A DNA stretch of 64,000 nt, taken from NCBI GenBank assembly GCA_003268905.1, contig QLTU01000003.1:62001-126000 (forward strand). The letters are read 5' to 3'. Origin of the DNA: Acidovorax defluvii. GTDB lineage: Bacteria > Pseudomonadota > Gammaproteobacteria > Burkholderiales > Burkholderiaceae_C. The notes beneath the pieces were generated by a model. It had not been told where the DNA came from. It ran no database searches and saw only the letters and a list, made by a program, of their open reading frames with translations. Position numbers and translations under genes: made by a program. The stretch's first letter is position 1. Each line of letters opens with the position of its first letter. This document shows, piece by piece, positions 1 to 64,000 of the stretch.

Positions 1-504
1 GTTCGCAAAGCGTTCAACATCAGTTCCAACGGTTTTCTGGAAGTGCAGTGGTACCTGTTCGCTGCATCGTTCCTGCTGGCTGCTGGCTACACGCTGCTGC
101 AGGGCGAGCACGTGAAAGTGGACGTGGTTTCCAGCCGCTTTTCCAAGCGCACCCAGATCTGGATCGACGTGTTTGGCTATATCGTCTTCCTCACGCCCAT
201 GTGCATGGCCGTGCTGTGGTACGGCATTCCCTTCTTCACCCGCGCTTTTGTGTCGGGCGAAATGTCCAGCAACGCTGGCGGCCTGATCCGCTGGCCCGTG
301 TATCTGATGATGCCTCTGGGCTTCAGCCTGCTGTGGCTGCAAGGCGTGTCTGAACTGATCAAGCGCCTGGCTTTCCTGAAAGGCTTGATCGAAGACCCCA
401 CTGCCAAGAAAGCAGAAAAGACGGCAGAAGAAGAACTGGCCGAATCCATCCGCAAGCTGGCCGAGGCAGCCAAGGGCAACGGCAGCAACAAGGCCAAAGC
501 CTAA
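1..504 (+). CDS. TRAP transporter small permease (DctQ family), 5' partial
   Basis: This is the small integral-membrane subunit of a TRAP uptake system, which pairs with the large permease and a periplasmic binding protein to import organic acids or related solutes. The reading frame is open from base 1 (VRKAFNISSNGFLEVQWYLF), so the gene begins outside the window; the GTG at 43 is an internal codon. Four hydrophobic segments are visible in what remains, and the QWYLFAASFLL stretch is typical of DctQ proteins. The C-terminus is a charged Lys/Glu-rich tail. The large permease gene starts 18 bp downstream, so the two are surely one operon. The ligand cannot be read from this subunit. Confidence 0.9.
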   Translation, partial: VRKAFNISSNGFLEVQWYLFAASFLLAAGYTLLQGEHVKVDVVSSRFSKRTQIWIDVFGYIVFLTPMCMAVLWYGIPFFTRAFVSGEMSSNAGGLIRWPVYLMMPLGFSLLWLQGVSELIKRLAFLKGLIEDPTAKKAEKTAEEELAESIRKLAEAAKGNGSNKAKA

Positions 505-522
505 GAGCGGGAGACACACACC

Positions 523-2289
523 ATGGAATTTATTGCCCATAACCTCGCCCCCATCATGTTTGCGGGGCTCATCTGCTTCTTGCTGGTCGGCTTTCCGGTC
601 GCCTTCAGTTTGGGAGCTTGCGGCCTGTTCTTCGCCTTCATCGGCATTGAGCTGAACGTACTGCCTGAGGCACTGCTGCAGGCCTTGCCGCTGCGTATCT
701 ACGGCATCATGCAGAACGACACGCTGCTGGCCATTCCGTTCTTCACGCTCATGGGATTGATTCTTGAGCGAAGCGGCATGGCCGAAGACTTGCTGGACAC
801 CATTGGTCAGCTCTTCGGCCCCATCCGTGGCGGCCTGGCTCTGGCCGTAATTTTTGTGGGCGCCCTGCTCGCCGCAACCACCGGCGTGGTGGCGGCCTCG
901 GTGATTTCGATGGGCCTGATCTCGCTGCCCATCATGCTGCGATATGGCTATGACCGGCGGCTCGCTGCCGGTGTGATTGCCGCCTCTGGCACTCTGGCAC
1001 AGATCATTCCCCCATCGCTCGTACTCATCATCATTGCCGACCAGCTGGGTCGCAGCGTGGGTGACATGTACAAGGGCGCCTTCCTGCCTGGTCTGATGCT
1101 CACCGGTTTCTATGCCTCGTACGTCATCTTGCTGGCGGTCATCAAACCCCAGTGGGTGCCTGCACTGCCCCCCGAGGCACGCACGCTGCGTGAAGACAAC
1201 GGCAAGAGCGGTGTGCCATCGCTGCTGGTTTTGACTGCCATCTGCACGGCAGCCTCCATCTATGTCGCCAAGAACATGCCGGCACTGCACACATGGTGGT
1301 CTGGCGAAGCGGTGGACAAGGTCGCCCTGGACGAAACCATCGTGGTGTCCATGTGCTTTGGTGTGGCACTGGCTTTCGTTGCCGCCAGCTTCAACAAGAT
1401 CACTCGCCTGGGTCTGCTGTCGCGTGCGGCTGAACGAGTGACGTTCGTGCTGATTCCCCCCCTGCTGCTGATCTTCCTGGTGCTGGGCACGATCTTCCTG
1501 GGCGTGGCAACACCTACCGAAGGCGGTGCGATGGGCGCGCTGGGTGCCATCATCATGGCTGTCATTCGCGGTCGTCTGTCGATGAGCCTGTTGAAGCAAG
1601 CCCTCAACACCACCACCAAACTGTCGTGCTTCGTGGTGTTCATTCTGGTGGGCGCCACCATCTTCGGCCTGACCTTCCAGGGCGTGGATGGCCCGCTGTG
1701 GGTGGAACATCTGCTGTCGGGCCTGCCAGGCGGCCAGCTGGGCTTCCTGATCGTCGTGAACATCATGGTGTTCTTCCTGGCGTTCTTCCTGGACTTCTTT
1801 GAACTCTCGTTCATCGTGGTGCCTCTGCTCGCCCCCGTGGCCGACAAACTGGGCATTGACCTGATCTGGTTCGGTGTGCTGCTGGCCATCAACATGCAGA
1901 CATCGTTCATGCACCCTCCCTTCGGCTTCGCGCTGTTCTATCTGCGCAGCGTGGCTCCAGCCAAGGAATACATGGACAAGGTCACCAAGAAGATGATTGC
2001 GCCCGTGACTACGACCCAGATTTACTGGGGCGCCATTCCTTTCCTGTGCATCCAGATCCTGATGGTGGTACTGGTGATTACCTTCCCTGGCATTGTTTCG
2101 AGTGGGCTGGACAAGGCCGAGGTGTATGACCTGGACAAGGTTCGCCTCGAAATGGAAGCCAACGTGCCAGCACCCATGGAGCAGGTGGACCCCACGGCTG
2201 GCATGCCCGGATCAGAGGCACCAGCTGAGGATGATCCTCTGAAGGCCATGCAGGAATCTCTGTCGCAGGACGCTGAGAAGAAGAACTGA
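523..2289 (+). CDS. TRAP transporter large permease (DctM family, mannitol/chloroaromatic type)
   Basis: The large TRAP permease forms the sodium-driven transport channel. The protein has 588 residues, well above the roughly 430 of ordinary DctM. It has about a dozen hydrophobic segments, a soluble insertion around residues 215-265 and an acidic Pro/Gln-rich C-terminal tail. This longer form is typical of the COG4664 branch often labelled mannitol/chloroaromatic; that label is a family name and not proof of substrate. The start follows AGCGGGAG closely and lies 18 bp after the small permease. Two candidate binding-protein genes face it from the other strand, beyond two terminators. Confidence 0.9.
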   Translation: MEFIAHNLAPIMFAGLICFLLVGFPVAFSLGACGLFFAFIGIELNVLPEALLQALPLRIYGIMQNDTLLAIPFFTLMGLILERSGMAEDLLDTIGQLFGPIRGGLALAVIFVGALLAATTGVVAASVISMGLISLPIMLRYGYDRRLAAGVIAASGTLAQIIPPSLVLIIIADQLGRSVGDMYKGAFLPGLMLTGFYASYVILLAVIKPQWVPALPPEARTLREDNGKSGVPSLLVLTAICTAASIYVAKNMPALHTWWSGEAVDKVALDETIVVSMCFGVALAFVAASFNKITRLGLLSRAAERVTFVLIPPLLLIFLVLGTIFLGVATPTEGGAMGALGAIIMAVIRGRLSMSLLKQALNTTTKLSCFVVFILVGATIFGLTFQGVDGPLWVEHLLSGLPGGQLGFLIVVNIMVFFLAFFLDFFELSFIVVPLLAPVADKLGIDLIWFGVLLAINMQTSFMHPPFGFALFYLRSVAPAKEYMDKVTKKMIAPVTTTQIYWGAIPFLCIQILMVVLVITFPGIVSSGLDKAEVYDLDKVRLEMEANVPAPMEQVDPTAGMPGSEAPAEDDPLKAMQESLSQDAEKKN

Positions 2290-2339
2290 TGACCATGGCA
2301 AGGCCTGCAAGGGTCTTGCCATCATGCTCACCTTACAAA

Positions 2340-2369
2340 CCCGCCAGTGGCAGCACTGGCGGGTTTTCT
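2340..2369 (+). terminator. Rho-independent terminator after dctM
   Basis: Arms CCCGCCAGTG and CACTGGCGGG form a perfect 10-bp stem with a 4-base loop, followed by a T-rich run. It lies 50 bp after the dctM stop and ends the dctQM transcript. Between here and 2728 I see no supported gene or signal. Confidence 0.85.
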
Positions 2370-2728
2370 TTTGGGGGGTGCGAGCTACATCAGTTCACAT
2401 CGTCGATACGACCCCAGCGACTACCCATATCGCCAGCGCACATCCACCGCCATTCATGGTTACGGAGCAAACGCGGCAGCACTGGCATATGAATGGAGCG
2501 CGACCACCAAGGCCGAGACATCACTGCAAGAGGCACGGGACGCCTGGCAGCGCCTGTGTCTGGGATACGCACCCCTGAATGCCTTCCCTGGCCCACTCTA
2601 GGACGGCATACGCAGAGGGTTATGTTGAGGGGCTATACAACCTCGCCGGCCACTCAAGGATCAGGACGTTTCGCACCTCTCTCTTCATCGAGGTCGCAGG
2701 CCCCTCTACAGCACGCACCCACAAAAAA

Positions 2729-2762
2729 ACCCCGCCAAAGCCCAAAGCTTTGGCGGGGTTTT
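2729..2762. terminator. Bidirectional terminator between dctM and the dctP gene
   Basis: Arms AACCCCGCCAAAG and CTTTGGCGGGGTT form a 13-bp stem with an A-run on the left and T's on the right, so it can work on both strands. It sits 37 bp beyond the stop of the minus-strand binding-protein gene and is most likely its terminator. Confidence 0.85.
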
Positions 2763-2798
2763 GCATGCCCGGAGTGGCGCTAGGCCACCCGTTTGCAA

Positions 2799-3878
2799 TC
2801 AGAGCTTTTGCGACGACATGAAGCTGTCGAAACGCGACTCTGCAAAGCGGAACCAGAGGATCTGATCGCGCTGGAAATTGCGGTAGTCAGCGTAAATCTT
2901 CTTCCAGTCTGGGTTGCTCTTGTCGAGGTCGGCATACAGACCCATGGTGGCTTTGAACGAAGCGTCCAGCACCGTTTGCGGGAAGGGCACGACCTTGGTC
3001 TTGGCGGCCACCAGTTGCTTGAGGGCGCCGGGGTTGCGAGAGTCGTAGCGGGCCTGTGTGGTGACGTGGGCTTCGTGCGCAGCAGCACGCACAATTGCAC
3101 GGTTCTCGGCAGACAGGCTTTCCAGAGCCTTCTGATTCACGTAGAACTCCAGATTCAGGCTACCCTCCCACCAGCCTGGGTAGTAGTAGAACGGAGCCAC
3201 CTTGTTGAAGCCCAGCTTCAGATCGTCGTATGGACCGATCCACTCTGCGGCGTCGATGGTGCCTTTTTCCAGGCCTTGGTAGATTTCGCCGCCAGGAATG
3301 TTCTGTGGCACGCCACCCATGCGCTCGATCACCTTGCCAGCAAAGCCACCCACGCGGAACTTCAGGCCCTTGATGTCTTCAGGCGACTTCACTTCCTTGC
3401 GGAACCAGCCGCCCATCTGTGCGCCCGTGTTGCCGCCCAGGAAATTGACGATGTTGTATTTGGCATAAAACTCGCGCATCAGCTTGGTGCCGTTGCCGTC
3501 CACCATCCACGCCGTGAGCTGGCGGGAGTTCATACCGAATGGAATGGCGCCACCAATGGCGAAGGCTTCATTCTTGCCAAAGAAATAGTAAGGAGCGGTG
3601 TGGGCAATTTCAACCGTGCCGTTTTGCACGCCGTCCACCACGCCAAACGCGGGCATCAGCTCGCCAGCAGCATGGACCGAAACTTCAAATTTGCCGCCCG
3701 ACATTTCCTTGACGGCCTTGGAGAACACTTCGGCAGAGCCGAAGATGGTGTCCAGGGATTTGGGGAAACTTGACGCCAGACGCCAGCGCACAGCAGCCTG
3801 GGCGTGAACAGCCGGGGCAATACCCGCTGCGAGCACGCCGGCAATACCGGTCTTCTTGATCAGGGAACGACGATCCAT
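2799..3878 (-). CDS. TRAP transporter substrate-binding protein, DctP family (paralog 2)
   Basis: This is a periplasmic solute-binding protein of the COG4663 type (359 residues). The N-terminus MDRRSLIKKTG followed by a hydrophobic stretch and AVHAQA is a twin-arginine signal peptide, so the protein is probably exported folded. I chose the ATG at 3878 because it gives a complete Tat signal and has AAGGA upstream; the frame is open further upstream but that part looks non-coding. The protein is closely similar over its whole length to the gene just upstream (4030-5112), including the VRWRLASSFPKSLDTIFGSA block, so the two are tandem duplicates. It probably serves the dctQM permease converging on it. 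Confidence 0.92.
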   Translation of the reverse strand: MDRRSLIKKTGIAGVLAAGIAPAVHAQAAVRWRLASSFPKSLDTIFGSAEVFSKAVKEMSGGKFEVSVHAAGELMPAFGVVDGVQNGTVEIAHTAPYYFFGKNEAFAIGGAIPFGMNSRQLTAWMVDGNGTKLMREFYAKYNIVNFLGGNTGAQMGGWFRKEVKSPEDIKGLKFRVGGFAGKVIERMGGVPQNIPGGEIYQGLEKGTIDAAEWIGPYDDLKLGFNKVAPFYYYPGWWEGSLNLEFYVNQKALESLSAENRAIVRAAAHEAHVTTQARYDSRNPGALKQLVAAKTKVVPFPQTVLDASFKATMGLYADLDKSNPDWKKIYADYRNFQRDQILWFRFAESRFDSFMSSQKL

Positions 3879-4029
3879 GGTGATTTCCTTCAATACACAT
3901 GCGCTTTTGGCACACGATGGGCCCAAAAAAACCGGCGTCAGCGCTGCCAAGGGTGTGCAGCACCGGAACCGGATCGAGAAAGAATGGGGCGGGGGCCCAC
4001 CAGAGGCCTGCCGCCCAAGCGTGGGCTGA

Positions 4030-5112
4030 TTACAGCTTCACGCCCGTCATGTAGTTGTCAAAGCGCAATTCGGAATAACGCGCCCACAGCAACTGGTCGC
4101 GCTGGAATGCACGCATGTCCTGGTGAATGGTCTTGAACTCAGCCGACTTGGCTTCGTGCTCGGCAAAGACCTCCATGGAAGCCTTGTAGCCAGCGTCCAT
4201 GATTTCCTTGGGGAAAGCCTTGAGCTGCGTCTTGGCTGCCACCAGGCGCTTGAGCGCGATGGGGTTGAAGGCGTCGTACTTGGCGGTCATGTCGCGTGCA
4301 GCCACGGTGGTGGCGGCATCCACAATGGCCTGGAATTCCGGGGTCAACGCCGCATAGGCCTTGGTGTTGATGAAGAACTCCAGCTCGGCACCACCCTCCC
4401 ACCAGCCGGGGTAGTAGTAGAACGGCGCAACCTTGTTGAAACCCAGCTTTTCATCGTCGTAAGGACCGACGAACTCTGTAGCATCGAGCGTGCCTTTTTC
4501 CAGCGCCTGGTACACATCACCCCCGGGCATGTTCTGCGGGACCACGCCCAGCTTCTGCATGGCTTCGCCGAACAGGCCGCCACCCATGCGCATCTTCAGA
4601 CCCTTCAGGTCGGCAACCGTCTTGATTTCCTTGCGATACCAGCCGCCCATCTGCGTGCCGGTGTTGCCTGCGCTGCGGCTCTTGATGTTGTAGTTGGCGT
4701 AGAACGCATCCATCAGCTTGCGGCCGTTGCCGTGCTCCATCCAGGCGTCCATCTGACGCGCCGTGAGGCCGAAAGGCACCGCGCAACCGAACGCGAAGAT
4801 GGAGCTTTTGCCCGTGAAATAGTAGGGCGCCGTCTGGGCCATTTCGATCGTGCCGTTTTGCAGGGCATCCACCACACCGAAGGCGGGCATCAGTTCACCG
4901 GCAGCATGCACGGACACCTCGAATTTGCCGCCCGAAAGCGCACGCACCGTCTTGGCGAACATTTCGGCGCTGCCGAAAATGGTGTCCAGCGATTTAGGGA
5001 AGCTGGAAGCAAGACGCCAGCGCACGGCGGCCTGGGCGTGGACTGCGGGGGCGATGCCTGCGGCGAGAACACCTGCAATGCCAGCGTGCTTGATGACGGA
5101 ACGACGATCCAT
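4030..5112 (-). CDS. TRAP transporter substrate-binding protein, DctP family (paralog 1)
   Basis: This is a 360-residue periplasmic binding protein with a Tat-type leader (MDRRSVIKHAG, then a hydrophobic core and AVHAQA). It shares its N-terminal 45 residues almost exactly with paralog 2 and stays clearly homologous to the end, where the shared FQRDQ(I/L)LW motif lies. The 151 bp between the two genes hold no obvious terminator, so co-transcription is possible. The amino-acid differences are spread along the protein. That suggests an old duplication with possible divergence in ligand; the ligand itself is not visible. Confidence 0.92.
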   Translation of the reverse strand: MDRRSVIKHAGIAGVLAAGIAPAVHAQAAVRWRLASSFPKSLDTIFGSAEMFAKTVRALSGGKFEVSVHAAGELMPAFGVVDALQNGTIEMAQTAPYYFTGKSSIFAFGCAVPFGLTARQMDAWMEHGNGRKLMDAFYANYNIKSRSAGNTGTQMGGWYRKEIKTVADLKGLKMRMGGGLFGEAMQKLGVVPQNMPGGDVYQALEKGTLDATEFVGPYDDEKLGFNKVAPFYYYPGWWEGGAELEFFINTKAYAALTPEFQAIVDAATTVAARDMTAKYDAFNPIALKRLVAAKTQLKAFPKEIMDAGYKASMEVFAEHEAKSAEFKTIHQDMRAFQRDQLLWARYSELRFDNYMTGVKL

Positions 5113-5346
5113 GAGGTTCTTTCCAGAATGATGATCACACTGCGCGTTCCAGCCGCCCCAGAGGCCGGGCCCGAACTGCGCGTTTCGAGGGGTGATTGTA
5201 GGAAGTTGAAACGGGCATCTCTTGCGGGTTATCCCGCGGAAATACCCCCCTTGTTACCCTGCCTTCAGGGTTTTGCAAGCTTGGGCACATCCCCGCCGTC
5301 CCCGCGGACTTGACACAGAGCGCGCCCCGGCCTGCCACGCGCCCGG

Positions 5347-7227
5347 CTATGAGCCGAATCGCGCGCTGATGGCGAGACGGATGCCATCGGCATCCAGCCC
5401 TTGCAACGCCAGGAGTCGGGCAGGGTCGCCATGTTCGATGAACACGTCGGGCAAGCCCAGCTGAAGTACCGGCATGGTCACCTGTGCGGCGGCCAGTGCC
5501 TCCATCACGGCGCTGCCCGCTCCTCCCATGGTGGCGCCCTCTTCCAGCGTCACGAGTGCGTGGTGGCGCACTGCCACTTCAAGCAGCAGCTCCACATCGA
5601 GCGGTTTGGCCCAGCGCATGTTGACCACCGTGGCATCGAGTGCTTCGGCTGCCTCCAGTGCGGGGTACAGCAAGGTGCCAAAGGCAAGAATGGCAATGTG
5701 CGGCCCCTCTTTGCCCTCACCCTTGCGCTCCCGTCGAATTTCGCCCTTGCCGAACGGCAGACCCTCCAGCCCGCGCAGGGGCGCCACGCCCGCGCCACTG
5801 CCGCGCGGGTAGCGTACGGCAACGGGATGGTCTTGCGCGAACGCGGTGCTCAGCAGCTGGCGGCATTCGCGCTCATCGGCCGGGCAGGCCATGCTCATGT
5901 TGGGAATGCAGCGCACAAAAGGGATGTCGTAGGCACCCGCATGGGTGGCGCCGTCGGCCCCCACCAGGCCGGCCCGGTCCAGGGCAAACACCACGGGAAG
6001 GTTCTGCAGGGCCACGTCGTGGATCATCTGGTCGTAGCCGCGCTGCAAAAAGGTGGAATAGATCGCCACCACGGGCTTCACGCCCTCGCAGGCCATGCCA
6101 GCGGCAAAGGTGACGGCATGCTGCTCGGCGATGCCCACGTCGTAATAACGGTCGGGGAAACGCTTGTGGAACTCGACCATGCCTGAACCCTCGCGCATGG
6201 CCGGGGTGATGCCCACCAGCCGGTCATCCTGCGCCGCCATGTCGCACAGCCATTCGCCAAACACCTGCGTGAAGGTCTGTTTGGGCGCGGCCGTGCTTTT
6301 GACCAGCCCCACGGCCGGGTCGAACTTGCCCGGACCGTGGTAGGCCACGGGATCGGCCTCGGCCAGCTTGTAGCCCTGGCCTTTTTTGGTGACCACATGC
6401 AGGAACTGCGGGCCTTTGAGCCCCTTGATGTTTTCCAGCGTGGGGATCAGGGAATCGAGGTCATGCCCGTCGATGGGCCCGATGTAGTTGAAGCCGAATT
6501 TCTCGAACAGCGTGGCCGGAACCACCATGCCCTTGGCCTGCTGCTCCAGCCGCTTGGCCAGCTCCAGCAGCGGGGGTACGGGGCGCAGCACGGTCTTGCC
6601 TACATTCTTGGCGGCAGCATAAAACTGCCCGCTCATGAGCTGGGCCAGATAACGATTGAGCGCGCCCACGGGCGGGCTGATGCTCATGTCGTTATCGTTC
6701 AGGATGACGAGCAGGTTGGCGTCGGCCACACCGGCGTTGTTCAGGGCCTCGAAGGCCATGCCGGCCGTCATGGCACCGTCGCCGATGATGGCCACGGCAT
6801 GCCGGTTTTCGCCCTTGCGCTGCGCGGCGAGCGCCATGCCCAGGGCTGCCGAGATGCTGGTGCTCGAATGCGCCGTGCCAAAGGTGTCATACACGCTTTC
6901 CGCACGCTGCGGAAAGCCCGAGATGCCGCCCAGCTGGCGCAGCGTGTGCATGCGGTCGCGCCGGCCAGTCAGGATCTTGTGCGGGTAGGTCTGGTGGCCC
7001 ACATCCCACACCAGCCGATCCTCGGGCGTGTTGAACACATGGTGCAGCGCCACGGTGAGTTCGACCGTGCCCAGATTGGAGCTGAGGTGCCCGCCCGTCT
7101 GGGACACGCTTTCGATCACGAACGCACGCAGCTCGGTGGCCAGTTGCTTGAGATCGGCGCGCGCCAGGCGGCGCAGGTCAGCCGGGTCATTGATGGTCTG
7201 CAGCAGGGGGAAGGATGTCGTGGACAT
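5347..7227 (-). CDS. dxs: 1-deoxy-D-xylulose-5-phosphate synthase
   Basis: Dxs condenses pyruvate and glyceraldehyde-3-phosphate with thiamine diphosphate, the first step of the MEP pathway to isopentenyl diphosphate. The protein has 626 residues, the normal length. Visible landmarks are [15 protein letters not shown] near residue 80, the ThDP-binding [18 protein letters not shown] block near 150, and the pyrimidine-domain segment [14 protein letters not shown]. It lies downstream of xseB and ispA on the same strand, the usual order in betaproteobacteria. There is no Shine-Dalgarno before the ATG. Instead a copy of a dispersed repeat (7229-7290) ends two bases in front of it. Confidence 0.97.
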
Positions 7228-7228
7228 T

Positions 7229-7290
7229 TACTATTATTTTGATAGCTTATAGCGCTTGATACACAAGGGCTAGAGGCCAATTTGACATAA
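7229..7290 (-). repeat. Dispersed palindromic repeat, copy A (leader of dxs)
   Basis: Read on the minus strand, this contains the family landmarks AATTGGCCTCTAG, then CCCTT, AAGCGCTATAAGCTATCAAAA and an AT-rich tail ending just before the dxs ATG. The left half of the palindrome has CCCTT instead of CGCTT, so the stem is weakened. The copy before the NUDIX gene has the same layout. Confidence 0.8.
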
Positions 7291-7319
7291 AATTCAACGG
7301 CATCAAACCCCACCCGGGC

Positions 7320-8351
7320 TCAATACGATCGGTTCACCACCATGTCGGCCAGCGCCGCCAGTGCGCGCGTGTCCGCCAGGCCCGAGGCCGCCAGCGCGTC
7401 ATGCGCCTGCGCCAGCAACTCCTGCGCATGGGCCTGCGCGGGGGCCAGCCCGAGCAACGAGACATAGGTGGGCTTGTCGCTGGCAGCATCCTTGCCGGCG
7501 GTCTTTCCCAGCGTAGCCGAGTCGGCGACCACATCCAGGATATCGTCCACCACCTGAAACGCCAGCCCCAGCGCCGCGCCGTAGTCGGCCAGCGCCTTTT
7601 GCGCCGCGGCGCTGGACGCCCCGCAGGCCACGCCCATCATCACGCTGGCTTGCAGCAATGCACCGGTTTTAAGGCGGTGCATGTTGCGCAACTGGTCCTG
7701 CGTCAGCGCCAGCCCCACGCTGGCCAGGTCAATCGCCTGCCCGCCCGCCATGCCTGCAGATCCGGCGGCGCGCGCCAGCTGGCGGCACAGCGCAGCCTGC
7801 ACGGTCGCAGGAATGTGTTCATCCTCCGGTGTGAGCAGCTCGAAGGCAAATGCCTGGAGTGCATCGCCCGCCAGCAAGGCCTGCGCCTCGCCAAACTGCA
7901 CATGCACGGTGGGCTTGCCCCGGCGCAATACATCGTTGTCCATGCACGGCATGTCGTCGTGCACCAGCGAATAGGCATGGATCAGCTCGACGGCGCACGC
8001 GGCGCGCAGGGCCGCCTCGTCCATCCCGGCGCGCAGGGCCGCCTCGTCCATCCCGGCGCGCAGGGCCGCCTCGTCCATCCCGGCGCGCAGGGCCGCCTCG
8101 CCCAGCCCCGCGCGCGACGCCACCTCGCGGTCCATATCGCCCGCCCCGTTCTGCACCGCCTCATAGGCCGCCAGCACCAGCAACGGTCGCAGGCGCTTGC
8201 CGCCATCGAGCACCGCGTAACGCATGGCCTCGCCCAGGCGGGCGGGTGCATCCTTGCCAACCCAATGGCCCAGGGCCTGCTCGACCCGATCAAGGTGGTG
8301 TTGGCTCCAGCCTGCCAGGTCGAAGGCCGGTTGGGCGGTCTTGGCGGACAT
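7320..8351 (-). CDS. ispA: Farnesyl/geranyl diphosphate synthase (IspA family)
   Basis: IspA joins isopentenyl units to dimethylallyl and geranyl diphosphate for ubiquinone, heme O and undecaprenyl precursors. From the ATG at 8351 the protein has 343 residues. It has GGKRLRP near 51, the first Asp-rich motif DDMPCMD at 132-138 and the second DDILD. An ATG one codon earlier at 8354 overlaps the xseB stop; the AGGA spacing favours 8351. Family members are nearer 300 residues. The extra length is a run of near-identical 9-residue units (x-E-A-A-L-R-A-G-M) at about 82-117, just before the first Asp-rich motif. The frame stays open, so function may be kept. Confidence 0.95.
   Translation of the reverse strand: MSAKTAQPAFDLAGWSQHHLDRVEQALGHWVGKDAPARLGEAMRYAVLDGGKRLRPLLVLAAYEAVQNGAGDMDREVASRAGLGEAALRAGMDEAALRAGMDEAALRAGMDEAALRAACAVELIHAYSLVHDDMPCMDNDVLRRGKPTVHVQFGEAQALLAGDALQAFAFELLTPEDEHIPATVQAALCRQLARAAGSAGMAGGQAIDLASVGLALTQDQLRNMHRLKTGALLQASVMMGVACGASSAAAQKALADYGAALGLAFQVVDDILDVVADSATLGKTAGKDAASDKPTYVSLLGLAPAQAHAQELLAQAHDALAASGLADTRALAALADMVVNRSY
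8001..8108. repeat. 27-bp tandem repeat inside ispA, four units
   Basis: Four consecutive 27-bp units begin GGCGCGCAGGGCCGCCTCG. The first three are identical and the fourth has diverged at its end (8082-8108). Each unit encodes nine residues, so copy-number changes stay in frame. Only one AALRA segment is expected at this position in the family. Confidence 0.95.
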
Positions 8352-8593
8352 CATTCCTGCGTCCATGGCTGCAACGCGCCTTCGTCCAGCACCTTGATCT
8401 GGTCCTGGACCGCATCCAGCCGGTGCCGACAAAAAGCCAGCAGGGTGGCCCCGCGCTGATAGCCGGCAAGCATCTCCTCCAGCGGCAACTGACCTGCCTC
8501 GATGCGGCCCACGAGCTGCTCCAGCTCTTCCAGCGCCGCTTCGTAGCTGGCAGGTTCGGCGGGCGGGGCTTTGGAGGCAGGGGCCTTGGGCAT
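8351..8593 (-). CDS. xseB: Exodeoxyribonuclease VII small subunit
   Basis: XseB is the small helical subunit of exonuclease VII, which degrades single-stranded DNA with XseA. The protein has 80 residues. After a Pro/Ala-rich N-terminus it shows the family signature [19 protein letters not shown], followed by a second helix with [16 protein letters not shown]. Its TGA stop overlaps the ispA start region, so translation of the two is probably coupled. xseB-ispA-dxs is a common arrangement. The xseA gene is not in the window. Confidence 0.93.
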
Positions 8594-8819
8594 GGGCAGG
8601 ACGGCAGAAATTGCGCAGGTTAAACGCGTGATTTTAGGCGCAGCGACTGGAACGCCGCCGCCGCCCGCCCGCAGGAGTCCCTTGCCCTCACATGGAGGGG
8701 GGCATCAGTGCTCCCCGAACCGCCCGGAGGGATACAGAACCAGTCGCTTTAGCTGGTTTGGCAATACACGTAAGAGGGGTGCGGGAATAACCCCACCGCC
8801 TATAATCCCATTCCCGTCG

Positions 8820-8853
8820 AGCCGGCTAGTCACCTAGCCGGTTTCTTTTTTTC
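8820..8853 (+). terminator. Strong hairpin with T-run upstream of the Rieske gene
   Basis: AGCCGGCTAG and CTAGCCGGTT form a tight stem with a 4-base loop and are followed by TTTCTTTTTTT. A TATAAT lies 14 bases upstream (8801-8806). The hairpin therefore could end a very short transcript or act as an attenuator for the Rieske gene at 8906. The rest of 8594-8905 shows no gene; it includes a weaker hairpin (AACCAG/CTGGTT near 8740). Confidence 0.6.
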
Positions 8854-8905
8854 CAGATGCGCACAGGCGCACCTCCCTGTGGGGAGTCTTTAGGTCAGGT
8901 CACCC

Positions 8906-10045
8906 ATGTCTGATTTAAGTCTTCGACTGCAGCAGGCCGCAAGCCAACTACCAGTTTCAAGCTACTTTGACGAAGCGCTGTTCCAGCGCGAATTGGAAAC
9001 CATCTTCCAGCGCGGGCCCCGTTATGTGGGGCACCAGCTTTCCGTGCCCAACCCGGGCGACTACCACGCCTTGCCCCAGGAGGGCGAAGGGCGCGCGCTG
9101 GTGCGCAACGCCCAGGGCGGTGTAGAGCTGATCTCCAACGTCTGCCGCCACCGCCAGGCCATCATGCTCAAGGACCGCGGCTCGCTGAACACCCAGCAAA
9201 AGGGCAGCGCGGGCGGCAACATCGTGTGTCCCTTGCACCGCTGGACCTACAAGGACAACGGCGAGTTGCTGGGCGCCCCCCATTTCTCGCACGATCCCTG
9301 CCTGAACCTCAACAACTACAAGCTGCGTGAGTGGAACGGCTTGCTGTTTGAAGACAACGGCATCGACGTGGCGGCCGATCTGGCCGGCATCGGCCCGCGC
9401 GCCGACCTTGACTTCACCGGTTTTGTCCTCGATCGCATCGAACTGCACGAGTGCAACTACAACTGGAAGACCTTCATCGAGGTCTATCTGGAGGACTACC
9501 ACGTCGGCCCGTTCCACCCAGGCCTGGGGCATTTCGTCACCTGTGACGACCTGCGCTGGGAATTTGGCAAAAACTACTCGGTGCAGACCGTGGGCGTGGC
9601 CAACCGCCTGGGCAAGGCGGGCAGTCCCGTGTACGAGCGCTGGCACGAGGCTTTGCTGGCCTACCGCAACGGCGAGCCGCCCACGCATGGCGCCATATGG
9701 CTCACGCTGTACCCGCACATCATGGTCGAGTGGTACCCGCACGTACTCACCGTGTCCACACTGCACCCCATCAGCCCCACCAAGACGATGAACATGGTGG
9801 AGTTCTACTACCCCGAGGAAATCGCGGCCTTCGAGCGCGAATTCGTCGAGGCACAGCAGGCGGCCTACATGGAGACCTGCATTGAGGACGACGAGATCGG
9901 CGAGCGCATGGACGCCGGCCGCAAGGCCTTGCTGGCGCGTGGCGACAACGAAGTGGGCCCCTACCAAAGCCCCATGGAAGACGGCATGCAGCACTTTCAC
10001 GACTGGTACCGCGAAGCCATGGGTACGGTGACTCCAAAGGCCTGA
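8906..10045 (+). CDS. Aromatic ring-hydroxylating oxygenase, Rieske-type alpha subunit
   Basis: This is the catalytic subunit of a Rieske non-heme iron oxygenase (379 residues). The [2Fe-2S] ligands are C80-R-H82 and C108-P-L-H111. The mononuclear iron site is in the EVYLEDYHVGPFHPGL segment, which supplies two histidines; the distal carboxylate should lie near the C-terminal EDD/DD acidic segment. No beta subunit, ferredoxin or reductase gene is next to it. It therefore probably works with a reductase encoded elsewhere. The substrate is unknown; related stand-alone proteins act on aromatic acids or quaternary amines. Confidence 0.88.
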   Translation: MSDLSLRLQQAASQLPVSSYFDEALFQRELETIFQRGPRYVGHQLSVPNPGDYHALPQEGEGRALVRNAQGGVELISNVCRHRQAIMLKDRGSLNTQQKGSAGGNIVCPLHRWTYKDNGELLGAPHFSHDPCLNLNNYKLREWNGLLFEDNGIDVAADLAGIGPRADLDFTGFVLDRIELHECNYNWKTFIEVYLEDYHVGPFHPGLGHFVTCDDLRWEFGKNYSVQTVGVANRLGKAGSPVYERWHEALLAYRNGEPPTHGAIWLTLYPHIMVEWYPHVLTVSTLHPISPTKTMNMVEFYYPEEIAAFEREFVEAQQAAYMETCIEDDEIGERMDAGRKALLARGDNEVGPYQSPMEDGMQHFHDWYREAMGTVTPKA

Positions 10046-10100
10046 ATACAGCGCCCAAACGCACCCAATACGCCATACAGCGCTCGTGCGCTCTTATTAC

Positions 10101-10143
10101 AATAGCTGTCAACGCTTGCAAACAAAGCGCTGGCAGCTTTTTT
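10101..10143. repeat. Dispersed palindromic repeat, copy B
   Basis: The arms AGCTGTCAACGCTT and AAGCGCTGGCAGCT are near-perfect complements and are followed by seven T's. It sits between the Rieske gene and the EamA gene and could serve as a terminator. Confidence 0.75.
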
Positions 10144-10174
10144 ACTTTCCGACCTAACTTATCCACCTGATCCC

Positions 10175-11086
10175 ATGCAAGCCCTCTGGATGGTGCTGGC
10201 CGCGTTCCTGTTTGCGAGCATGGGCGTGTGCGTCAAGATCGCTTCGGACCATTTCAACGCGGCCGAACTGGTCTGCTACCGCGGCCTGATCGGCATCGTG
10301 ATCCTGTGGATGCTGGCGCGCTCCCAGCGCGTGACGCTGGCCACACGCTACCCCGGCATGCACGCCTGGCGCAGTCTGGTGGGCGTGGCATCGCTGGGAG
10401 CCTGGTTCTACGCCATTGCCCACCTGCCCCTGGCCACAGCCATGACGCTCAACTACATGAGCAGCGTCTGGATCGCGGCGTTTCTGGTCGGTGGCACGCT
10501 GCTGGCCTGGCGCCCTTCGGCTGCATCGCCGCGTCCGGCGTTTCAGGGCCCGCTGGTGCTGACGGTGCTGACCGGCTTTGTCGGCGTGGTGATGATGCTG
10601 CGCCCCAGCCTCGACCAGAACCAGGCGTTTGCGGGCCTGATCGGGCTCATGTCGGGCATGACGGCGGCATTTGCCTACATGCAGGTGGTGGCCCTGTCGC
10701 GGCTGGGCGAGCCCGAGTCGCGCACGGTGTTCTATTTTGCGGTGGGCTCGGCCGTGGCCGGCGGTCTTGCCTTGTTGCTGACCGGCACCTCGGCTTGGCC
10801 GGGCTGGCCCGCGCTGTGGCTCCTTCCCATCGGGGTGCTGGCAGCGGGCGGGCAGCTGTGCATGACCCGCGCCTATGCCAGCGCCAAAACCCAGCGCGGC
10901 ACGCTGGTGGTGGCCAATCTGCAGTATTCGGGCATTGTGTTTGCCGCCATTTACAGCGTGGCGCTGTTTGGCGACCAGATTCCGCCCATGGGCTGGGTCG
11001 GCATGGCGCTGATCGTGGGCAGCGGCATCGTGGCCACCGTGCTGCGCGCCCGCGCTGCGCCGGGAACTCCGGCCGAAGAACATTGA
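10175..11086 (+). CDS. EamA/DMT-family transporter
   Basis: This 303-residue inner-membrane protein has ten predicted hydrophobic helices arranged as two five-helix EamA halves. It opens with MQALWMVLAAFLFASMGVCVK and has the family's conserved LVCYRG segment near residue 35 and a central MTAAFAYMQ helix. Members export metabolites or amino acids, and the substrate cannot be deduced here. It starts 130 bp after the Rieske gene and ends 57 bp before the rhodanese gene. Confidence 0.88.
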   Translation: MQALWMVLAAFLFASMGVCVKIASDHFNAAELVCYRGLIGIVILWMLARSQRVTLATRYPGMHAWRSLVGVASLGAWFYAIAHLPLATAMTLNYMSSVWIAAFLVGGTLLAWRPSAASPRPAFQGPLVLTVLTGFVGVVMMLRPSLDQNQAFAGLIGLMSGMTAAFAYMQVVALSRLGEPESRTVFYFAVGSAVAGGLALLLTGTSAWPGWPALWLLPIGVLAAGGQLCMTRAYASAKTQRGTLVVANLQYSGIVFAAIYSVALFGDQIPPMGWVGMALIVGSGIVATVLRARAAPGTPAEEH

Positions 11087-11143
11087 CACAATAAAGGCCA
11101 TCCTTTTGACCTTGCCGGTGCGTCTGCGCGCACCCGACCGCCC

Positions 11144-12043
11144 ATGACCTACACCACACTGGTATCCGCCACCGAACTGCAATCCCTGGTCGCCAGCGGC
11201 GCACCACTGATGGTGTTTGACTGCAGTTTCGATCTCACCCAGCCTTCTGCGGGTGCGCAGCAATATGCCGATGCCCACATTCCCGGCGCCATCTACGCCA
11301 ACCTCGACACCGACCTGAGCGCGCTGCACGGCGCGCCCGGCGCCACCGGCACCGTTACGGCACACGAGGCCGACGAACCCGCCTCGGGCGGGCGCCACCC
11401 GCTGCCCAGCCGCGAGCGCTTTGCCATCTGGCTGTCGAGCGTGGGCTTTGCCAATGGCATGCAGGCCGTGGTGTACGACCGCAACGGCGCCAACTACTGC
11501 GGCCGCCTGTGGTGGATGCTCAAGTGGGCCGGTCACGATGCAGTGGCTGTGCTCGACGGCGGCTTGCAAGCCTGGCAAGCAGGCGGTGGTGCCGTTGCCA
11601 GCGGTGCCGAACCCGCCCGGTTCCAGTCCAACTTTGAGTTGCGTCCCCCTCTGCGCCAGCTGGCCAGCGCGGCCGATGTGCTGGCCGCACTGCAGCAACC
11701 GGGCCAGACCCTGATCGATGCGCGGGGCGCGCCCCGGTACCGCGGCGAGGTCGAGCCACTGGACCCCGTGGCCGGGCACATTCCGGGCGCCCTCAATCGC
11801 CCGTTTGGCGACAACATCGGTGCCGATGGCCGCTTCAAGCCTGCTGACATGCTGCGCACCGAATTCGAAGCCCTGCTGGCGGGCCGCAACGCATCCACCG
11901 TGGTCCACCAGTGCGGCAGCGGCGTGAGCGCACTGCCCAACATGCTGGCCATGGAAGTGGCCGGACTCGGAAAAACCACGCTTTTTGCAGGCAGCTGGAG
12001 CGAATGGTGCAGCGACCCTTCGCGCCCGGTGGAGCGCGGCTAG
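11144..12043 (+). CDS. Thiosulfate/3-mercaptopyruvate sulfurtransferase (tandem rhodanese)
   Basis: This 299-residue protein has two rhodanese domains. It transfers sulfane sulfur from thiosulfate or 3-mercaptopyruvate to an acceptor such as cyanide or a thiol. The N-terminal domain (about 1-150) is inactive-like. The C-terminal domain carries the catalytic cysteine C257 in the loop QCGSGVSA. A CGSGV-type loop points to mercaptopyruvate sulfurtransferase rather than strict thiosulfate rhodanese. DGGLQAWQ and AGHIPGALNRPF are standard rhodanese motifs. It may be co-transcribed with the EamA gene upstream. Confidence 0.93.
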   Translation: MTYTTLVSATELQSLVASGAPLMVFDCSFDLTQPSAGAQQYADAHIPGAIYANLDTDLSALHGAPGATGTVTAHEADEPASGGRHPLPSRERFAIWLSSVGFANGMQAVVYDRNGANYCGRLWWMLKWAGHDAVAVLDGGLQAWQAGGGAVASGAEPARFQSNFELRPPLRQLASAADVLAALQQPGQTLIDARGAPRYRGEVEPLDPVAGHIPGALNRPFGDNIGADGRFKPADMLRTEFEALLAGRNASTVVHQCGSGVSALPNMLAMEVAGLGKTTLFAGSWSEWCSDPSRPVERG

Positions 12044-12275
12044 CGCCTGCAAGCGGGTTGTCCACAGCAGGCCGCTGGCCTGCCAGGAGGGGTTGCGGGG
12101 CTGCGGCGCTTGTAAGGTAAATTCCTACAAGCCCCACCCCGAAACCAGACACGCGGCACATCCAAACCCCGACTTAATTTTTGATTGGGGCAGTTTCACA
12201 ATCCATTTCACCGGATCACGCAAAACCTGCAGTCAGCAGGCAACGCCAGAACCGGCCAAGAAAAGGAAAGCTGCC

Positions 12276-12602
12276 ATGACCAACGAACAACTGCTCGCCG
12301 AAATTCGCGAAGCCAATCTCACCTACCTGATGCTGGCGCAAAACCTGATTCGCCACGACAAGGCAGAAGCAGTGTTTCGTCTGGGCATGAACGAAGACGC
12401 TGCCGATATTCTGGCATCGCTGTCGGCAGCGCAAGTGCTCAAACTGGCCTCCCGCAACACCCTTCTTTGCAGCTTCCGGGTAGACGACAACCTGGTGTGG
12501 AGCTTGCTGACCAACCACTCGGCCAAAAAGGTGGGCAACGAAGCCACCAACACGCTGCACGCCAACATCCTGATGGCCAGCCGCGTGTCCGAAGTGCTGT
12601 GA
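12276..12602 (+). CDS. flhD: Flagellar transcriptional activator subunit FlhD
   Basis: FlhD forms the FlhD4C2 complex with FlhC, the master activator of flagellar class 2 promoters. The protein has 108 residues, the normal size, and reads MTNEQLLAEIREANLTYLMLAQNLIRHDK, the conserved N-terminal helix pair. I chose the ATG at 12276 because AAAAGGAAAG precedes it and homology begins there; the open frame upstream does not look coding. flhC follows after 55 bp. The leader between 12044 and 12275 probably carries the promoter. Confidence 0.96.
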   Translation: MTNEQLLAEIREANLTYLMLAQNLIRHDKAEAVFRLGMNEDAADILASLSAAQVLKLASRNTLLCSFRVDDNLVWSLLTNHSAKKVGNEATNTLHANILMASRVSEVL

Positions 12603-12657
12603 TCCTGCACTGCACTTCCCGCTTCCCGCACCCCGCCCTCTGCCACCGAAAGCCACC

Positions 12658-13218
12658 ATGTCCGTCACGCCAGCCACCCCCAAAGCACCCGCCAAAAGCG
12701 TTCTGAACGAATCCAAGCAGATTGCACGCGCTGCGATGCTGATCGAGATGGGTGCCCGCATGCAGGTGCTGGAGTCGGAGACCACGCTGTCGTACGAACG
12801 CCTGATCCGGCTTTACAAGGAGATCGCTGGCAAGTCCCCATCCAAGGGCCAGCTGCCGTTCTCCACCGACTGGTTTCTGACCTGGCAAGAGAACATCCAC
12901 AGCTCATTGTTTTTGAACATCTACGAATACCTGTCCAAGGGCGTGGACCTGGATTCGGTGGAGCTGCTGACCAAAGCCTACCGCCTGTACAACGAACAGG
13001 TGGCTACGGCCGAGATCGAGCCCCTGCTGTCGTTCACCCGCGCCTGGCGCCTGGTGAAGTTTGTGGACGCCGGCATGCTGACACGCACCAAGTGCAGCCA
13101 GTGCAGCGGCCAGTTCGTGACCGAGCTGTACGAAAACCGCCACTTCACCTGCGGCCTGTGCAACCCGCCCGCCCGTGCTGGCAAGAGCAAGTCCGCTGGT
13201 GCGTTGATGCTGCACTGA
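12658..13218 (+). CDS. flhC: Flagellar transcriptional activator subunit FlhC
   Basis: FlhC is the DNA-binding, zinc-binding partner of FlhD. The protein has 186 residues. Four cysteines (C146, C149, C165, C168) in KCSQCS and FTCGLC form the zinc site that the family requires. The LSYERLIRLYKEI segment near 45-57 is typical. No motA, motB or other flagellar operon follows within the window, so the regulon lies elsewhere. A dispersed repeat begins directly after the stop codon. Confidence 0.96.
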   Translation: MSVTPATPKAPAKSVLNESKQIARAAMLIEMGARMQVLESETTLSYERLIRLYKEIAGKSPSKGQLPFSTDWFLTWQENIHSSLFLNIYEYLSKGVDLDSVELLTKAYRLYNEQVATAEIEPLLSFTRAWRLVKFVDAGMLTRTKCSQCSGQFVTELYENRHFTCGLCNPPARAGKSKSAGALMLH

Positions 13219-13280
13219 AATTTGAACCAAATTGGCCTCTAGCGCTTATGCAGCAAGCGCTAGCTGCTATCAATTAGTGA
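13219..13280 (+). repeat. Dispersed palindromic repeat, copy C
   Basis: This is a well-preserved copy starting at the flhC stop: AAATTGGCCTCTAGCGCTT, a short loop, then AAGCGCTAGCTGCTATCAA. It lies between flhC and a convergent lipoprotein gene and can fold as a long hairpin. Confidence 0.85.
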
Positions 13281-13335
13281 GCTACCTTTTACCTGTGCAA
13301 GGCGCAGCACAGTTTTTATTCGCTGCCCGGCCGAT

Positions 13336-13890
13336 TCACCGCCCCCTCAGCAACGTGCGCACATCGTCGTCCACTGGCACCACATAGTCATGCGCAGCCA
13401 CCACGGCGTTGCCCGCTGGGCTGACCAGCTTCAGGCTGATATACAGCTGGCGGGCTGACACGGCATAGGTTCCCACCACAACGGCCTGCGCGTCATGGGC
13501 CTGGCCCACTTCATGCCACTCGCGCGGCACCAGCAGTTCGCCGGGATGGCGCTGCTGCACGGCCAGCGGTTCTTGCCACTTCAGTGCGGTGACGCGCACC
13601 CCGCGCTGCACCAGGCGACCGGCAATCTGCTCGGCCACGATAAGCCCCAGCTGCGATGGCTCAGAACGCTGATCCACATTCACCAGCGTGGTGACCAGCA
13701 CGGGCCGTTGCGGCTCCAGGGCCACGGTCTTCAACAAGTTGTCGGTTGCGCGATGGCTGGCCTCCAACAGGTTGTCGCGCAGCATGTTGTCCACCGTGGA
13801 GCCCAGCGTGGGGCCGTATTTTTCACCGTAGTAGTAGCCCGCGCAGCCGGGCAAGGCGGCAGCGCCCAGCACGCAGGCGGCCACCAGCAT
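13336..13890 (-). CDS. FlgO-family outer-membrane lipoprotein
   Basis: The mature part matches the FlgO domain: a VTTLVNVDQRSEPSQLGLIVAEQIAGRL core followed by LLVPREW, AQAVVVGTYAV and a C-terminal beta-rich segment with VVAAHDYVVPV. The leader MLVAACVLGAAALPGC is a lipobox signal, so the protein is a predicted lipoprotein. The start is uncertain. The ATG at 13890 gives a minimal signal without a basic N-terminus, and the frame is open upstream to 14067 through sequence that looks like a GC-rich intergenic repeat. FlgO proteins support flagellar stability in Vibrio, which fits the flhDC neighbour, though many homologs are unrelated to flagella. Confidence 0.7.
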   Translation of the reverse strand: MLVAACVLGAAALPGCAGYYYGEKYGPTLGSTVDNMLRDNLLEASHRATDNLLKTVALEPQRPVLVTTLVNVDQRSEPSQLGLIVAEQIAGRLVQRGVRVTALKWQEPLAVQQRHPGELLVPREWHEVGQAHDAQAVVVGTYAVSARQLYISLKLVSPAGNAVVAAHDYVVPVDDDVRTLLRGR

Positions 13891-14200
13891 CCAGCGCTTC
13901 GTGGTGTGCTCATGGTGGCCATGGGCTATGCCTGAAACTGCATGGGCTGCGGCGGTGGCCTCGGTCACTGGCGCAGCGCTGCGCCGCCGCCCCCAAGGGC
14001 GCCCCATGACCGTGCCATCCAGGAAGTTCACGCGGGTGCGCATGGGGCGTCTTGTGTCAGCTTGCATCGCGCAATGCTAGCGGCAAGGCCTCACGACAAA
14101 CCGGCAAACAACACGGGTTTTGGAGTGCACTTTGACACCACCCGCCTACAGGCGATGGCCGCCTACATGACAGGGGTGGCAGCTGCCGCACAATCCGCGC

Positions 14201-15463
14201 ATGACCGAGCCCACAGAGCCCATCCAGCACCCATCTCCGACCTCCCCGGCGTCACCGGCCTCCTCGGCCCCCGCCGATGCGCCACCCCCCGCCGCCGATG
14301 GGCCAGCCGCCACCCCGACGGCTCCCGCACAGCCCGCCGCCCATGCACCACGCCAACGGTTGCCGGTGATGCTGCACATGCCGGTGGATGTGCGCAATGT
14401 GTCGCTGGCGTTGCTGGCGCTGTTTGCCAGCGTGGCGCTGCTGCACTGGGCCAGCGCAGTGTTCATTCCCATCATGCTGAGCCTGCTGCTGACCACTGCG
14501 CTCAGGCCCACGGTGGAAGCCCTGTGGCGCTGGCATGTGCCGCGCTGGCTGGGGGCGGGTTTGCTGCTGGTGGCCATTGTCTCGGGCCTGGCAACCACCG
14601 CCTGGTCGCTCAGCGACGGCGCGGCACAGCTGGTGGACTCGCTCCCCGTTGCCGCCAAGAAAGTGCGCGACAGCCTCAAGGCGCGCACCGGCGCCAGCAG
14701 CCCGCTCGACACCATGCAAAAGGCCGCCACGCAGATCGAGCAGGCCACCAACGACAATGGCGCCAGCACCCCGCCGCGCCGTGGCGTGCAACGGGTCATC
14801 ATCGAACGCCCGCCGTTCAATATCCGCGACTACCTCTGGAGCGGAACCATGGGGCTCATGTCGGCGCTGGGTCAGCTCATGGTGGTGATTTTTCTCACCT
14901 ACTTTGCGCTGGCCTCGGGCAACCTGTTTCGCGACAAGCTGGTGCGCATCGCCGGCACCACCCTGGAGCGGCGCAAGATCACCATCCATGTGCTCGGCGA
15001 CATCACCGGCCAGATCCAGCGCTACCTGCTGGTCCAGGTCTTCACCAGTGTGCTGGTGGGGCTGGCGACCGGCACGGCCTACTGGGCGCTGGGCCTTGAA
15101 AACGCGGCGGTGTGGGGCGTGGTGGCTGCAGTGCTCAACCTGGCACCCTACATCGGCTCGGCGCTGGTGACGGGGGCCTCGGCGCTGGTGGCTTTTTTGC
15201 AGTTCGGCACGCTCGACATGGCCCTCGCCATTGGCGGCGCATCGCTGGTCATTCACACCATCATCGGCAACCTGCTCACCCCCTGGCTCACCAGCCGCGC
15301 CAGCAGCATGAGCCCCGTGGCGGTGTTCGTGAGCGTGCTGGCCTGGGGCTGGCTGTGGGGCCTGTGGGGGCTGCTGCTGGGCATCCCGGTAATGATGGCC
15401 GTGAAGGCAGTGTGCGACCGGGTGGAAGACCTCAAGGCCATCGGAGAACTGCTGGGCGACTGA
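14201..15463 (+). CDS. AI-2E/PerM-family membrane transporter
   Basis: This 420-residue protein begins with a Pro/Ala-rich cytoplasmic tail (about 1-55). Eight or so membrane helices follow, with a soluble domain after the second pair (about 145-215). The C-terminal pattern NLLTPWLTSRASSMSPVAVFVSVLAWGWLWGLWGLLLGIPV is diagnostic of the UPF0118/AI-2E transporter family; the first half of that block lies near residue 360. Members export autoinducer-2, act as Na+/H+ antiporters or have no known role, so the function is open. It converges with ppc. Confidence 0.88.
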   Translation: MTEPTEPIQHPSPTSPASPASSAPADAPPPAADGPAATPTAPAQPAAHAPRQRLPVMLHMPVDVRNVSLALLALFASVALLHWASAVFIPIMLSLLLTTALRPTVEALWRWHVPRWLGAGLLLVAIVSGLATTAWSLSDGAAQLVDSLPVAAKKVRDSLKARTGASSPLDTMQKAATQIEQATNDNGASTPPRRGVQRVIIERPPFNIRDYLWSGTMGLMSALGQLMVVIFLTYFALASGNLFRDKLVRIAGTTLERRKITIHVLGDITGQIQRYLLVQVFTSVLVGLATGTAYWALGLENAAVWGVVAAVLNLAPYIGSALVTGASALVAFLQFGTLDMALAIGGASLVIHTIIGNLLTPWLTSRASSMSPVAVFVSVLAWGWLWGLWGLLLGIPVMMAVKAVCDRVEDLKAIGELLGD

Positions 15464-15512
15464 CCGGCCCCATCCCGTCTGAATAGAACGGGCGGGGCGG
15501 GGCCAGCCCGGT

Positions 15513-18419
15513 TCAGCCGGTGTTGCGCAGGCCCGCCGCAATCCCGTTGATCGAGATGTGGATACCCGTCTGCACGCGCTCATCGCCCTGCCCCGCGCGC
15601 CAGCGGCGCACCAGCTCCACCTGCAGGTGGTGCAGCGGGTCGATGTAGGGAAAGCGATGGCGGATGGACCGGGCCAGCGCGGTGTTGTGCGTGAGGCGCT
15701 GCTTGTCGCCGGTGATGCGGGTCAGCGCGTCGGCCGTGCGGTGCCATTCGGCCTCGATGGTGCTGAACACCCTCTTGCGCAAGCGGGCATCGGTCACGAG
15801 TTCGCTGTAGCGCGAGGCCAGGGCCAGGTCGCTCTTGGCCAGCACCATGTCCATGTTGGAAAGCAGCGTGCGAAAGAACGGCCACTGGCGGTACATCTTT
15901 TGCAACAAGGCCATCTGGGTCTTGGGGTCCTTGCCTTCCAGGTTGACAAACGCCTCCACGGCAGCGCCAAAGCCATACCAGCCCGGCAGCGTGAGGCGGC
16001 ACTGCCCCCAGCTGAAGCCCCAGGGAATGGCGCGCAAATCTTCGATCTTCTGGCTGGCCTTGCGCGATGCCGGGCGCGAGCCGATGTTGAGCTCGGCGAT
16101 TTCGCGGATAGGGGTGGAGTTGAAGAAATAGTCGGTGAAGCCCGGTGTTTCGTACACCAGCGCGCGGTACGCGCCCATGCTGGCCTGCGAAAGCTGCGCG
16201 GCAGCGTCCAGAAACGCCTTGGTGGCCGATTTGGTGGGCTGCAGCAGCGTTGCCTCCAGGGTGGCCGCGACCAGGGTTTCGAGGTTGCGGCGCCCGATCT
16301 CGGGATTGGCGTATTTGGAGGCGATGACTTCGCCCTGCTCGGTCAGCCGGATCTGGCCGCGCACCGTGCCCGGCGGCTGCGCCAGGATGGCCTGGTAGCT
16401 GGGGCCGCCGCCCCGTCCCACAGTGCCGCCGCGGCCATGGAACATGCGCAGCTGGATGCCATGGCTGGTATCGAGTTCGTCAAACAGCTCCACCAGCGCA
16501 ATCTCGGCGCGGTACAGCTCCCAGTTGCTGGTGAAGATGCCACCGTCCTTGTTGCTGTCGGAGTAGCCCAGCATGATGTCCTGCTCGCCGCCGCTGCGCT
16601 GCACCAGCGCCGCCACGCCCGGCAGGGCATAGAACTCGCGCATGATGGGCGCGGCATTGCGCAGGTCTTCGATGGTCTCGAACAGCGGCACCACGATGAG
16701 GTCGTTGCGGGCGCCGGGCCGAGCGCCGGGCCGCCCCAAGCCGGCCCGAGCCCCACGCACCGGCGAAGCATGGGCCCCTTCCCCTGCTTGGGGCAGCGAG
16801 GACACGCCAGTGCCAAGCGTGGGGGTACCATCTTCATCCAGCGTGCCACGCATCAGGCCCACTTCCTTTTGCAGCAGCAGCACTTCGAGCAGGTCGCTCA
16901 CGGTTTCAGTGTGGCTGATGATGTAGTGGCGAATCGCCTCGTGGCCAAAGCGCTCGCGCAGCACGCGGGCGGTTTCAAAAATGGCCAGCTCACCCAGGGT
17001 GTGGTCGCCGTAGGTGGCGCCCACTACGCGCAGCGGCCGGGCATCGTTCAACAGCTTGATGAGCAGAGCGCGCTTGGCGGCCTCTCGCAAGCTGCTGTAG
17101 TCGGGTTCGATGCGGGCGGTGGCCAGCAGTTCGGCCACCACTTCTTCATGCTTGTCAGAGCTTTGGCGCAGGTCCACGGTGGCCAGGTGAAAGCCAAACA
17201 CCTGCACGGCGCGAATCAGCGGGTGCAGGCGTTCGGCCGCTAGCGCCTTGCCATGGTGCGATTGAAGCGATGCCTCGATCACGCGCAGGTCGGCCAAAAA
17301 TTCTTCGGCACCGGCATAGGCGTTCTGGGGTGCCACCGCATGGCGGGCTGCGTCGCCCCCGGTCAGGTCCTTGAGCGTGGCCGCCAGGCGTGCGTAGATG
17401 CCGGTCAGGGCGCGGCGATAGGGCTCGTCCTGCCGGTGCTCGCTGGTGTCGGGCGAGCGCTGGGCCAGCGCCTGCATCTCGGGCGACACCGTGACCAGGC
17501 GCGCCGACAGCGACAGCTCGCCGCCCAGAAAATGCACTTCAGTGAGGTAGTGCCGCAGCGCCATCTCGGCCTGGCTGCGCAAGGCGTATTGCAGGGTTTG
17601 CGCCGTCACGTTGGGGTTGCCGTCACGGTCGCCACCAATCCACTGGCCCATGCGCAAAAAGCTGTGCACGGGGTACTGGCCCAGCTCCCGCTCCAGATCG
17701 GCATAGATCTTGGGAATCTCGCGCAAAAAGGTGGATTCGTAATACGACAGCGCGTTTTCGATTTCATCGGCCACCGTGAGCTTGCTGTAGCGCAGCAGGC
17801 GCGTTTGCCACAGCTGGGCCACGCGGGCGCGCAGCAGGGCTTCGTTGGCGGCCAGCTCGCGTGGGGTAAGCGCGTCCTTGGCGCTGTTGTAAAGCTGGGC
17901 GCGCACCTGGATGTCGTCGCGCACTGCCAGCAGCTGGGCGATGTCGCGCTCGGCGTCCAAAATGCTCTTGCGCTGGACCTCGGTAGGGTGGGCAGTGAGC
18001 ACCGGGGCCACATAGCTGCTGGCCAGGGTCTGGGCAATGGTCTTGGGCGCAATGCCGGCCCAGCGCAGGCGCGACAGGGCGACCTCGATGCTGCCCTCTT
18101 GCGTGTCGCCCGCGCGCTCGTGCACGGCGCGGCGGCGGATGTGGTGGCGGTCTTCGGCCAGGTTGGCCAGGTGGCTGAAATAGGTGAAGGCCCGGATCAC
18201 ACTCACCGTCTGGTCGCCCGACAGCGACTTGAGCAGCTTCTTGAGGGCGCGGTCGGCCTCCTGGTCGGCATCGCGGCGAAAAGCCACTGAGAGCTTGCGC
18301 ACCTGCTCGACCAGTTCGTAGGCCTCCACGCCCTCCTGTTCGCGGATCACGTCGCCCAGAATGCGCCCCAACAGGCGGATGTCGTCGATCAGGGGCTGGT
18401 CCTTGTCGGATCGTTTCAT
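15513..18419 (-). CDS. ppc: Phosphoenolpyruvate carboxylase
   Basis: This enzyme carboxylates phosphoenolpyruvate to oxaloacetate, refilling the TCA cycle. From the ATG at 18419 ([10 protein letters not shown]) the protein has 968 residues. Catalytic landmarks are the [13 protein letters not shown] histidine segment, [10 protein letters not shown], the [14 protein letters not shown] loop, and the C-terminal [12 protein letters not shown]. Between MRGTLDEDG and [14 protein letters not shown] there is an unusual Gly/Ala/Arg/Pro-rich insertion of about 35 residues (bases about 16712-16820). Its DNA looks like the GC-rich intergenic repeats seen elsewhere in the window. It diverges from hemC across 132 bp. 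Confidence 0.96.
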
Positions 18420-18551
18420 GCGGGTGTCTCCGGATTGAGGGGGCAGCCGGCCGCTGCCAGCCTGCTGTGCAAGCCTGTGCGGACACCAGCCACCGGTGCG
18501 GCGCGATGCTAGCATCGCAGCTTGCCCAATGATTACAAATAGGTTACGAAC

Positions 18552-19490
18552 TTGAGCCCGACACAACCCCTTACCCTGGTGATCGCCACGCGCGAAAGCC
18601 GCCTGGCCCTGTGGCAAGCAGAACACGTGCAGGCCCTGCTGCGCGCACGCGGCCACACCGTTTCGCTACTGGGCATGACCACCCAGGGCGACCAGATCCT
18701 TGACCGCAGTCTCTCCAAGGTGGGCGGCAAGGGCCTGTTCGTGAAAGAGCTGGAAGTAGCGCTCGAAGAAGGCCGTGCCCACATCGCCGTGCACTCGCTC
18801 AAAGACGTGCCCATGGAGCTGCCCGAAGGCTTTGCCCTGGCCTGCGTGATGGAGCGCGAAGACCCGCGCGATGCCTTTGTGTCGCACCGTTATGCGTCGC
18901 TCGATGCCCTGCCCCAGGGCGCGGTGGTCGGCACCTCCAGCCTGCGCCGCCAGGTGCTGCTGCAGGCGCTGCGGCCCGATCTGCGCATCGAGCCGCTGCG
19001 CGGCAATCTCGACACGCGCCTGCGCAAGCTCGACGAAGGCCAATACGACGCCATCGTGCTGGCGGCGGCGGGCCTCAAGCGCCTGGGCCTGCAAGAACGC
19101 ATCCGCACCGAATTCGCCACCACCGACATGCTGCCGGCAGCAGGCCAGGGTGCCCTGGGCATCGAGATTCGCAGCGACCGGCAAGATTTGATGGATGCGC
19201 TGGCGCCGCTGGCCCACCAGGACACCTGGCTCACCGTGACCGCCGAGCGCGCCGTCAGCCGCGCCATGGGCGGCAGCTGCTCGATGCCGCTGGCCGCGCA
19301 TGGCCGACTGGTGCAGGGCACCCTGCATCTGGATGCCGCCTGGGGCGACCCCGACGCTCGCGTGCCGCTGGTTCGCGCCAGCGCCAGCGCCCCTGTGGCC
19401 ACGCTGGAATCCGCCGATGCCCTGGGCATCGCCATTGCAGCACAACTGCGCGCCGGCGGTGCCCGGGGCGTTGACCCCGTTGCCGGCTGA
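18552..19490 (+). CDS. hemC: Hydroxymethylbilane synthase (porphobilinogen deaminase)
   Basis: HemC polymerises four porphobilinogens into hydroxymethylbilane for heme and siroheme. The protein has 312 residues. The dipyrromethane cofactor is attached to C243 ([11 protein letters not shown]), the catalytic aspartate is D85 (HSLKDVP), and the TSSLRRQ and LRGNLDTRL segments bind substrate. The start is a TTG at 18552 preceded by AGGTTAC; no ATG lies in a sensible position. It heads a hemC-hemD-hemX-hemY cluster and is divergent from ppc. Confidence 0.96.
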
Positions 19491-19497
19491 ACCTGCA

Positions 19498-20307
19498 GTG
19501 ACCACCAACCGGGTGATCGTGACCAGACCCGCGCGCGAAGCGGCGCACTGGGTGGAGCAGCTGGCTGCGCGGGGCCATGCCGCCACGGCGCTGCCCCTGA
19601 TTGCCATTGGCGCCTGCACCGACCCCGGTGCGCGCGCCGCCATCGCCCGGGCCCGGGCCCAACTCGACAGCTACCGTGCCGCCATGTTTGTCAGCGGCAA
19701 CGCAGTGGACTACTTTTTTGAACAAAAAGAGCCTCTAGCGCTTACGGAACCTGCGCCATCAGCTATTAAAACAAGAGCATGGGCACCTGGCCCCGGAACC
19801 CTGCGTGCACTGTTGCGCGCGGGGGTTCCGCTCGACTGCATCGACAGCCCGGCGCCCGATGCAACGCAGTTCGACTCGGAATCCCTGTGGCAGCAGGTGG
19901 CGACACAGGTGCGCGCAGGCGACCGCATTCTCATCGTGCGCGGCTGCTCCGAGGGGGCCGAGCCAGGCCCCGGCATCGGGCGCGACTGGCTGGCCCGCCA
20001 GATCGAGCAGGCGGGCGCCACGGTGGAGTTTGTGGTGGCCTACACACGGGGTGCGCCGCGCCTCACCGCCGAACAGACCACGCTGGCCCATGCAGCGGCA
20101 GGCGACGGTTCGTGGTGGCTGCTCAGCAGCTCGGAAGCGCTTGCGCACCTGGCCAGCGCCGCACCTGGCCTGGCACTGCACACAGCGCGCGCGCTGGCCA
20201 CGCACCCACGCATTGCACAGGCAGCGCGTGCCGCCGGGTTTGGCCGCGTGCACGAATGCCGGCCCGCACTGGATGACGTGGTGGCCTCGATAGAATCGGC
20301 GGCATGA
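19498..20307 (+). CDS. hemD: Uroporphyrinogen-III synthase
   Basis: HemD cyclises hydroxymethylbilane with inversion of ring D. The GTG at 19498 gives 269 residues; a TTG at 19471, overlapping hemC, is an alternative. The N-terminus NRVIVTRPAREAAHWVEQL and the FVSGNAVDYFF segment are typical of the family. Between YFFEQK and AWAPGPGT a copy of the dispersed intergenic repeat has been read in frame. It adds EPLALTEPAPSAIK, roughly 15 residues, near the loop after the first half-domain. The gene is otherwise intact and stays in frame with hemX, which starts in an ATGA overlap. Confidence 0.92.
   Translation: MTTNRVIVTRPAREAAHWVEQLAARGHAATALPLIAIGACTDPGARAAIARARAQLDSYRAAMFVSGNAVDYFFEQKEPLALTEPAPSAIKTRAWAPGPGTLRALLRAGVPLDCIDSPAPDATQFDSESLWQQVATQVRAGDRILIVRGCSEGAEPGPGIGRDWLARQIEQAGATVEFVVAYTRGAPRLTAEQTTLAHAAAGDGSWWLLSSSEALAHLASAAPGLALHTARALATHPRIAQAARAAGFGRVHECRPALDDVVASIESAA
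19727..19772 (+). repeat. Dispersed palindromic repeat, copy D (inside hemD)
   Basis: The landmarks GCCTCTAGCGCTTA and GCGCCATCAGCTATTAAAA of the repeat family occur within the hemD coding sequence in the same orientation as copy C. Some loop and stem positions have changed, and the reading frame through it is open. Confidence 0.8.
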
Positions 20308-21425
20308 GCCTCGTGCCCCCCAACGATTCTTCCGCAACAGCCGCCCCAGGCAACCCGGTGACCGCCGTCCCGCCCGGCGCTGGCCCGGCGGTGGGCGTCG
20401 CACCCACCGCATCGCTGCGGCACACCGGCACCTATCTTCTGGGCGCGGTGGCCATTGCCGCCCTGGTCAGCAGCGGCCTGCTCTGGCAGAAGCTCAACAC
20501 CATCCAGGAGCAACTTGCTCGCCAGTCGGCTGATGCGGGAGACCAGGCCATCGAGGCCCGCGCCATGGCGCGCCAGGCCCAAGAACTGGTGCGCGACACA
20601 GCCGCCCGCCTCTCGGTCACGGAAGCCCGGGTGGGCGAGGTGGCGCTGCAACGCAGCCAGCTCGAAGAACTGATGCAAAGCCTGTCGCGTTCGCGCGACG
20701 AAAACCTGGTGGTGGACATCGAATCGGCCATCCGCATGGCACAGCAGCAGGCCCAGCTTACCGGCAGCCTGGAGCCCCTGGTCGCCGCCCTCAAAAGCGC
20801 GAACCAGCGCATTGAGCGCGCCGCCCAGCCCCGCCTGACCCCCGTGCAGCGCGCCATCGGCCGCGACCTGGATCGCATGACCCGCGCCACCGTCACCGAC
20901 ACCGCCGGCCTGCTGGCCCGCCTCGATGACCTGGTGCGCCAGGTGGACGACCTGCCCGTGCAAAACGCTGTGGCGCAGGCCGCCGCAACGCGCCGCCTGG
21001 CCGCCGCTCCCAGCAACAGTGCACCGGACGCAGCCGCGCAAAGCGAGCAGGCCTGGTGGCTGGCCACGCTGCAACGCAGCTGGGAAGTGGTGCGCGACGA
21101 GGCCCGCAACCTGGTGCGCGTGAGCCGCATCGACCAGCCCGAAGCCATTTTGCTGGCACCCGAGCAAACCTTCTTCCTGCGCGAAAACCTCAAGCTCAAG
21201 CTGCTCAATGCGCGCCTTGGCGTGCTGGCCCGCCAGTTTGATTCGGCCCGGGCCGACCTGGCGGCCGCCACGGCGGCACTGAACAAGTATTTCGACCCCG
21301 CATCGCGCCGCACGCAGGCTGCAGCCGCCGTGCTGCAGACCGCCCAGGCCAGCATGAAGGCTGCCGAACTGCCCCGCCTGGACGAAACCCTCTCCGCGCT
21401 GGCAACAGCCGCTGCGGGAAGATGA
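20304..21425 (+). CDS. hemX: HemX-like membrane protein (annotated uroporphyrinogen-III C-methyltransferase family)
   Basis: This 373-residue protein overlaps the hemD stop as ATGA, so translation is coupled. A low-complexity Pro/Ala N-terminus is followed by one membrane helix (about 37-57: YLLGAVAIAALVSSGLLW). A long helical, coiled-coil-rich periplasmic domain follows, with FFLRENLKLKLLNARLGVLARQ near 290, the hallmark of proteobacterial HemX. Despite the family name there is no methyltransferase domain. Its role in heme synthesis is not established; linkage to hemD and hemY is conserved across proteobacteria. Confidence 0.9.
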   Translation: MSLVPPNDSSATAAPGNPVTAVPPGAGPAVGVAPTASLRHTGTYLLGAVAIAALVSSGLLWQKLNTIQEQLARQSADAGDQAIEARAMARQAQELVRDTAARLSVTEARVGEVALQRSQLEELMQSLSRSRDENLVVDIESAIRMAQQQAQLTGSLEPLVAALKSANQRIERAAQPRLTPVQRAIGRDLDRMTRATVTDTAGLLARLDDLVRQVDDLPVQNAVAQAAATRRLAAAPSNSAPDAAAQSEQAWWLATLQRSWEVVRDEARNLVRVSRIDQPEAILLAPEQTFFLRENLKLKLLNARLGVLARQFDSARADLAAATAALNKYFDPASRRTQAAAAVLQTAQASMKAAELPRLDETLSALATAAAGR

Positions 21426-21428
21426 CAT

Positions 21429-21515
21429 GACCCCCCCTGAGTCGCTTCGCGCCTTCCCCCCAAGGGGGACGACGCCCTCACGGCGGGGCGGCCCTTGCTC
21501 GGCGTCCCTGGCCTG
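21429..21515. repeat. GC-rich intergenic repeat between hemX and hemY
   Basis: The segment CCCCCCTGAGTCGCTTCGCG, then CCTTCCCCCCAAGGGGG and GGCGGGGCGGCCCTTGCTCGG, looks like a second dispersed family. Shorter relatives occur near 13970-14010 and 62243-62300, and inside ppc. It fills most of the 143-bp gap in an otherwise tight operon. Confidence 0.55.
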
Positions 21516-21568
21516 TGGTGCGCCAGTTTCGAAGATCGCGAACGCGCGCGAAGCATTGGACTACTGAT

Positions 21569-22846
21569 ATGCGCGCTGCACTCTGGCTTCTGGCGTTGTT
21601 TGGCGTGGCCGTGGCTGCGGCCCTGTTTGCGGGCAACAACCAGGGCACCATCACGCTGTACTGGCCCCCCTACCGCATCGACTTTTCCCTGAACATGGTC
21701 GTGCTGCTGCTGGTGACCAGCTTTGTCACGGTGTATGCCGCGCTGCGTGCGCTGGCGGCCCTGCTGGAGTTGCCCCACCAGGCACGCCGGTGGCGCGTGC
21801 AGCAAAAAGAGCGCGCCATGCACAGTGCGATGCTGGATGCCCTCACCCACATGCTCGCCGGTCGCTTCATCCGCTCACGCAAGGCGGCGCTGTCCGCCCT
21901 CGTCAAAGAAGAAGCACTCGCCGCTGCCAACGAAAAAGTGCCCCATGGTCACCACCTGCGGGCGCTGGCGCACATGGTGGCGGCCGAGAGTTCCCACGCG
22001 CTGCAAGACCGCGCCACACGCGAAAGCCAATTGCAGCTGGCCCTGGGCCTGGCCCCGGCCGGTGGCTCCGCCCACGAGCAGGAACTTCGTGAAGGCGTGC
22101 AGATGCGTGGTGCGCGCTGGGCGCTGGACGACCGAGACGCCGGCGCGGCCCTCGAACGACTTGCCGCTCTGCCGCATGGCGCCGCCCGGCGCACGCTGGC
22201 ACTGCGCATCAAGCTCAAGGCCACCCGCCTGGCGCGCCAGACGCAGGAAGCCCTGGACACGGCACGCCTGCTGGGCAAGCACCGTGCTTTCTCGGCCGAC
22301 GCTGCGCAAAGCATCGTGCGTGGCCTGGCCATCGAGCTCATCAACAGTGCACACGACACGTCCCAGTTGCAGCAGACCTGGCTGCAATTGGAGCAGTCCG
22401 AGCGCAACATGCCGGAGCTGGCCATCCAGGCCGCCCAGCGCCTGGTGAACCTTGGGGGCGAGCCCGCACAGGCGAGGGCCTGGCTGGTTCCGGTGTGGGA
22501 ACGCATGGTGCAGTTGCCCAATGCCCTGCCCGATCACCATGCACTCAAGCTGGTGCGGGCCCTCGAATCGGGTCTGGACACGCTGGATGCAGCCTGGCTT
22601 GCACGCATCGAATCCGCGCAACTGGCCAACCCCCGCGATGCCCGTTTGCAATATCTGGCCGGCGTGGCATGCCTCAAACGCCAGCTGTGGGGCAAGGCAC
22701 AGCAACTGCTGACCCAGGCCATCCCCCATTTGACGGATTCGGGCTTGCGCGCCAGCGCCTGGCGCCATCTGGCCGCACTGGCAGAGCGACGCAACGACGG
22801 CGAAGCCGCCGCCGAAGCCTGGAAAAAAGCCGCGCTCGCGCATTAA
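21569..22846 (+). CDS. hemY: HemY-like TPR membrane protein (heme biosynthesis associated)
   Basis: This 425-residue protein (from the ATG at 21569, MRAALWLLALFGVAVAA) has two N-terminal membrane helices (about 1-22 and 40-65). A long alpha-helical domain with TPR-like repeats follows. The NNQGTITLYWPPYRIDFSLNM segment between the helices is typical of proteobacterial HemY. This is not the Gram-positive HemY oxidase. It is transcribed after hemX and is thought to support late heme steps at the membrane, but the biochemical role is unproven. Confidence 0.9.
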   Translation: MRAALWLLALFGVAVAAALFAGNNQGTITLYWPPYRIDFSLNMVVLLLVTSFVTVYAALRALAALLELPHQARRWRVQQKERAMHSAMLDALTHMLAGRFIRSRKAALSALVKEEALAAANEKVPHGHHLRALAHMVAAESSHALQDRATRESQLQLALGLAPAGGSAHEQELREGVQMRGARWALDDRDAGAALERLAALPHGAARRTLALRIKLKATRLARQTQEALDTARLLGKHRAFSADAAQSIVRGLAIELINSAHDTSQLQQTWLQLEQSERNMPELAIQAAQRLVNLGGEPAQARAWLVPVWERMVQLPNALPDHHALKLVRALESGLDTLDAAWLARIESAQLANPRDARLQYLAGVACLKRQLWGKAQQLLTQAIPHLTDSGLRASAWRHLAALAERRNDGEAAAEAWKKAALAH

Positions 22847-23109
22847 AGCGGCGCAGAGGGGCTCCACCGCGCTGGCGGTGTGCGCTTGCTGGTCTTTCTG
22901 TGGGGCGCCAGCCAATGCACAGCATTGGGGAACTTTGATCACAGACGGTCGATCAATTCAGTTTTTTTGAATCAAGCCGTCAATTCATCTGAAACCCACA
23001 AGACCTGTGGCTTCATAGACTTGGTTCTTTGATATACGGCGCCCCCGCCCCAAGGTTGCGCAACTCCCGCAACTTAGCGCCACAGGCACCCATCTCCGCC
23101 TTCGCACAC

Positions 23110-23685
23110 ATGCACACCACACATCAGAGTCAGGCCTTTGCCACCCCGCGCTACACCCGCACCGCCATGATGCTGCACTGGCTGCTGGGCGTGGCGCTGG
23201 TCATCCTGTTTGGTGTGGGCCTGTACATGGCCGATCTGCCGTTTTCTCCCCAGCGTCTGAAGCTCTACAACTGGCACAAATGGGCAGGGGTCAGCATTCT
23301 GGCGCTGTCGGTGCTGCGCCTCTTGTGGCGCCTGACGCACCGCCCGCCACAACTGCCCGCCAGCGTGGAACAAGCCATGCCGCGATGGCAGCAACGGGCG
23401 CACCACGGCGCGCACCACCTGCTGTATCTGCTGTTTTTTGCCGTGCCTTTGCTGGGCTGGGCCTATAGCTCGGCGGCGGGCTTTCCCATTGTGTTTCTGG
23501 GGCTGTGGCAACTGCCCGACTTCGTCGCTGCCAGCCCTGATCTGGCCGACGCCCTCAAGCCGCTGCACAAGCTCAGTGCGTATGCCATGGCAGCCCTCGT
23601 GCTGGTGCATGTGGCCGCCGCACTGAAGCACCAGTTTTTTGACCGCGACGGGCTGATGCTGCGCATGCTGCCCGGTCGCCGCTGA
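23110..23685 (+). CDS. Cytochrome b561-family protein
   Basis: This 191-residue inner-membrane diheme cytochrome has four helices. Candidate heme ligands lie in MMLHWLLG, NWHKWAG, HHGAHHLLY and the final LVHVAAALKH. Such proteins pass electrons between quinol and superoxide or periplasmic partners. I chose the ATG at 23110 because the membrane-domain similarity begins shortly after it. It lies 31 bp upstream of a YceI gene, a pairing common in proteobacteria. The 263-bp gap before it holds only an AT-rich, promoter-like stretch near 22940-23035. Confidence 0.9.
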   Translation: MHTTHQSQAFATPRYTRTAMMLHWLLGVALVILFGVGLYMADLPFSPQRLKLYNWHKWAGVSILALSVLRLLWRLTHRPPQLPASVEQAMPRWQQRAHHGAHHLLYLLFFAVPLLGWAYSSAAGFPIVFLGLWQLPDFVAASPDLADALKPLHKLSAYAMAALVLVHVAAALKHQFFDRDGLMLRMLPGRR

Positions 23686-23716
23686 TCCTGTCACCCGATT
23701 CTTCAGGAGTTCCCCC

Positions 23717-24292
23717 ATGCAGATGTCTTCGTTCTTTTCCGCACTGGCCCTGGGCAGCGCAGCCTTGCTGGCGGCCCACCCAGCGGTCGCTCAGCAAAAG
23801 CTGGTGCCCGCGCAAAGCGAGGTGCAATTCACCGCGCGCCAAATGGGTGTGCCGCTGGAAGGCCACTTCAAGAAGTTTGACGCACAGGTCAGCTTTGACC
23901 CTGCCAAGCTGGCCACGAGCAAGATCGTCTTCACAGTGGATACCGGCAGCGCTACCATGGGTTCGCGCGAGACCGATGCCGAACTGCCCAAGGCCACCTG
24001 GTTCAATGTGCCGCAGTTCCCGCAGGCCACGTTCCAGTCCAGCGCCATCAAGGCCCTGGGTGCAGGCAAATTCGAGGTCACCGGCAAACTCAGCATCAAA
24101 GGCATGGCACGCGATGTAGTGGTGCCCGTCACACTGGTGCAAAACGGCGCTACCACCTTGGCCACCGGCGCGCTGCCGCTCAAGCGTCTGGCGTTCAAGA
24201 TCGGCGAGAACGAGTGGGCCGACACCTCGATGGTGGCAGACGATGTGCAGGTGAAATTCAAGCTCGCGCTGACCGGCGTGGGCAAGCTCTGA
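23717..24292 (+). CDS. YceI-family periplasmic protein (1)
   Basis: This 191-residue protein has a Sec signal peptide ending AHPAVAQQ (cleavage near residue 24). The YceI lipocalin-like beta-barrel follows, which binds polyisoprenoids in characterised members. The family core is seen as SEVQFTARQMGVPLEGHFKKFDAQVSF near the start and ITGKLSIKGMARDVVVPV-like sequence in the middle. It starts 31 bp after cytochrome b561 and is followed by a second YceI gene, so the three are probably one operon. Confidence 0.92.
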   Translation: MQMSSFFSALALGSAALLAAHPAVAQQKLVPAQSEVQFTARQMGVPLEGHFKKFDAQVSFDPAKLATSKIVFTVDTGSATMGSRETDAELPKATWFNVPQFPQATFQSSAIKALGAGKFEVTGKLSIKGMARDVVVPVTLVQNGATTLATGALPLKRLAFKIGENEWADTSMVADDVQVKFKLALTGVGKL

Positions 24293-24345
24293 CCAATTTT
24301 TCCCGTCCCTTTGGCTTTTTCTACGACTTTCAGGAGAACCTTTCC

Positions 24346-24921
24346 ATGCGCAAATCCCTCTTCGCTCTGGCCGCAGCCGCAACGCTGACCGCAGGTGTTG
24401 CCCACGCAGCCCCGGCCACCTACGCCATCGACCCCGCCCACACGTTCGTGACCTTCGAAATCAGCCACTTTGGCGCCTCCGTCAACCGCGGCCGCTTCGA
24501 CAAGAAAGAGGGCAGCGTGCAATTCGACCGTGCCGGCAAGGCTGGCAAGGTGGAAATCAGTTTCGATGCCACCTCGGTGAACACCGGCACGGCAGCATTC
24601 GACAAGCACCTGCAGGGCCCGGACTTTTTTGACGCGGCCAAGCACCCCACCATCAAGTTCACGTCGGACAAGTTCAGCTTCAACGGCGACAACGTCAGCG
24701 AAGTCACCGGCCAGTTGACGCTGCTGGGCAAGACGGCGCCCGTGACGCTGAAGGCCAACCAGTTCACCTGCTACCAAAGCCCCATGCTCAAGCGCGAAGT
24801 TTGCGGTGGCGACTTTGAAACCATCATCGACCGCTCGGTGTTTGGCATGAACTATGGCATCGAATGGGGCTTCCCCAAGAATGTGCGCCTGCTGGTGCAG
24901 GTCGAGGCCGTCAAGCAATAA
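24346..24921 (+). CDS. YceI-family periplasmic protein (2)
   Basis: This is a second YceI barrel of 191 residues with signal peptide MRKSLFALAAAATLTAGVAHA. It carries YAIDPAHTFVTFEISHFG and the PTIKFTSDKF strand typical of the family. CAGGAG precedes the ATG. It is clearly a different subfamily member from its neighbour, with an extra FTCYQSPMLKREVCGGDF loop holding two cysteines that could form a disulphide. A terminator follows at 24939. Confidence 0.92.
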   Translation: MRKSLFALAAAATLTAGVAHAAPATYAIDPAHTFVTFEISHFGASVNRGRFDKKEGSVQFDRAGKAGKVEISFDATSVNTGTAAFDKHLQGPDFFDAAKHPTIKFTSDKFSFNGDNVSEVTGQLTLLGKTAPVTLKANQFTCYQSPMLKREVCGGDFETIIDRSVFGMNYGIEWGFPKNVRLLVQVEAVKQ

Positions 24922-24938
24922 ACGGGTTTTCCCCCTGT

Positions 24939-24978
24939 AAAGCCGCCTGCCGGGTATTCGGCGGGCGGCTTTTTTTTC
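24939..24978 (+). terminator. Rho-independent terminator after yceI (2)
   Basis: AAGCCGCC-TGCC pairs with GGCG-GGCGGCTT across an 8-base loop, followed by eight T's. It ends the cytochrome b561-yceI-yceI unit. Confidence 0.85.
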
Positions 24979-25117
24979 ATGCAACGGCCCTGCGGCGGGC
25001 CTGCCCCCGGTGCCTCACCTGCACGCATCGCGTCGGGTGCAGCACCGTCCAAAATTATTTTTAAGTAAATTAATTACGAATAGTAGAATTTGCGGGATTG
25101 ATTCGAGGAGCCTCTCC

Positions 25118-25744
25118 ATGACCGCTGCCCCCCGGCCCGCCCCCGCCACCCTGCCCGCCCCGGCTGCCATTCAGCAGTTGCACCACTACGCCTACAAGGC
25201 GCGCGATGCCGAGGAGACGCGGCATTTCTACGAAGACATTCTGGGCCTGCCGCTCTACCACATCATCCAGAGCGACTACGTGCCCAGCACGGGCGAATAT
25301 TGCCCTTACACGCATTTCTTCTTTCGGCTGCAAGATGGCTCGTTCATCGCGTTCTTTGACCTGGGCGACGACGTCAAGCCACTGCCTTCGCCCAACACGC
25401 CACTGTGGGTGAACCACATCTCGTTTCGCGTGAACACGGTGCAAGACCTCGAAAACACCAAAACCCGCCTGCAGGCCCACGGCATCGAGGTGCTGGGCGT
25501 AACCGATCACCACATCTTCAAAAGCATCTATTTCTTCGACCCCAACGGCATCCGGCTGGAGCTCACCGCCCAGCTGGCCGATGCGGCCCAGATGCACAAA
25601 GACAGCACCGTCGCCCACCAGCGGCTGAGCGACTGGACGGCCCGCAAGGAGCAGTGGCGCAAAGAGCGTGCGGCGGGCAACGCCGCCCATGCGCTCAAGC
25701 CGCCCACCAACGACCGGCCGGAGTTTGCGCCGGGCAAGGCATGA
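25118..25744 (+). CDS. VOC/glyoxalase-family protein
   Basis: This 208-residue protein has the vicinal-oxygen-chelate fold. Metal-ligand candidates are H39/H40 in LHHYAYK, an Arg/His pair in the RHFYEDILGLPL segment, H148-region VNHISFRV and a C-terminal Glu in GIRLELTAQ. Family members include glyoxalases and ring-cleavage dioxygenases; the substrate is not evident. GAGGAG sits well before the ATG at 25118. The AT-rich stretch at 25055-25095 is a likely promoter. Confidence 0.85.
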   Translation: MTAAPRPAPATLPAPAAIQQLHHYAYKARDAEETRHFYEDILGLPLYHIIQSDYVPSTGEYCPYTHFFFRLQDGSFIAFFDLGDDVKPLPSPNTPLWVNHISFRVNTVQDLENTKTRLQAHGIEVLGVTDHHIFKSIYFFDPNGIRLELTAQLADAAQMHKDSTVAHQRLSDWTARKEQWRKERAAGNAAHALKPPTNDRPEFAPGKA

Positions 25745-25810
25745 ATGCTATATTTAGCATAGCTACCAGCGCTTTATGAATAAGCGCCAGAGGCCAAAAA
25801 CACTCATAAT
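25745..25810. repeat. Dispersed palindromic repeat, copy E
   Basis: After the VOC stop: GCATAGCTACCAGCGCTTTA, then TAAGCGCCAGAGGCCAAAAA. It is in the orientation opposite to copy C, with the AGAGGCC landmark on the right. Confidence 0.8.
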
Positions 25811-25876
25811 TTCAGGGCGTGGGCGCGCCATCCGGGCGCGCCGGTAAAATCAGCACATCCCGCCCCCAGTCAACCT

Positions 25877-25955
25877 GACGGCATCCTCAGAACGTGTTTA
25901 CGATTTAGCAGGCATCGCTAAATCGTAAACGCGCTCTTAGGGGATGCCGTTTTCA
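25877..25955. repeat. Long nested inverted repeat just upstream of valS
   Basis: The inner arms GTTTACGATTTAGC and GCTAAATCGTAAAC (25896-25909 and 25917-25930) are perfect complements around a 7-base loop. The outer ACGGCATCC and GGATGCCGT continue the pairing, with a few mismatches between. The whole stem is about 33 bp and ends 15 bp before the valS ATG. There is no T-run on either side that would make it a classical terminator. Confidence 0.85.
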
Positions 25956-25969
25956 ATTGCGATCCCGCC

Positions 25970-28894
25970 ATGAGCGACACCACTGCACAACCCGGCCTCG
26001 ACAGCCTCTCCAAGTCCTTCGAACCCGCCGCCCTGGAAGCCCACTGGGGCCCCGAGTGGGAGCGCCGTGGCTACGGCGCGGCGGGTTTTCGGGGCACCGG
26101 CGCGCCCCAGGCGGGCGAGCCCGCGTTTTCCATCCAGCTGCCGCCGCCCAACGTCACGGGCACGCTGCACATGGGCCATGCGTTCAACCAGACCATCATG
26201 GACAGCCTCACGCGCTACCACCGCATGCGGGGATTCAACACGGTGTGGGTGCCCGGCACCGACCACGCGGGCATTGCCACGCAGATCGTGGTGGAGCGCC
26301 AGTTGCAAGAACAAGGCATCAGCCGCTACGACATGGGCCCCACCCCGCCCGAGGCACGCAAGAACTTCGTAAGCAAGGTGTGGGAGTGGAAGGAAAAAAG
26401 CGGCAACACCATCACCACGCAGATGCGCCGCATGGGCGACAGCGTGGACTGGAGCCGCGAATACTTCACTATGGATCCCAAGCTGTCGCAAACGGTCACC
26501 GAGACCTTTGTGCAGTTGTACGAGCAAGGCCTGATCTACCGCGGCAAGCGCCTCGTGAACTGGGACCCGGTACTCCAAAGCGCGGTGAGCGACCTGGAAG
26601 TGGAGAACGAAGAGCGCAACAGCTTCATGTGGCACATCCTGTACCCGTTCAGCGATGGCCCGCAAACTGCGGCTGACGGCACGCCACTGGCGGGCATGCA
26701 CATTGCAACCACACGCCCCGAGACCATGCTGGCCGACGGCGCTTTGTGCGTACACCCCGACGATGAGCGCTACCAACACCTGATCGGCAAGCTGGTCGAC
26801 CTGCCGCTGTGCGACCGCAAGATTCCCATCATTGCGGATGATTTCGTCGACAAAGAGTTCGGCAGCGGTTGCGTCAAGATCACTGGCGCCCATGACTTCA
26901 ACGACTATGCATGCTCGCAGCGCCATGGGCTACCGCTGATCACCATCTTCACGCTGGACGCCAAAATCAACGGCAACGGCCCCGCCGCCTACCGTGGCCT
27001 GGACCGCTACGACTGCCGCAAGGCCGTGTTGAAAGACTTGGAAGCACAAGGCTTTCTGGAGAAATCCGTACCCCATAAGAACATGGTCCCGGTGTGCGCC
27101 CGTACAGGGCAGGTGGTCGAGCCCATGCTGACCGACCAGTGGTTTGTGGCCACGAGCAAGGTGAGCGACCAGGACCCCACGGGCAAAAGCATCGCGCAAA
27201 AAGCCATCGACGCCGTGGCCGCCGGCCAGGTGAGCTTTGTGCCCGAGAACTGGGTCAACACCTACAACCAGTGGATGAACAACATCCAGGACTGGTGCAT
27301 CAGCCGCCAGCTGTGGTGGGGCCACCAGATCCCGGCCTGGTACGACGAAGACGGCAACGTGATCGTGGCCCGCACCGAAGCCGAGGCCCAGGCCAAGGCC
27401 CCGGGCAAAACGCTGCGCCGCGATGAGGACGTGCTGGACACTTGGTACTCGTCCGCCCTCGTGCCGTTTTCCACCATGGGCTGGCCCGAACAAGGCACGG
27501 CCGAGACGGACGACTACAACCTCTACCTGCCCAGCAGCGTGCTGGTCACCGGCTACGACATCATCTTCTTCTGGGTCGCCCGGATGATCATGATGACCAC
27601 GCACTTCACCGGCCGCGTGCCGTTCAAGCACGTGTACATCCACGGCCTGGTGCGCGACGCGCAGGGCAAGAAGATGAGCAAGTCCGAGGGCAACGTGCTC
27701 GACCCGGTGGACCTGATCGACGGCATTGCGCTGGACCCACTGCTCGACAAGCGCACCACCGGCCTGCGCAAGCCCGAAACTGCGCCCACCGTGCGCAAGA
27801 ACACGCAAAAAGAATTCCCCGAGGGTATTCCGGCCTACGGCGCGGATGCGCTGCGCTTCACCTTCGCGGCGCTGGCATCCCTGGGCCGCAGCATCAACTT
27901 CGACAGCAAGCGCTGCGAGGGCTACCGCAACTTCTGCAACAAGCTCTGGAACGCCAGCCGCTTTGTGCTGATGAACTGCGAAGGCCAGGACTGCGGCCTC
28001 AAAGAGCACACCAAGGCCGACTGCCAGCCCGGCGGCGCTTTCGAGGGCTACATGGAGTTCAGCCAGGCCGACCGCTGGATCAGCTCGCTGCTGCAAAAGA
28101 CCGAGGCCGAAGTGGCCAAGGGCTTTGCCGAGTACCGCCTGGACAACGTGGCCAACACGATCTACGACTTTGTCTGGAACGAATACTGCGACTGGTACCT
28201 GGAGATCGCCAAAGTGCAGATCCAGAACGGCAATGCAGCCCAGCAGCGCGCCACGCGCCGCACGCTGATCCGCACGCTCGAAGCCATCCTGCGCCTGGCG
28301 CACCCCATCATCCCGTTCATCACCGAAGCCCTGTGGCAAACCGTGGCGCCCGTGGCCGGCTTGAAGGGCGAATCCGTCAGCATTGCCCGCTACCCCCAGG
28401 CACAGCCTGAAAAAATCGACGAAGGCGCCATCGCCCACATGGGCCGCGTCAAGGCCCTGGTGGACGCCTGCCGTGCCCTGCGCGGCGAAATGAATGTGTC
28501 GCCCTCCACCCGCCTGCCCCTGTTCACCGTGGGCGACACCGAGTTCATGCGCGGCGTGGCGCCGGTGCTGCAGGCGCTGGCCAAGCTCAATGAAGTGAAG
28601 GTGTTTGACGACGAAGCCGCCTGGGCCGCCGCCGCCCAGGCCGCGCCCGTGGCGATGGTGGGCGACGCCCGCCTGTGCCTGCACATGGAAATTGACGTGG
28701 CCGCCGAAAAAGCCCGCCTGTCCAAGGAAATCGCCCGCATCGACGGCGAAATCACCAAGGCCAACGCCAAGCTTGGCAACGAAGCCTTTGTGGCCAAGGC
28801 CCCCGCCGCCGTGATCGACCAGGAGAAAAAGCGTGTGGCCGACTTTGGCACCACCCTCACCCGCCTGCGCGACCAGCTGGCCCGCCTGGGCTGA
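25970..28894 (+). CDS. valS: Valyl-tRNA synthetase
   Basis: ValS charges tRNA-Val and edits mischarged threonine. The protein has 974 residues, with the HIGH-type motif HMGH at 67-70, the KMSKS motif at 568-572 and the anticodon-binding and C-terminal coiled-coil regions. The coiled coil runs from about 895 to the end ([21 protein letters not shown]). The C-terminal length is normal. The leader is dominated by a long inverted repeat, so control through that structure is possible. galU follows after 38 bp. Confidence 0.97.
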
Positions 28895-28932
28895 GCCGAC
28901 TCTTCTGCCACCATCCACCCTGCCCACGCACC

Positions 28933-29826
28933 ATGATCCAGCCTAACAACACCCCCGTTCGCAAAGCCGTTTTTCCCGTGGCGGGCCTCGGCACCCGGTT
29001 TTTGCCCGCCACCAAGGCATCGCCCAAAGAAATGCTGCCGGTGGTGGACAAGCCGCTGATCCAGTACGCGGTGGAAGAAGCCTACGCAGCGGGCATCCGC
29101 CACATGATCTTTGTGACCGGGCGCAGCAAGCGTGCCATCGAAGACCATTTCGACACCGCCTACGAGCTGGAGGCCGAACTGGAGGCCGCCGGCAAAAAAG
29201 AGCTGCTGGACCTGGTGCGCTCCATCCAGCCCGACGACATGGACTGCGCCTTTGTGCGCCAGCCCCGCTCGCTGGGGCTGGGCCATGCCGTGCTATGCGC
29301 CGAGCCGCTGGTGGGCAATGAGCCCTTTGCCGTGCTGCTGGCCGACGACCTGATGGTGGGCCCGCCTGGCGGCGAACCCGTGCTGGCGCAAATGGCCGCG
29401 GCGTTTCGCCAACAGGGGCGGTCGGTGATTGCCGTGCAGGAGGTGCCGCTCGACCAGGTGCACCGCTACGGCATCGTGGCCGGTGAACCCGCTGGCGGCC
29501 CGCTGATCCGCATCGAGCGCATCGTCGAAAAGCCCAAGGCCGACGTGGCGCCCTCGCGCATGGGCGTGGCCGGCCGCTACATTCTCACACCCGGCATCTT
29601 CAACGAAATCCGCAACCAGCCGCGCGGCGTGGGCGGCGAAATCCAGCTGACCGATGGCATCGCCCGCCTCATGCAAAACGAGGCCGTGTACGCCTTCCAA
29701 TACGAAGGCAAACGCTACGACTGCGGCAGCAAGGAAGGTTTTCTGGAGGCCACGGTAGAGCTGGCCCTGCAGCACCCGCAGGTGGGTGCTGCGTTTCGCG
29801 AATACCTCAAGACACTGGCGCCGTAA
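28933..29826 (+). CDS. galU: UTP-glucose-1-phosphate uridylyltransferase
   Basis: GalU makes UDP-glucose for polysaccharide and lipopolysaccharide synthesis. The protein has 297 residues. The nucleotide-binding loop is [18 protein letters not shown] at about 18-35; [20 protein letters not shown] and the sugar-binding GEIQLTDGI segment are all present. It probably shares the valS transcript. A perfect hairpin repeat (copy F) lies 19 bp after its stop. Confidence 0.96.
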
Positions 29827-29845
29827 CTCTTACTGCTTCACTTTT

Positions 29846-29892
29846 AATAGCTTCCAGCGCTTACCAGATAAGCGCTGGAAGCTATTTTTATT
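29846..29892. repeat. Dispersed palindromic repeat, copy F (acts as bidirectional terminator)
   Basis: AATAGCTTCCAGCGCTTA and TAAGCGCTGGAAGCTATT are perfectly complementary, with A's on the left and T's on the right. It lies between the convergent galU and tusA genes and touches the tusA stop codon. Confidence 0.9.
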
Positions 29893-30118
29893 ACCGACGC
29901 CGCAAAACGTGGATGTATTCGGCCCCCACCGTCTGCTGCTCTACCAGCTCGTTGCCGGTTTGTTTGGCAAACGCCTGGAAGTCGCGCAGCGAGCCGCTGT
30001 CGGTGGCCAGCACCTTGAGCAACTGGCCACTGGCCATGTCGGCCAGTGCCTTCTTGGCCTTGAGGATGGGCAGCGGGCAATTCAGGCCGCGGGTGTCGAT
30101 TTCTTTGTTGGTTTCCAT
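29891..30118 (-). CDS. tusA: TusA-like sulfur-carrier protein
   Basis: This is a 75-residue SirA/TusA-fold protein. The conserved sulfur-accepting cysteine is C14 in the CPLPILKAKKAL motif. In the characterised system TusA relays persulfide sulfur from IscS towards tRNA thiolation and molybdenum cofactor. The ATG at 30118 has AAGGA upstream. Its start lies 6 bp after the NUDIX stop, so the two are probably co-transcribed. Because several TusA paralogs can exist in one genome, the exact role is uncertain. Confidence 0.9.
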   Translation of the reverse strand: METNKEIDTRGLNCPLPILKAKKALADMASGQLLKVLATDSGSLRDFQAFAKQTGNELVEQQTVGAEYIHVLRRR

Positions 30119-30123
30119 GGTGT

Positions 30124-30690
30124 TCAATCCTTTGGCGGCAGGTCAAACCCGCGCCGCCGTTCCGCATTTTCTTCGTCTGTAAAAAACACCGGCTCGTGCC
30201 CCCGCGTGCGCAACCAGTCGGCCAGCGCATAACCTGTGCCAGCAGGCCAGCACTTGAGGTCTGGCAGATCGTACAACCGGTAGTCCACCAGCTCGGGCGA
30301 CAGGCGCACCTCGCCCTCGGCCACCACATGGTAGGCAATGATGACCTGGTTCATGCGCAGAAACTCGTAGGCCCCGACCAGCGTGGCAGAGCGCACATCC
30401 AGGTTGGTCTCTTCCTTCACCTCGCGCGCAATGCCCTCTTGTGGCGACTCGCCCGCCTCCATGAAGCCGGTAATCAGCGCAAACATCTTGCCCGGCCAGG
30501 CCGCATTGCGGGCCAGCAGCACCTTGCCGCCCACCTCCACAATCGCCGCCAGCACGGGCGTGGGGTTGTTCCAGTGCGTCCAGCCGCAGGCGGGGCAACG
30601 CAACCGCTCTTTGTCACCGCCGTCTTCGGCCAGGGTGATGGGTTGCAGGGCGGTGCCGCAGTGCGCGCAGTGGCGGGTTTCGTAGTTCAT
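30124..30690 (-). CDS. NUDIX hydrolase with N-terminal zinc ribbon (NudC-like)
   Basis: This 188-residue protein has a zinc ribbon with C8, C11, C32 and C35. A NUDIX domain follows, with the box G75-F-M-E-A-G-E and R89-E-V-K-E-E. The arrangement is like NADH pyrophosphatase/decapping NudC but shorter, lacking the NudC N-terminal domain. It hydrolyses a nucleoside diphosphate linked to another group; the substrate is unknown. No Shine-Dalgarno precedes the ATG. The dispersed repeat copy G abuts it directly. Confidence 0.88.
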   Translation of the reverse strand: MNYETRHCAHCGTALQPITLAEDGGDKERLRCPACGWTHWNNPTPVLAAIVEVGGKVLLARNAAWPGKMFALITGFMEAGESPQEGIAREVKEETNLDVRSATLVGAYEFLRMNQVIIAYHVVAEGEVRLSPELVDYRLYDLPDLKCWPAGTGYALADWLRTRGHEPVFFTDEENAERRRGFDLPPKD

Positions 30691-30750
30691 ATACTATTAT
30701 TATGATAGCTGCTAGCGCTTAATACATAAGGGCTAGAGGCCAATTTCACC
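30691..30750 (-). repeat. Dispersed palindromic repeat, copy G (leader of the NUDIX gene)
   Basis: Read on the minus strand: GAAATTGGCCTCTAGCCCTT, then TTAAGCGCTAGCAGCTATCA and TAATAATAGTAT ending at the ATG. It differs from the dxs leader copy at only a few positions. Confidence 0.85.
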
Positions 30751-30782
30751 AAAATACTTATGCCAACGATGGTTTGAGCGCC

Positions 30783-31685
30783 TCACGCAGGAAACACGCC
30801 GGTAGACAGATAGCGGTCTCCCCGGTCGCACACGATGAACGCAATGGTGGCATTGCTCTCGCGCTGCGCGATCTGCTGCGCCACCCAGCAGGCGCCCGCC
30901 GCCGAAATGCCCGCAAAAATGCCTTCTTCGCGCGCCAGGCGGCGGCACATTTCTTCGGCGTCGTCCTGGCTCACATAAACCAGCTCATCGACCGCCGAGG
31001 CGTCGTAAATTTTGGGCAGGTATTCCTGCGGCCACTTGCGGATGCCCGGAATGCGCGAGCCCTCTTGCGGCTGCGCCCCAATGATCTGGATGGCGGGGTT
31101 TTTTTCTTTCAGAAAGCGCGACACCCCCGTGATGGTGCCCGTGGTGCCCATGGCTGACACAAAGTGGGTGATGCGCCCACCCGTTTGCTCCCACAGCTCG
31201 GGGCCGGTGGTTTCATAGTGGATGCGCGGGTTGTCGGCATTGCCAAACTGGTCCAGCACCTTGCCCTCGCCGCGCTTTTGCATGGCCTCGGCCAAGTCGC
31301 GGGCGTGCTCCATGCCGCCGCTTTTGGGCGTCAGCACCAGTTCGGCACCAAAGGCCTTCATGGTCTGGGCACGCTCAATCGACAAATCCTCGGGCATCAC
31401 CAGCACCATGCGATAACCCTTGATGGCCGCCGCCATGGCCAGCGCAATGCCTGTGTTGCCCGACGTGGCCTCGATCAGCGTGTCGCCCGGGCGAATCTCG
31501 CCACGCTCTTCGGCACGGCGAATCATCGACAGCGCGGGCCGGTCTTTCACCGAGCCCGCAGGGTTGTTGCCCTCCAGCTTGCCCAGCACCACGTTGCCAC
31601 GCTCGGCATGGCCTTGCGCCCCAATGCGCTGCAGCGCAACCAGCGGCGTGTTGCCCACCGCATCTTCAATCGTCGGATATTTCAT
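30783..31685 (-). CDS. cysM: Cysteine synthase B
   Basis: CysM makes cysteine from O-acetylserine with sulfide or thiosulfate, using PLP. The protein has 300 residues. The PLP lysine is K47 in NPAGSVKDRPA, the phosphate loop is TGTTG in SAMGTTGTITGVS, and TSGNTG binds substrate. The short length and the QPQEGSRIPGIRKWPQEYLP segment favour CysM over CysK. I used the ATG at 31685, since residues upstream in the open frame are antisense to tRNA-Leu. It diverges from the tRNA gene 41 bp away. Confidence 0.94.
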   Translation of the reverse strand: MKYPTIEDAVGNTPLVALQRIGAQGHAERGNVVLGKLEGNNPAGSVKDRPALSMIRRAEERGEIRPGDTLIEATSGNTGIALAMAAAIKGYRMVLVMPEDLSIERAQTMKAFGAELVLTPKSGGMEHARDLAEAMQKRGEGKVLDQFGNADNPRIHYETTGPELWEQTGGRITHFVSAMGTTGTITGVSRFLKEKNPAIQIIGAQPQEGSRIPGIRKWPQEYLPKIYDASAVDELVYVSQDDAEEMCRRLAREEGIFAGISAAGACWVAQQIAQRESNATIAFIVCDRGDRYLSTGVFPA

Positions 31686-31726
31686 GCGCCCTACTGTGCC
31701 ATAATTTGCGTCTTCACAAATTACCC

Positions 31727-31811
31727 GCCCGGGTGGTGAAATTGGTAGACGCAGGGGACTCAAAATCCCCCGCCGCAAGGCGTGCCGGTTCGATTCCGGC
31801 CCCGGGCACCA
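31727..31811 (+). tRNA. tRNA-Leu (CAA anticodon)
   Basis: This is an 85-nt type-II tRNA with acceptor arms GCCCGGG (31727-31733) and CCCGGGC (31801-31807). The anticodon stem GGGGA/TCCCC holds loop CTCAAAA, which gives anticodon CAA. It has a long variable arm, the T-loop GGTTCGATTCC and an encoded CCA. Its 3' end is the attachment site of the integrated element that follows. Confidence 0.97.
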
Positions 31812-31823
31812 CAGATAAGGCCG
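31797..31823. other. attL: tRNA-Leu 3' end copy at the left end of the element
   Basis: The tRNA tail plus 12 following bases match 42553-42578 except for one base missing and one substitution (CACCACAGATAAGGCCG here, CACCACAGACAAGGCCG there). This is the expected direct repeat of a tRNA-targeting integrase. Confidence 0.85.
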
Positions 31824-31856
31824 CATGGTTCCACAACCGTGCGGCCTTTTTCTTTT
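31817..31856 (+). terminator. Terminator after tRNA-Leu (element-borne copy)
   Basis: AAGGCCGCA...GGTT pairs with AACC...TGCGGCCTT and is followed by TTTCTTTT. A different stem with the same outer bases and T-run follows the right attachment site (42572-42612), so each junction has its own terminator. Confidence 0.85.
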
Positions 31857-31915
31857 CCCCTATGAGAAGTGGCTTTGACTAGTGCGCGAACGTGCGCCGA
31901 AGTGTGCCGGAATCC

Positions 31916-31999
31916 GGGGGCATGTGGGGGCACATTTAGGGGCTCATTTTCACAAAGTGGGGGCACATGCCGGAAAAGCGGGGGCAACTGGGGGCTCAT
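31916..31999 (+). repeat. Six direct repeats GGGGGC(A/T)CAT: candidate integrase arm sites, left end
   Basis: Ten-base units at 31916, 31926, 31938, 31959, 31980 and 31990 fit GGGGGCACAT or GGGGGCTCAT with up to three changes. Start-to-start distances are 10, 12, 21, 21 and 10, close to whole helical turns. Two more units in the same orientation lie beside the right attachment site (42472 and 42484). The array starts about 95 bp from attL. Confidence 0.75.
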
Positions 32000-32247
32000 C
32001 CGGGGGGCGCCTTGCGCAAAGGCTGGGAAACTGCAAAAAACCGGACTTCCCACCACCAACCGGAACGGCTTCCGGACTTCCACTGTCTGCGGCGACTGGC
32101 GAACGCGCGGGGGCCGAATTACCCCCCTGACAAAGTGCGCCGGGAGTACCTATAGGGGGGTGGGGCGTTGGAAAGGCCAATGCACCTTTTCGGGCAAGAG
32201 GTCTGCGCCAGGTGCTGGTCTATTTTCTTGGCACCTTGTAAAAATCA

Positions 32248-32330
32248 CTGCGACAACTGCGGACACTGCGACAACCGCACGGGCATTGGGTTTGCGCGTA
32301 CGCAGTCACCTGCGGACAGGTGCCGACAAA
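32248..32330. repeat. Left iteron block, inverted match to the right block
   Basis: Three contiguous 9-base units (CTGCGACAA, CTGCGGACA, CTGCGACAA) lie at 32248-32274, followed by GTACGCAGTC at 32298-32307 and TGCGGACA at 32311-32318. The 17-mer at 32258-32274 recurs exactly, inverted, at 41072-41088, and the 10-mer recurs inverted at 41029-41038. The block lies downstream of the primase-helicase gene. Confidence 0.75.
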
Positions 32331-32594
32331 ACCAGAATTGCCCCCATATTCTGCACATTTACGGGCAATGCGTGGGTTAGCTGGCCTTGATGCGGGTTGC
32401 TGGCGCTGAAACCAAGGTCAGCAGCATTCCGGTAAAAATGCACCAAAAGGTGCAAGGCGGTTTGCGTTTTTCTGAGCCCCAAGCGTGCACAACGGGCAGC
32501 ACTGGGTGCCGACAATGGCAGCCCGTTCCATGCTGGTGCCTATGCTCTTTTGGGCGCGAAAGAGGCTTCCCGCCCCGCCCCCACAGGCGGCCCG

Positions 32595-32680
32595 CTGTGG
32601 CTGTGGCTGTGGCTGTGGCTGTGGCTGTGGCTGTGGCTGTGGCTGTGGCTGTGGCTGTGGCTGTGGCTGTGGCTGTGGCT
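32595..32680. repeat. Hexanucleotide tandem repeat (CTGTGG), 14 units
   Basis: This is a pure run of 14 CTGTGG units with two extra bases, about 130 bp beyond the primase stop and in no supported gene. Elsewhere 31857-32814 holds the arm sites, the left iterons and no open frame that looks coding. Confidence 0.95.
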
Positions 32681-32814
32681 GGTGCACCTGTAGTTGGGCC
32701 TGACCTTAGGGCAGCCCATTGGGCAATGGCGCTGCCGCTGGTGCAAGTGCTGGCGACGGTGCTGTCGCACGCCACAGGGTGGGCGGGTGCGGGCGTCTGT
32801 ACGGGCTGCGCCGT

Positions 32815-35757
32815 CTATACGTCCAATGCAAAGATGGCGGACGGGATGCGATAGCAGGACGTAAGCCCCAGGCCGGGAAGGCGTGGGCGGCAGTCGAATG
32901 GCCGGTTGCTGTCTGGCAGCAAACACTTGTGTTTCAGCAGCACCTTGCACACTGTCTGATAGTCAAAGCCTTGGCACACCTCGGCACGGAACACCTCGGG
33001 CAGCACAAAGTATTCAACGCTCGCCCCCTCGGCTTCAAGGTCTGTCATAGCGTCATATACGTCCTGATCCTCTCGGGACACGCCGGGCGTGTAGACCTTC
33101 TTTGCCATCTTGATCGGGTTGCCTTCATGGTCTACAAAGCGCCGGTATCCAGCACGCTGCAGCGTTTTGGCGTTGTGGTCATCTTTCGCACGATGCCACC
33201 AAGTAAACCGGCCCTCCCCGTGGGACTCAAAGAATCGCCGCACGGCCCGTAGCATGGCCGTTTCCTCGCCATTGCCAGCCCCGCCACGGGAAACCAGCCA
33301 GGCTTTGAAACAGGTATGTGCTGCCCGCTCACTCTCGCCAGCTGGCCAGTTGGTAATGCCCGCTTCAGTGGCCATCTCGCCCGCTGCAGCAATCAGGGCA
33401 AACCGGCGCCCGCCTCGCTTCACTTGCCCCGAAGCTGCAGCGGGAACCATGCGCGCCTCTATCGCGTCCATGCGTTCACGCAGCGCGGCAGACAGCCCCC
33501 CTGTGTTGTCGACAAGGTGTTCAAGCCAGGCGCGGCCCGCCACGCCAAAGCAGCGCGCCGCGTGGCCTTGCACCCATCCGGCGATCTCGTGGCCCGTGTC
33601 GAACTCGTGAAAGTATTCCAGCGCGGAACCCTCTCGCACTTCGGTCGGTATGGGGATCAATCGCACTTCCTGCCCGCTCTTCATCTTCTTGCCCACAGAC
33701 TCCATATGCTGGGCTAGCGTTACCTCACCACTGCTCAAAAACAGCAGGCGCCATGTAGCCTTGGGGCGAAGCCCCCCGGCCCCCTTGCTGCGTGTTTTGC
33801 CCATACCGTCAGCCAACATATAGGCCGCGTTCCCTGCATCGCTTGCATCCATCTGGCCTATCTCGTCCAAGATCAGTGTGCAGTCGTTGTGCTGCTCGCC
33901 CTGGTACTCCAGGCCGTTGGATGACGCCCGCCACTTTTGCATATAGCTGTCTGGGTCTTTTTCGGTGCCCTTGCCCCACACGCTGGCAGCTAGCAAAAAG
34001 CAGGTGGTTTTGCCAATCGAGGAAGAGCCCACATAGTGCACACCGCCGCCCGTCACACCATTGGCCCATGCCAATAGCGGCCCCGCAAAAGCGGTGGCCA
34101 CAGCAAAGGCCGCACGGGAATTCCCCACGCACAGGCGTGACAGGTTTTGCTGCCACTTTTCCAAGCTTCCCCGCTGGCTGAAATTGGCCTCAACGCCCGC
34201 TTCGCTGTGAAAAATTACCCGCTCACCATCGGGATTTGAGCCTAGCGTTTCCTCGGGCAGAACGTAGCAACACCCCACCCAGCCCACGCGCGAAACGTGG
34301 CGGATCAGCTCCAACGATTCAGGGTCGCGACTCTGCAAATACTCGGTTAGCCAGGCGCGCCGCCTGCTGTCCGTGGGCGTCATGAAGCCCTGATTTAACA
34401 GTGCGGTGCGGTATGCGTTGCCATCGCCTGCCAGCATTGCCAGCGGCATGAGCCAGCGCCGCAATTTGCCAAACTGGGTGACAAACTCCAACAGCAGCGC
34501 CGCCTGATTTTCTTGCCCATCTCGGGCCATGCCCGTAACACGCAGCACGCCGCAAACCCTGCGCGGGGCGCCGCCATCGTCGCCGGGCGGGTTGTAATAC
34601 AGGCCATCGCCGGGCACCTCAAAAAAGCGCTCGAACGTGGCGCCAGGCGGTGGCGCTGAATGCTCGCCCGTGTGGCGTGCACCGCCCGTGCCAACCTTGG
34701 GGCTTTGCGGGGCTTGCGGGGGCTTGTTGCTGCTTTCTGCATGCTCTGCCTGGTGCGCAGTAATGGCGGCATCGATGCAGGCGCCCACGGCCTCCAGGCC
34801 CTGCGCCTGGTGCATGTCGTTAAAGTCGCTGCCACCATCAGGCAGGCCCTCGGGGAACACTGCCAGGCCACGCACTGTGCGGGCTGCGGCCTCGGCTTTT
34901 ACGCGGCCGGTGTTGGTGCCGGTGCGGGCCTCGGTGGCTGCATCATCATCGCCACACAGCACCAGCAGCGCGGCCCGGTATTGCTGGCGCAGGGCCTTGG
35001 CAACGTGCGCCAGGTTGCCCGCATCAAAGGCCACAGCCACAGGGCGGCCGGTGGCCTGGTGCACGCTGGCAGCGGTGGCGTAACCCTCGGCAATCAGCAG
35101 CACGCCAGCCCCGGCCGGATCACCGCACCAGTGCCACAGCCCCGACTTGCGCCCGCCCTTCAAAAACAGTTTGTCGGTGCCTTCGGCCGGGCGCTCGGGG
35201 GCAATGCGCTGCAGGTTCAACAGATCACCCGCCGCATCGCGCAAGGGCACCAACAAGCAGCCATCGGGGGCAAAGCGCAGGCCATGGGCTTGCACGCCCT
35301 TGCGGGCCAGGTAGGGGCTGGCACCGGTGTCGCTGGCTGCATCCCACTGCGCCACCGCGTCAAGCGCTGCAGCCGCGTGGGCCGCGTCCTGGTGGGCCTT
35401 GTCGGCTTGCTGGCGCTCGGCTTTTTCACGGGCGCGGCGTGCCAGCTCTTCGGGGCTGGGTGCGGCCGGGGCTGCGCTGGCCTTGGGCAGCACAAAGCCG
35501 TGTTCTTTGGCCAGGTGCAACAGGGTGCCAATGCCCACCCCGCCGCCTGCCTTGATGCTGCGCCAGGTGCTGCGCGTGGCGCCGGCGTCGTGACTGTCTG
35601 CGGTGGCGCTCCATGCCTCAAACAGGTCACGACCCGTGTCGTCGGGAAACTCGCTTTTGATGGCCATGCCCACCCGCGCCCAATCTTCACGCGCCAGGCT
35701 GGCCGGGATGTGTGCCAGGGCTGCGCGGATCAGGTCGGGGGTGATGTGGGTGGTCAT
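32815..35757 (-). CDS. Primase-helicase of a P4-like replicon (PriCT-2/Toprim/DUF927-type)
   Basis: This 980-residue protein probably starts replication of the excised element. Residues 1-90 look like the primase C-terminal PriCT-2 module (LAREDWARVGMAIKSEFPD...FEAWS). Residues about 215-320 are a Toprim domain with E224 (IAEGYATAAS) and D270-D272 (LCGDDDA). Residues about 375-860 are a DUF927-type helicase with Walker A GSSSIGKTT at 577-585 and Walker B TLILDEI at 627-633. It plays the part of P4 alpha, though P4 alpha has a different N-terminal primase. It lies 59 bp after a small gene and AlpA. Iteron blocks flank its module at a distance. Confidence 0.88.
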   Translation of the reverse strand: MTTHITPDLIRAALAHIPASLAREDWARVGMAIKSEFPDDTGRDLFEAWSATADSHDAGATRSTWRSIKAGGGVGIGTLLHLAKEHGFVLPKASAAPAAPSPEELARRAREKAERQQADKAHQDAAHAAAALDAVAQWDAASDTGASPYLARKGVQAHGLRFAPDGCLLVPLRDAAGDLLNLQRIAPERPAEGTDKLFLKGGRKSGLWHWCGDPAGAGVLLIAEGYATAASVHQATGRPVAVAFDAGNLAHVAKALRQQYRAALLVLCGDDDAATEARTGTNTGRVKAEAAARTVRGLAVFPEGLPDGGSDFNDMHQAQGLEAVGACIDAAITAHQAEHAESSNKPPQAPQSPKVGTGGARHTGEHSAPPPGATFERFFEVPGDGLYYNPPGDDGGAPRRVCGVLRVTGMARDGQENQAALLLEFVTQFGKLRRWLMPLAMLAGDGNAYRTALLNQGFMTPTDSRRRAWLTEYLQSRDPESLELIRHVSRVGWVGCCYVLPEETLGSNPDGERVIFHSEAGVEANFSQRGSLEKWQQNLSRLCVGNSRAAFAVATAFAGPLLAWANGVTGGGVHYVGSSSIGKTTCFLLAASVWGKGTEKDPDSYMQKWRASSNGLEYQGEQHNDCTLILDEIGQMDASDAGNAAYMLADGMGKTRSKGAGGLRPKATWRLLFLSSGEVTLAQHMESVGKKMKSGQEVRLIPIPTEVREGSALEYFHEFDTGHEIAGWVQGHAARCFGVAGRAWLEHLVDNTGGLSAALRERMDAIEARMVPAAASGQVKRGGRRFALIAAAGEMATEAGITNWPAGESERAAHTCFKAWLVSRGGAGNGEETAMLRAVRRFFESHGEGRFTWWHRAKDDHNAKTLQRAGYRRFVDHEGNPIKMAKKVYTPGVSREDQDVYDAMTDLEAEGASVEYFVLPEVFRAEVCQGFDYQTVCKVLLKHKCLLPDSNRPFDCRPRLPGLGLTSCYRIPSAIFALDV

Positions 35758-35816
35758 TTATTGAATGGGGTAAGGGCGGGTCTGCGTGCTGCAGTCCGCC
35801 ATGAATGGCGGTGGCA

Positions 35817-36101
35817 TCAGCAGGCGGGGCATGGGTGGTTCAACACCGTCACCAGCTCCAACACCGCAGTGTCGAAACGGTCGCAGCGCTCGGCATGCGC
35901 CGCGTATTCCGCTTCATAGGCTTTGAGGTCTTCCAACAACGCCCGCACCTCCGCAGGCGACAAACCGGCGCCATTGACTGCAGCACGTTCAATGGCCGTG
36001 CTCACGTCTGAAAGCGCGTCTTTGTTGTCATAGCCCAGGTAGGCCCTGACAGAACGCGCGGCCTCCACAGCCGCCACCAGCCCACGCAGGCGGGCGCTCA
36101 T
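35817..36101 (-). CDS. Hypothetical helical protein between alpA and primase
   Basis: This 94-residue protein, not recognised, starts at an ATG that overlaps the alpA stop as ATGA. It is almost entirely helical: MSARLRGLVAAVEAARSVRAYLG, then AVNGAGLSPAEVRALLEDLKAYEAEYAAHAERCD-type heptads, and a C-terminal HPCPAC with two cysteines. Translation coupling to alpA and position before the primase gene suggest a regulatory or replication-accessory role, which is inference only. Confidence 0.7.
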   Translation of the reverse strand: MSARLRGLVAAVEAARSVRAYLGYDNKDALSDVSTAIERAAVNGAGLSPAEVRALLEDLKAYEAEYAAHAERCDRFDTAVLELVTVLNHPCPAC

Positions 36102-36340
36102 GGTTGCACCTCCACACCCGTAGCGCTTGCGGCTGCGATGCGGTCTTGCACCCACTGCAGCACGGCAGATTCGGGCCAGCCAACCGAACGGGCAGAGAGG
36201 CGCACACAGGGCGGGAACTTGCCTTCTTTCATAAATTTGTAGATGGTGCTTTTTTTGAGGCCCGTAGTACCCTCAACTTTAGGTAGACGCCAGATGCAAT
36301 CACGCGGGACAACGGGGCGGGACTGGTGGACAAGCTGCAT
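36098..36340 (-). CDS. AlpA-family DNA-binding regulator (excisionase-like)
   Basis: This 80-residue protein has the AlpA/MerR-like winged helix (TGLKKSTIYKFMKEGKFPP, then VRLSARSVGWPESAVLQWVQ). AlpA proteins activate integrase or excision genes in P4-like cryptic elements. I chose the ATG at 36340 because the AlpA domain starts soon after; the open frame reaches upstream to 36436 without similarity. GGGAG lies upstream at a slightly long distance. It heads a unit with a small gene and the primase-helicase. Confidence 0.88.
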   Translation of the reverse strand: MQLVHQSRPVVPRDCIWRLPKVEGTTGLKKSTIYKFMKEGKFPPCVRLSARSVGWPESAVLQWVQDRIAAASATGVEVQP

Positions 36341-36523
36341 AGCGATGGACTCCCATAAACCCCACCGGGATTCGGTGGGCTGGGATGGATTGGGCGCAGT
36401 TGCCTCTTGAAAAAACGCGGTGCATTTGGGGTGCATGTCGCCGCTGGCGTCCGTACAGAGTGGAAAAGGGTCGCCATGTTTGCGCCCTATACCCCTTGTT
36501 TGTCACCCATGGCCGCCAAAGGG

Positions 36524-37402
36524 CTAGGCCGCCTTGGGGGGCTTGGGCACCTTTTGGCCGCTGCGGACAATCGTTACCCCGTCCGAAGACGGCGCAGCAC
36601 TGGGGGATGTGGCCTTGCGCATGCGGACTGCGTCCATCGCCTTCTGCAATGGTTTACGGGGCTCTGCGCCCGTGTAGCCCAACTCCCGGCCCATGGCATT
36701 CAAGGCCGCAGACTTGCCCGCACCAGCGGACGTGCGCTGCGCTAACTCGGCCTCCAAAATCCGCAACTGCTTACCCGTCCCACGCCCCCAATCCGGACCG
36801 CGCTTGTTCTTCGGGTTCACGTTCGCAAGGCGCCATTCCACCAACTGAGGCCATGTCTCCACGTCTTCCAGCTCCAAAGCCGCCGCAACAGCCACAGCCG
36901 CACCCCCTGAGCCCCAGCCCCAAACCGCCACGGCGTCCACCTCACTCACTGCCAGGTAAGCGGCCATAGCCTGCAGGTTGTCCAAACAAGCCGCATCGGT
37001 GTTTCTGGCGCCACCCCACACGACACGCAGCCAGGCCGAAGCCCCAGCCACGCCGCGCCCACAGCTTGGGGCCGCTGGGGTAGTCCGGCACCCACGCCCA
37101 ACGCCGTTACTAAACGTCCGTTCCCGCGTCGGATGGCCGTCGCCCGTGGCGAACCATTCACACACCCCAATGACCACAGCATTGCCGCCCGGCTGCAGAA
37201 AGTACAACGCGGGCGGCTCTGCGGCCTCCAAGGGCGGCAAAAGTTTCATTAGCACCGCCTCGGCTCGGGTAATCTGGTGCCGCTCCATGAGATCACGCAC
37301 CAGCCGTGCAAGACGCACGGCACCGCCGCCCGGCCCGGCCTTGATGCGGGGCGCACCGAAGGCCGATTCATCGGGCCTAGCTGGATTGTGGGGATCTGTC
37401 AT
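36524..37402 (-). CDS. Hypothetical protein of the element (292 aa)
   Basis: I do not recognise this protein. Residues 35-75 are helical (LVRDLMERHQITRAEAVLMKLL), and the middle is Gly/Ala/Trp-rich with a VWGWGSGGAAVAVAAALELEDVETW segment. The C-terminal third is basic and disordered-looking, ending PKPPKAA. AAGGGG lies 8 bp before the ATG, and the start is 3 bp beyond the previous stop. It is the last gene of the overlapping minus-strand operon and by far its largest member, which makes it the best candidate for the operon's effector. Confidence 0.75.
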   Translation of the reverse strand: MTDPHNPARPDESAFGAPRIKAGPGGGAVRLARLVRDLMERHQITRAEAVLMKLLPPLEAAEPPALYFLQPGGNAVVIGVCEWFATGDGHPTRERTFSNGVGRGCRTTPAAPSCGRGVAGASAWLRVVWGGARNTDAACLDNLQAMAAYLAVSEVDAVAVWGWGSGGAAVAVAAALELEDVETWPQLVEWRLANVNPKNKRGPDWGRGTGKQLRILEAELAQRTSAGAGKSAALNAMGRELGYTGAEPRKPLQKAMDAVRMRKATSPSAAPSSDGVTIVRSGQKVPKPPKAA

Positions 37403-37405
37403 GTG

Positions 37406-37768
37406 CTACCCCTTGTGCGTGTCTATCGGCCAATAGGGCATAGTCCATTCAGCCACCCCGCCCACCATGGCCATCTCCCCAAACGTGTGTGCCCCCAGGT
37501 CTGCAAGCATGCCCGCCCGCTCTGCAAGCGATTCCAGGGCCACCAGCACAAACGGCTCATCCTCCAGGTTGATGACACCATCCCCGGTCAGCATTGACGT
37601 CAGGCGCTTGATGGCGTTGGCAGTGTGGGCGATTTCGGCGAATATCACGCCCGCATGCTCGCGCCCCGCCGCCATGGCGTCAGGCAGTGGTGTGGGGCTT
37701 GGGGCTTTGGTGGCCATCGTGGGAGATGCTGCGGTGTGGGTGCGTGCTGCGGTGTGGGTGCGTGCCAT
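37406..37768 (-). CDS. Hypothetical protein of the element (120 aa)
   Basis: This protein is not recognised. The N-terminus ARTHTAARTHTA is encoded by two copies of an 18-bp repeat (near 37729-37765), so the true start could be the internal ATG at 37717. The remainder is helical with an acidic stretch (GDGVINLEDEPFVLVALESLAERAGMLADLG) that might resemble a small coiled-coil protein. It starts 2 bp after the preceding stop and AGGAAGGG precedes its ATG. Confidence 0.65.
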   Translation of the reverse strand: MARTHTAARTHTAASPTMATKAPSPTPLPDAMAAGREHAGVIFAEIAHTANAIKRLTSMLTGDGVINLEDEPFVLVALESLAERAGMLADLGAHTFGEMAMVGGVAEWTMPYWPIDTHKG

Positions 37769-37770
37769 GC

Positions 37771-38085
37771 TCAGCCCTTCCTATCGTTAGTGCGCTGGGC
37801 TGCATTCAGCCCGTTGTGCATTGATGAATTCAACGCCTCAGCCAGCGCCAGCAAGTGCTCAATCGCCCATGCCGTGCCGGGCGTCTCGTTATCGCTGCAG
37901 GCCTGCGCCGTTTCACAGGCGACAGAACGCACCGTCGACAAAATCAGCGCCATGGTGTCCATTGCTTCGGAAAGCGGCACGCCCCCTTGCACTGCAAACA
38001 GCCCCACAGAACCCAGGCTCACGGGCTGGTGCACCGTCAGGGCTGTGGCTATGCCCACAGCCTGATTTTCAGTTTTATGTGCCAT
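37771..38085 (-). CDS. DUF3077-like small protein
   Basis: This 104-residue protein (ATG at 38085) has the pattern LFAVQGGVPLSEAMDTMALIL, then ACETAQA and a C-terminal AIEHLLALAEALNSS helix. That resembles DUF3077 proteins of phage and plasmid origin, whose function is unknown. The frame extends upstream of the ATG but that part has no resemblance. It is the middle gene of the six-gene operon, 4 bp after the previous stop. Confidence 0.65.
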   Translation of the reverse strand: MAHKTENQAVGIATALTVHQPVSLGSVGLFAVQGGVPLSEAMDTMALILSTVRSVACETAQACSDNETPGTAWAIEHLLALAEALNSSMHNGLNAAQRTNDRKG

Positions 38086-38089
38086 GGCC

Positions 38090-38332
38090 TCATGCCCTCC
38101 CTTGCAGTGCATCCGCACAGGCCAGCAGCTCAACAGCTACGGCCCGCGCTTGCTCTGGTGAAAACTCAAGATGCACGCTCATGAAGTCACGCAACATGCA
38201 CAAATCGACAAGGCGCGTTGACCGTGTGGCGGCTATGCTCAAATGCACACCGCCAGGCAGGGTTACAGACGACTCGCGCACCCGAAGCGAACCAGCCTCA
38301 TGCAGGCGCGTGGTGAAGGTGGGGCCGCTCAT
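38090..38332 (-). CDS. Hypothetical small protein (80 aa)
   Basis: This protein is not recognised. The N-terminal half is beta-like (MSGPTFTTRLHEAGSLRVRESSV) and the C-terminal half is helical with SPEQARAVAVELLACADALQG. The start overlaps the previous stop as ATGA, which implies translational coupling. Its frame is supported by this spacing and by its GC-rich third positions, not by homology. Confidence 0.6.
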   Translation of the reverse strand: MSGPTFTTRLHEAGSLRVRESSVTLPGGVHLSIAATRSTRLVDLCMLRDFMSVHLEFSPEQARAVAVELLACADALQGRA

Positions 38333-38649
38333 ATCACGCCCCCATCTTCAAGGCGGCGCAGCACATCTGCCGCCTTTTCAAGGCCCGCGCTAGGTGGCAT
38401 TTCACCGCGTTGCACAGCAAGGGAAGAGGCAAATAGATCCTCTGCCAAATCCAGCGCGGCCGGGTCATCTGCCATGCGCACAGCCAACACGCACGCAATC
38501 GCCAGCGATAGCGCTGCAGGCGTTGTGCCATCGCGGGCGGGCTCGTCATTGCGCTGGTGGGTGCGCATGGCAGACATGAGGGCCCGCAACATCGTGGGGT
38601 AAGTGTTGACCGCCCGGAAAATCAGGTCTTTGTTATGGGCGCCGCTCAT
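38329..38649 (-). CDS. Hypothetical protein (106 aa)
   Basis: I do not recognise this protein. It starts MSGAHNKDLIFRAVNTYP at the ATG at 38649, which overlaps the stop of the preceding gene as ATGA. It is mostly helical, with AALSLAIACVLAVRMADDPAA in the middle and a C-terminal LEKAADVLRRLEDG. It could fold as a small all-alpha protein. Confidence 0.6.
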   Translation of the reverse strand: MSGAHNKDLIFRAVNTYPTMLRALMSAMRTHQRNDEPARDGTTPAALSLAIACVLAVRMADDPAALDLAEDLFASSLAVQRGEMPPSAGLEKAADVLRRLEDGGVI

Positions 38650-38894
38650 GCTGCACCCCCTTGCGTGCTGGGGCTTGTGCACACGTCTACATTGCCCAGG
38701 CTGCGCAGCGCTGCCAGGGCCTGCACTGCCTTGCGGGCTGCGCCGGGCACGTTAGCTCGCGGCTGGCGCAGGTAGTGCAGTGCCATGGCCAGCGCGTTAT
38801 GCGCATCGGCGTGCAACTGGATAGGGTCGGGGGTGCCCGTGGTGGGCGTTGTGGGCGCAGCGCTGCGGCTGGCCAGGGTGGTGACGTTGTTCAC
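38646..38894 (-). CDS. Hypothetical protein, first gene of the small-gene operon
   Basis: This 82-residue protein starts from a GTG at 38894 that has AAAGGAG nine bases upstream; a TTG at 38942 would add 16 residues. The N-terminus is Thr/Pro-rich and the rest helical (HADAHNALAMALHYLRQP...AVQALAALRSLG). It opens the operon 38894 to 36524. The stretch from 38895 to 39243 probably holds its promoter. I see no further gene there. Confidence 0.6.
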   Translation of the reverse strand: MNNVTTLASRSAAPTTPTTGTPDPIQLHADAHNALAMALHYLRQPRANVPGAARKAVQALAALRSLGNVDVCTSPSTQGGAA

Positions 38895-39243
38895 GGCTTC
38901 TTGCTCCTTTGCGAGACTTGAAACCACCGGCCGCGTTTTCAAGCGCGGGTAGGTGGGCGGGATGTTGAAAACACGCGCAAAGACGTGCGCCAGGTGTTGC
39001 CACTCTGACCATCCCGCCCGAAACTTTGAACGCGGCGCGGGGCCGTGTTTGCAGAATGCAGACGTGACAAAACCTCACTATCGGGGAGGTTGCGCCGCTT
39101 TGCGAAAGGTGTTTTCAAGCACCGGCCCCGGTCAGGGGTTGCGGCGATTATGGCACGGGGTAGTGGTGCCAGGTCAAGCGCTATCGGTGTGGCTCGTGGG
39201 GCTTTATGTTGTGCGCACGGGGCTGGCGCCAGGTTTTTGGGGC

Positions 39244-39278
39244 GTATTAGTTAATTTATTTGGGGGTACAATAAAAAC
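39244..39278 (+). promoter_or_regulatory. Putative promoter of the toxin gene, predicted leaderless
   Basis: TACAAT at 39267-39272 is a good -10 box, with a weak -35 (GTATTA at 39244-39249, spacing 17). A start site about seven bases after the -10 would fall on or next to the toxin ATG at 39279. No Shine-Dalgarno is visible. Confidence 0.5.
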
Positions 39279-39590
39279 ATGTTGACCGTGATTGAAACCC
39301 CCACCTTCCAACGCACGGCCAGCGCCTTTTGGGACGAAGATGAAATTGCCGCGTTTGTGGACTTCATTGCCGCCAACCCCACGGCGGGCGACGAAATACG
39401 GGGGACAAAATCGCTGCACAAAGTGCGCTGGAGCCGCAAGGGCATGGGCAAGCGTGGCGGGGCGCGGGTCATCTACTTCACACGCACACAGCGCGGCGAA
39501 GTGGTGCTGGTGGTGGCCTATGCCAAGGGGGACGCGGACAACCTGCCCACCGCCTTTTTGAACCGAATAAAGGAGCTTTACGATGCCTAA
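39279..39590 (+). CDS. RelE/HigB-type mRNA interferase toxin
   Basis: This 103-residue toxin belongs to the RelE/ParE superfamily, HigB2-like branch. Diagnostic segments are FQRTASAFWDEDEIAAFVDFIAANPTAGDEIRGT, then LHKVRWSRKGMGKRGGARVIYF and VVLVVAYAKGDADNL near the C-terminus. Such toxins cut mRNA on the ribosome. The order toxin then antitoxin is as in higBA. The last 8 bp overlap the antitoxin gene. The -10 box lies so close to the ATG that the transcript may be leaderless. Confidence 0.85.
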   Translation: MLTVIETPTFQRTASAFWDEDEIAAFVDFIAANPTAGDEIRGTKSLHKVRWSRKGMGKRGGARVIYFTRTQRGEVVLVVAYAKGDADNLPTAFLNRIKELYDA

Positions 39591-39894
39591 GACAACCACC
39601 CGGCCCGCCGCACCCAGCGGGATAGATGCCGACACGGCGCAGCTCATGCGCGAACTTGAACAAGGCTTGTCAGAGGCCAAGGCGGGGACTTACGCCCGAG
39701 TCACCACGCCAGAGCAGATTGCAGCGCGCAAGCGGGGCCGCCCGGTGGGCAGCACCCAAGGCACGACCAAAGAGCCGGTCAAACTGCGCTTGGACGCTGA
39801 TTTGCTGGCAGCGCTGCGGGCGACTGGGGACGGCTGGCAAACGCGCATCAATGACACGCTGCGCGCATCCTTGCACCTTGCGGGGCGGGTGTAG
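39583..39894 (+). CDS. BrnA-like ribbon-helix-helix antitoxin
   Basis: This 103-residue protein has a disordered N-terminus and a C-terminal segment EPVKLRLDADLLAALRATGDGWQTRINDTLRASL. It matches BrnA antitoxins, which usually partner BrnT toxins. Here the partner is RelE/HigB-like, so the pair looks hybrid. Its middle has KRGRPVGS, an AT-hook-like basic patch. Translation is coupled to the toxin through an 8-bp overlap. It likely autoregulates the pair. Confidence 0.82.
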   Translation: MPKTTTRPAAPSGIDADTAQLMRELEQGLSEAKAGTYARVTTPEQIAARKRGRPVGSTQGTTKEPVKLRLDADLLAALRATGDGWQTRINDTLRASLHLAGRV

Positions 39895-39917
39895 GCCCCA
39901 AGCCACGCGCCCCGCCG

Positions 39918-40070
39918 TCAGTCACCAAACAGCCCCAACAGCACCAAGCGCAGCCACCACAAGGCCAGCCCAGCCAGCCCCAACGCGAACAGCCCCAGGA
40001 AGAAACGCGGGGCCATGTGGCCGAACGCCAGGGGCGCCAGTAGCAGGAACTGCAGGGGCTTGGGGATCAT
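39918..40070 (-). CDS. Small hydrophobic membrane protein
   Basis: A 50-residue frame from the ATG at 40070 begins MIPKPLQFLLLAPLAFGH and contains a second hydrophobic segment FFLGLFALGLAGLALWWLRLVLLG. Two membrane spans of this size recall small holin-like or toxin-like peptides. No convincing Shine-Dalgarno is present, so this is a possible gene only. It ends 23 bp from the antitoxin gene, in convergent orientation. Confidence 0.4.
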   Translation of the reverse strand: MIPKPLQFLLLAPLAFGHMAPRFFLGLFALGLAGLALWWLRLVLLGLFGD

Positions 40071-40095
40071 GGGCACATTGTGCTGGGTGTGGGGC

Positions 40096-40377
40096 TCATT
40101 CGTCGCCCGTGGGGGGCACCAGATACGCGGCCTGCAGGCGCTGCAGGTCTTGCAGGTACCAACCCCCAGCCCGTGGGCTAGGTGGCACCACATGGGCGGC
40201 CTGCAGGCGCTTCAAGTCAAGCAACAGCCCCAAGTGCTGCGGCACCCATGCGGGTATCTCCACGCCCTCATTGCGCCAGCGGCTGGGGGTGTTGCGGTGC
40301 AGGCCCGTGGCCCGGCAAAACTCGCTCACCTTCCAGCCCAGCGCGGACAAGGCAGCGTCAAATTCATCAAGGGTCAT
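40096..40377 (-). CDS. Cro/CI-like helix-turn-helix regulator
   Basis: This 93-residue protein has an N-terminal helix-turn-helix, with EFDAALSALGWKVSEFCRA then TGLHRNTPSRWRNEGVEIP. It belongs to the phage-repressor type. The C-terminal part has two copies of an LQAAxxVPP motif. It is likely the regulator of the element, possibly acting at the palindrome just upstream of its own start. The protein lacks a cleavable C-terminal domain, so it is not a LexA-sensitive CI. Confidence 0.78.
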   Translation of the reverse strand: MTLDEFDAALSALGWKVSEFCRATGLHRNTPSRWRNEGVEIPAWVPQHLGLLLDLKRLQAAHVVPPSPRAGGWYLQDLQRLQAAYLVPPTGDE

Positions 40378-40396
40378 GTGTCACATCCTTTGTTGT

Positions 40397-40414
40397 GTGC
40401 CTACATTGTGGCAC
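40397..40414. promoter_or_regulatory. Palindromic operator candidate upstream of the Cro-like gene
   Basis: GTGCC and GGCAC arms flank an 8-base spacer 20 bp before the ATG of the regulator, a usual place for an autoregulatory site. The surrounding TTGTGTGCC and GTGTGC segments may be part of further half-sites. Confidence 0.4.
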
Positions 40415-40489
40415 GCACTCCCGTAAGTGTGCAAAATATACAAAACACGCACAGTATTTAACATAACGCCCGTCGTATCTACTGTGCAT

Positions 40490-40596
40490 TGTGGACAACT
40501 TTCGCACAATATCGGGAAACCCAGCATCCATGCGGGTTTGCGGGCGGTGTGCAATTGCTCATTTTTTGCGCACTGCAGCGGGAAAAGTTATCCACA
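40490..40596. other. Two DnaA-box-like sequences, candidate origin region
   Basis: TTATCCACA at 40588-40596 is a perfect DnaA box. TGTGGACAA at 40490-40498 is the reverse complement form with one change. They lie in a non-coding stretch of 40378-41241 that also holds the right iteron block and an AT-rich run (40900-40985). No other gene is supported in this 860-bp gap. Confidence 0.45.
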
Positions 40597-40698
40597 GCGG
40601 TACGACGACGCCCGGCCCGCTGCACAAAACACCGCCGCAAACGTTCGGCCCGGCTTTTCCCTTGGGGCTCGCTCGCAGCCGGGCATATGGCAACTTTT

Positions 40699-40717
40699 GA
40701 TAATGATTCTCAATAAG
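40699..40717. promoter_or_regulatory. Fur-box-like sequence without an obvious target gene
   Basis: GATAATGATTCTCAATAAG matches 14 of 19 positions of the Fur consensus. It lies in the gene-free right part of the element. The nearest supported gene is the Cro-like gene 320 bp away, reading away from it on the minus strand. Confidence 0.35.
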
Positions 40718-40983
40718 TAAATTTGCCACGTCATGGGCTAGTAAATGCCAGTGCACACGCATGCACCGTGGGCCGCCGCCGTAGGTGGTGCAGGGGGAAG
40801 CCCCTCATGCGCCCGTTTCCAGCAATGTGCGTGCACGTGCAAAAGAGGTACCGCGCCAGGATGGGGGGCAAGGGGTGGGGAAGTGGTCAGACAAGCCGGA
40901 AAAAGCGAACTGGGGAAAGGGAGGAAATACATAAGAAAGAGTGATTTTTCTCTCTCATATCTCACTATATAAAATTTCCTCCA

Positions 40984-41089
40984 TTTGTCCGCACTTTGTC
41001 CGCACTTTGTCCGCAGTGTTTTTTGGCAGACTGCGTACACCGTAACCCGCATGAATCCTAGGTTCCGCACTTTGTCGCAGTGTCCGCAC
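40984..41089. repeat. Right iteron block
   Basis: Three contiguous 11-base units TTTGTCCGCAC (40984-41016, last base changed) are followed by GACTGCGTAC (41029-41038) and TTGTCGCAGTGTCCGCA (41072-41088). The last two match the left block in inverted orientation and reverse order. The block sits between the AT-rich tract and the integrase terminator. Confidence 0.75.
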
Positions 41090-41144
41090 CTGTTTTTGCC
41101 GTTTCGGCGGCCAAAGTTTTTCAACACCCCGCCATCTCGCCCAT

Positions 41145-41170
41145 AAAAAAAGGGCCTTGCGGCCCTTTGT
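41145..41170 (-). terminator. Terminator of the integrase gene
   Basis: On the minus strand AAAGGGCC and GGCCCTTT pair across a 4-base loop and end in seven T's. It lies 72 bp after the integrase stop. Confidence 0.85.
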
Positions 41171-41241
41171 CTGGTGCTGGTGTGTGCCCCGCCTGGTTGT
41201 GGTTCCTGCTTTTTGCACTCGATTCGGTTCCAGCTTGTCAG

Positions 41242-42447
41242 TCAGGCGGCCCGTGTGGGCATCTTCACCACGTTGCCAGCCTTGCGGCCGTCCAAGTAGT
41301 CCGACCACCACTGCATGAGGCGTTCACGGTCTTTCATGTAGGTGCTTCGGTGGTAGGCGGCCCGGATTTCGTTTTGCTCTTTGTGGGCGAGCTGGCGTTC
41401 GATCACATCGGGGTTCCAGCCGCACTCATTGGCCACCGTGGAAAACAGCGCCCGGAACCCGTGGGCGGTGGCGGTGTTCTTGTAGCCCATGCGGGCCAGG
41501 GCCGAATTAAAGGTGTTCTCGCTCAGGGGCTTGCTGGGGTAAACGGGGCTCGGGAAGGCCAGCTCACGGCCGCCGCTCAGGGCCTGCATGCTGCGCAACA
41601 CCTCCACGGCCTGCCGTGACAGTGGCACGCGGTGTTCGGCCCGCATCTTCATGCGCTCGGGCGGGATCACCCACAGCGCTGCATCAAGGTCGAACTCTGC
41701 CCACCGTGCCCCCCGCACCTCACCCGGTCGCGTGGCCGTGAGGATCACCATGCGCAGGGCGTGCACGGTATGGGGGTCGCCCTCGTAGGCGTCCAACTTG
41801 CGCAGGAACTCGGGTAGCTCCTTGTCTGCCATGGCGGCGCGGTGCTGCACTTCGCGTGGCTTGAGGATTTCAGACAGCACCAGATCAAGCATGGGGTTCG
41901 AGGCGATGCGCTCATGGATCACCGCCCAACGGTAAACAGCCTTCACCCGCTGCAGCACCCTGCCCGCCTGGTCGGCTGCGCCGCGTGCCTCAATCTTCAC
42001 GATGGCGGCCCGCACCTCGCCCGGCTTGATGCTGGCCATGGGCCGCGCACCCAGCGCGGGGAAGATGTCAGCAGCCAGGGATGCCAGGATGCGCCCGGCC
42101 GTTTCAGGCTCCCACCGGGCGGCCTGGTGCTTGTGCCAGTCACGCGCCACAGCCTCGAAGGTGTTCACCGCCTCGTGGGTGGCCTGCGCCTTGCTGGCCT
42201 TGCGCACGGCCCCCGGATCGTCACCAGCCTGCAGCACCTTGCGGGCCTCTGCAGCCTGGTCGCGTGCATCCTTGAGCCCCACGGCCGGATAGACACCCAG
42301 CGCCAATTTCTTTTCCTTGCCGCCGTGGCGGTACTTCATGCGCCAATACCGGCCGCCCGCCTTGGTCACATCAAGGTAGAGCCCGCTGCCGTCAAAGTGT
42401 TTGCCGGGCTCGGTCAGGTTGCGCAATTTGGCGTCTGTCAGCTTCAT
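41242..42447 (-). CDS. P4-type tyrosine integrase
   Basis: This 401-residue site-specific recombinase integrates the element into tRNA-Leu. It has the N-terminal DUF4102 arm-binding domain (about 1-85), a SAM-like core-binding domain and the catalytic domain. The active-site residues are R240 (TATRPGE), H329 and R332 (HGFR), H355 (LAHKE) and the nucleophile Y365 (AAYHRS). It starts about 105 bp from the right attachment site and reads inward. Two arm-type repeats lie between its start and attR. Being full length and undamaged, it may be active. Confidence 0.95.
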   Translation of the reverse strand: MKLTDAKLRNLTEPGKHFDGSGLYLDVTKAGGRYWRMKYRHGGKEKKLALGVYPAVGLKDARDQAAEARKVLQAGDDPGAVRKASKAQATHEAVNTFEAVARDWHKHQAARWEPETAGRILASLAADIFPALGARPMASIKPGEVRAAIVKIEARGAADQAGRVLQRVKAVYRWAVIHERIASNPMLDLVLSEILKPREVQHRAAMADKELPEFLRKLDAYEGDPHTVHALRMVILTATRPGEVRGARWAEFDLDAALWVIPPERMKMRAEHRVPLSRQAVEVLRSMQALSGGRELAFPSPVYPSKPLSENTFNSALARMGYKNTATAHGFRALFSTVANECGWNPDVIERQLAHKEQNEIRAAYHRSTYMKDRERLMQWWSDYLDGRKAGNVVKMPTRAA

Positions 42448-42471
42448 GGCGGGGGGTATCCTTCACAGTCT

Positions 42472-42493
42472 GGGGGCACATTTGGGGGCTCAT
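42472..42493 (+). repeat. Two arm-type repeats beside attR
   Basis: GGGGGCACAT at 42472-42481 and GGGGGCTCAT at 42484-42493 repeat the units of the left array in the same orientation and with the same 12-base phase as two left units. Confidence 0.75.
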
Positions 42494-42552
42494 TTTGCCA
42501 AAACCAAAACAGCACCCAGCATTCATGCGGGTTTCAAGGCTTAGTTTGGGTG

Positions 42553-42578
42553 CGGCCCCGGCACCACAGACAAGGCCG
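42553..42578. other. attR: right attachment site
   Basis: CGGCCCCGG-CACCACAGA(C)AAGGCCG is the partial duplicate of the tRNA-Leu 3' end. It has lost one G of the acceptor stem, so it is no longer under selection as a tRNA. Confidence 0.85.
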
Positions 42579-42612
42579 GTAGCTTCCATAAGCTACCGGC
42601 CTTTTTCTTTTT
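42572..42612 (+). terminator. Displaced terminator at the right end
   Basis: AAGGCCGGTAGCTT and AAGCTACCGGCCTT form a perfect 14-bp stem, with a T-rich run after it. It is probably the tRNA-Leu terminator that was pushed away from the tRNA by integration. Confidence 0.8.
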
Positions 42613-42677
42613 GTTGGCTCACTCGTTGTCAGTTGCTTGTTTCGGTTGATGCCCCAGCACTTAACGCAGGCCCAGGG

Positions 42678-43295
42678 TCAGTTTGCTGGCATTGATCCAT
42701 TGGGGGCAACAGCTTCTCGCAGGCGCTTTCGGGCACGTGCCAAGCTGGGCGAACGTTCAGCCGCTCTTGCGGGTTCCCAGTCTTTACTCACCCATGAAAC
42801 AAGGCGGGCGTTATAGCCAAGTCCTTGCCCAATCGCACCCCCGGGGAGGTTCCTCAGCAAATCTGCGCGAATGTCCTTGGGTGCTCCTTTGGCAAGCTTG
42901 AGCAACACCTGTTTCGGGTCAGGCAAGGCATCAGGCAATGGCGGCAGAACCCCTTTTGTGCCCACCAAATGACGCATCGCCTTGTGGTCCGCAAGCGCCC
43001 AGGCCTCCACTTCCCGCACAGCAATACGCAGCAACAGACGTTGAGGCAATCGCGTCTTACCCGCCCAGTCATCGCGCAATGCCAAGGGGCAAGCAAGCTG
43101 GTCCAGATCGGTAAGCACCAGCACTACCTGGTGCATTGCCATCTGGCGCCAGCTGTCCATCTTTGACCGGAGATAGCCGAACCCGTTTTTTCGCAACCTG
43201 TGCGTGACACAACACGGCTCAGGCAACTCTGCAACCAGGCGCAAGGCCACCGCCTCGCTCAACTCATCCTCGGTTGCAATCGCGATGGGTGTCAT
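42678..43295 (-). CDS. DUF4276 (Toprim-like) protein paired with an ATPase
   Basis: This 205-residue protein starts at the ATG at 43295, which overlaps the ATPase stop as ATGA. Acidic residues typical of Toprim folds are present: glutamates in TEDELSE (9-14), D63-x-D65 in LTDLDQ, and the REVEAWALAD segment at 94-103 that marks DUF4276. Such proteins are thought to be nucleases that act with SMC-like ATPases. It is the last gene of the restriction island. By analogy with PARIS (AriA ATPase and AriB Toprim) it may be a toxic effector released when the ATPase senses a phage. That function is inferred. Confidence 0.8.
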   Translation of the reverse strand: MTPIAIATEDELSEAVALRLVAELPEPCCVTHRLRKNGFGYLRSKMDSWRQMAMHQVVLVLTDLDQLACPLALRDDWAGKTRLPQRLLLRIAVREVEAWALADHKAMRHLVGTKGVLPPLPDALPDPKQVLLKLAKGAPKDIRADLLRNLPGGAIGQGLGYNARLVSWVSKDWEPARAAERSPSLARARKRLREAVAPNGSMPAN

Positions 43296-44449
43296 TGCCA
43301 CAACCCCAGCTGCGATACCGCGCTGGGCCGCGTCTTGGGTAACACCACCTCCGCAACACTCAGGCCGGCGCGCAGCGCAAGCCGCTCGTCCTCGTTCACG
43401 ATGCGGCCCGTGGTGCCCTGCTTGCCAGACTCCAGCAGTACCACGCCGCGTTCGTCAATGCCCTGATTGCTGAGCAGCGCTTCGCTGTGTGTGGTCAGCA
43501 GCACCTGGCGTCGGTTTTTCTGACCGCGCTGTAGGCGCTCGATGATCAGTGGAATCTGCGCAACGATGGCATCGTTCAGCGAAATCTCGGGCTCTTCCAG
43601 GAGCAGCATGGAATTACCCCCCTCCAGCAGCATCCACAGCAGCCCAAACAGGCGCAAAGTGCCATCGGAGAAATGCTCCTCTGACTGCCAACCCGCATTG
43701 GGCCGGTGGTGTTGATACCGGGCCTGAAGATGCGGGTGGCCCATGTCGTCTTTTTCAAAACGCAGCTCCGAAAACTGCGGCACCGCCAGTGCCAGGGCGA
43801 GGCCGATTTTTTTCAAGCGCGCGTTGCGCGTCTTCTCAGGTGTCGCGCTCAGCCGCTCCAGAAAACCTTGGCCGAACGGATCATCCGACAACCGATTGCC
43901 GCCAATTCGGTCACCAAACCGCAGCAATTGCGGCACCAGATGCAAATAGGTGATGTCGCTCAAAAAATCCGCTAGCTCGCGAAAGTTCTGGTTGGTCTGG
44001 ATTTGCTCCAGATGGGTCTGAGTCAACAGCAGCGTGTCTTTTTTGTCCTTGTCGTCGGGCCGGTTCAAGATCAGCTCGCCACCCTGCCACACCTGCTCGC
44101 GCGACACCAGCAGACGCTGCGCGCCCTTGCCCTCCGGTTTGAACGCCAGCACATAACGCCATGTCGGTTCGTCCTGATCCAACTCACGGCTGAGCGCAAT
44201 GTCGATTTCGACCTCAGGATCGCGGCGCGCGTGCAGGCAGCGCACTTTAGAGATACCGCCTCTCTCGGCGATGGCGGCCTGCAACCCACCACCCTGCCTT
44301 TTGCTCACATCGCGTAGAAACCGCAGGGCATCTAGCAGGTTGGATTTGCCCGACGCATTGGGGCCCAGCACGTAGGTGACATTGCGCAGGGGCACGTCCA
44401 GCGCCTGAAAATTGCGCCAGTTCTTGAGGCGGATATGGCTAAGCAGCAT
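43292..44449 (-). CDS. AAA15/AAA21 SMC-like ATPase of the defence island
   Basis: This 385-residue ABC-type ATPase starts at the ATG at 44449. It has Walker A GPNASGKS at 29-36, signature motif FSDGTLRL at 260-267, Walker B LLLEEPE at 282-288 and an H-loop TTHSEALL at 319-326, separated by a helical insertion. Related proteins are RloA, AbiLi, AriA and OLD-family ATPases. The gene overlaps hsdS by 11 bp at its start and the DUF4276 gene by 4 bp at its end, so it is translationally coupled to both. It probably functions with the DUF4276 protein as a sensor-effector pair. Confidence 0.88.
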   Translation of the reverse strand: MLLSHIRLKNWRNFQALDVPLRNVTYVLGPNASGKSNLLDALRFLRDVSKRQGGGLQAAIAERGGISKVRCLHARRDPEVEIDIALSRELDQDEPTWRYVLAFKPEGKGAQRLLVSREQVWQGGELILNRPDDKDKKDTLLLTQTHLEQIQTNQNFRELADFLSDITYLHLVPQLLRFGDRIGGNRLSDDPFGQGFLERLSATPEKTRNARLKKIGLALALAVPQFSELRFEKDDMGHPHLQARYQHHRPNAGWQSEEHFSDGTLRLFGLLWMLLEGGNSMLLLEEPEISLNDAIVAQIPLIIERLQRGQKNRRQVLLTTHSEALLSNQGIDERGVVLLESGKQGTTGRIVNEDERLALRAGLSVAEVVLPKTRPSAVSQLGLWQ

Positions 44450-46145
44450 GGCATTCGTCCTCTTGCTGTGTCGAAGTCTGGGCATTATTGGCCACCAGCG
44501 CCTCGGCCAGACGGGCCTGCACAGACTGGCGTTCGGCCAGGCGCTGGCGCAGGTCGGCGCACAGGCGGCGCAGCGCGGTGACGCGGGTGACGATGCGGGA
44601 TTGTTCGGGGAGGGGCGGCAAGGGGATGACCGCATTCCGCATGTCTCCAACATTTACGTGCTTTGCGCCAATGCCTTTATGCATAGCAAGCAGAGCATCA
44701 AGAAACGAAGTCGAAGAAATGGCTAATCGCACAAACTCTTTGGAAACTTGAGTAGAAAACCGGAAGAGCATGACTCGCTGGCCTAGACACGCATCCACGC
44801 CATCGGGAATCAGGATTGACTCCCCGACAGAACCTTCGCGTGCAAAAACCAAATCACCAGGCTGCGGAGCCAAGCGGGCATTGCGCTCCACAAAAGTTGA
44901 TTCATCAACAAAGCGAAGCTTGTGCGGCAACAGAACTCCTTGCTTAAAGCTATTGGTGTCGAGGCACAAACGGCCGCTTTCAACGAACTTTGGAGTTGAG
45001 TGCGGGCAATCAACAATCGCTATCGATAACTGCTCCAGTCTTCCCCACTCCCACCCCACCGGCAACTCAAACGGCTTTTCCTCGTCGGTGATGGGTGGCA
45101 GGGGTTTGCCCTGTTTGATCTGGCCGGTGGCGATGAGACGGTCTTTTTCGGTGCGGATTTTTTGCAGCAGGGCGCTGGCGGGTTCGTCCTGGGGGTCTTG
45201 GGGCACGAGCAGGCCGCGCACGGCCAGTTGCAGCAGGGTTTGCTCCAGGGCGTCGATGGCTTCGGGGCGGCCCGCCAGCAGGTCGAAGTGCTGGGCCACG
45301 CGCTGCCAGTGGTCGGCCAGCTCTTCGGGCGTGGTGCTGGCGGTGAGCGTGCCCAGCAGGGTGCTGACCAGTTGGGCGTGTTGCGCAGCCTGCAGCTGGC
45401 CCTTGACCTCTAGCGCATCGCACAGGCGCATGAGTTCTTCGACGCGGGTGACGATGCGGGATTGTTCGGCGAGGGGTGGTAAAGGAAAAACCGACTTACG
45501 AGCATCTTCCGTACCCAATCGCGGCATCTTCATCCCATAGCTCCGCGCATTCACGTATTCCAAGAAGAAAGGGCTACTCAAGACCAGTCGGAAATACTGT
45601 GGAACGTAATCGCCAAAACACCGAAACGGGATGATCTCGGTGGTGCAAACCCCGTCTTCGTCGGCCACGAAAACTTTATTCAGATACGGACGCAACTTGC
45701 CGTACAAAACATCTCCAGCGAGAAAGCAATTCTTATCGCTTAACGCAGGGCGTTGGGCAAATCGGAGCCGCTGGAGAAGCCGACCAGAGCACCTCTCTAT
45801 GTCTTCCATGTCCAAAACCCAAGTGTCGGGCTGAAGTTTTTCAACCTTCGTCGTCGTCCCGTAATTGGTGATTTCTCCGAGCCGAACCCACTCCCACCCC
45901 ACCGGCAACGCAAACGGCTTTTCCTCGTCCGCAATCGCCGCCAGCGGCTTGTCCCGCCTGATCTTCCCCTCGGCCATCAGCCGGTCTTTCTCCGCCCGAA
46001 TCTTCTGCAGCAACACGCTGGCTGGCTCATCGGCAGGGTCTTGCGGCACCAGCTTGCCTTGCACGGCCAGGGTCAAAATCAGCTCGCGCAGGCGCGCCAC
46101 GCCGCCGGGGGCGGTAGCCAAAATGTCTAAATTTGATAGCAGCAT
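44439..46145 (-). CDS. hsdS: Type I restriction-modification specificity subunit
   Basis: HsdS binds the bipartite DNA target and directs HsdM and HsdR. The protein has 568 residues and two target-recognition domains. It shows internal repeats: the LAVQGKLVPQDPADEPAS segment near residue 27 recurs as LAVRGLLVPQDPQDEPAS near 308, and each recognition domain ends in PLPPL(A/P)EQSRIVTRV. It is longer than typical HsdS because of the linkers between domains. The start codon and first codons lie inside a degenerate copy of the dispersed repeat, so the N-terminal residues MLLSNL are repeat-derived and the leader lacks a clear ribosome-binding site. Confidence 0.93.
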   Translation of the reverse strand: MLLSNLDILATAPGGVARLRELILTLAVQGKLVPQDPADEPASVLLQKIRAEKDRLMAEGKIRRDKPLAAIADEEKPFALPVGWEWVRLGEITNYGTTTKVEKLQPDTWVLDMEDIERCSGRLLQRLRFAQRPALSDKNCFLAGDVLYGKLRPYLNKVFVADEDGVCTTEIIPFRCFGDYVPQYFRLVLSSPFFLEYVNARSYGMKMPRLGTEDARKSVFPLPPLAEQSRIVTRVEELMRLCDALEVKGQLQAAQHAQLVSTLLGTLTASTTPEELADHWQRVAQHFDLLAGRPEAIDALEQTLLQLAVRGLLVPQDPQDEPASALLQKIRTEKDRLIATGQIKQGKPLPPITDEEKPFELPVGWEWGRLEQLSIAIVDCPHSTPKFVESGRLCLDTNSFKQGVLLPHKLRFVDESTFVERNARLAPQPGDLVFAREGSVGESILIPDGVDACLGQRVMLFRFSTQVSKEFVRLAISSTSFLDALLAMHKGIGAKHVNVGDMRNAVIPLPPLPEQSRIVTRVTALRRLCADLRQRLAERQSVQARLAEALVANNAQTSTQQEDECHAA

Positions 46146-46187
46146 GCGCTTGATTTGTAAGGGCTAGCACCCGATTTGGCATAAAAA
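46130..46187. repeat. Dispersed palindromic repeat, copy H (overlaps hsdS start)
   Basis: TTTGATAGC, then AGCGCATGC-like arm sequence, GGGCTAGCACCCGATTTGGCAT: a diverged copy with the orientation of copy A. It spans the hsdS start codon at 46145. Confidence 0.65.
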
Positions 46188-46308
46188 CAAACGCCAACAC
46201 CTTGCGCCGCCCTGGTTTGGGGACCGGCAGCCCGAGGAGCGACGGGGATGTTTTCCAATGAGCAACGACTGTTTTTGAATGGGAAACGTGGTACAGCCCC
46301 CAACGGCT

Positions 46309-46707
46309 TCAAGACCGCACCTCGGCCAGCAGTTCCGGGTGGCGGTCCAGCACCTTCAGCAGCTTGACCAGCGCCAGCGGAGGTTTGGTTTTGCCGGTTT
46401 CGTAGCGCGAGAAGGCGTTGACGCCGCCGCCAAATATTTCGGCGGCCTCGCGTTGGTCGAGGGCGAGTTTTTTGCGCACCTCGGTGATGTAGCCGGGGGC
46501 GACGAAGGCGGCGTTGACCTGCTGGGTGAAGGCTCGCATCTCGCGCATGACGCGTTCGGTCTCGGCCGGGTCGAGTAAGGATTCATCGCAGGCCGGGCAG
46601 AAGTCGCCCGTCACGGCAGGTATGACGGTGCTTTCACCCTTGTAGGTGTAGGTTTCATCGCGGGTGTCGTGAATGAGTTCGGCTGCGCCGCAGACAGGAC
46701 ATTTCAT
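46309..46707 (-). CDS. mqsA: MqsA antitoxin
   Basis: MqsA neutralises the MqsR RNase and represses the operon. The protein has 132 residues. The N-terminal zinc domain has C3, C6, C37 and C40. The C-terminal helix-turn-helix reads LALDQREAAEIFGGGVNAFSRYE and keeps N97 and R101, the residues that contact the operator in Escherichia coli. AAGGAG precedes the ATG at 46707, and it starts one base after the mqsR stop. The module lies inside the restriction operon between hsdM and hsdS. Confidence 0.95.
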   Translation of the reverse strand: MKCPVCGAAELIHDTRDETYTYKGESTVIPAVTGDFCPACDESLLDPAETERVMREMRAFTQQVNAAFVAPGYITEVRKKLALDQREAAEIFGGGVNAFSRYETGKTKPPLALVKLLKVLDRHPELLAEVRS

Positions 46708-46708
46708 G

Positions 46709-47005
46709 TCATAGCTCCTTGAAGGACACGACCAGCAGGTCATCGACCACGGTCAACTTGAGATAAACCTCCCCCAGCGGTGAACTGGTGCGGTACACGT
46801 CTTGCCAGATGGTGTGATCGGCATGGGTGGTCATGCTTTTATAAAAGTCAGACGCCTGCAGCGCCGAAATCACAGCCAGCATGCCTTGGAAGTCGATGCC
46901 CATGGCCTCTGCCCCGGTGCGCGCTGAACGCGTCACGCGAAAGTTGCCAGCTTGCAGCAGGGACTTGACGACGGTCAGCTTGCAATGCGGTGCGCTCTTT
47001 TCCAT
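46709..47005 (-). CDS. mqsR: MqsR mRNA interferase toxin
   Basis: MqsR is a RelE-fold RNase that cuts mRNA mainly at GCU. The protein has 98 residues, the same as in E. coli. The residues reported for E. coli catalysis, K56, Q68, Y81 and K96, are all present at the same positions (DFYKSM, TIWQDV, EVYLKL, SFKEL). The toxin should therefore be functional. It is transcribed before mqsA, the usual order. Its leader contains a palindrome matching the known MqsA operator. Confidence 0.95.
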   Translation of the reverse strand: MEKSAPHCKLTVVKSLLQAGNFRVTRSARTGAEAMGIDFQGMLAVISALQASDFYKSMTTHADHTIWQDVYRTSSPLGEVYLKLTVVDDLLVVSFKEL

Positions 47006-47011
47006 GAATTT

Positions 47012-47026
47012 TAACCTACTTGGTTA
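47012..47026. promoter_or_regulatory. MqsA operator candidate overlapping the hsdM stop
   Basis: TAACCTACTTGGTTA has perfect outer arms TAACC and GGTTA and matches the E. coli mqsRA operator TAACCTTTTAGGTTA at 12 of 15 positions. It lies 7 bp upstream of the mqsR start. Its last three bases are the hsdM stop codon on the minus strand. Confidence 0.75.
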
Positions 47027-48490
47027 TTTTTCACCCAATGACTGCGCCAGGATGCCCTTGAGTTCGTCGCGCAGTGCCTGGGCTTCGGCTTGCAGGCGGG
47101 CGTAGTCGGCCAGCAGCACCTCGGGGTCGTGGCTGGTTTGTTCGCCGATGTGGGGGTTTTTCTGGTCGAGGTTGTAGTTGGCGGCTTTGATGGCGTCGAT
47201 GCTGACTTTCCAAGCCCGTTCGTTTTCCACGCGGGCGGCAAAGCCATCCTGCTCGGTGCCCCACCAGGCTTTCTCGGCGTCGAATTCTTCGATGCGGATG
47301 GGCTTGGTCTTGTTGTAGTTTTTCACGCCCGGCGGGTACGGGTGCTCGTAGTACCAAACGTGCTGTGTGGGCTGGCCCTTGGTGAAGAACAGCAGGTTGG
47401 TCTTGATGCCGGTGTAGGGCGCAAACACGCCGCCCGGCAGGCGCACGATGGTGTGCAGGTTGCACTCTTGCAGCAACTGCTCTTTGATGCGGCTTTTGAC
47501 GCCTTCGCCAAACAGGGTGCCGTCGGGCAGCACCAGGGCGGCGCGGCCGTTGGTTTTGAGGATGTGCTTGATGAGCACCAAAAACAGGTCGGCCGTTTCT
47601 TTGGTGCGCACGTCGGCGGGGTAGCCTTGTTCGATGCCGGGCTCTTCCACGCCGCCAAAGGGCGGGTTGGTGAGCACCACGTCCACGCGGTCGGCCTGGG
47701 TGTAATCGCGCAGGGGGCGCACCAGGGTGTTGTCGTGGCGGATGTTGCTGGGCACTTCGATGCCGTGCAGCAGCAGGTTGGTGACACACAGCATGTGGGG
47801 CATCTGCTTTTTCTCTACGCCGCGAATGCTGTTTTGCAGCACGGCCTCTTGGCTTTCGTTGTGCACCTGTTTGCGCAGGTGCTCGATGGCGCAGACGAGG
47901 AAGCCGCCGGTGCCGGTGGCGGGGTCGAGCACCACTTCACCCAGTTGCGGGTTGACCATGTCCACCATGAACTGGGTGACAGCGCGGGGGGTGTAGAACT
48001 CGCCCGCGTTGCCTGCGCTTTGCAGGTCTTTGAGGATTTTTTCGTAGAGGTCGTTGAACTGGTGGCGCTCGGCCTGGCGGTTGAAGTCGATGGCGTTCAG
48101 CTTGTTGACCACCTGGCGCAGCAGGTGGCCGCTTTTCATGTAGTTGTAGGCGTCTTCAAACACGCCGCGCACCACGTAGCCGCGCGGGTTGCGCACGGGG
48201 TCGGCGCTGAGGCTTTTGAGGGTGGAGAAGAGCTGGTTGTCCACAAAGTCGAGCAATGCTTCGCCGGTCATGCCCTCGGGGTTGGCCGCCCAGTGGCGCC
48301 AGCGCATGGCTTCGGGGATGGGGCTTTGGTAGTGGTCGCGCGTGAGCTCCAGCTCTTCTTCGAGCGCATCGAACACCTTGAGGAACAGCAGCCAGGTGAG
48401 CTGGCTGATGCGCTGGGCGTCGCCATCGACGCCGCTGTCCTGGCGCATGATGTCCTGGATGGATTTGATGACGGGGGTGAGGTTGGACAT
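47024..48490 (-). CDS. hsdM: Type I restriction-modification DNA methyltransferase subunit
   Basis: HsdM transfers methyl groups from AdoMet to adenine within the target recognised by HsdS. The protein has 488 residues. The N-terminal helical domain is about 1-150. EFYTPR lies at 164-169, AdoMet motif I is DPATGTGGF at 189-197, and the catalytic motif IV is NPPFGG at 275-280. The sequence is of the HsdM family that pairs with EcoEI-like HsdR. Its stop codon overlaps the mqsRA operator. 99 bp containing a dispersed repeat separate it from the ATPase gene upstream. Confidence 0.95.
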   Translation of the reverse strand: MSNLTPVIKSIQDIMRQDSGVDGDAQRISQLTWLLFLKVFDALEEELELTRDHYQSPIPEAMRWRHWAANPEGMTGEALLDFVDNQLFSTLKSLSADPVRNPRGYVVRGVFEDAYNYMKSGHLLRQVVNKLNAIDFNRQAERHQFNDLYEKILKDLQSAGNAGEFYTPRAVTQFMVDMVNPQLGEVVLDPATGTGGFLVCAIEHLRKQVHNESQEAVLQNSIRGVEKKQMPHMLCVTNLLLHGIEVPSNIRHDNTLVRPLRDYTQADRVDVVLTNPPFGGVEEPGIEQGYPADVRTKETADLFLVLIKHILKTNGRAALVLPDGTLFGEGVKSRIKEQLLQECNLHTIVRLPGGVFAPYTGIKTNLLFFTKGQPTQHVWYYEHPYPPGVKNYNKTKPIRIEEFDAEKAWWGTEQDGFAARVENERAWKVSIDAIKAANYNLDQKNPHIGEQTSHDPEVLLADYARLQAEAQALRDELKGILAQSLGEK

Positions 48491-48512
48491 GGATGGCAGA
48501 ATTTGAGTAAAA

Positions 48513-48556
48513 AATGGCTCTAGCGCTTATGGGATAAGCGCTGGCAGCTATCAAAA
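48513..48556. repeat. Dispersed palindromic repeat, copy I (inside the restriction operon)
   Basis: GGCTCTAGCGCTTATGGG then ATAAGCGCTGGCAGCTATCA. The copy is well preserved and lies between the ATPase stop and the hsdM start. Confidence 0.85.
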
Positions 48557-48589
48557 TGAGAGTGATTGACGGCGCTGGCAGGGATGGGC

Positions 48590-49768
48590 TTATTCATCCA
48601 GCCAATCCAGCTGCGGGCCTGCCGGTGGCCAGGTGCCAGCTTGCACGCGCTGCGCATACCAACGCAGCATGGCGGCGTCTTCCACGGCGTATTCACTGCG
48701 GGCGGATTTCCAGACCAGGCTGGGCTGGTGGGCGCGCAGGCCCTCCAAGGCTTTTTGTGCCTTGGCCACGGTGACTTTGTCGCCCGTTTTGTCGGCGTAG
48801 AACTGCAAGGCATCGGCGTCGTAGGGGCGAAACCGGGTGCCCAGCTCCAGCATGCGCCACAGCACGGCTTGCTCCAGTGGGCGCAGGGCGGTGTAGTCGC
48901 TCTCCATCTGTGCTTCGTCGCTGCGCTGCTGCTCGGCCGCCTTGGCCAGCATGGCGTCTTCAAACCGGCCCGTGTGCGTGGCCAGGGGGCTGAGCACCTG
49001 GCCCAGGGCTTCCATAAAAAATTGCGGGCGCTGGCCAAAAAGGGCAAAAGCCTCGGCCAGGGTGACCTGATTGATCTCGCCCAGGTCGGGCCGCTGGCGA
49101 GCGATGAGGCGGGCGATGTGGGCCACAAAATCAGGCCCCAGCTCGGGCATGCGCTGGATTTGCGAGCCGTAAAACGGGGCGGCGTTGGTGTTGACGAGGC
49201 GCAGCAGCTTGTCGCGGTCAGAGCCCGACATCACTAGCATGAGCTGGGCGTGGCCTGGCCGGTTGAGCTGGTCACGGGCCGACTTGAGGGCAGCCATGGC
49301 GGTTTCGCCCGCTTCGCTGGTGAGGGCGTGCTGGGCCTCATCGATGATCAGCGCCACGGGGCTTTTGGCGGCTTCAACCAGGGCGCGCAAGGCATCGGCC
49401 AGTGTGCTGCCATCGGTGCGGCCAATTTTGGAGGTGTCGATCTTGATGCCGCCCACGCTGATGCTTTCCAGCCCTGCGGAGCGGGCGGTTTTGGCCACCA
49501 CACCGAGCTGCTTCAAGAGCGCACGGCCTACAGCTTCAGCAATCAGGCTGCCGGGGTCGCGCTTTTGGTCGGCCCACAAGTCCACGTACACCACCACCAC
49601 CTGGCGGTGCGCCAGCTCAGGCATGAGGTCCGACTGCAAAAACGTGGATTTGCCCGTGCGCCGTGGCGCTGCCAGAAACAGGCCGTTGGGTGCATCACTG
49701 AAGGCGGCTTTGCCTTGCAGGGCGTCTGCCAGCGCGGCGGCAAGCGGGGTGCGCGGGTAGTAGAGCAT
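48590..49768 (-). CDS. AAA ATPase inserted between hsdR and hsdM
   Basis: This 392-residue P-loop ATPase of the archaeal-ATPase/ORC1-like AAA type starts at the ATG at 49768 with AAAGGA upstream. Walker A is APRRTGKST at 34-42 and Walker B VALIIDEAQ at 138-146. A sensor-like LMLVMSGSD lies near 178, and the C-terminal third is helical and resembles a winged-helix region. It has no nuclease motif. It is not a normal type I restriction subunit, and its role here is unknown. It could regulate or sense for the island. Confidence 0.85.
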   Translation of the reverse strand: MLYYPRTPLAAALADALQGKAAFSDAPNGLFLAAPRRTGKSTFLQSDLMPELAHRQVVVVYVDLWADQKRDPGSLIAEAVGRALLKQLGVVAKTARSAGLESISVGGIKIDTSKIGRTDGSTLADALRALVEAAKSPVALIIDEAQHALTSEAGETAMAALKSARDQLNRPGHAQLMLVMSGSDRDKLLRLVNTNAAPFYGSQIQRMPELGPDFVAHIARLIARQRPDLGEINQVTLAEAFALFGQRPQFFMEALGQVLSPLATHTGRFEDAMLAKAAEQQRSDEAQMESDYTALRPLEQAVLWRMLELGTRFRPYDADALQFYADKTGDKVTVAKAQKALEGLRAHQPSLVWKSARSEYAVEDAAMLRWYAQRVQAGTWPPAGPQLDWLDE

Positions 49769-49771
49769 CAA

Positions 49772-49828
49772 CTATCCTTTAATATCAATTTTTAGATATT
49801 TTATCTTTTTTAAGATAGTTCAAGATAA
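49772..49828 (-). promoter_or_regulatory. AT-rich promoter-like gap between hsdR and the ATPase gene
   Basis: This is a strongly AT-rich 57-bp gap with an inverted repeat TATCTT/AAGATA at 49802-49817 and TTGAAC-type and TA-rich elements on the minus strand. It is the only gap of such composition in the island and could drive the ATPase-hsdM unit separately from hsdR. Confidence 0.4.
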
Positions 49829-52321
49829 TCAAGGCGGAGTACCTTGCGATGGCGCGTACAGCTCGCGCTCCAGCGTTTGCAGCGCGTTCAGGTATTGCGG
49901 GCGGCCGCCAAAGCTGCGCACCAGCTCCACGGGGCTGCCCAGATCGGTGAAAGGCTGCAGCTTGAAGACCTCGTTGCTCTCGATGGTGGCAATGCCTTCG
50001 TCGGCGTATTTGTCGAGCAGGGCTTCGAGCACCTTGCGGGCTACGGGGCCGTAGTGGGTGAAGACGTTGCGCTTATGCACGCGGCGGGCGCGTTCGCGGC
50101 GGGTGAGCGGGGGCTGGTCGTAGGCCACATGCAGCAGCAGGTCGAACGGGTCGAGGTCCACCATGCCCATATGTGCGACTTCATCGGCCAGGGCTTCGAG
50201 CAGCACGCCCTGCCCTTCCAGCTCTTGCAGCAAGGCGGCCTTGCGGTCGGCCTGCTGCCATGCCTGCAAAAACTCGTCGAGCGAGTCGTATTTTTTCAGC
50301 AGGTTGATGCGGGTGTAGTCGCGCAGGCTTTCGGTGATGAGCTTGCCATCGGCGTTGAGATACTGCACGCGCTCGCGGGCCACGGACACGGTGACGTTGT
50401 TGCCGAGGATGTATTTTTTGGGGCCATCGGCGGCGCCACTGCCGCCCGCGAAGGGGCCGAGCGTGTTCAGGGGGTCCAGCGGGTCTGATGCACCGCCGGG
50501 CGGGCCTGCATCACCCGGCATGCCGCCGGGCACCGCTGGCTCAGGTGGCGCCACGGGCTCGCCAATACCGGGTTCGTAGATTTGCACGGGCTCGCCGTCA
50601 AAGTCTTTGTCGGCAAACAGTTCGGTGGCGCGCTTGAAATCGAGAATGGTGAACCAGGTTTTGCCCAGGTCTTCGCGCAGGCGGGTGCCCCGGCCAATGA
50701 TCTGCTTGAACAGGGTCATCGACTTGATGCCCTGGTCCAGCACGATGAGCTTGCAGGTTTGCGCATCGACTCCGGTGCTCATGAGCCGGGAGGTGGTGGC
50801 AATCACCGGGTAGGTTTTCTCGGGGTCGATGAAGTTGTCGAGCTCCAGCTTGCCCTCGGTGTTGTCGCCGGTGATCTGCACCACGTATTTGGGCTGGGTG
50901 GCGCACAGGTCGGCGTTGGCGTTGCTCAGGGCCTGGCGCATGCGCGCGGCGTGGTCGATGTCTTCGCAAAAGACGATGGTTTTGGCGTAACGGTCGGTGG
51001 CCTTGAGGTATTCGGTGATCTTGGCGGCCACGGCCACGTCGCGCTGCTCCAGCACGAGCTTGCGATTCATGTCGGCGCCGGTGTAGATGCGGTCTTCGAT
51101 GGCGTGGCCGTGTTTGTCGGTCATGCCCGCCGTAGGGCGCCAGCCGAAGGTGTCTTTGTCCAGATCAACACGGATCACCTTGTACGGAGCCAGGTAGCCG
51201 TCTTCGATGCCTTGTTTGAGGCTGTAGGTGTAGACGGGCTCGCCGAAGTAGTCGGTGTTGGAAACGTCTTTGGTCTCTTTGGGCGTGGCCGTGAGGCCGA
51301 TTTGCGTGGCGCTGCCGAAGTAGGTGAGGATGTCGCGCCAGGCGGAGTCTTCGGCCGCGCTGCCCCGGTGGCATTCGTCCACCACGATGAGGTCGAAAAA
51401 GTCGGGGCTGAACTGCTTGTAGATGTTGCGCTCTTCCTCGGTTCCGGTGACGGCCTGGTAGAGCGAGAGGTAAATCTCGAAGGCTGTATCCACCTTTTTG
51501 GTGGTTTTGTTCACCGCCAACGGAATTTGCTCTACCTCGGTCTGACCCTGTGCGTTGATGCGTTCCACGCCTTTGCCATTGGGGCTGAGCTTGGCCATGG
51601 CGCCCTTGAAGGGGCGAAAGTCGTTGACCATGGTCTGGTCGATGAGGATGTTGCGATCGGCCAGAAACAGGATGCGCTTTTTGGCGCCGCTCTTCCACAG
51701 GCGCCAGATGATCTGGAACGCGGTGTAGGTTTTTCCGGTGCCGGTGGCCATGACCAAGAGCACGCGGTTTTGGCCAGCGGCGATGGCCTCGACCGCGCGG
51801 TTCACGGCATTGAGCTGGTAGTAGCGCGGGGTTTTGTGGGGGGCGTAGTCAAACCCGGCGATGCGGCTTTCTTCGTCAGACCAGCCCTTCCAGGCGCAGT
51901 AGCGGCGCCACAACTCTTGGGGCGAGGGGAATTCTTCGAGCGTGAGGTTCTGCTCCAGCACGCCGGTGGCCAGGGTGGCGTCGCGGAACACTAAACCATC
52001 GCCGTTGCTGGAGAAGCTGAATGGCACATCGAGCAACTGGGCGTACGCGATGGCCTGCTGCATGCCAGCGCTCATGGAGAGTCGTGATTTCTTGGCCTCG
52101 ACAATCGCCAGTGGGATGTTGGGCTTGTAAAACAGCGCGTAGTCGGCGCGCAGCACCGTGCTCTCGTCGCGGTAGGCCTTGTTGCCGCGCACCACGACAC
52201 GGCCCGCGCGCAAGGGGTATTGGGCAAAAATCTGCTCCATGCTGTCCCACCCGACTTGCACCAGAGCAGGGCGGATGAACTTGTCGCCAATGTCGCTTTC
52301 GGAGAGTTTTGTTTTGTCCAT
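49829..52321 (-). CDS. hsdR: Type I restriction endonuclease subunit (HsdR)
   Basis: HsdR is the translocase and nuclease of the type I system. The protein has 830 residues from the ATG at 52321 (MDKTKLSESDIG). The nuclease domain has D60, E75 and K77 in the order ADYALF...IVEAKK (PD-(D/E)xK). The superfamily-2 helicase has Walker A ATGTGKT near 192-198, the DECH box at 315-318 and GLTATP soon after. A Pro/Gly-rich linker lies near 600-640 before the helical C-terminal domain of EcoEI-type HsdR. The gene is intact. It heads the island; no clear Shine-Dalgarno precedes it. Confidence 0.95.
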   Translation of the reverse strand: MDKTKLSESDIGDKFIRPALVQVGWDSMEQIFAQYPLRAGRVVVRGNKAYRDESTVLRADYALFYKPNIPLAIVEAKKSRLSMSAGMQQAIAYAQLLDVPFSFSSNGDGLVFRDATLATGVLEQNLTLEEFPSPQELWRRYCAWKGWSDEESRIAGFDYAPHKTPRYYQLNAVNRAVEAIAAGQNRVLLVMATGTGKTYTAFQIIWRLWKSGAKKRILFLADRNILIDQTMVNDFRPFKGAMAKLSPNGKGVERINAQGQTEVEQIPLAVNKTTKKVDTAFEIYLSLYQAVTGTEEERNIYKQFSPDFFDLIVVDECHRGSAAEDSAWRDILTYFGSATQIGLTATPKETKDVSNTDYFGEPVYTYSLKQGIEDGYLAPYKVIRVDLDKDTFGWRPTAGMTDKHGHAIEDRIYTGADMNRKLVLEQRDVAVAAKITEYLKATDRYAKTIVFCEDIDHAARMRQALSNANADLCATQPKYVVQITGDNTEGKLELDNFIDPEKTYPVIATTSRLMSTGVDAQTCKLIVLDQGIKSMTLFKQIIGRGTRLREDLGKTWFTILDFKRATELFADKDFDGEPVQIYEPGIGEPVAPPEPAVPGGMPGDAGPPGGASDPLDPLNTLGPFAGGSGAADGPKKYILGNNVTVSVARERVQYLNADGKLITESLRDYTRINLLKKYDSLDEFLQAWQQADRKAALLQELEGQGVLLEALADEVAHMGMVDLDPFDLLLHVAYDQPPLTRRERARRVHKRNVFTHYGPVARKVLEALLDKYADEGIATIESNEVFKLQPFTDLGSPVELVRSFGGRPQYLNALQTLERELYAPSQGTPP

Positions 52322-52476
52322 TCGGCAGTTCGCACCATCCCTGTGCATGCAAAGGCGGCGTGTAGTTGTTACCGGATACTACCGCCCCTGCCCGCGACCG
52401 CCGATTCAATCAACGCGGGTCAGGGCGTGCCATATGTTGTTGCGGTGGTGGTGGCAGCTGTTACCCCAAGCCCCGC

Positions 52477-52725
52477 TCAATCCGGGAGAGCCACCCCCAG
52501 CTCGGCGAGCTTTTGCGCATATCCATCCCTGCGTTTGGCTGCTTTGGCGGCCGTATCCACAGCCGCCTGGATGGCCTTGGGGCCCTTGGCTGCTACAGCC
52601 TTGATAAGCCCTTGCTTGTGGGCGGCGTCTGCCTGCGCCCTTTTGTAAGTGGCGATCAGCTGGGCATGGGCAACGTGTTGATTCACAGGGGCTTTCCATT
52701 GGCTAAAGTGCCATTTTCGGCGCAT
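52477..52725 (-). CDS. Hypothetical small basic protein
   Basis: This is an 82-residue frame starting MRRKWHFSQWKAPVNQHV, Ala/Lys-rich and helical after that (AAHKQGLIKAVAAKGPKAIQ). I do not recognise it. Low-complexity composition and weak start signals make this a possible gene only. It lies outside the restriction island, with nothing recognised in the 128 bp between it and the hsdR stop. Confidence 0.4.
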   Translation of the reverse strand: MRRKWHFSQWKAPVNQHVAHAQLIATYKRAQADAAHKQGLIKAVAAKGPKAIQAAVDTAAKAAKRRDGYAQKLAELGVALPD

Positions 52726-52819
52726 TTTCCAGGCCCGCCTCGCACCGGCAAAGCCACGCGGTGAGGCGAATGCGACGACACGGACCCCAAGGGGGCATGG
52801 ACGACAGCCCAGGGGCCGT

Positions 52820-53161
52820 TCAGCGGCTGGCGTCACCTTTCAACTTGCGCAGTTGTTCCTCGGCCGCTTCCAGCTCGGCCCTCAGTGCCCGTATTTCCCT
52901 CTCCAGCATTTGAATGTTGGCGGCACTGCCCTGATCGGCAGAAAGCAGCTTGCAATCGTGTTGCAGCGTGGCGAGTTGGTCAGCGAGTTGCTGGCGAAGC
53001 AGCATTCGCCCCTTGGCACGGGCGAGGTCGATGCGCTTTTCGAGTTCGGCCTGCTCTGCAGCGCATGAGGTGCTGTCGTGCACCGCAACCGCGGGCTGCG
53101 CCATGGCGGAGCCCGCCAGGGTCATGGCGATGACCAAAGTGCAACAAGAGCGGACGTGCAT
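52820..53161 (-). CDS. DUF1090-family periplasmic protein
   Basis: This 113-residue protein has a Sec signal (MHVRSCCTLVIAMTLAGSAMA). A DUF1090-like helical hairpin follows: CAAEQAELEKRIDLARAKGR, then LQHDCKLLSADQ and a coiled coil EIRALRAELEAAEEQLRKLKG. It resembles the E. coli YqjC protein, whose function is unclear. The frame runs upstream to 53371, but the ATG at 53161 gives a proper signal peptide. Confidence 0.8.
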   Translation of the reverse strand: MHVRSCCTLVIAMTLAGSAMAQPAVAVHDSTSCAAEQAELEKRIDLARAKGRMLLRQQLADQLATLQHDCKLLSADQGSAANIQMLEREIRALRAELEAAEEQLRKLKGDASR

Positions 53162-53336
53162 ACAGGTACCAGAGGGATAGAGGGTTGAGCATGACAGCAT
53201 TTGCGCATGCGCTTGCGCTTGCGGCCGGGATTTGGCGCGCGCAACGGGCGCACACCGCAGCTGGGGCCAGAACCGAGGCCACGCAGTTGCAGCAGCGTGC
53301 GGTCTTGTCATGGCTTGTTGTGCTTTGAACAGACTC

Positions 53337-54215
53337 TTACTGTGCCGCCAGCACCAGGAAGTCCTGTTCATACCCTTTCACCGACTGCACCGCCTTGAAC
53401 CGCTGCGCCGCCGTCATGGCGTTGTGCACGCGCGAGAAGCCTTCGCAGCCTTCTTCCACCAGCGTCTGCGCATAGCGCTGATAGGCCGCGTCGGGCGAGG
53501 TGTTGAAGCGGGCGATGTAGCCGCGCAGCAGGGTGCGGGCCTGCTCGGTGTTGGCGCGGTCTTGGGCAATTTTTTGCAGCATTTGCACCAGGTCTTTCTG
53601 ACGGCGCAGGCGTTCGGCGTAGGTGCGCTGGGGGTCAAACGATGACTGGGCGATATACGCGCGCAGTGCGGCTTTTTGCGGTTCGTCCAGGGTTCCGTAA
53701 AAGGTTTCTGCGCGTGACGAGAGTTGTTTGAAACGCTGCTCGCGCAGTTTGTCGGGCGCGAGGTCGACCCATTCCTTTTTCCAGTCGGCGTTGCTGCTGG
53801 CCTGTTTCTTTTGCAGGTTGCGGATCTGGGCGTCGGTGAGCTGGGTTGCCAGCCACACCAACTTGGGCTCGGCCTGGGTTACCACCTTGTCGAGCTGGGT
53901 GCGCACCGCGTCGTAGGTGCGGCAGGCCTGGTCGGGCGACATGGCAGACGGCAGCTGCTGCTGCACCTTTTGCAGCAGCTCGGCATGCCGGGGCAGCATG
54001 ATGCCGCGGTGCCATTGGTGCAGGTCACCCAGTTCGTCACGCACGCGCTCGGTCTGGGTTTCTGACAGGTCGAGGTAGCTGTTGAGCTGCCAGTAGGCCA
54101 GGTGCGGCACCTGGTTGTAGGCCAGTTTGATGGTGCTGCAGCCTTGCAACAGCAGACCGCAGGCTGCCAGGGTGGCAGCACACAATGCTGTGCGAACGGG
54201 TGACGATGCGCGCAC
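53337..54215 (-). CDS. DUF6279-like lipoprotein
   Basis: This 292-residue protein starts from a GTG at 54215 with AGGAG in front of it. The leader ends in the lipobox LLLQGC, followed by STIKLAYNQVPHLAYWQLNSYLDL and a long helical domain. The family occurs widely in betaproteobacteria and pseudomonads, and its role is unknown. The open frame upstream of the GTG (to 54404) is not supported by any signal. Confidence 0.82.
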   Translation of the reverse strand: MRASSPVRTALCAATLAACGLLLQGCSTIKLAYNQVPHLAYWQLNSYLDLSETQTERVRDELGDLHQWHRGIMLPRHAELLQKVQQQLPSAMSPDQACRTYDAVRTQLDKVVTQAEPKLVWLATQLTDAQIRNLQKKQASSNADWKKEWVDLAPDKLREQRFKQLSSRAETFYGTLDEPQKAALRAYIAQSSFDPQRTYAERLRRQKDLVQMLQKIAQDRANTEQARTLLRGYIARFNTSPDAAYQRYAQTLVEEGCEGFSRVHNAMTAAQRFKAVQSVKGYEQDFLVLAAQ

Positions 54216-54411
54216 GCAGGCTCCTGGTAAATGAAGAATGACCGAACACCCAGCATAGGGCGATCGCGGTGCGGGGAAATTTGCGGGGTGCAATACCCCG
54301 GTCAGTGTGCAAGGATTGACGGTGACAAGGCGCCGTGGGGCGTTGCCGCACCGGCCTTGGCGCTGTGTGCCGGGGGCTGGTACCGAGTGGCGCTGGTGCG
54401 CCACAGGGAGC

Positions 54412-54630
54412 TCAGTTGTCCTGCCGGCGAATCAGTTGCCGCCCCTGGGGGGTGATGGCCATTTCACCGTCCGCCTTTTTGCTGATGAGCCCCCACTCCA
54501 GCAGCCGCCCCGACAGGTGCTCTTTGAGTGCGCCGTCCTGGGTGATGAGCTCGCCCATCTCCAGCCGTTTGAGAACATCGATTTCGTCCACGGTGGGGTC
54601 GAAATGGGCTGCGTGGTAAGTGTTCGTCAT
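54412..54630 (-). CDS. Small winged-helix-like hypothetical protein
   Basis: This 72-residue protein, MTNTYHAAHFDPTVDEIDVL, contains a KRLEMGELITQDG and HLSGRLLEWGLISKK pattern. It reads like a small winged helix (a helix, a turn and a GLI-type strand), ending QGRQLIRRQDN. It could be a DNA-binding or phage-type protein, but I cannot name it. GGAG precedes the ATG at 54630. The gap on its 5' side (54631-54796) shows nothing further. Confidence 0.65.
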   Translation of the reverse strand: MTNTYHAAHFDPTVDEIDVLKRLEMGELITQDGALKEHLSGRLLEWGLISKKADGEMAITPQGRQLIRRQDN

Positions 54631-54796
54631 GGTGGGTCTCCGGGTAGCAGTTGTGCATGCCACTGGCAGCATCAGGGTAGACCGATGGCCTGCGCAGCGC
54701 AAGCGCCGCCCCAAAGAACCCGCTGGCCGTGTCGGCGATGATGGGCAGGTGCGGGTGGCTGGCGCCCTTATCACAATGCTGCTGTTGCTGGGCGCT

Positions 54797-55771
54797 TCAT
54801 GACGCGGCTGCGTCACCCTGCACCATGCCCTGTGCCACGCCCTGTGCCACGCCCTGTGCCGCGCCCTGCAGCCACCGCGCAAACGCGGCCAGCACCGGGG
54901 GCTGGGCCTGCGCGGGGCTGATGAGGTAGTAGGCACGTTCGCCGCGCAACGGCCGGGCGCAGGCCACCACCAGCTCGCCACTGGCCAGCTCGGCCTCGAT
55001 GAGCAGCGGCGGAATCAGCGCCACCCCCATGCCGTGCGTGGCCGCCACGGCCAGCATGGAGAACAGCTCGTAACGCGGGCCGTCGAGCGCGTGCGGGGCG
55101 TCCACCCCCATCGCATCAAACCACTGGCGCCAGCCATAGGGGCGCGTGCTTTGCTGCAGCAGGCGCAAGTCGGCCAGCGCCTCGGCGGCGATAGGCTGGT
55201 GCGCGCGACCCCGGCCACGGGGAGCAGCGGATTCGAGCAGGCGCGGGCTGCACACGGGCAGCACGTCTTCGTGCATGAGCAGCAGCGCCTGCACGCCGGG
55301 CCAGTTGGCCACCTGCTCGGGCGTGCCGGCATACAGCGCGGCATCAAACGTGGTGTCGGCAAACAAAAAGGGGCGCGTCTGGGTTTCGATGTGCACCACG
55401 ATGTCGGGGTGCTGCTGCGCCAGCTGGGGCAGGCGCGGAATGAGCCAGCGTGTGGCAAACGTGGGCACCGCCGCCAGCGTGAGCGTGCCGCCCTCGCCCT
55501 GGTGGGCCATCACGTCGAGGGTGTCGCGCTCCAGGCCCTGCAGCCAGCGCGCCACCTGGCGGCCATAGTGCGCACCGGCGGGCGTCAGCACCACGCCGTG
55601 GCGCGTGCGGCGAAACAGCTGCACGCCCAAAAACTCTTCCAGCGCCTGGATCTGGCGCGACACGGCGCTTTGCGTAAGCGAAAGCTCTTGCGCGGCGCGG
55701 GTGTAGCTCTCGTGGCGGGCGGCGACTTCAAAACAGGCCAGGGCCTGGGTCGATGGAATGTTGCGGCGCAT
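54797..55771 (-). CDS. gcdR: LysR-family regulator (GcdR-like)
   Basis: This 324-residue regulator has an N-terminal helix-turn-helix (about 10-60: FEVAARHESYTRAAQELSLTQSAVSRQIQALEEFLG in overlapping pieces) and a LysR ligand domain. It is divergent from glutaryl-CoA dehydrogenase. The same arrangement in pseudomonads (gcdR-gcdH-gcdG) makes glutarate control likely; this is by analogy. The intergenic 211 bp should hold the binding sites. The C-terminus is extended by GVAQGVAQGMVQG repeats, encoded by a 12-bp tandem repeat (54823-54867), which looks recent and non-essential. Confidence 0.85.
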   Translation of the reverse strand: MRRNIPSTQALACFEVAARHESYTRAAQELSLTQSAVSRQIQALEEFLGVQLFRRTRHGVVLTPAGAHYGRQVARWLQGLERDTLDVMAHQGEGGTLTLAAVPTFATRWLIPRLPQLAQQHPDIVVHIETQTRPFLFADTTFDAALYAGTPEQVANWPGVQALLLMHEDVLPVCSPRLLESAAPRGRGRAHQPIAAEALADLRLLQQSTRPYGWRQWFDAMGVDAPHALDGPRYELFSMLAVAATHGMGVALIPPLLIEAELASGELVVACARPLRGERAYYLISPAQAQPPVLAAFARWLQGAAQGVAQGVAQGMVQGDAAAS

Positions 55772-55982
55772 GATGAACAGGAACTTGAAACCGGCCCAGC
55801 ACCCTGCATGAGCCCCTTGCGCCAGTATTCCATAAATTCATAAAGCGCATATCTGGATGAAAAGAACTCGCTTGCAGAGGCTCTGGCATCGGCCTACGAT
55901 CCCGTTCAAGTCATCGCCCAATGCGCATTCTGCAGGGCCTGGCCCCGCCCTTTTCTTGTTCTTGTTTGATCTGGAGACACGC

Positions 55983-57179
55983 ATGGCCCACGCCGCATTT
56001 CAATGGGATGACCCCTTTCTTCTCGACCAGCAACTGACCGATGACGAGCGCGCCATCCGCGACGCCGCCAACGCCTATTGCCAGGACAAGCTGGCCCCCC
56101 GCGTGCTGGAAGCATTCCGCCACGAGAAGATGGACACCACCATCTTCCGCGAGATGGGCGAGCTGGGCCTGCTGGGCCCCACCATCCCCACGCAGTACGG
56201 CGGCGCAGGCCTGAACTACGTCAGCTACGGCCTGGTGGCGCGCGAGATCGAGCGCGTGGACTCGGGCTACCGCTCCATGGCCAGCGTGCAAAGCTCGCTG
56301 GTGATGGTGCCCATCAACGATTTCGGCACCGAGGCGCAAAAGCAGAAATACCTGCCCAAGCTGGCCAGTGGTGAATTCATCGGCTGCTTCGGCCTGACCG
56401 AGCCCGACCACGGCTCTGACCCCGGCAGCATGGCTACGCGCGCCCACAAGGTCGATGGCGGTTACAAGCTCAAGGGCAGCAAGATGTGGATCACCAACAG
56501 CCCGGTGGCCGACGTATTCGTGGTCTGGGCCAAAGAGGTGAGTGAAGGCGGCACCGTCGGCCCCATCCGCGGCTTCATTCTGGACAAGGGCATGAAGGGC
56601 CTCACCGCCCCCGCCATCCACGGCAAGGTGGGCCTGCGCGCCTCGGTCACCGGCGAAATCGTGATGGACGATGTGTTCGTGCCCGAAGAAAACGCCTTCC
56701 CTGAAGTGCAGGGCCTGAAGGGCCCCTTCACCTGCCTGAACAGCGCGCGATTCGGCATCGCCTGGGGCGCGCTGGGCGCGGCCGAGTACTGCTGGCACAC
56801 CGCGCGCCAGTACACGCTGGACCGCAAGCAGTTTGGCCGCCCCCTGGCCGCCAACCAGCTCATCCAGAAAAAGCTGGCCGACATGCAGACCGAAATCACG
56901 CTGGGCCTGCAAGCCTGCCTGCGCGTGGGCCGCATGAAGGACGAGCACCAAAACGTGGTGGAAATCACCTCGCTGATCAAGCGCAACAGCTGCGGCAAGG
57001 CACTCGACATCGCCCGCCTGGCGCGCGACATGATGGGCGGCAACGGCATCAGCGACGAGTTTGGCGTGGCACGCCACCTGGTGAACCTGGAAGTGGTGAA
57101 CACCTACGAAGGCACGCACGATGTGCACGCGCTGATTCTGGGCCGTGCGCAGACGGGCATTGCAGCGTTTGCCAACTAA
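55983..57179 (+). CDS. gcdH: Glutaryl-CoA dehydrogenase
   Basis: GcdH oxidises and decarboxylates glutaryl-CoA to crotonyl-CoA in lysine, tryptophan and glutarate catabolism. The protein has 398 residues from the ATG at 55983. The FAD-binding signature is [14 protein letters not shown] near 140. The catalytic glutamate lies in [15 protein letters not shown] near the C-terminus. The [22 protein letters not shown] block is standard for the family. The frame runs upstream to 55857 but without a good start. The neighbouring LysR and CoA-transferase complete the glutarate module. Confidence 0.94.
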
Positions 57180-57207
57180 GGCACGCTGAAACGGCCCAAG
57201 CCGCTGC

Positions 57208-57233
57208 AAAAACACCGCATTTGCGGTGTTTTT
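57208..57233 (+). terminator. Terminator after gcdH
   Basis: AAAAACACCGC and GCGGTGTTTTT pair across a 4-base loop. It ends gcdH, so the CoA-transferase gene may need its own promoter or read-through. Confidence 0.85.
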
Positions 57234-57235
57234 GC

Positions 57236-57280
57236 CTTCTAGCGCTTATGCAGCAAGCGCTAATAGCTATCAATTAAATA
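57236..57280 (+). repeat. Dispersed palindromic repeat, copy J (leader of the CoA-transferase gene)
   Basis: CCTTCTAGCGCTTATGCAGC then AAGCGCTAATAGCTATCAAT, with an AT-rich tail towards the ATG at 57294. The orientation is as in copies A and G relative to the gene. Confidence 0.85.
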
Positions 57281-57293
57281 GCAACCGATATCC

Positions 57294-58568
57294 ATGACCA
57301 ATCGCTCCTCCTCCGCCGGCGCCCTGGCGGGCATCAAGGTGCTCGACCTCTCGCGCGTGCTCGCTGGCCCCTGGTGCACCCAGGTGCTGGCCGACCTGGG
57401 GGCCGATGTGGTGAAGGTGGAGCGCCCCGGCCTGGGTGACGACACGCGCCAGTGGGGCCCGCCCTTTCTGAAAGACGCCGAGGGCAACGACACCACGCAG
57501 GCCAGCTATTTCACGGCCTGCAACCGCAACAAGCGCTCGGTCACCATCGACATGGCCACGCCCGAGGGCCAGGCGCTCATCAAGCAGATGGCACTGCAGG
57601 CCGACATCGTGGTGGAGAACTTCAAGGTCGGGGGCCTGAAGCAATACGGGCTGGACCACGAGAGCCTGCGCGCCCTCAACCCGCGCCTCATTTACTGCTC
57701 GGTCACCGGCTTCGGGCAAGACGGCCCCTATGCCGAGCGCGCCGGCTACGACCTCATGGTGCAGGCCATGACCGGCATGATGAGCATCACCGGCCGCGCC
57801 GACACCGAGCCCGGCGGCGGCCCGCTGCGCGTGGGCGTGGCGGTGATCGACCTCTTTACCGGCATGTACGCCAGCAACGCCATTCTGGCGGCGCTGCATG
57901 TGCGCGACAACGCCGCCACCGGCACGGGCCAAGGCCAGCACATCGACATGGCGCTGCTCGACGTGGGCATGGCCGTGCTGGCCAACCAGGCCTCGGGCTT
58001 TCTGGCCACGGGCAAGGCGCCCGGCCGCATGGGCAACAGCCACCCGAGCCTGGCGCCCTACCAGGACTTCCCCACGCAGGACGGCAACATGCTCCTGGCG
58101 ATTGGCAACGACGGGCAGTTTCAGCGCTTTTGCGCTGCCGCCAACCAGCCCCAGTGGGCCAGCGACCCGCGTTATGCCACCAACACCCTGCGCGTACAAA
58201 ACCGCACCGCACTGATCCCCGCCATGGAGGCCGTGACCCGCACGCGCACCACGGCCGACTGGATCGCGCTGCTGGAAGACAAGGCCGTGCCCTGCGGCCC
58301 CATCAACACCATTGCCCAGGCGTTTGACGACGCGCAGGTGCAGGCCCGTGGCCTGGCCGTGACGCTGCCGCGCTGGAAGGACGGCGAGGCCGCCACCGAC
58401 AAGGTGCAGCAGATCACCGGCGTGGCCAGCCCGCTGCGCCTGTCGGCCACGCCGCCGGTGCTGCGCAATGCGCCGCCGGCGCTGGGGCAGCACACAGATG
58501 AAGTGCTGCGCGAGATGGGGCTGGATGCGGCGCGCATTGCGGCGCTGCGGGCCCAGGGCGTGGTGTAG
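57294..58568 (+). CDS. gcdG: Family III CoA-transferase (CaiB/BaiF; glutarate CoA-transferase candidate)
   Basis: This 424-residue family III CoA-transferase probably activates glutarate with succinyl-CoA for GcdH. It has IKVLDLSRVLAGPWCTQVLADLGADVVKVERP at the start in pieces. The catalytic aspartate is expected near residue 195 in ASNAILAALHVRDNA or in the GQGQHIDMALLD segment, which are family motifs. The context (gcdH and a LysR gene) gives the substrate; the sequence alone does not. No Shine-Dalgarno lies before the ATG, where the dispersed repeat forms the leader. Confidence 0.88.
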   Translation: MTNRSSSAGALAGIKVLDLSRVLAGPWCTQVLADLGADVVKVERPGLGDDTRQWGPPFLKDAEGNDTTQASYFTACNRNKRSVTIDMATPEGQALIKQMALQADIVVENFKVGGLKQYGLDHESLRALNPRLIYCSVTGFGQDGPYAERAGYDLMVQAMTGMMSITGRADTEPGGGPLRVGVAVIDLFTGMYASNAILAALHVRDNAATGTGQGQHIDMALLDVGMAVLANQASGFLATGKAPGRMGNSHPSLAPYQDFPTQDGNMLLAIGNDGQFQRFCAAANQPQWASDPRYATNTLRVQNRTALIPAMEAVTRTRTTADWIALLEDKAVPCGPINTIAQAFDDAQVQARGLAVTLPRWKDGEAATDKVQQITGVASPLRLSATPPVLRNAPPALGQHTDEVLREMGLDAARIAALRAQGVV

Positions 58569-58624
58569 CCGCTGGCCGGCCGATGGGTGATGTTGCTGGA
58601 CACCAGATCGCCTCAACTTTCCAC

Positions 58625-58688
58625 ATCCGTTCGGGCTGAGCCTGTCGAAGCCTTGCGCGGCGCTTCGACAAGCTCAGCGTGAACGGAT
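58625..58688. repeat. Long inverted repeat between convergent genes
   Basis: ATCCGTTC-GGGCTGAGCCTGTCGAAGC pairs with GCTTCGACAAGCTCAGC-GTGAACGGAT around a 10-base loop, with two or three mismatches. The GAGCTTGTCGAAGC-type core is a common intergenic hairpin in proteobacteria (from memory). It lies between the CoA-transferase and ankyrin genes and may terminate both. Confidence 0.8.
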
Positions 58689-58704
58689 GGGGATGTGCAT
58701 CGCC

Positions 58705-60330
58705 TCACGACAGCGGCGCAGCAGCCGCCAGCAGGCAGTCCGTCACCTCGTCCGAGAAGCGCATCAGGCGGCCATCCAGCCAGACGGCATCTGACCCACT
58801 CGGGTCCGGCGCAGCGGGTGGCAGACCGTGGTCCAGCAGCGCCTGTGCGCAGCCTGCCCAGTCGCCACCCACCTCTGGCGTGTTGATGGAACCCCAGGCG
58901 AGCGCACCGCAGGCGTTGTCCTCAAAACCGTGCTGCGCCTGCCAGCGCGCGCCATGCTCCAGCACAAAGCGGGTCAGCGCCGCATCGCCCCGGAAGATCG
59001 CATGGTGCAACGCCGTGCCCTCCCAGTCGCCGCCCAGCGTGTCGATGGGCCAGCCCAGGCGCACCATCAGCCGCACGGCATCACCGCAGTCCGGCTGCGC
59101 GGCCAGCTCGGGCAACAGGCGCTGATGGGTGGGCGACAAGCCCTGCACCAGGCCGGGCTGCGCGGCCAACAGTGCGCGCGCCTGGGCTTCGTCGCCCTGC
59201 GCGCAGGCCGCGACAAAACGCTCGTCGGCGGGCGGCTCTGCCACGCCCAGCACGCCACGCAAAAAAGCCGCCACATCCAGCAAGCCGTAGCGCAGCGCCT
59301 GCAGGTGCGCGGGCGTGCCTTCGGCCGTGCACACTTGTGGATCTGCCCCTGCGGCGACCAGCGCCTGCACATGCGCCAGCGACCGGCGGCGGCGCAGCGC
59401 CCATAGCAGCGGCGCGGCGCCGGGGGCGCTACCGCCCAGGGGTTCGTTGGGGTCGGCGCCATGGGCCAGCAGCAGCTGCAGTGCGGGCAGGTCGTCCAGG
59501 TCGAGCACGCGGTGCAGCGCGTTGGTGCCTGGCACGCGTGCGCCGGCCTGCAGCAGCAGGCGCGTGCACTCCAGGCTGCCCAACGCGTGGTACAGCGACT
59601 CGCCATCGTTCGGGTGGGCGCCCGCATCCAGCAGCAGCCGGGTGATGCCCGCGTGGTGCTGGGCACCGGCCGCGCCGTACAGGGCCGACAGCGGGTGCGC
59701 GGCATCGGGCGCCTGCAGCGATGCGGGCGGCCAGCGGCTGCCCACGCGCTGGTTTGCATCGGCACCGGCCTCCAGCAGCAGGGCCGCACAGGCCTGCAGC
59801 CCATCGGCAAACGCAGGCAGCCGCGCCAGGCTGGAATGGGTGACGGCGAGCAGCGGCGGCAGCTGCAGCGGCCCGCCGGGCTGGTGCACCCAGGCGGGGT
59901 CGCGCGCCACCTGGTCGCGCAGCCGGGCCACGTCACCCACGGCGCAGGCGAGCCAGATGTCTTGCTCTGCCTGCGGCACGGCGCCCTCGGCCCAGAGCCG
60001 CTCGGCCAGCGCGGGCCGTGCGGTGTGGCTGCCACCGGCAATGTCGCCCGCATAGACCAGGCGCAGCCACAGCAGCACGGCGCGTGCGGGGTCGTCTGCC
60101 AGCGCGCAGCGCGCCAGCACAAAGGCCTGGAACTGCGGCCACGAGGCAAAGCCATGCTCACGTGCCAGGCACCACTGCGCGTGGTGCAGGCGCAGGTCGG
60201 TGCCTGCGGGCAAGGCCAGCGGCACCAGGCGTGCCAGTGCAGCGGCATCACCTGCGCGGGCTTCGGCCAGCAGGGTTTTGGCTTGTTTCTTGAGATGGCC
60301 CAGATCGGGCCGGGGGGGAAGACGTTTCAC
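58705..60330 (-). CDS. Ankyrin-repeat protein
   Basis: This 541-residue protein starts from a GTG at 60330 that has GGAGG ideally spaced. An N-terminal segment RPDLGHLKKQAKTLLAEARAGDAAAL is shared by ankyrin proteins of this kind. The rest is a chain of ankyrin units of about 33 residues (for example HHAGITRLLLDAGAHPNDGES, LPALQLLLAHGADPNEPLG and LQALVAAGADPQ). It is a cytoplasmic protein-interaction scaffold and no catalytic domain is visible. The partners are unknown. Confidence 0.88.
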   Translation of the reverse strand: MKRLPPRPDLGHLKKQAKTLLAEARAGDAAALARLVPLALPAGTDLRLHHAQWCLAREHGFASWPQFQAFVLARCALADDPARAVLLWLRLVYAGDIAGGSHTARPALAERLWAEGAVPQAEQDIWLACAVGDVARLRDQVARDPAWVHQPGGPLQLPPLLAVTHSSLARLPAFADGLQACAALLLEAGADANQRVGSRWPPASLQAPDAAHPLSALYGAAGAQHHAGITRLLLDAGAHPNDGESLYHALGSLECTRLLLQAGARVPGTNALHRVLDLDDLPALQLLLAHGADPNEPLGGSAPGAAPLLWALRRRRSLAHVQALVAAGADPQVCTAEGTPAHLQALRYGLLDVAAFLRGVLGVAEPPADERFVAACAQGDEAQARALLAAQPGLVQGLSPTHQRLLPELAAQPDCGDAVRLMVRLGWPIDTLGGDWEGTALHHAIFRGDAALTRFVLEHGARWQAQHGFEDNACGALAWGSINTPEVGGDWAGCAQALLDHGLPPAAPDPSGSDAVWLDGRLMRFSDEVTDCLLAAAAPLS

Positions 60331-60501
60331 GAGAACCTCCGTGCATCGGACGCCGACGGCCTGCAGTTCCGGCAGCACAAAGGGGAAGTGATGAAAAACT
60401 CAGGGAGTCAGTCGGCAAGTGGGTTGCACCCTGTCCGCAGGCCCGGGCGCGGCTTGCGTCCGCGCAGCGCGGGATCTTACCCGCGCCGTTCACCAAAATG
60501 C

Positions 60502-60531
60502 TTGTACAAAAAATTACAAACAGCCCACAAT
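60502..60531 (+). promoter_or_regulatory. Putative promoter of the chemoreceptor gene
   Basis: TTGTAC (60502-60507) and CACAAT (60526-60531) are 18 bases apart, in an AT-rich island within the otherwise GC-rich gap 60331-60644. They could drive the chemoreceptor gene at 60645. No gene is otherwise seen in this gap. Confidence 0.4.
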
Positions 60532-60644
60532 GCATGAGAACCGGTTCCAAGACACCCCATTGCGCCGCCCACCGGCGCATGTAGTGCCTATCTGCAGTCT
60601 TCTTCACTCCCCCACGCTGGTTGCCACAAACCAAGGAGTCCGCC

Positions 60645-62238
60645 ATGAAGCTCAGCCTCAAGCTCCCCCTCACCTTCACCGTGGCTTTGCTGCTGCTGTT
60701 TGCGGCGGCGCTGTTCGGGATCAGCCGCCTGAACCAGGCGCTGGACACCTACCAGACCACGGTGGCGCAAAGCTTCGAGAACGAGCGGCTCGCGGCCACC
60801 ATGCTCAACGACTTCAAGGTGCAGGTGCAATAGTGGAAAAACGTGCTGCTGCGCGGCAAGGACCCGGCCCAGCTCACGCGCTACTGGGCCGCGTTTGAAA
60901 AGCAGGAAAAGGCCATCAAGGACGAGGCGCAAAAGCTCATGACCGCCCTGCCCCCGGGCGACGGCCGCGAGCGCGTGAGCCAGTTTGCACAGGCGCACGA
61001 ACGCATGGGCGCATGCCTATCGCAAAGGGTTTGAGGCTTTCAAGGCCGCCGACCACGACCCACAGGCGGGCGACAAGGCCGTGGCGGGCATGGACCGCGA
61101 GCCCTCACAGCTGCTGGACCAGGCGGGCGACCTAATCGCCAAGGCCAGCACCGAGGTGGCCGAACGGGCCGCCGCCACCGCGCAGCGTGCCACCACCATC
61201 AGCCTGGGCGTAAGGCTGGTGGTGTGCGCCCTGGGCATTGCGGGGGCCGTGGCCTTCAGCCGCACGGTGGTGAACCCGCTGGACAACGCGGTGCGCGTAT
61301 CGCAGGCCGTGGCCGGGGGCGACCTGACGGTGGCGCAGCATGTGCAGGGCAAGGACGAGATCGCGATGCTGCTCAACGCGCTGCATGCCATGCAGCAAAG
61401 CCTGTCGCGCGTGGTGGCCGGGGTGCGCCACAACGCAGACAGCGTGGCCATGGCCAGCACCGAAATCGCGCAGGGCAACAACGACCTGAGCGCCCGCACC
61501 GAGCAGCAGGCCAGCGCGCTGGAGGAAACCTCGGCGTCGATGGAAGAGCTCAACTCCACCGTGCAGGCCAATGCCGAAAACGCGCGCCAGGCCAGCCAGT
61601 TGGCGGTGAGCGCCAGCACCGTGGCCGTGCAGGGTGGCGACGTGGTGGCCGAGGTGGCGACCACCATGAAGGGCATCAACGACAGCAGCAAGAAGATCGC
61701 CGACATCATCAGCGTGATCGACGGCATCGCCTTCCAGACCAACATCCTCGCGCTGAACGCCGCTGTGGAGGCGGCCCGGGCCGGTGAACAAGGCCGGGGT
61801 TTTGCCGTGGTGGCCAGCGAGGTGCGCAACCTCGCGCAGCGCAGCGCCGAAGCCGCCAAGGAGATCAAGGGCCTGATCCACGCCAGCGTGGAGCGCGTGG
61901 AGCTGGGCACCACGCTGGTGGACAAGGCGGGTGCCACCATGACCGAGGTGGTGGCATCCATCCGCCGCGTGACCGACATCGTGGGCGAGATCAGCGCCGC
62001 CAGCAGCGAGCAAAGCGCGGGCGTGGCCCAGGTGGGCGAAGCCGTGACGCAGATGGACCAGGCCACGCAACAGAACGCGGCACTGGTCGAACAAAGCGCT
62101 GCCGCCGCCGACAGCCTGAAGGTGCAGGCGCAGCAGCTGGTGGACGCCGTGGCCGTGTTCCGGCTGTTGCCCGGCGAGGGGCACGATGCAATCGCCCCCG
62201 AGCCGGGCCGGCAAGCCCGCCGGCTGACGGCGGCCTGA
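60645..62238 (+). pseudogene. Methyl-accepting chemotaxis protein, broken by a stop and a frameshift
   Basis: The gene starts MKLSLKLPLTFTVALLLLF, a first membrane helix. A TAG stop follows at 60831-60833, where a Glu codon (VQ-E-WKNVLLRG) is expected. Translation in the same frame would then continue to about 61012. There an extra T in GCATGCCTATCGC shifts the frame, after which [15 protein letters not shown], a second helix, a HAMP region and a full signalling domain follow ([28 protein letters not shown]). Two lesions in one gene suggest a pseudogene, though sequencing error is possible. The ligand domain is the four-helix-bundle type. Confidence 0.85.
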
Positions 62239-62239
62239 A

Positions 62240-62310
62240 TCAACGGCCGCCCCCCGGTAGCCCCTCCGTTACCCGAGGGGGCGGCGCCGGGGTGGATTTT
62301 TTTCTGTCGC
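62240..62310. repeat. GC-rich intergenic repeat relative
   Basis: GGCCGCCCCCCGGTAGCCCC, TCCGTTACCCGAGGGGGCGG and CGCCGGGG: this resembles the hemX-hemY repeat. It follows the chemoreceptor gene; the rest of 62311-62510 shows no gene, only a weak AT-rich trace (near 62341-62385) of the palindromic family. Confidence 0.4.
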
Positions 62311-62510
62311 CGAAAATCCGGGGGAAACGGGCTACAGCCCAATAAAATCAAGCGGCAACAGCTATTATTTATATAGCATTCAGACCTGAGAGTCCGGCCC
62401 CTGGATATCTCAAGTGTCGTTCTGCCAGATCACTCCGAAGCCCCTGGACGGGTCCCAAGGCGAGCGGCGCAACAAGCCCCAGGCATTGCCGCACAGCCGG
62501 GCAGCACAAC

Positions 62511-63005
62511 TCAACGGAGCCGCTCAAAACCGCTTTCCACCCAGGCCAGGGCACTGGCGGGCGTGAGCTTGAAGCTGGGCGGCGCGGGCGCGCGCGCCAG
62601 CTCCTCGCCCAGTTCGTCCTGCGCACTCAGGGTGGCCGTGGCGCCTTCTTCATCGGGCACGATGGCCAGAGCCACGCGCAGCCGCTGGCCTTGGGCCGTG
62701 GTGATCGTCACATTCTTGTTGAGCTGTGCGTGCAGCTGCTGCTCATGGCGGCGCAGCACCTCGCTGGCCGTCTTGACCAGGGTGTTGAAGGCCGACACAT
62801 CGAGTGGTTTGGGGGTTTTCTTGTCACGCCCCATGGTCCACGGCCCCACCAGCGCGGGCTCGGCCTCCCCCTGCAGCGTCATCGACACGGCCCAGCCATC
62901 GTCGTCCTCGTTCTTGATGACGCGTGCCGTCCAGCGCTCGTCGCTCCAAAGGCGGGGTTCGTGGATGGGGGTGGGGGTGTCGTCGTCGGTGTCGGTGTGG
63001 GTCAT
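62511..63005 (-). CDS. Hypothetical protein (164 aa)
   Basis: This 164-residue acidic protein starts MTHTDTDDDTPTPIHEPRLW at the ATG at 63005. The pattern RWTARVIKNEDDDGWAVSMT, then a KKTPKPLDVSAFNTLVKTASEVLRRHEQQLHAQ helix, and a C-terminal ALAWVESGFERL is not recognised. The frame continues upstream to 63977, but that part is antisense to cheV and is not counted. A conserved betaproteobacterial protein of unknown role is likely. Confidence 0.65.
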   Translation of the reverse strand: MTHTDTDDDTPTPIHEPRLWSDERWTARVIKNEDDDGWAVSMTLQGEAEPALVGPWTMGRDKKTPKPLDVSAFNTLVKTASEVLRRHEQQLHAQLNKNVTITTAQGQRLRVALAIVPDEEGATATLSAQDELGEELARAPAPPSFKLTPASALAWVESGFERLR

Positions 63006-63246
63006 GGGTGCGGGGCAGAACGGGAAAAAGGCGCAGAGCATACGGCGGTTTGGCCCGGTCTGGCCCGGTGCGGCCCACCACCGCTTGTAACAGCCGCGCA
63101 TGGTGCGGGGGCTTTCGGCCCTGCACGGTGGGCACCGCCGGCCAGGCTGCGGCCGGCTTTGTCGGCGCGGGCTGATATTTCCCACTGCCCGAGCGCTTCT
63201 GCTTCTAAAATTTGTAAAAACGCGTATCCACGCAAAGGACATTCCC

Positions 63247-64000
63247 ATGAAAAACGTGCAGCGAGATATTGAAGAGCGCACCAACCTCACAGGCACCAAC
63301 CAGTTCGAGCTGCTGCTTTTTCGCCTGGGCGCCGACAGCGCACTGGGCAAATCCGAGCTTTTTGGCATCAACGTTTTCAAGATCCGTGAGATCGTGGCCA
63401 TGCCCAGTATCACCCCCATTGCGGGTGCAACGGCGTATTCGCTGGGGGTGGTCAACCTGCGCGGGCAGATCATCCCGGTGCTGGACCTGCCGGCCATTGT
63501 GGGCTGCAAGCCCAAGACCGGGCTGAACATCATGCTGGTGACCGAATATGCGCGCACCACGCAGGCGTTTGCCGTGGAGTCGGTGGAAGACATCGTGCGG
63601 CTCGACTGGAAACAGGTGCTGTCCGCCGAGGCCAGCGGCGCCGCCGGCAAGCTGGTGACCAGTATTGCGCGGCTGGATGGCAACACCGATGGCTCGCGGC
63701 TGGCGCAGGTGCTGGATGTGGATGCCATCTTGCAGTTGGTGTCGCCGCCCGAGGGCAACCAGGTGGATGCCCAGAAAGTGGGGCCCCGCCTCCAACTGAA
63801 ACCCGGCACCATCATCCTTGCGGCCGACGACTCGTTTGTGGCCCGCTCGCTCATCGAACAAGAGTTGCAGTTGCTGCACGCACCCTTCGAAATGGTGAAG
63901 TCGGGCAAGGAGGCCTGGGACCGGCTCAATGCCCTGGCCATCCAGGCAGCGGCCGAAGGCAAGACTGTGTGCGACAAGGTGGCGCTGGTGCTGACCGACC
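63247..64000 (+). CDS. cheV: Chemotaxis protein CheV, 3' partial
   Basis: CheV couples receptors to CheA and carries a receiver domain. The gene starts at the ATG at 63247 with AAGGA upstream and is open to the window end (251 codons). Residues about 17-165 form a CheW domain (FGINVFKIREIV, VNLRGQIIPVLDLP). From 187 the receiver starts, with the acidic pair D194-D195 in LAADDSFVARSL. The last codon read, D251 in VLTD, is the expected phosphoacceptor. It fits the neighbouring chemoreceptor. Confidence 0.93.
   Translation, partial: MKNVQRDIEERTNLTGTNQFELLLFRLGADSALGKSELFGINVFKIREIVAMPSITPIAGATAYSLGVVNLRGQIIPVLDLPAIVGCKPKTGLNIMLVTEYARTTQAFAVESVEDIVRLDWKQVLSAEASGAAGKLVTSIARLDGNTDGSRLAQVLDVDAILQLVSPPEGNQVDAQKVGPRLQLKPGTIILAADDSFVARSLIEQELQLLHAPFEMVKSGKEAWDRLNALAIQAAAEGKTVCDKVALVLTD

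Follow-up and report, generated by a model that had tools for sequence, protein, structure and literature searches.

The stretch of DNA analysed here (the window, 64,000 nucleotides, G000:C3:62001-126000) belongs to a 4.1-Mb genome in 83 contigs (G000), and includes a hemD gene whose product has its closest named relatives in Acidovorax. The gene carries a member of a repeat family which is also found between the called genes of the window. The features are listed below in window coordinates, with scores in bits from a matrix built from 36 genomic copies.

19498 to 20307, plus strand: hemD, uroporphyrinogen-III synthase; open frame, Pfam HEM4 (PF02602, E = 9.1e-24), inferred GTG start
19714 to 19780, plus strand: full 67-nt unit in the hemD frame, residues 72–94 (codon at 19501 = 1), 74 bits
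19762 to 19780, plus strand: right end of the hemD unit, GCT ATT AAA ACA AGA GCA T, from codon usage in 29 HemDs of the genus
7228 to 7294, minus strand: copy lying between called genes and meeting a gene start with its right end, 97.7 bits
10088 to 10154, minus strand: weak copy between called genes, 27.1 bits
13218 to 13284, plus strand: copy between called genes, 88.2 bits
25745 to 25811, minus strand: copy between called genes, 67.4 bits
29833 to 29899, minus strand: copy between called genes, 58.9 bits
30691 to 30757, minus strand: copy lying between called genes and meeting a gene start with its right end, 98.4 bits
46122 to 46188, minus strand: copy lying between called genes and meeting a gene start with its right end, 55.4 bits
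48499 to 48565, plus strand: copy between called genes, 88.4 bits
57218 to 57284, plus strand: copy between called genes, 66.1 bits
62313 to 62379, plus strand: weak copy between called genes, 30.2 bits

The first-pass annotation had placed a repeat core at 19727–19772, inside hemD and in frame. The matrix score, the open frame and the Pfam match confirm that this is repeat-family sequence within the gene and that the frame is kept. The core is a true one but its extent was drawn too short, the complete unit covering the 67 nt from 19714 to 19780 (the match to model R1, at G000:C3:81713-81780, corresponds to window 19713–19780). Between species, the best-kept portion is the right end, 19762–19780. 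The same annotation described the repeat as breaking the boundary between YFFEQK and AWAPGPGT and adding about 15 residues, which is not what is found: the ends of the unit encode FF and T-R-A, which are native HemD residues.

The 36 genomic copies align without gaps (alignment A1), and the consensus of the unit in the hemD orientation is AATTTTGAGTCAAATTGGCCTCTAGCGCTTATTGGATAAGCGCTAGCAGCTATCAAAATAATAGTAA. A second alignment of 23 hemD and 11 genomic copies (A2, 34 rows) is collinear and gap-free over its full length. The unit is an imperfect palindrome, with conserved blocks distributed along all of its 67 nt. A matrix scan of the window gives 11 copies of at least 20 bits, while a single base-shuffled version of it gives no match of even 0 bits. 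In 388 kb of coding DNA from the same genome, there are 25 matches of at least 20 bits, 19 of at least 30 and 15 of at least 40, compared with means of 1.2, 0.1 and 0.0 after synonymous-codon shuffling. The two kinds of shuffle rule out a chance origin for the hemD match.

Most of the family counts come from model R1, which was itself partly built from hemD copies; the model search finds at least 150 copies in the genome. The 464 kb scanned with the matrix hold 93 copies of at least 20 bits (12 of them inside an integron-like array), which extrapolates to about 700–800 per genome. Twenty-four of the 93 lie inside frames that remain open, with coding sequence to either side; of these, 12 are in one sense frame and 12 are spread over four other frames; the unit-bearing genes, as judged from solved homologues, include purL, mutS, folP, truB, nadE, pepN, moeA, lpxB and an RNA methyltransferase. 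Among 200 genomes drawn from the order and searched under stricter filters with model R2, eight had any match, and more than one match was seen only in genomes of the same family. A lineage-specific repeat family centred on the Comamonadaceae is the best reading of this distribution. In several loci (L151, L152, L155, L165 and L169) the right end of intergenic units abuts an ATG or holds an AGGAG resembling a ribosome site. The integron-like cassette array with its 12 copies occupies the first 8,500 nt of contig 1 (L280:1-8500), and some of the array's own units measure about 318–320 nt; its repeated sites appear to be attC-like, and one of its open frames presumably resembles an aminoglycoside nucleotidyltransferase. 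The window also contains other repeats, namely tandem repeats at 8000–8134 and 32594–32683 (27-nt units and GCTGTG runs) and long direct repeats at 3127–5107, spaced by about 1,230 nt and 77–80% identical, perhaps tandem paralogous genes.

The hemD copy is old. The unit is found at the same site and in the same frame in 29 of the 32 Acidovorax HemDs read, the exceptions being G005 and G031, whose loop is GC-rich and shorter, and G002, whose loop is eroded and of similar length. Outside Acidovorax, it is carried by 34 genomes of other genera of the family (63 less 29). Of 80 loci from named records, two of which share one contig, 56 score at least 20 bits at hemD. In others, among them Paracidovorax citrulli and the Rhodoferax MAGs ND4 and STA_46, the length of the segment is kept but its DNA mostly is not. 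At least six genomes of the family, from different genera, have a variant whose right end is longer. Since the same site is occupied in most Acidovorax and most of the named loci, the copy is best read, on these sequence comparisons, as an old and probably vertically inherited member of the family, and the depth of conservation among relatives rules out a recent insertion into hemD. The earlier statement that the hemD copy shows the repeat to be mobile loses its footing here. No precise empty site was found in HemD among the relatives read; the opposite expectation, that all relatives would share an ancestral segment without similarity to the repeat, fails as well, as the segment of most relatives does have it. 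One locus in the set (L258) comes from a record titled Pantoea sp. 18069, whose HemD is 57% identical to the HemDs studied here, and the record is possibly mislabelled or mixed.

The hemD unit is conserved as DNA, with AT-rich codons persisting between species in a GC-rich gene. In the 29 HemDs of the genus, GCT is used in 29/29 and AGA in 29/29, AAA in 27 of the 27 that have a lysine and ACA in 22 of the 23 that have a threonine; elsewhere in the gene, AGA and GCT make up 1.8% and 5.5% of their synonyms. A set of 28 HemDs from other genera, picked by eye as unit-bearing and thus favouring the motif, gives AGA in 27/28, GCT in 28/28 and AAA in 17/17. In hemD the Ile codon varies at its third base, as does the matching column of the genomic copies, and column conservation in hemD tracks that of the genomic copies more generally (Spearman 0.57 for the 29 HemDs of the genus and 0.64 for 24 others). 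The GC content at third positions (GC3) is 0.27 in the unit against 0.81 in its flanks for the 29 repeat-rich Acidovorax, and 0.87 against 0.90 for three repeat-poor ones. In many species the hemD copy keeps fixed ends around a core that has diverged and is no longer palindromic, and the AGA fixed in hemD differs from the ATA which is commonest at that position in the genomic copies. Near the end of hemD (window 20290–20296), another Ile codon is ATA in 29/29 HemDs of the genus and 26/26 from other genera; it lies in a TAGAAT context immediately before the next start codon, perhaps as a promoter or start-region signal.

Repeat content separates the Acidovorax genomes into 35 of 40 with at least 115 matches each and five with only 3–8. 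For a broader comparison of 138 HemDs, repeat-rich was defined as at least eight matches per genome: 63 have the unit in a repeat-rich genome, 65 have neither, ten are from repeat-rich genomes (10 of 73) and have no unit, and a unit in a repeat-poor genome was never seen. Few branches of the HemD tree are well supported, and only two independent pairs can be drawn on them, of which 1.8 on average agree and none goes in the opposite direction, which is not significant; shared ancestry could account for part of the association. Within the genus, the HemDs read from repeat-poor genomes number only three. Among the genomes compared, only those that carry the rest of the repeat family retain the DNA spelling of the hemD unit.

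The pattern seen for hemD is clearly that of purL as well, and in part that of folP. The purL unit scores 25–84 bits and spans 21 codons in all 32 repeat-rich genomes read (of 35), while the site scores below 0 bits in all five repeat-poor ones, which have either 17 GC-rich codons (G031, G211, G005) or 24–25 codons (G002, G030). The GC3 of the PurL unit and its flanks is 0.39 and 0.89 in the 32 repeat-rich genomes, and 0.76 and 0.93 in the five repeat-poor ones, and the column conservation again follows the genomic copies (Spearman 0.72, both strands scanned, 37 hits from 32 loci). For folP, 19 of the 32 repeat-rich genomes read have a unit of at least 20 bits and 13 fall below (one at -47), the site being below 0 bits in 5/5 repeat-poor genomes. 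In all 37 FolPs read, the GDV region and the DPGIGF motif lie the same distance apart, and the GC3 of unit and flanks is 0.56 and 0.79 (27 of the repeat-rich genomes) compared with 0.83 and 0.89 (five repeat-poor). Where the family has been lost, the sites in all three genes hold GC-rich native or eroded sequence.

That HemD tolerates the segment, as the first-pass annotation had proposed, is supported: the stretch is a low-confidence loop in a mostly confident model and it is kept across genera. The model has a mean pLDDT of 91.8, with residues 71–90, between a helix and a strand, as its weakest part (block means of 69 and 58); apart from it, just one block falls under 90, 151–160 (73). In HemD the unit stands in place of a loop. 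Among the 29 HemDs of repeat-rich Acidovorax, the FF-to-TRA segment measures 22 codons in 27 and 25 and 24 codons in the remaining two; it measures 14 codons in two repeat-poor ones, and in many other genera of the family the loop is, by eye, just 4–5 residues shorter than the unit. The model suggests that HemD itself may need only a tolerated loop at this site.

A comparison with solved homologues indicates how the unit sits in other proteins. The segment is longer or shorter than its counterpart by 0 residues in FolP and LpxB, -1 in MutS, +3 in NadE, +4 in TruB, about +4 in the RNA methyltransferase, +3 to +7 in PepN and +7 in PurL, and by about +28 in MoeA; for HemD, a weak alignment gives +6. 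In most of the proteins compared (8/9) the unit replaces host sequence or slightly lengthens a loop, and only MoeA, with about +28 against -1 to +7 in the others, looks like a plain whole-unit insertion. Spacers without the entire unit were seen on comparing L232 with L240, L244 and L254 (gaps of 4, -5 and -9) and L220 with L210 and L218 (gaps of 4 and 5), the latter spacer carrying the unit in several other loci, so units have been gained or lost elsewhere than in hemD. Among the 62 copies of at least 40 bits outside the integron-like array, every pair differs at no fewer than 12 of 67 positions, which argues against any recent copying within the 464 kb that were examined; the 56 pairs with 18 differences or fewer, compared with a mean of 16 in column shuffles, point to copying in the past.

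The link between DNA conservation at the coding sites and abundance of the family is seen directly in these comparisons, while its cause is inferred. We lean towards the view that the hemD copy is an ancient member of the family whose letters are held by a process acting in trans in high-copy genomes, and not by HemD function. This process would involve either a protein that recognises the unit, so that selection or drive keeps or favours the sites, or recombination among the copies, by which the motif is restored. Motif recognition is preferred to gene conversion, since the hemD copies have diverging cores between fixed ends. The hairpin forms 81.4% of its pairs compared with 80.3% in column shuffles (reached by 42 of 500), its covariation score is equalled by 25 of 500 shuffles, arm pairing (65% outer, 90% inner) is little above shuffles, and RNAalifold gives three pairs only. 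Pairing barely above column composition fits a double-stranded recognition site no worse than an RNA. As a tentative and more doubtful extension, the unit could be the site recognised by a Comamonadaceae system not yet described, such as a novel uptake or chromosome-organising signal. The sequences of HemD, PurL, FolP and other proteins would then be set in part by the motif and not by the protein, and would relax when the system is lost. The one candidate examined as the trans factor or mover, a RAYT, is rejected: all five repeat-poor genomes have it, and in three repeat-rich ones it was missed. The RAYT nearest to a copy is a RAYT-like gene of 231 aa (L148:1112-1866) whose stop codon is overlapped by a unit; by eye, it has its own, different REP-like flanks.

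Other explanations have to be weighed against this trans-acting process. A selfish palindromic element of the kind known from Rickettsia (Rickettsia palindromic elements, RPEs), inserted once into hemD in an ancestor of the family, trimmed and then inherited, would explain the in-frame copies inside many genes, the additive look of the MoeA copy, the spacers with or without a whole unit and the excess of close pairs; we find it unlikely, as inheritance alone should not fix AGA, GCT and AAA across genera where flanking GC3 is about 0.8, and the FolP, LpxB and MutS copies come without added length. Gene conversion among hundreds of copies, keeping the hemD copy family-like with a unit that has no recognised function, agrees with the way conservation accompanies family abundance and with the match of hemD conservation to the family column profile, but the diverged core, lost palindrome and fixed ends, together with an AGA that is not the commonest genomic triplet, make it quite improbable. 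A regulatory or RNA element specific to hemD, which conservation at the DNA level inside the gene might suggest, is very hard to believe given the similar behaviour of purL and folP, pairing so close to the shuffles, and Rfam, which gives no match in the window at gathering scores nor at the hemD site up to an E-value of 1.

A repeat within an essential gene is usually taken for an insertion that is tolerated. In this genus, natural losses of the family coincide with native or eroded coding sites, and this opens to test the idea that protein sequence can be dictated by a DNA motif spread over the genome. Caution is also due with AT-rich, oddly conserved loops in Comamonadaceae proteins, which may stem from the motif and not from protein function. 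A literature search on Acidovorax and Comamonadaceae repeats, REP/RAYT systems, uptake sequences and hemD palindromes found no description of the family, which, given its partial coverage, is weak evidence of absence.

The unit resembles the RPEs in its placement and uptake sequences in its behaviour, and fits neither class completely. RPEs are palindromic repeats found in frame inside conserved genes, truB included (PMC3733652, PMC10969869, PMC2229807), about 105–150 bp long and described as insertions fused in frame (PMC2229807, PMC10969869). Our unit is likewise palindromic and in frame in conserved genes (24/93), with truB common to both, but it is shorter (67 nt) than the RPE lengths given there, mostly replaces host sequence (additive in one of nine proteins, MoeA), has its DNA conservation tied to presence of the family and belongs to another lineage. 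The DNA uptake sequences of Neisseriaceae (DUS) and Pasteurellaceae (USS) are motifs of about 10–12 nt in hundreds of copies or more, in coding and non-coding DNA, with an orientation or frame preference in genes and a reported bias towards genome-maintenance genes (PMC2346458). The unit is comparable to these in being over-represented genome-wide, coding DNA included, and in its frame preference, and differs in being 67 nt long. REPs are short palindromes that are mostly intergenic, with some in genes, many of these for replication or repair (PMC3733652). Our unit is also short, palindromic and mainly intergenic with some copies in genes, but the consensus of the 36 copies has no terminal GTAG or CGTC tag, and the RAYT examined, matched in 37 of 40 genomes of the genus including all five repeat-poor ones, is not distributed with the repeats. 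MITEs have terminal inverted repeats and a target-site duplication as their marks; in the unit the outer arms are 65% and the inner arms 90% paired, little above shuffles, and no target-site duplication or parent transposase was identified, the transposase examined being the one RAYT. What the unit shares with MITEs is a small size and its presence or absence as a whole in spacers.
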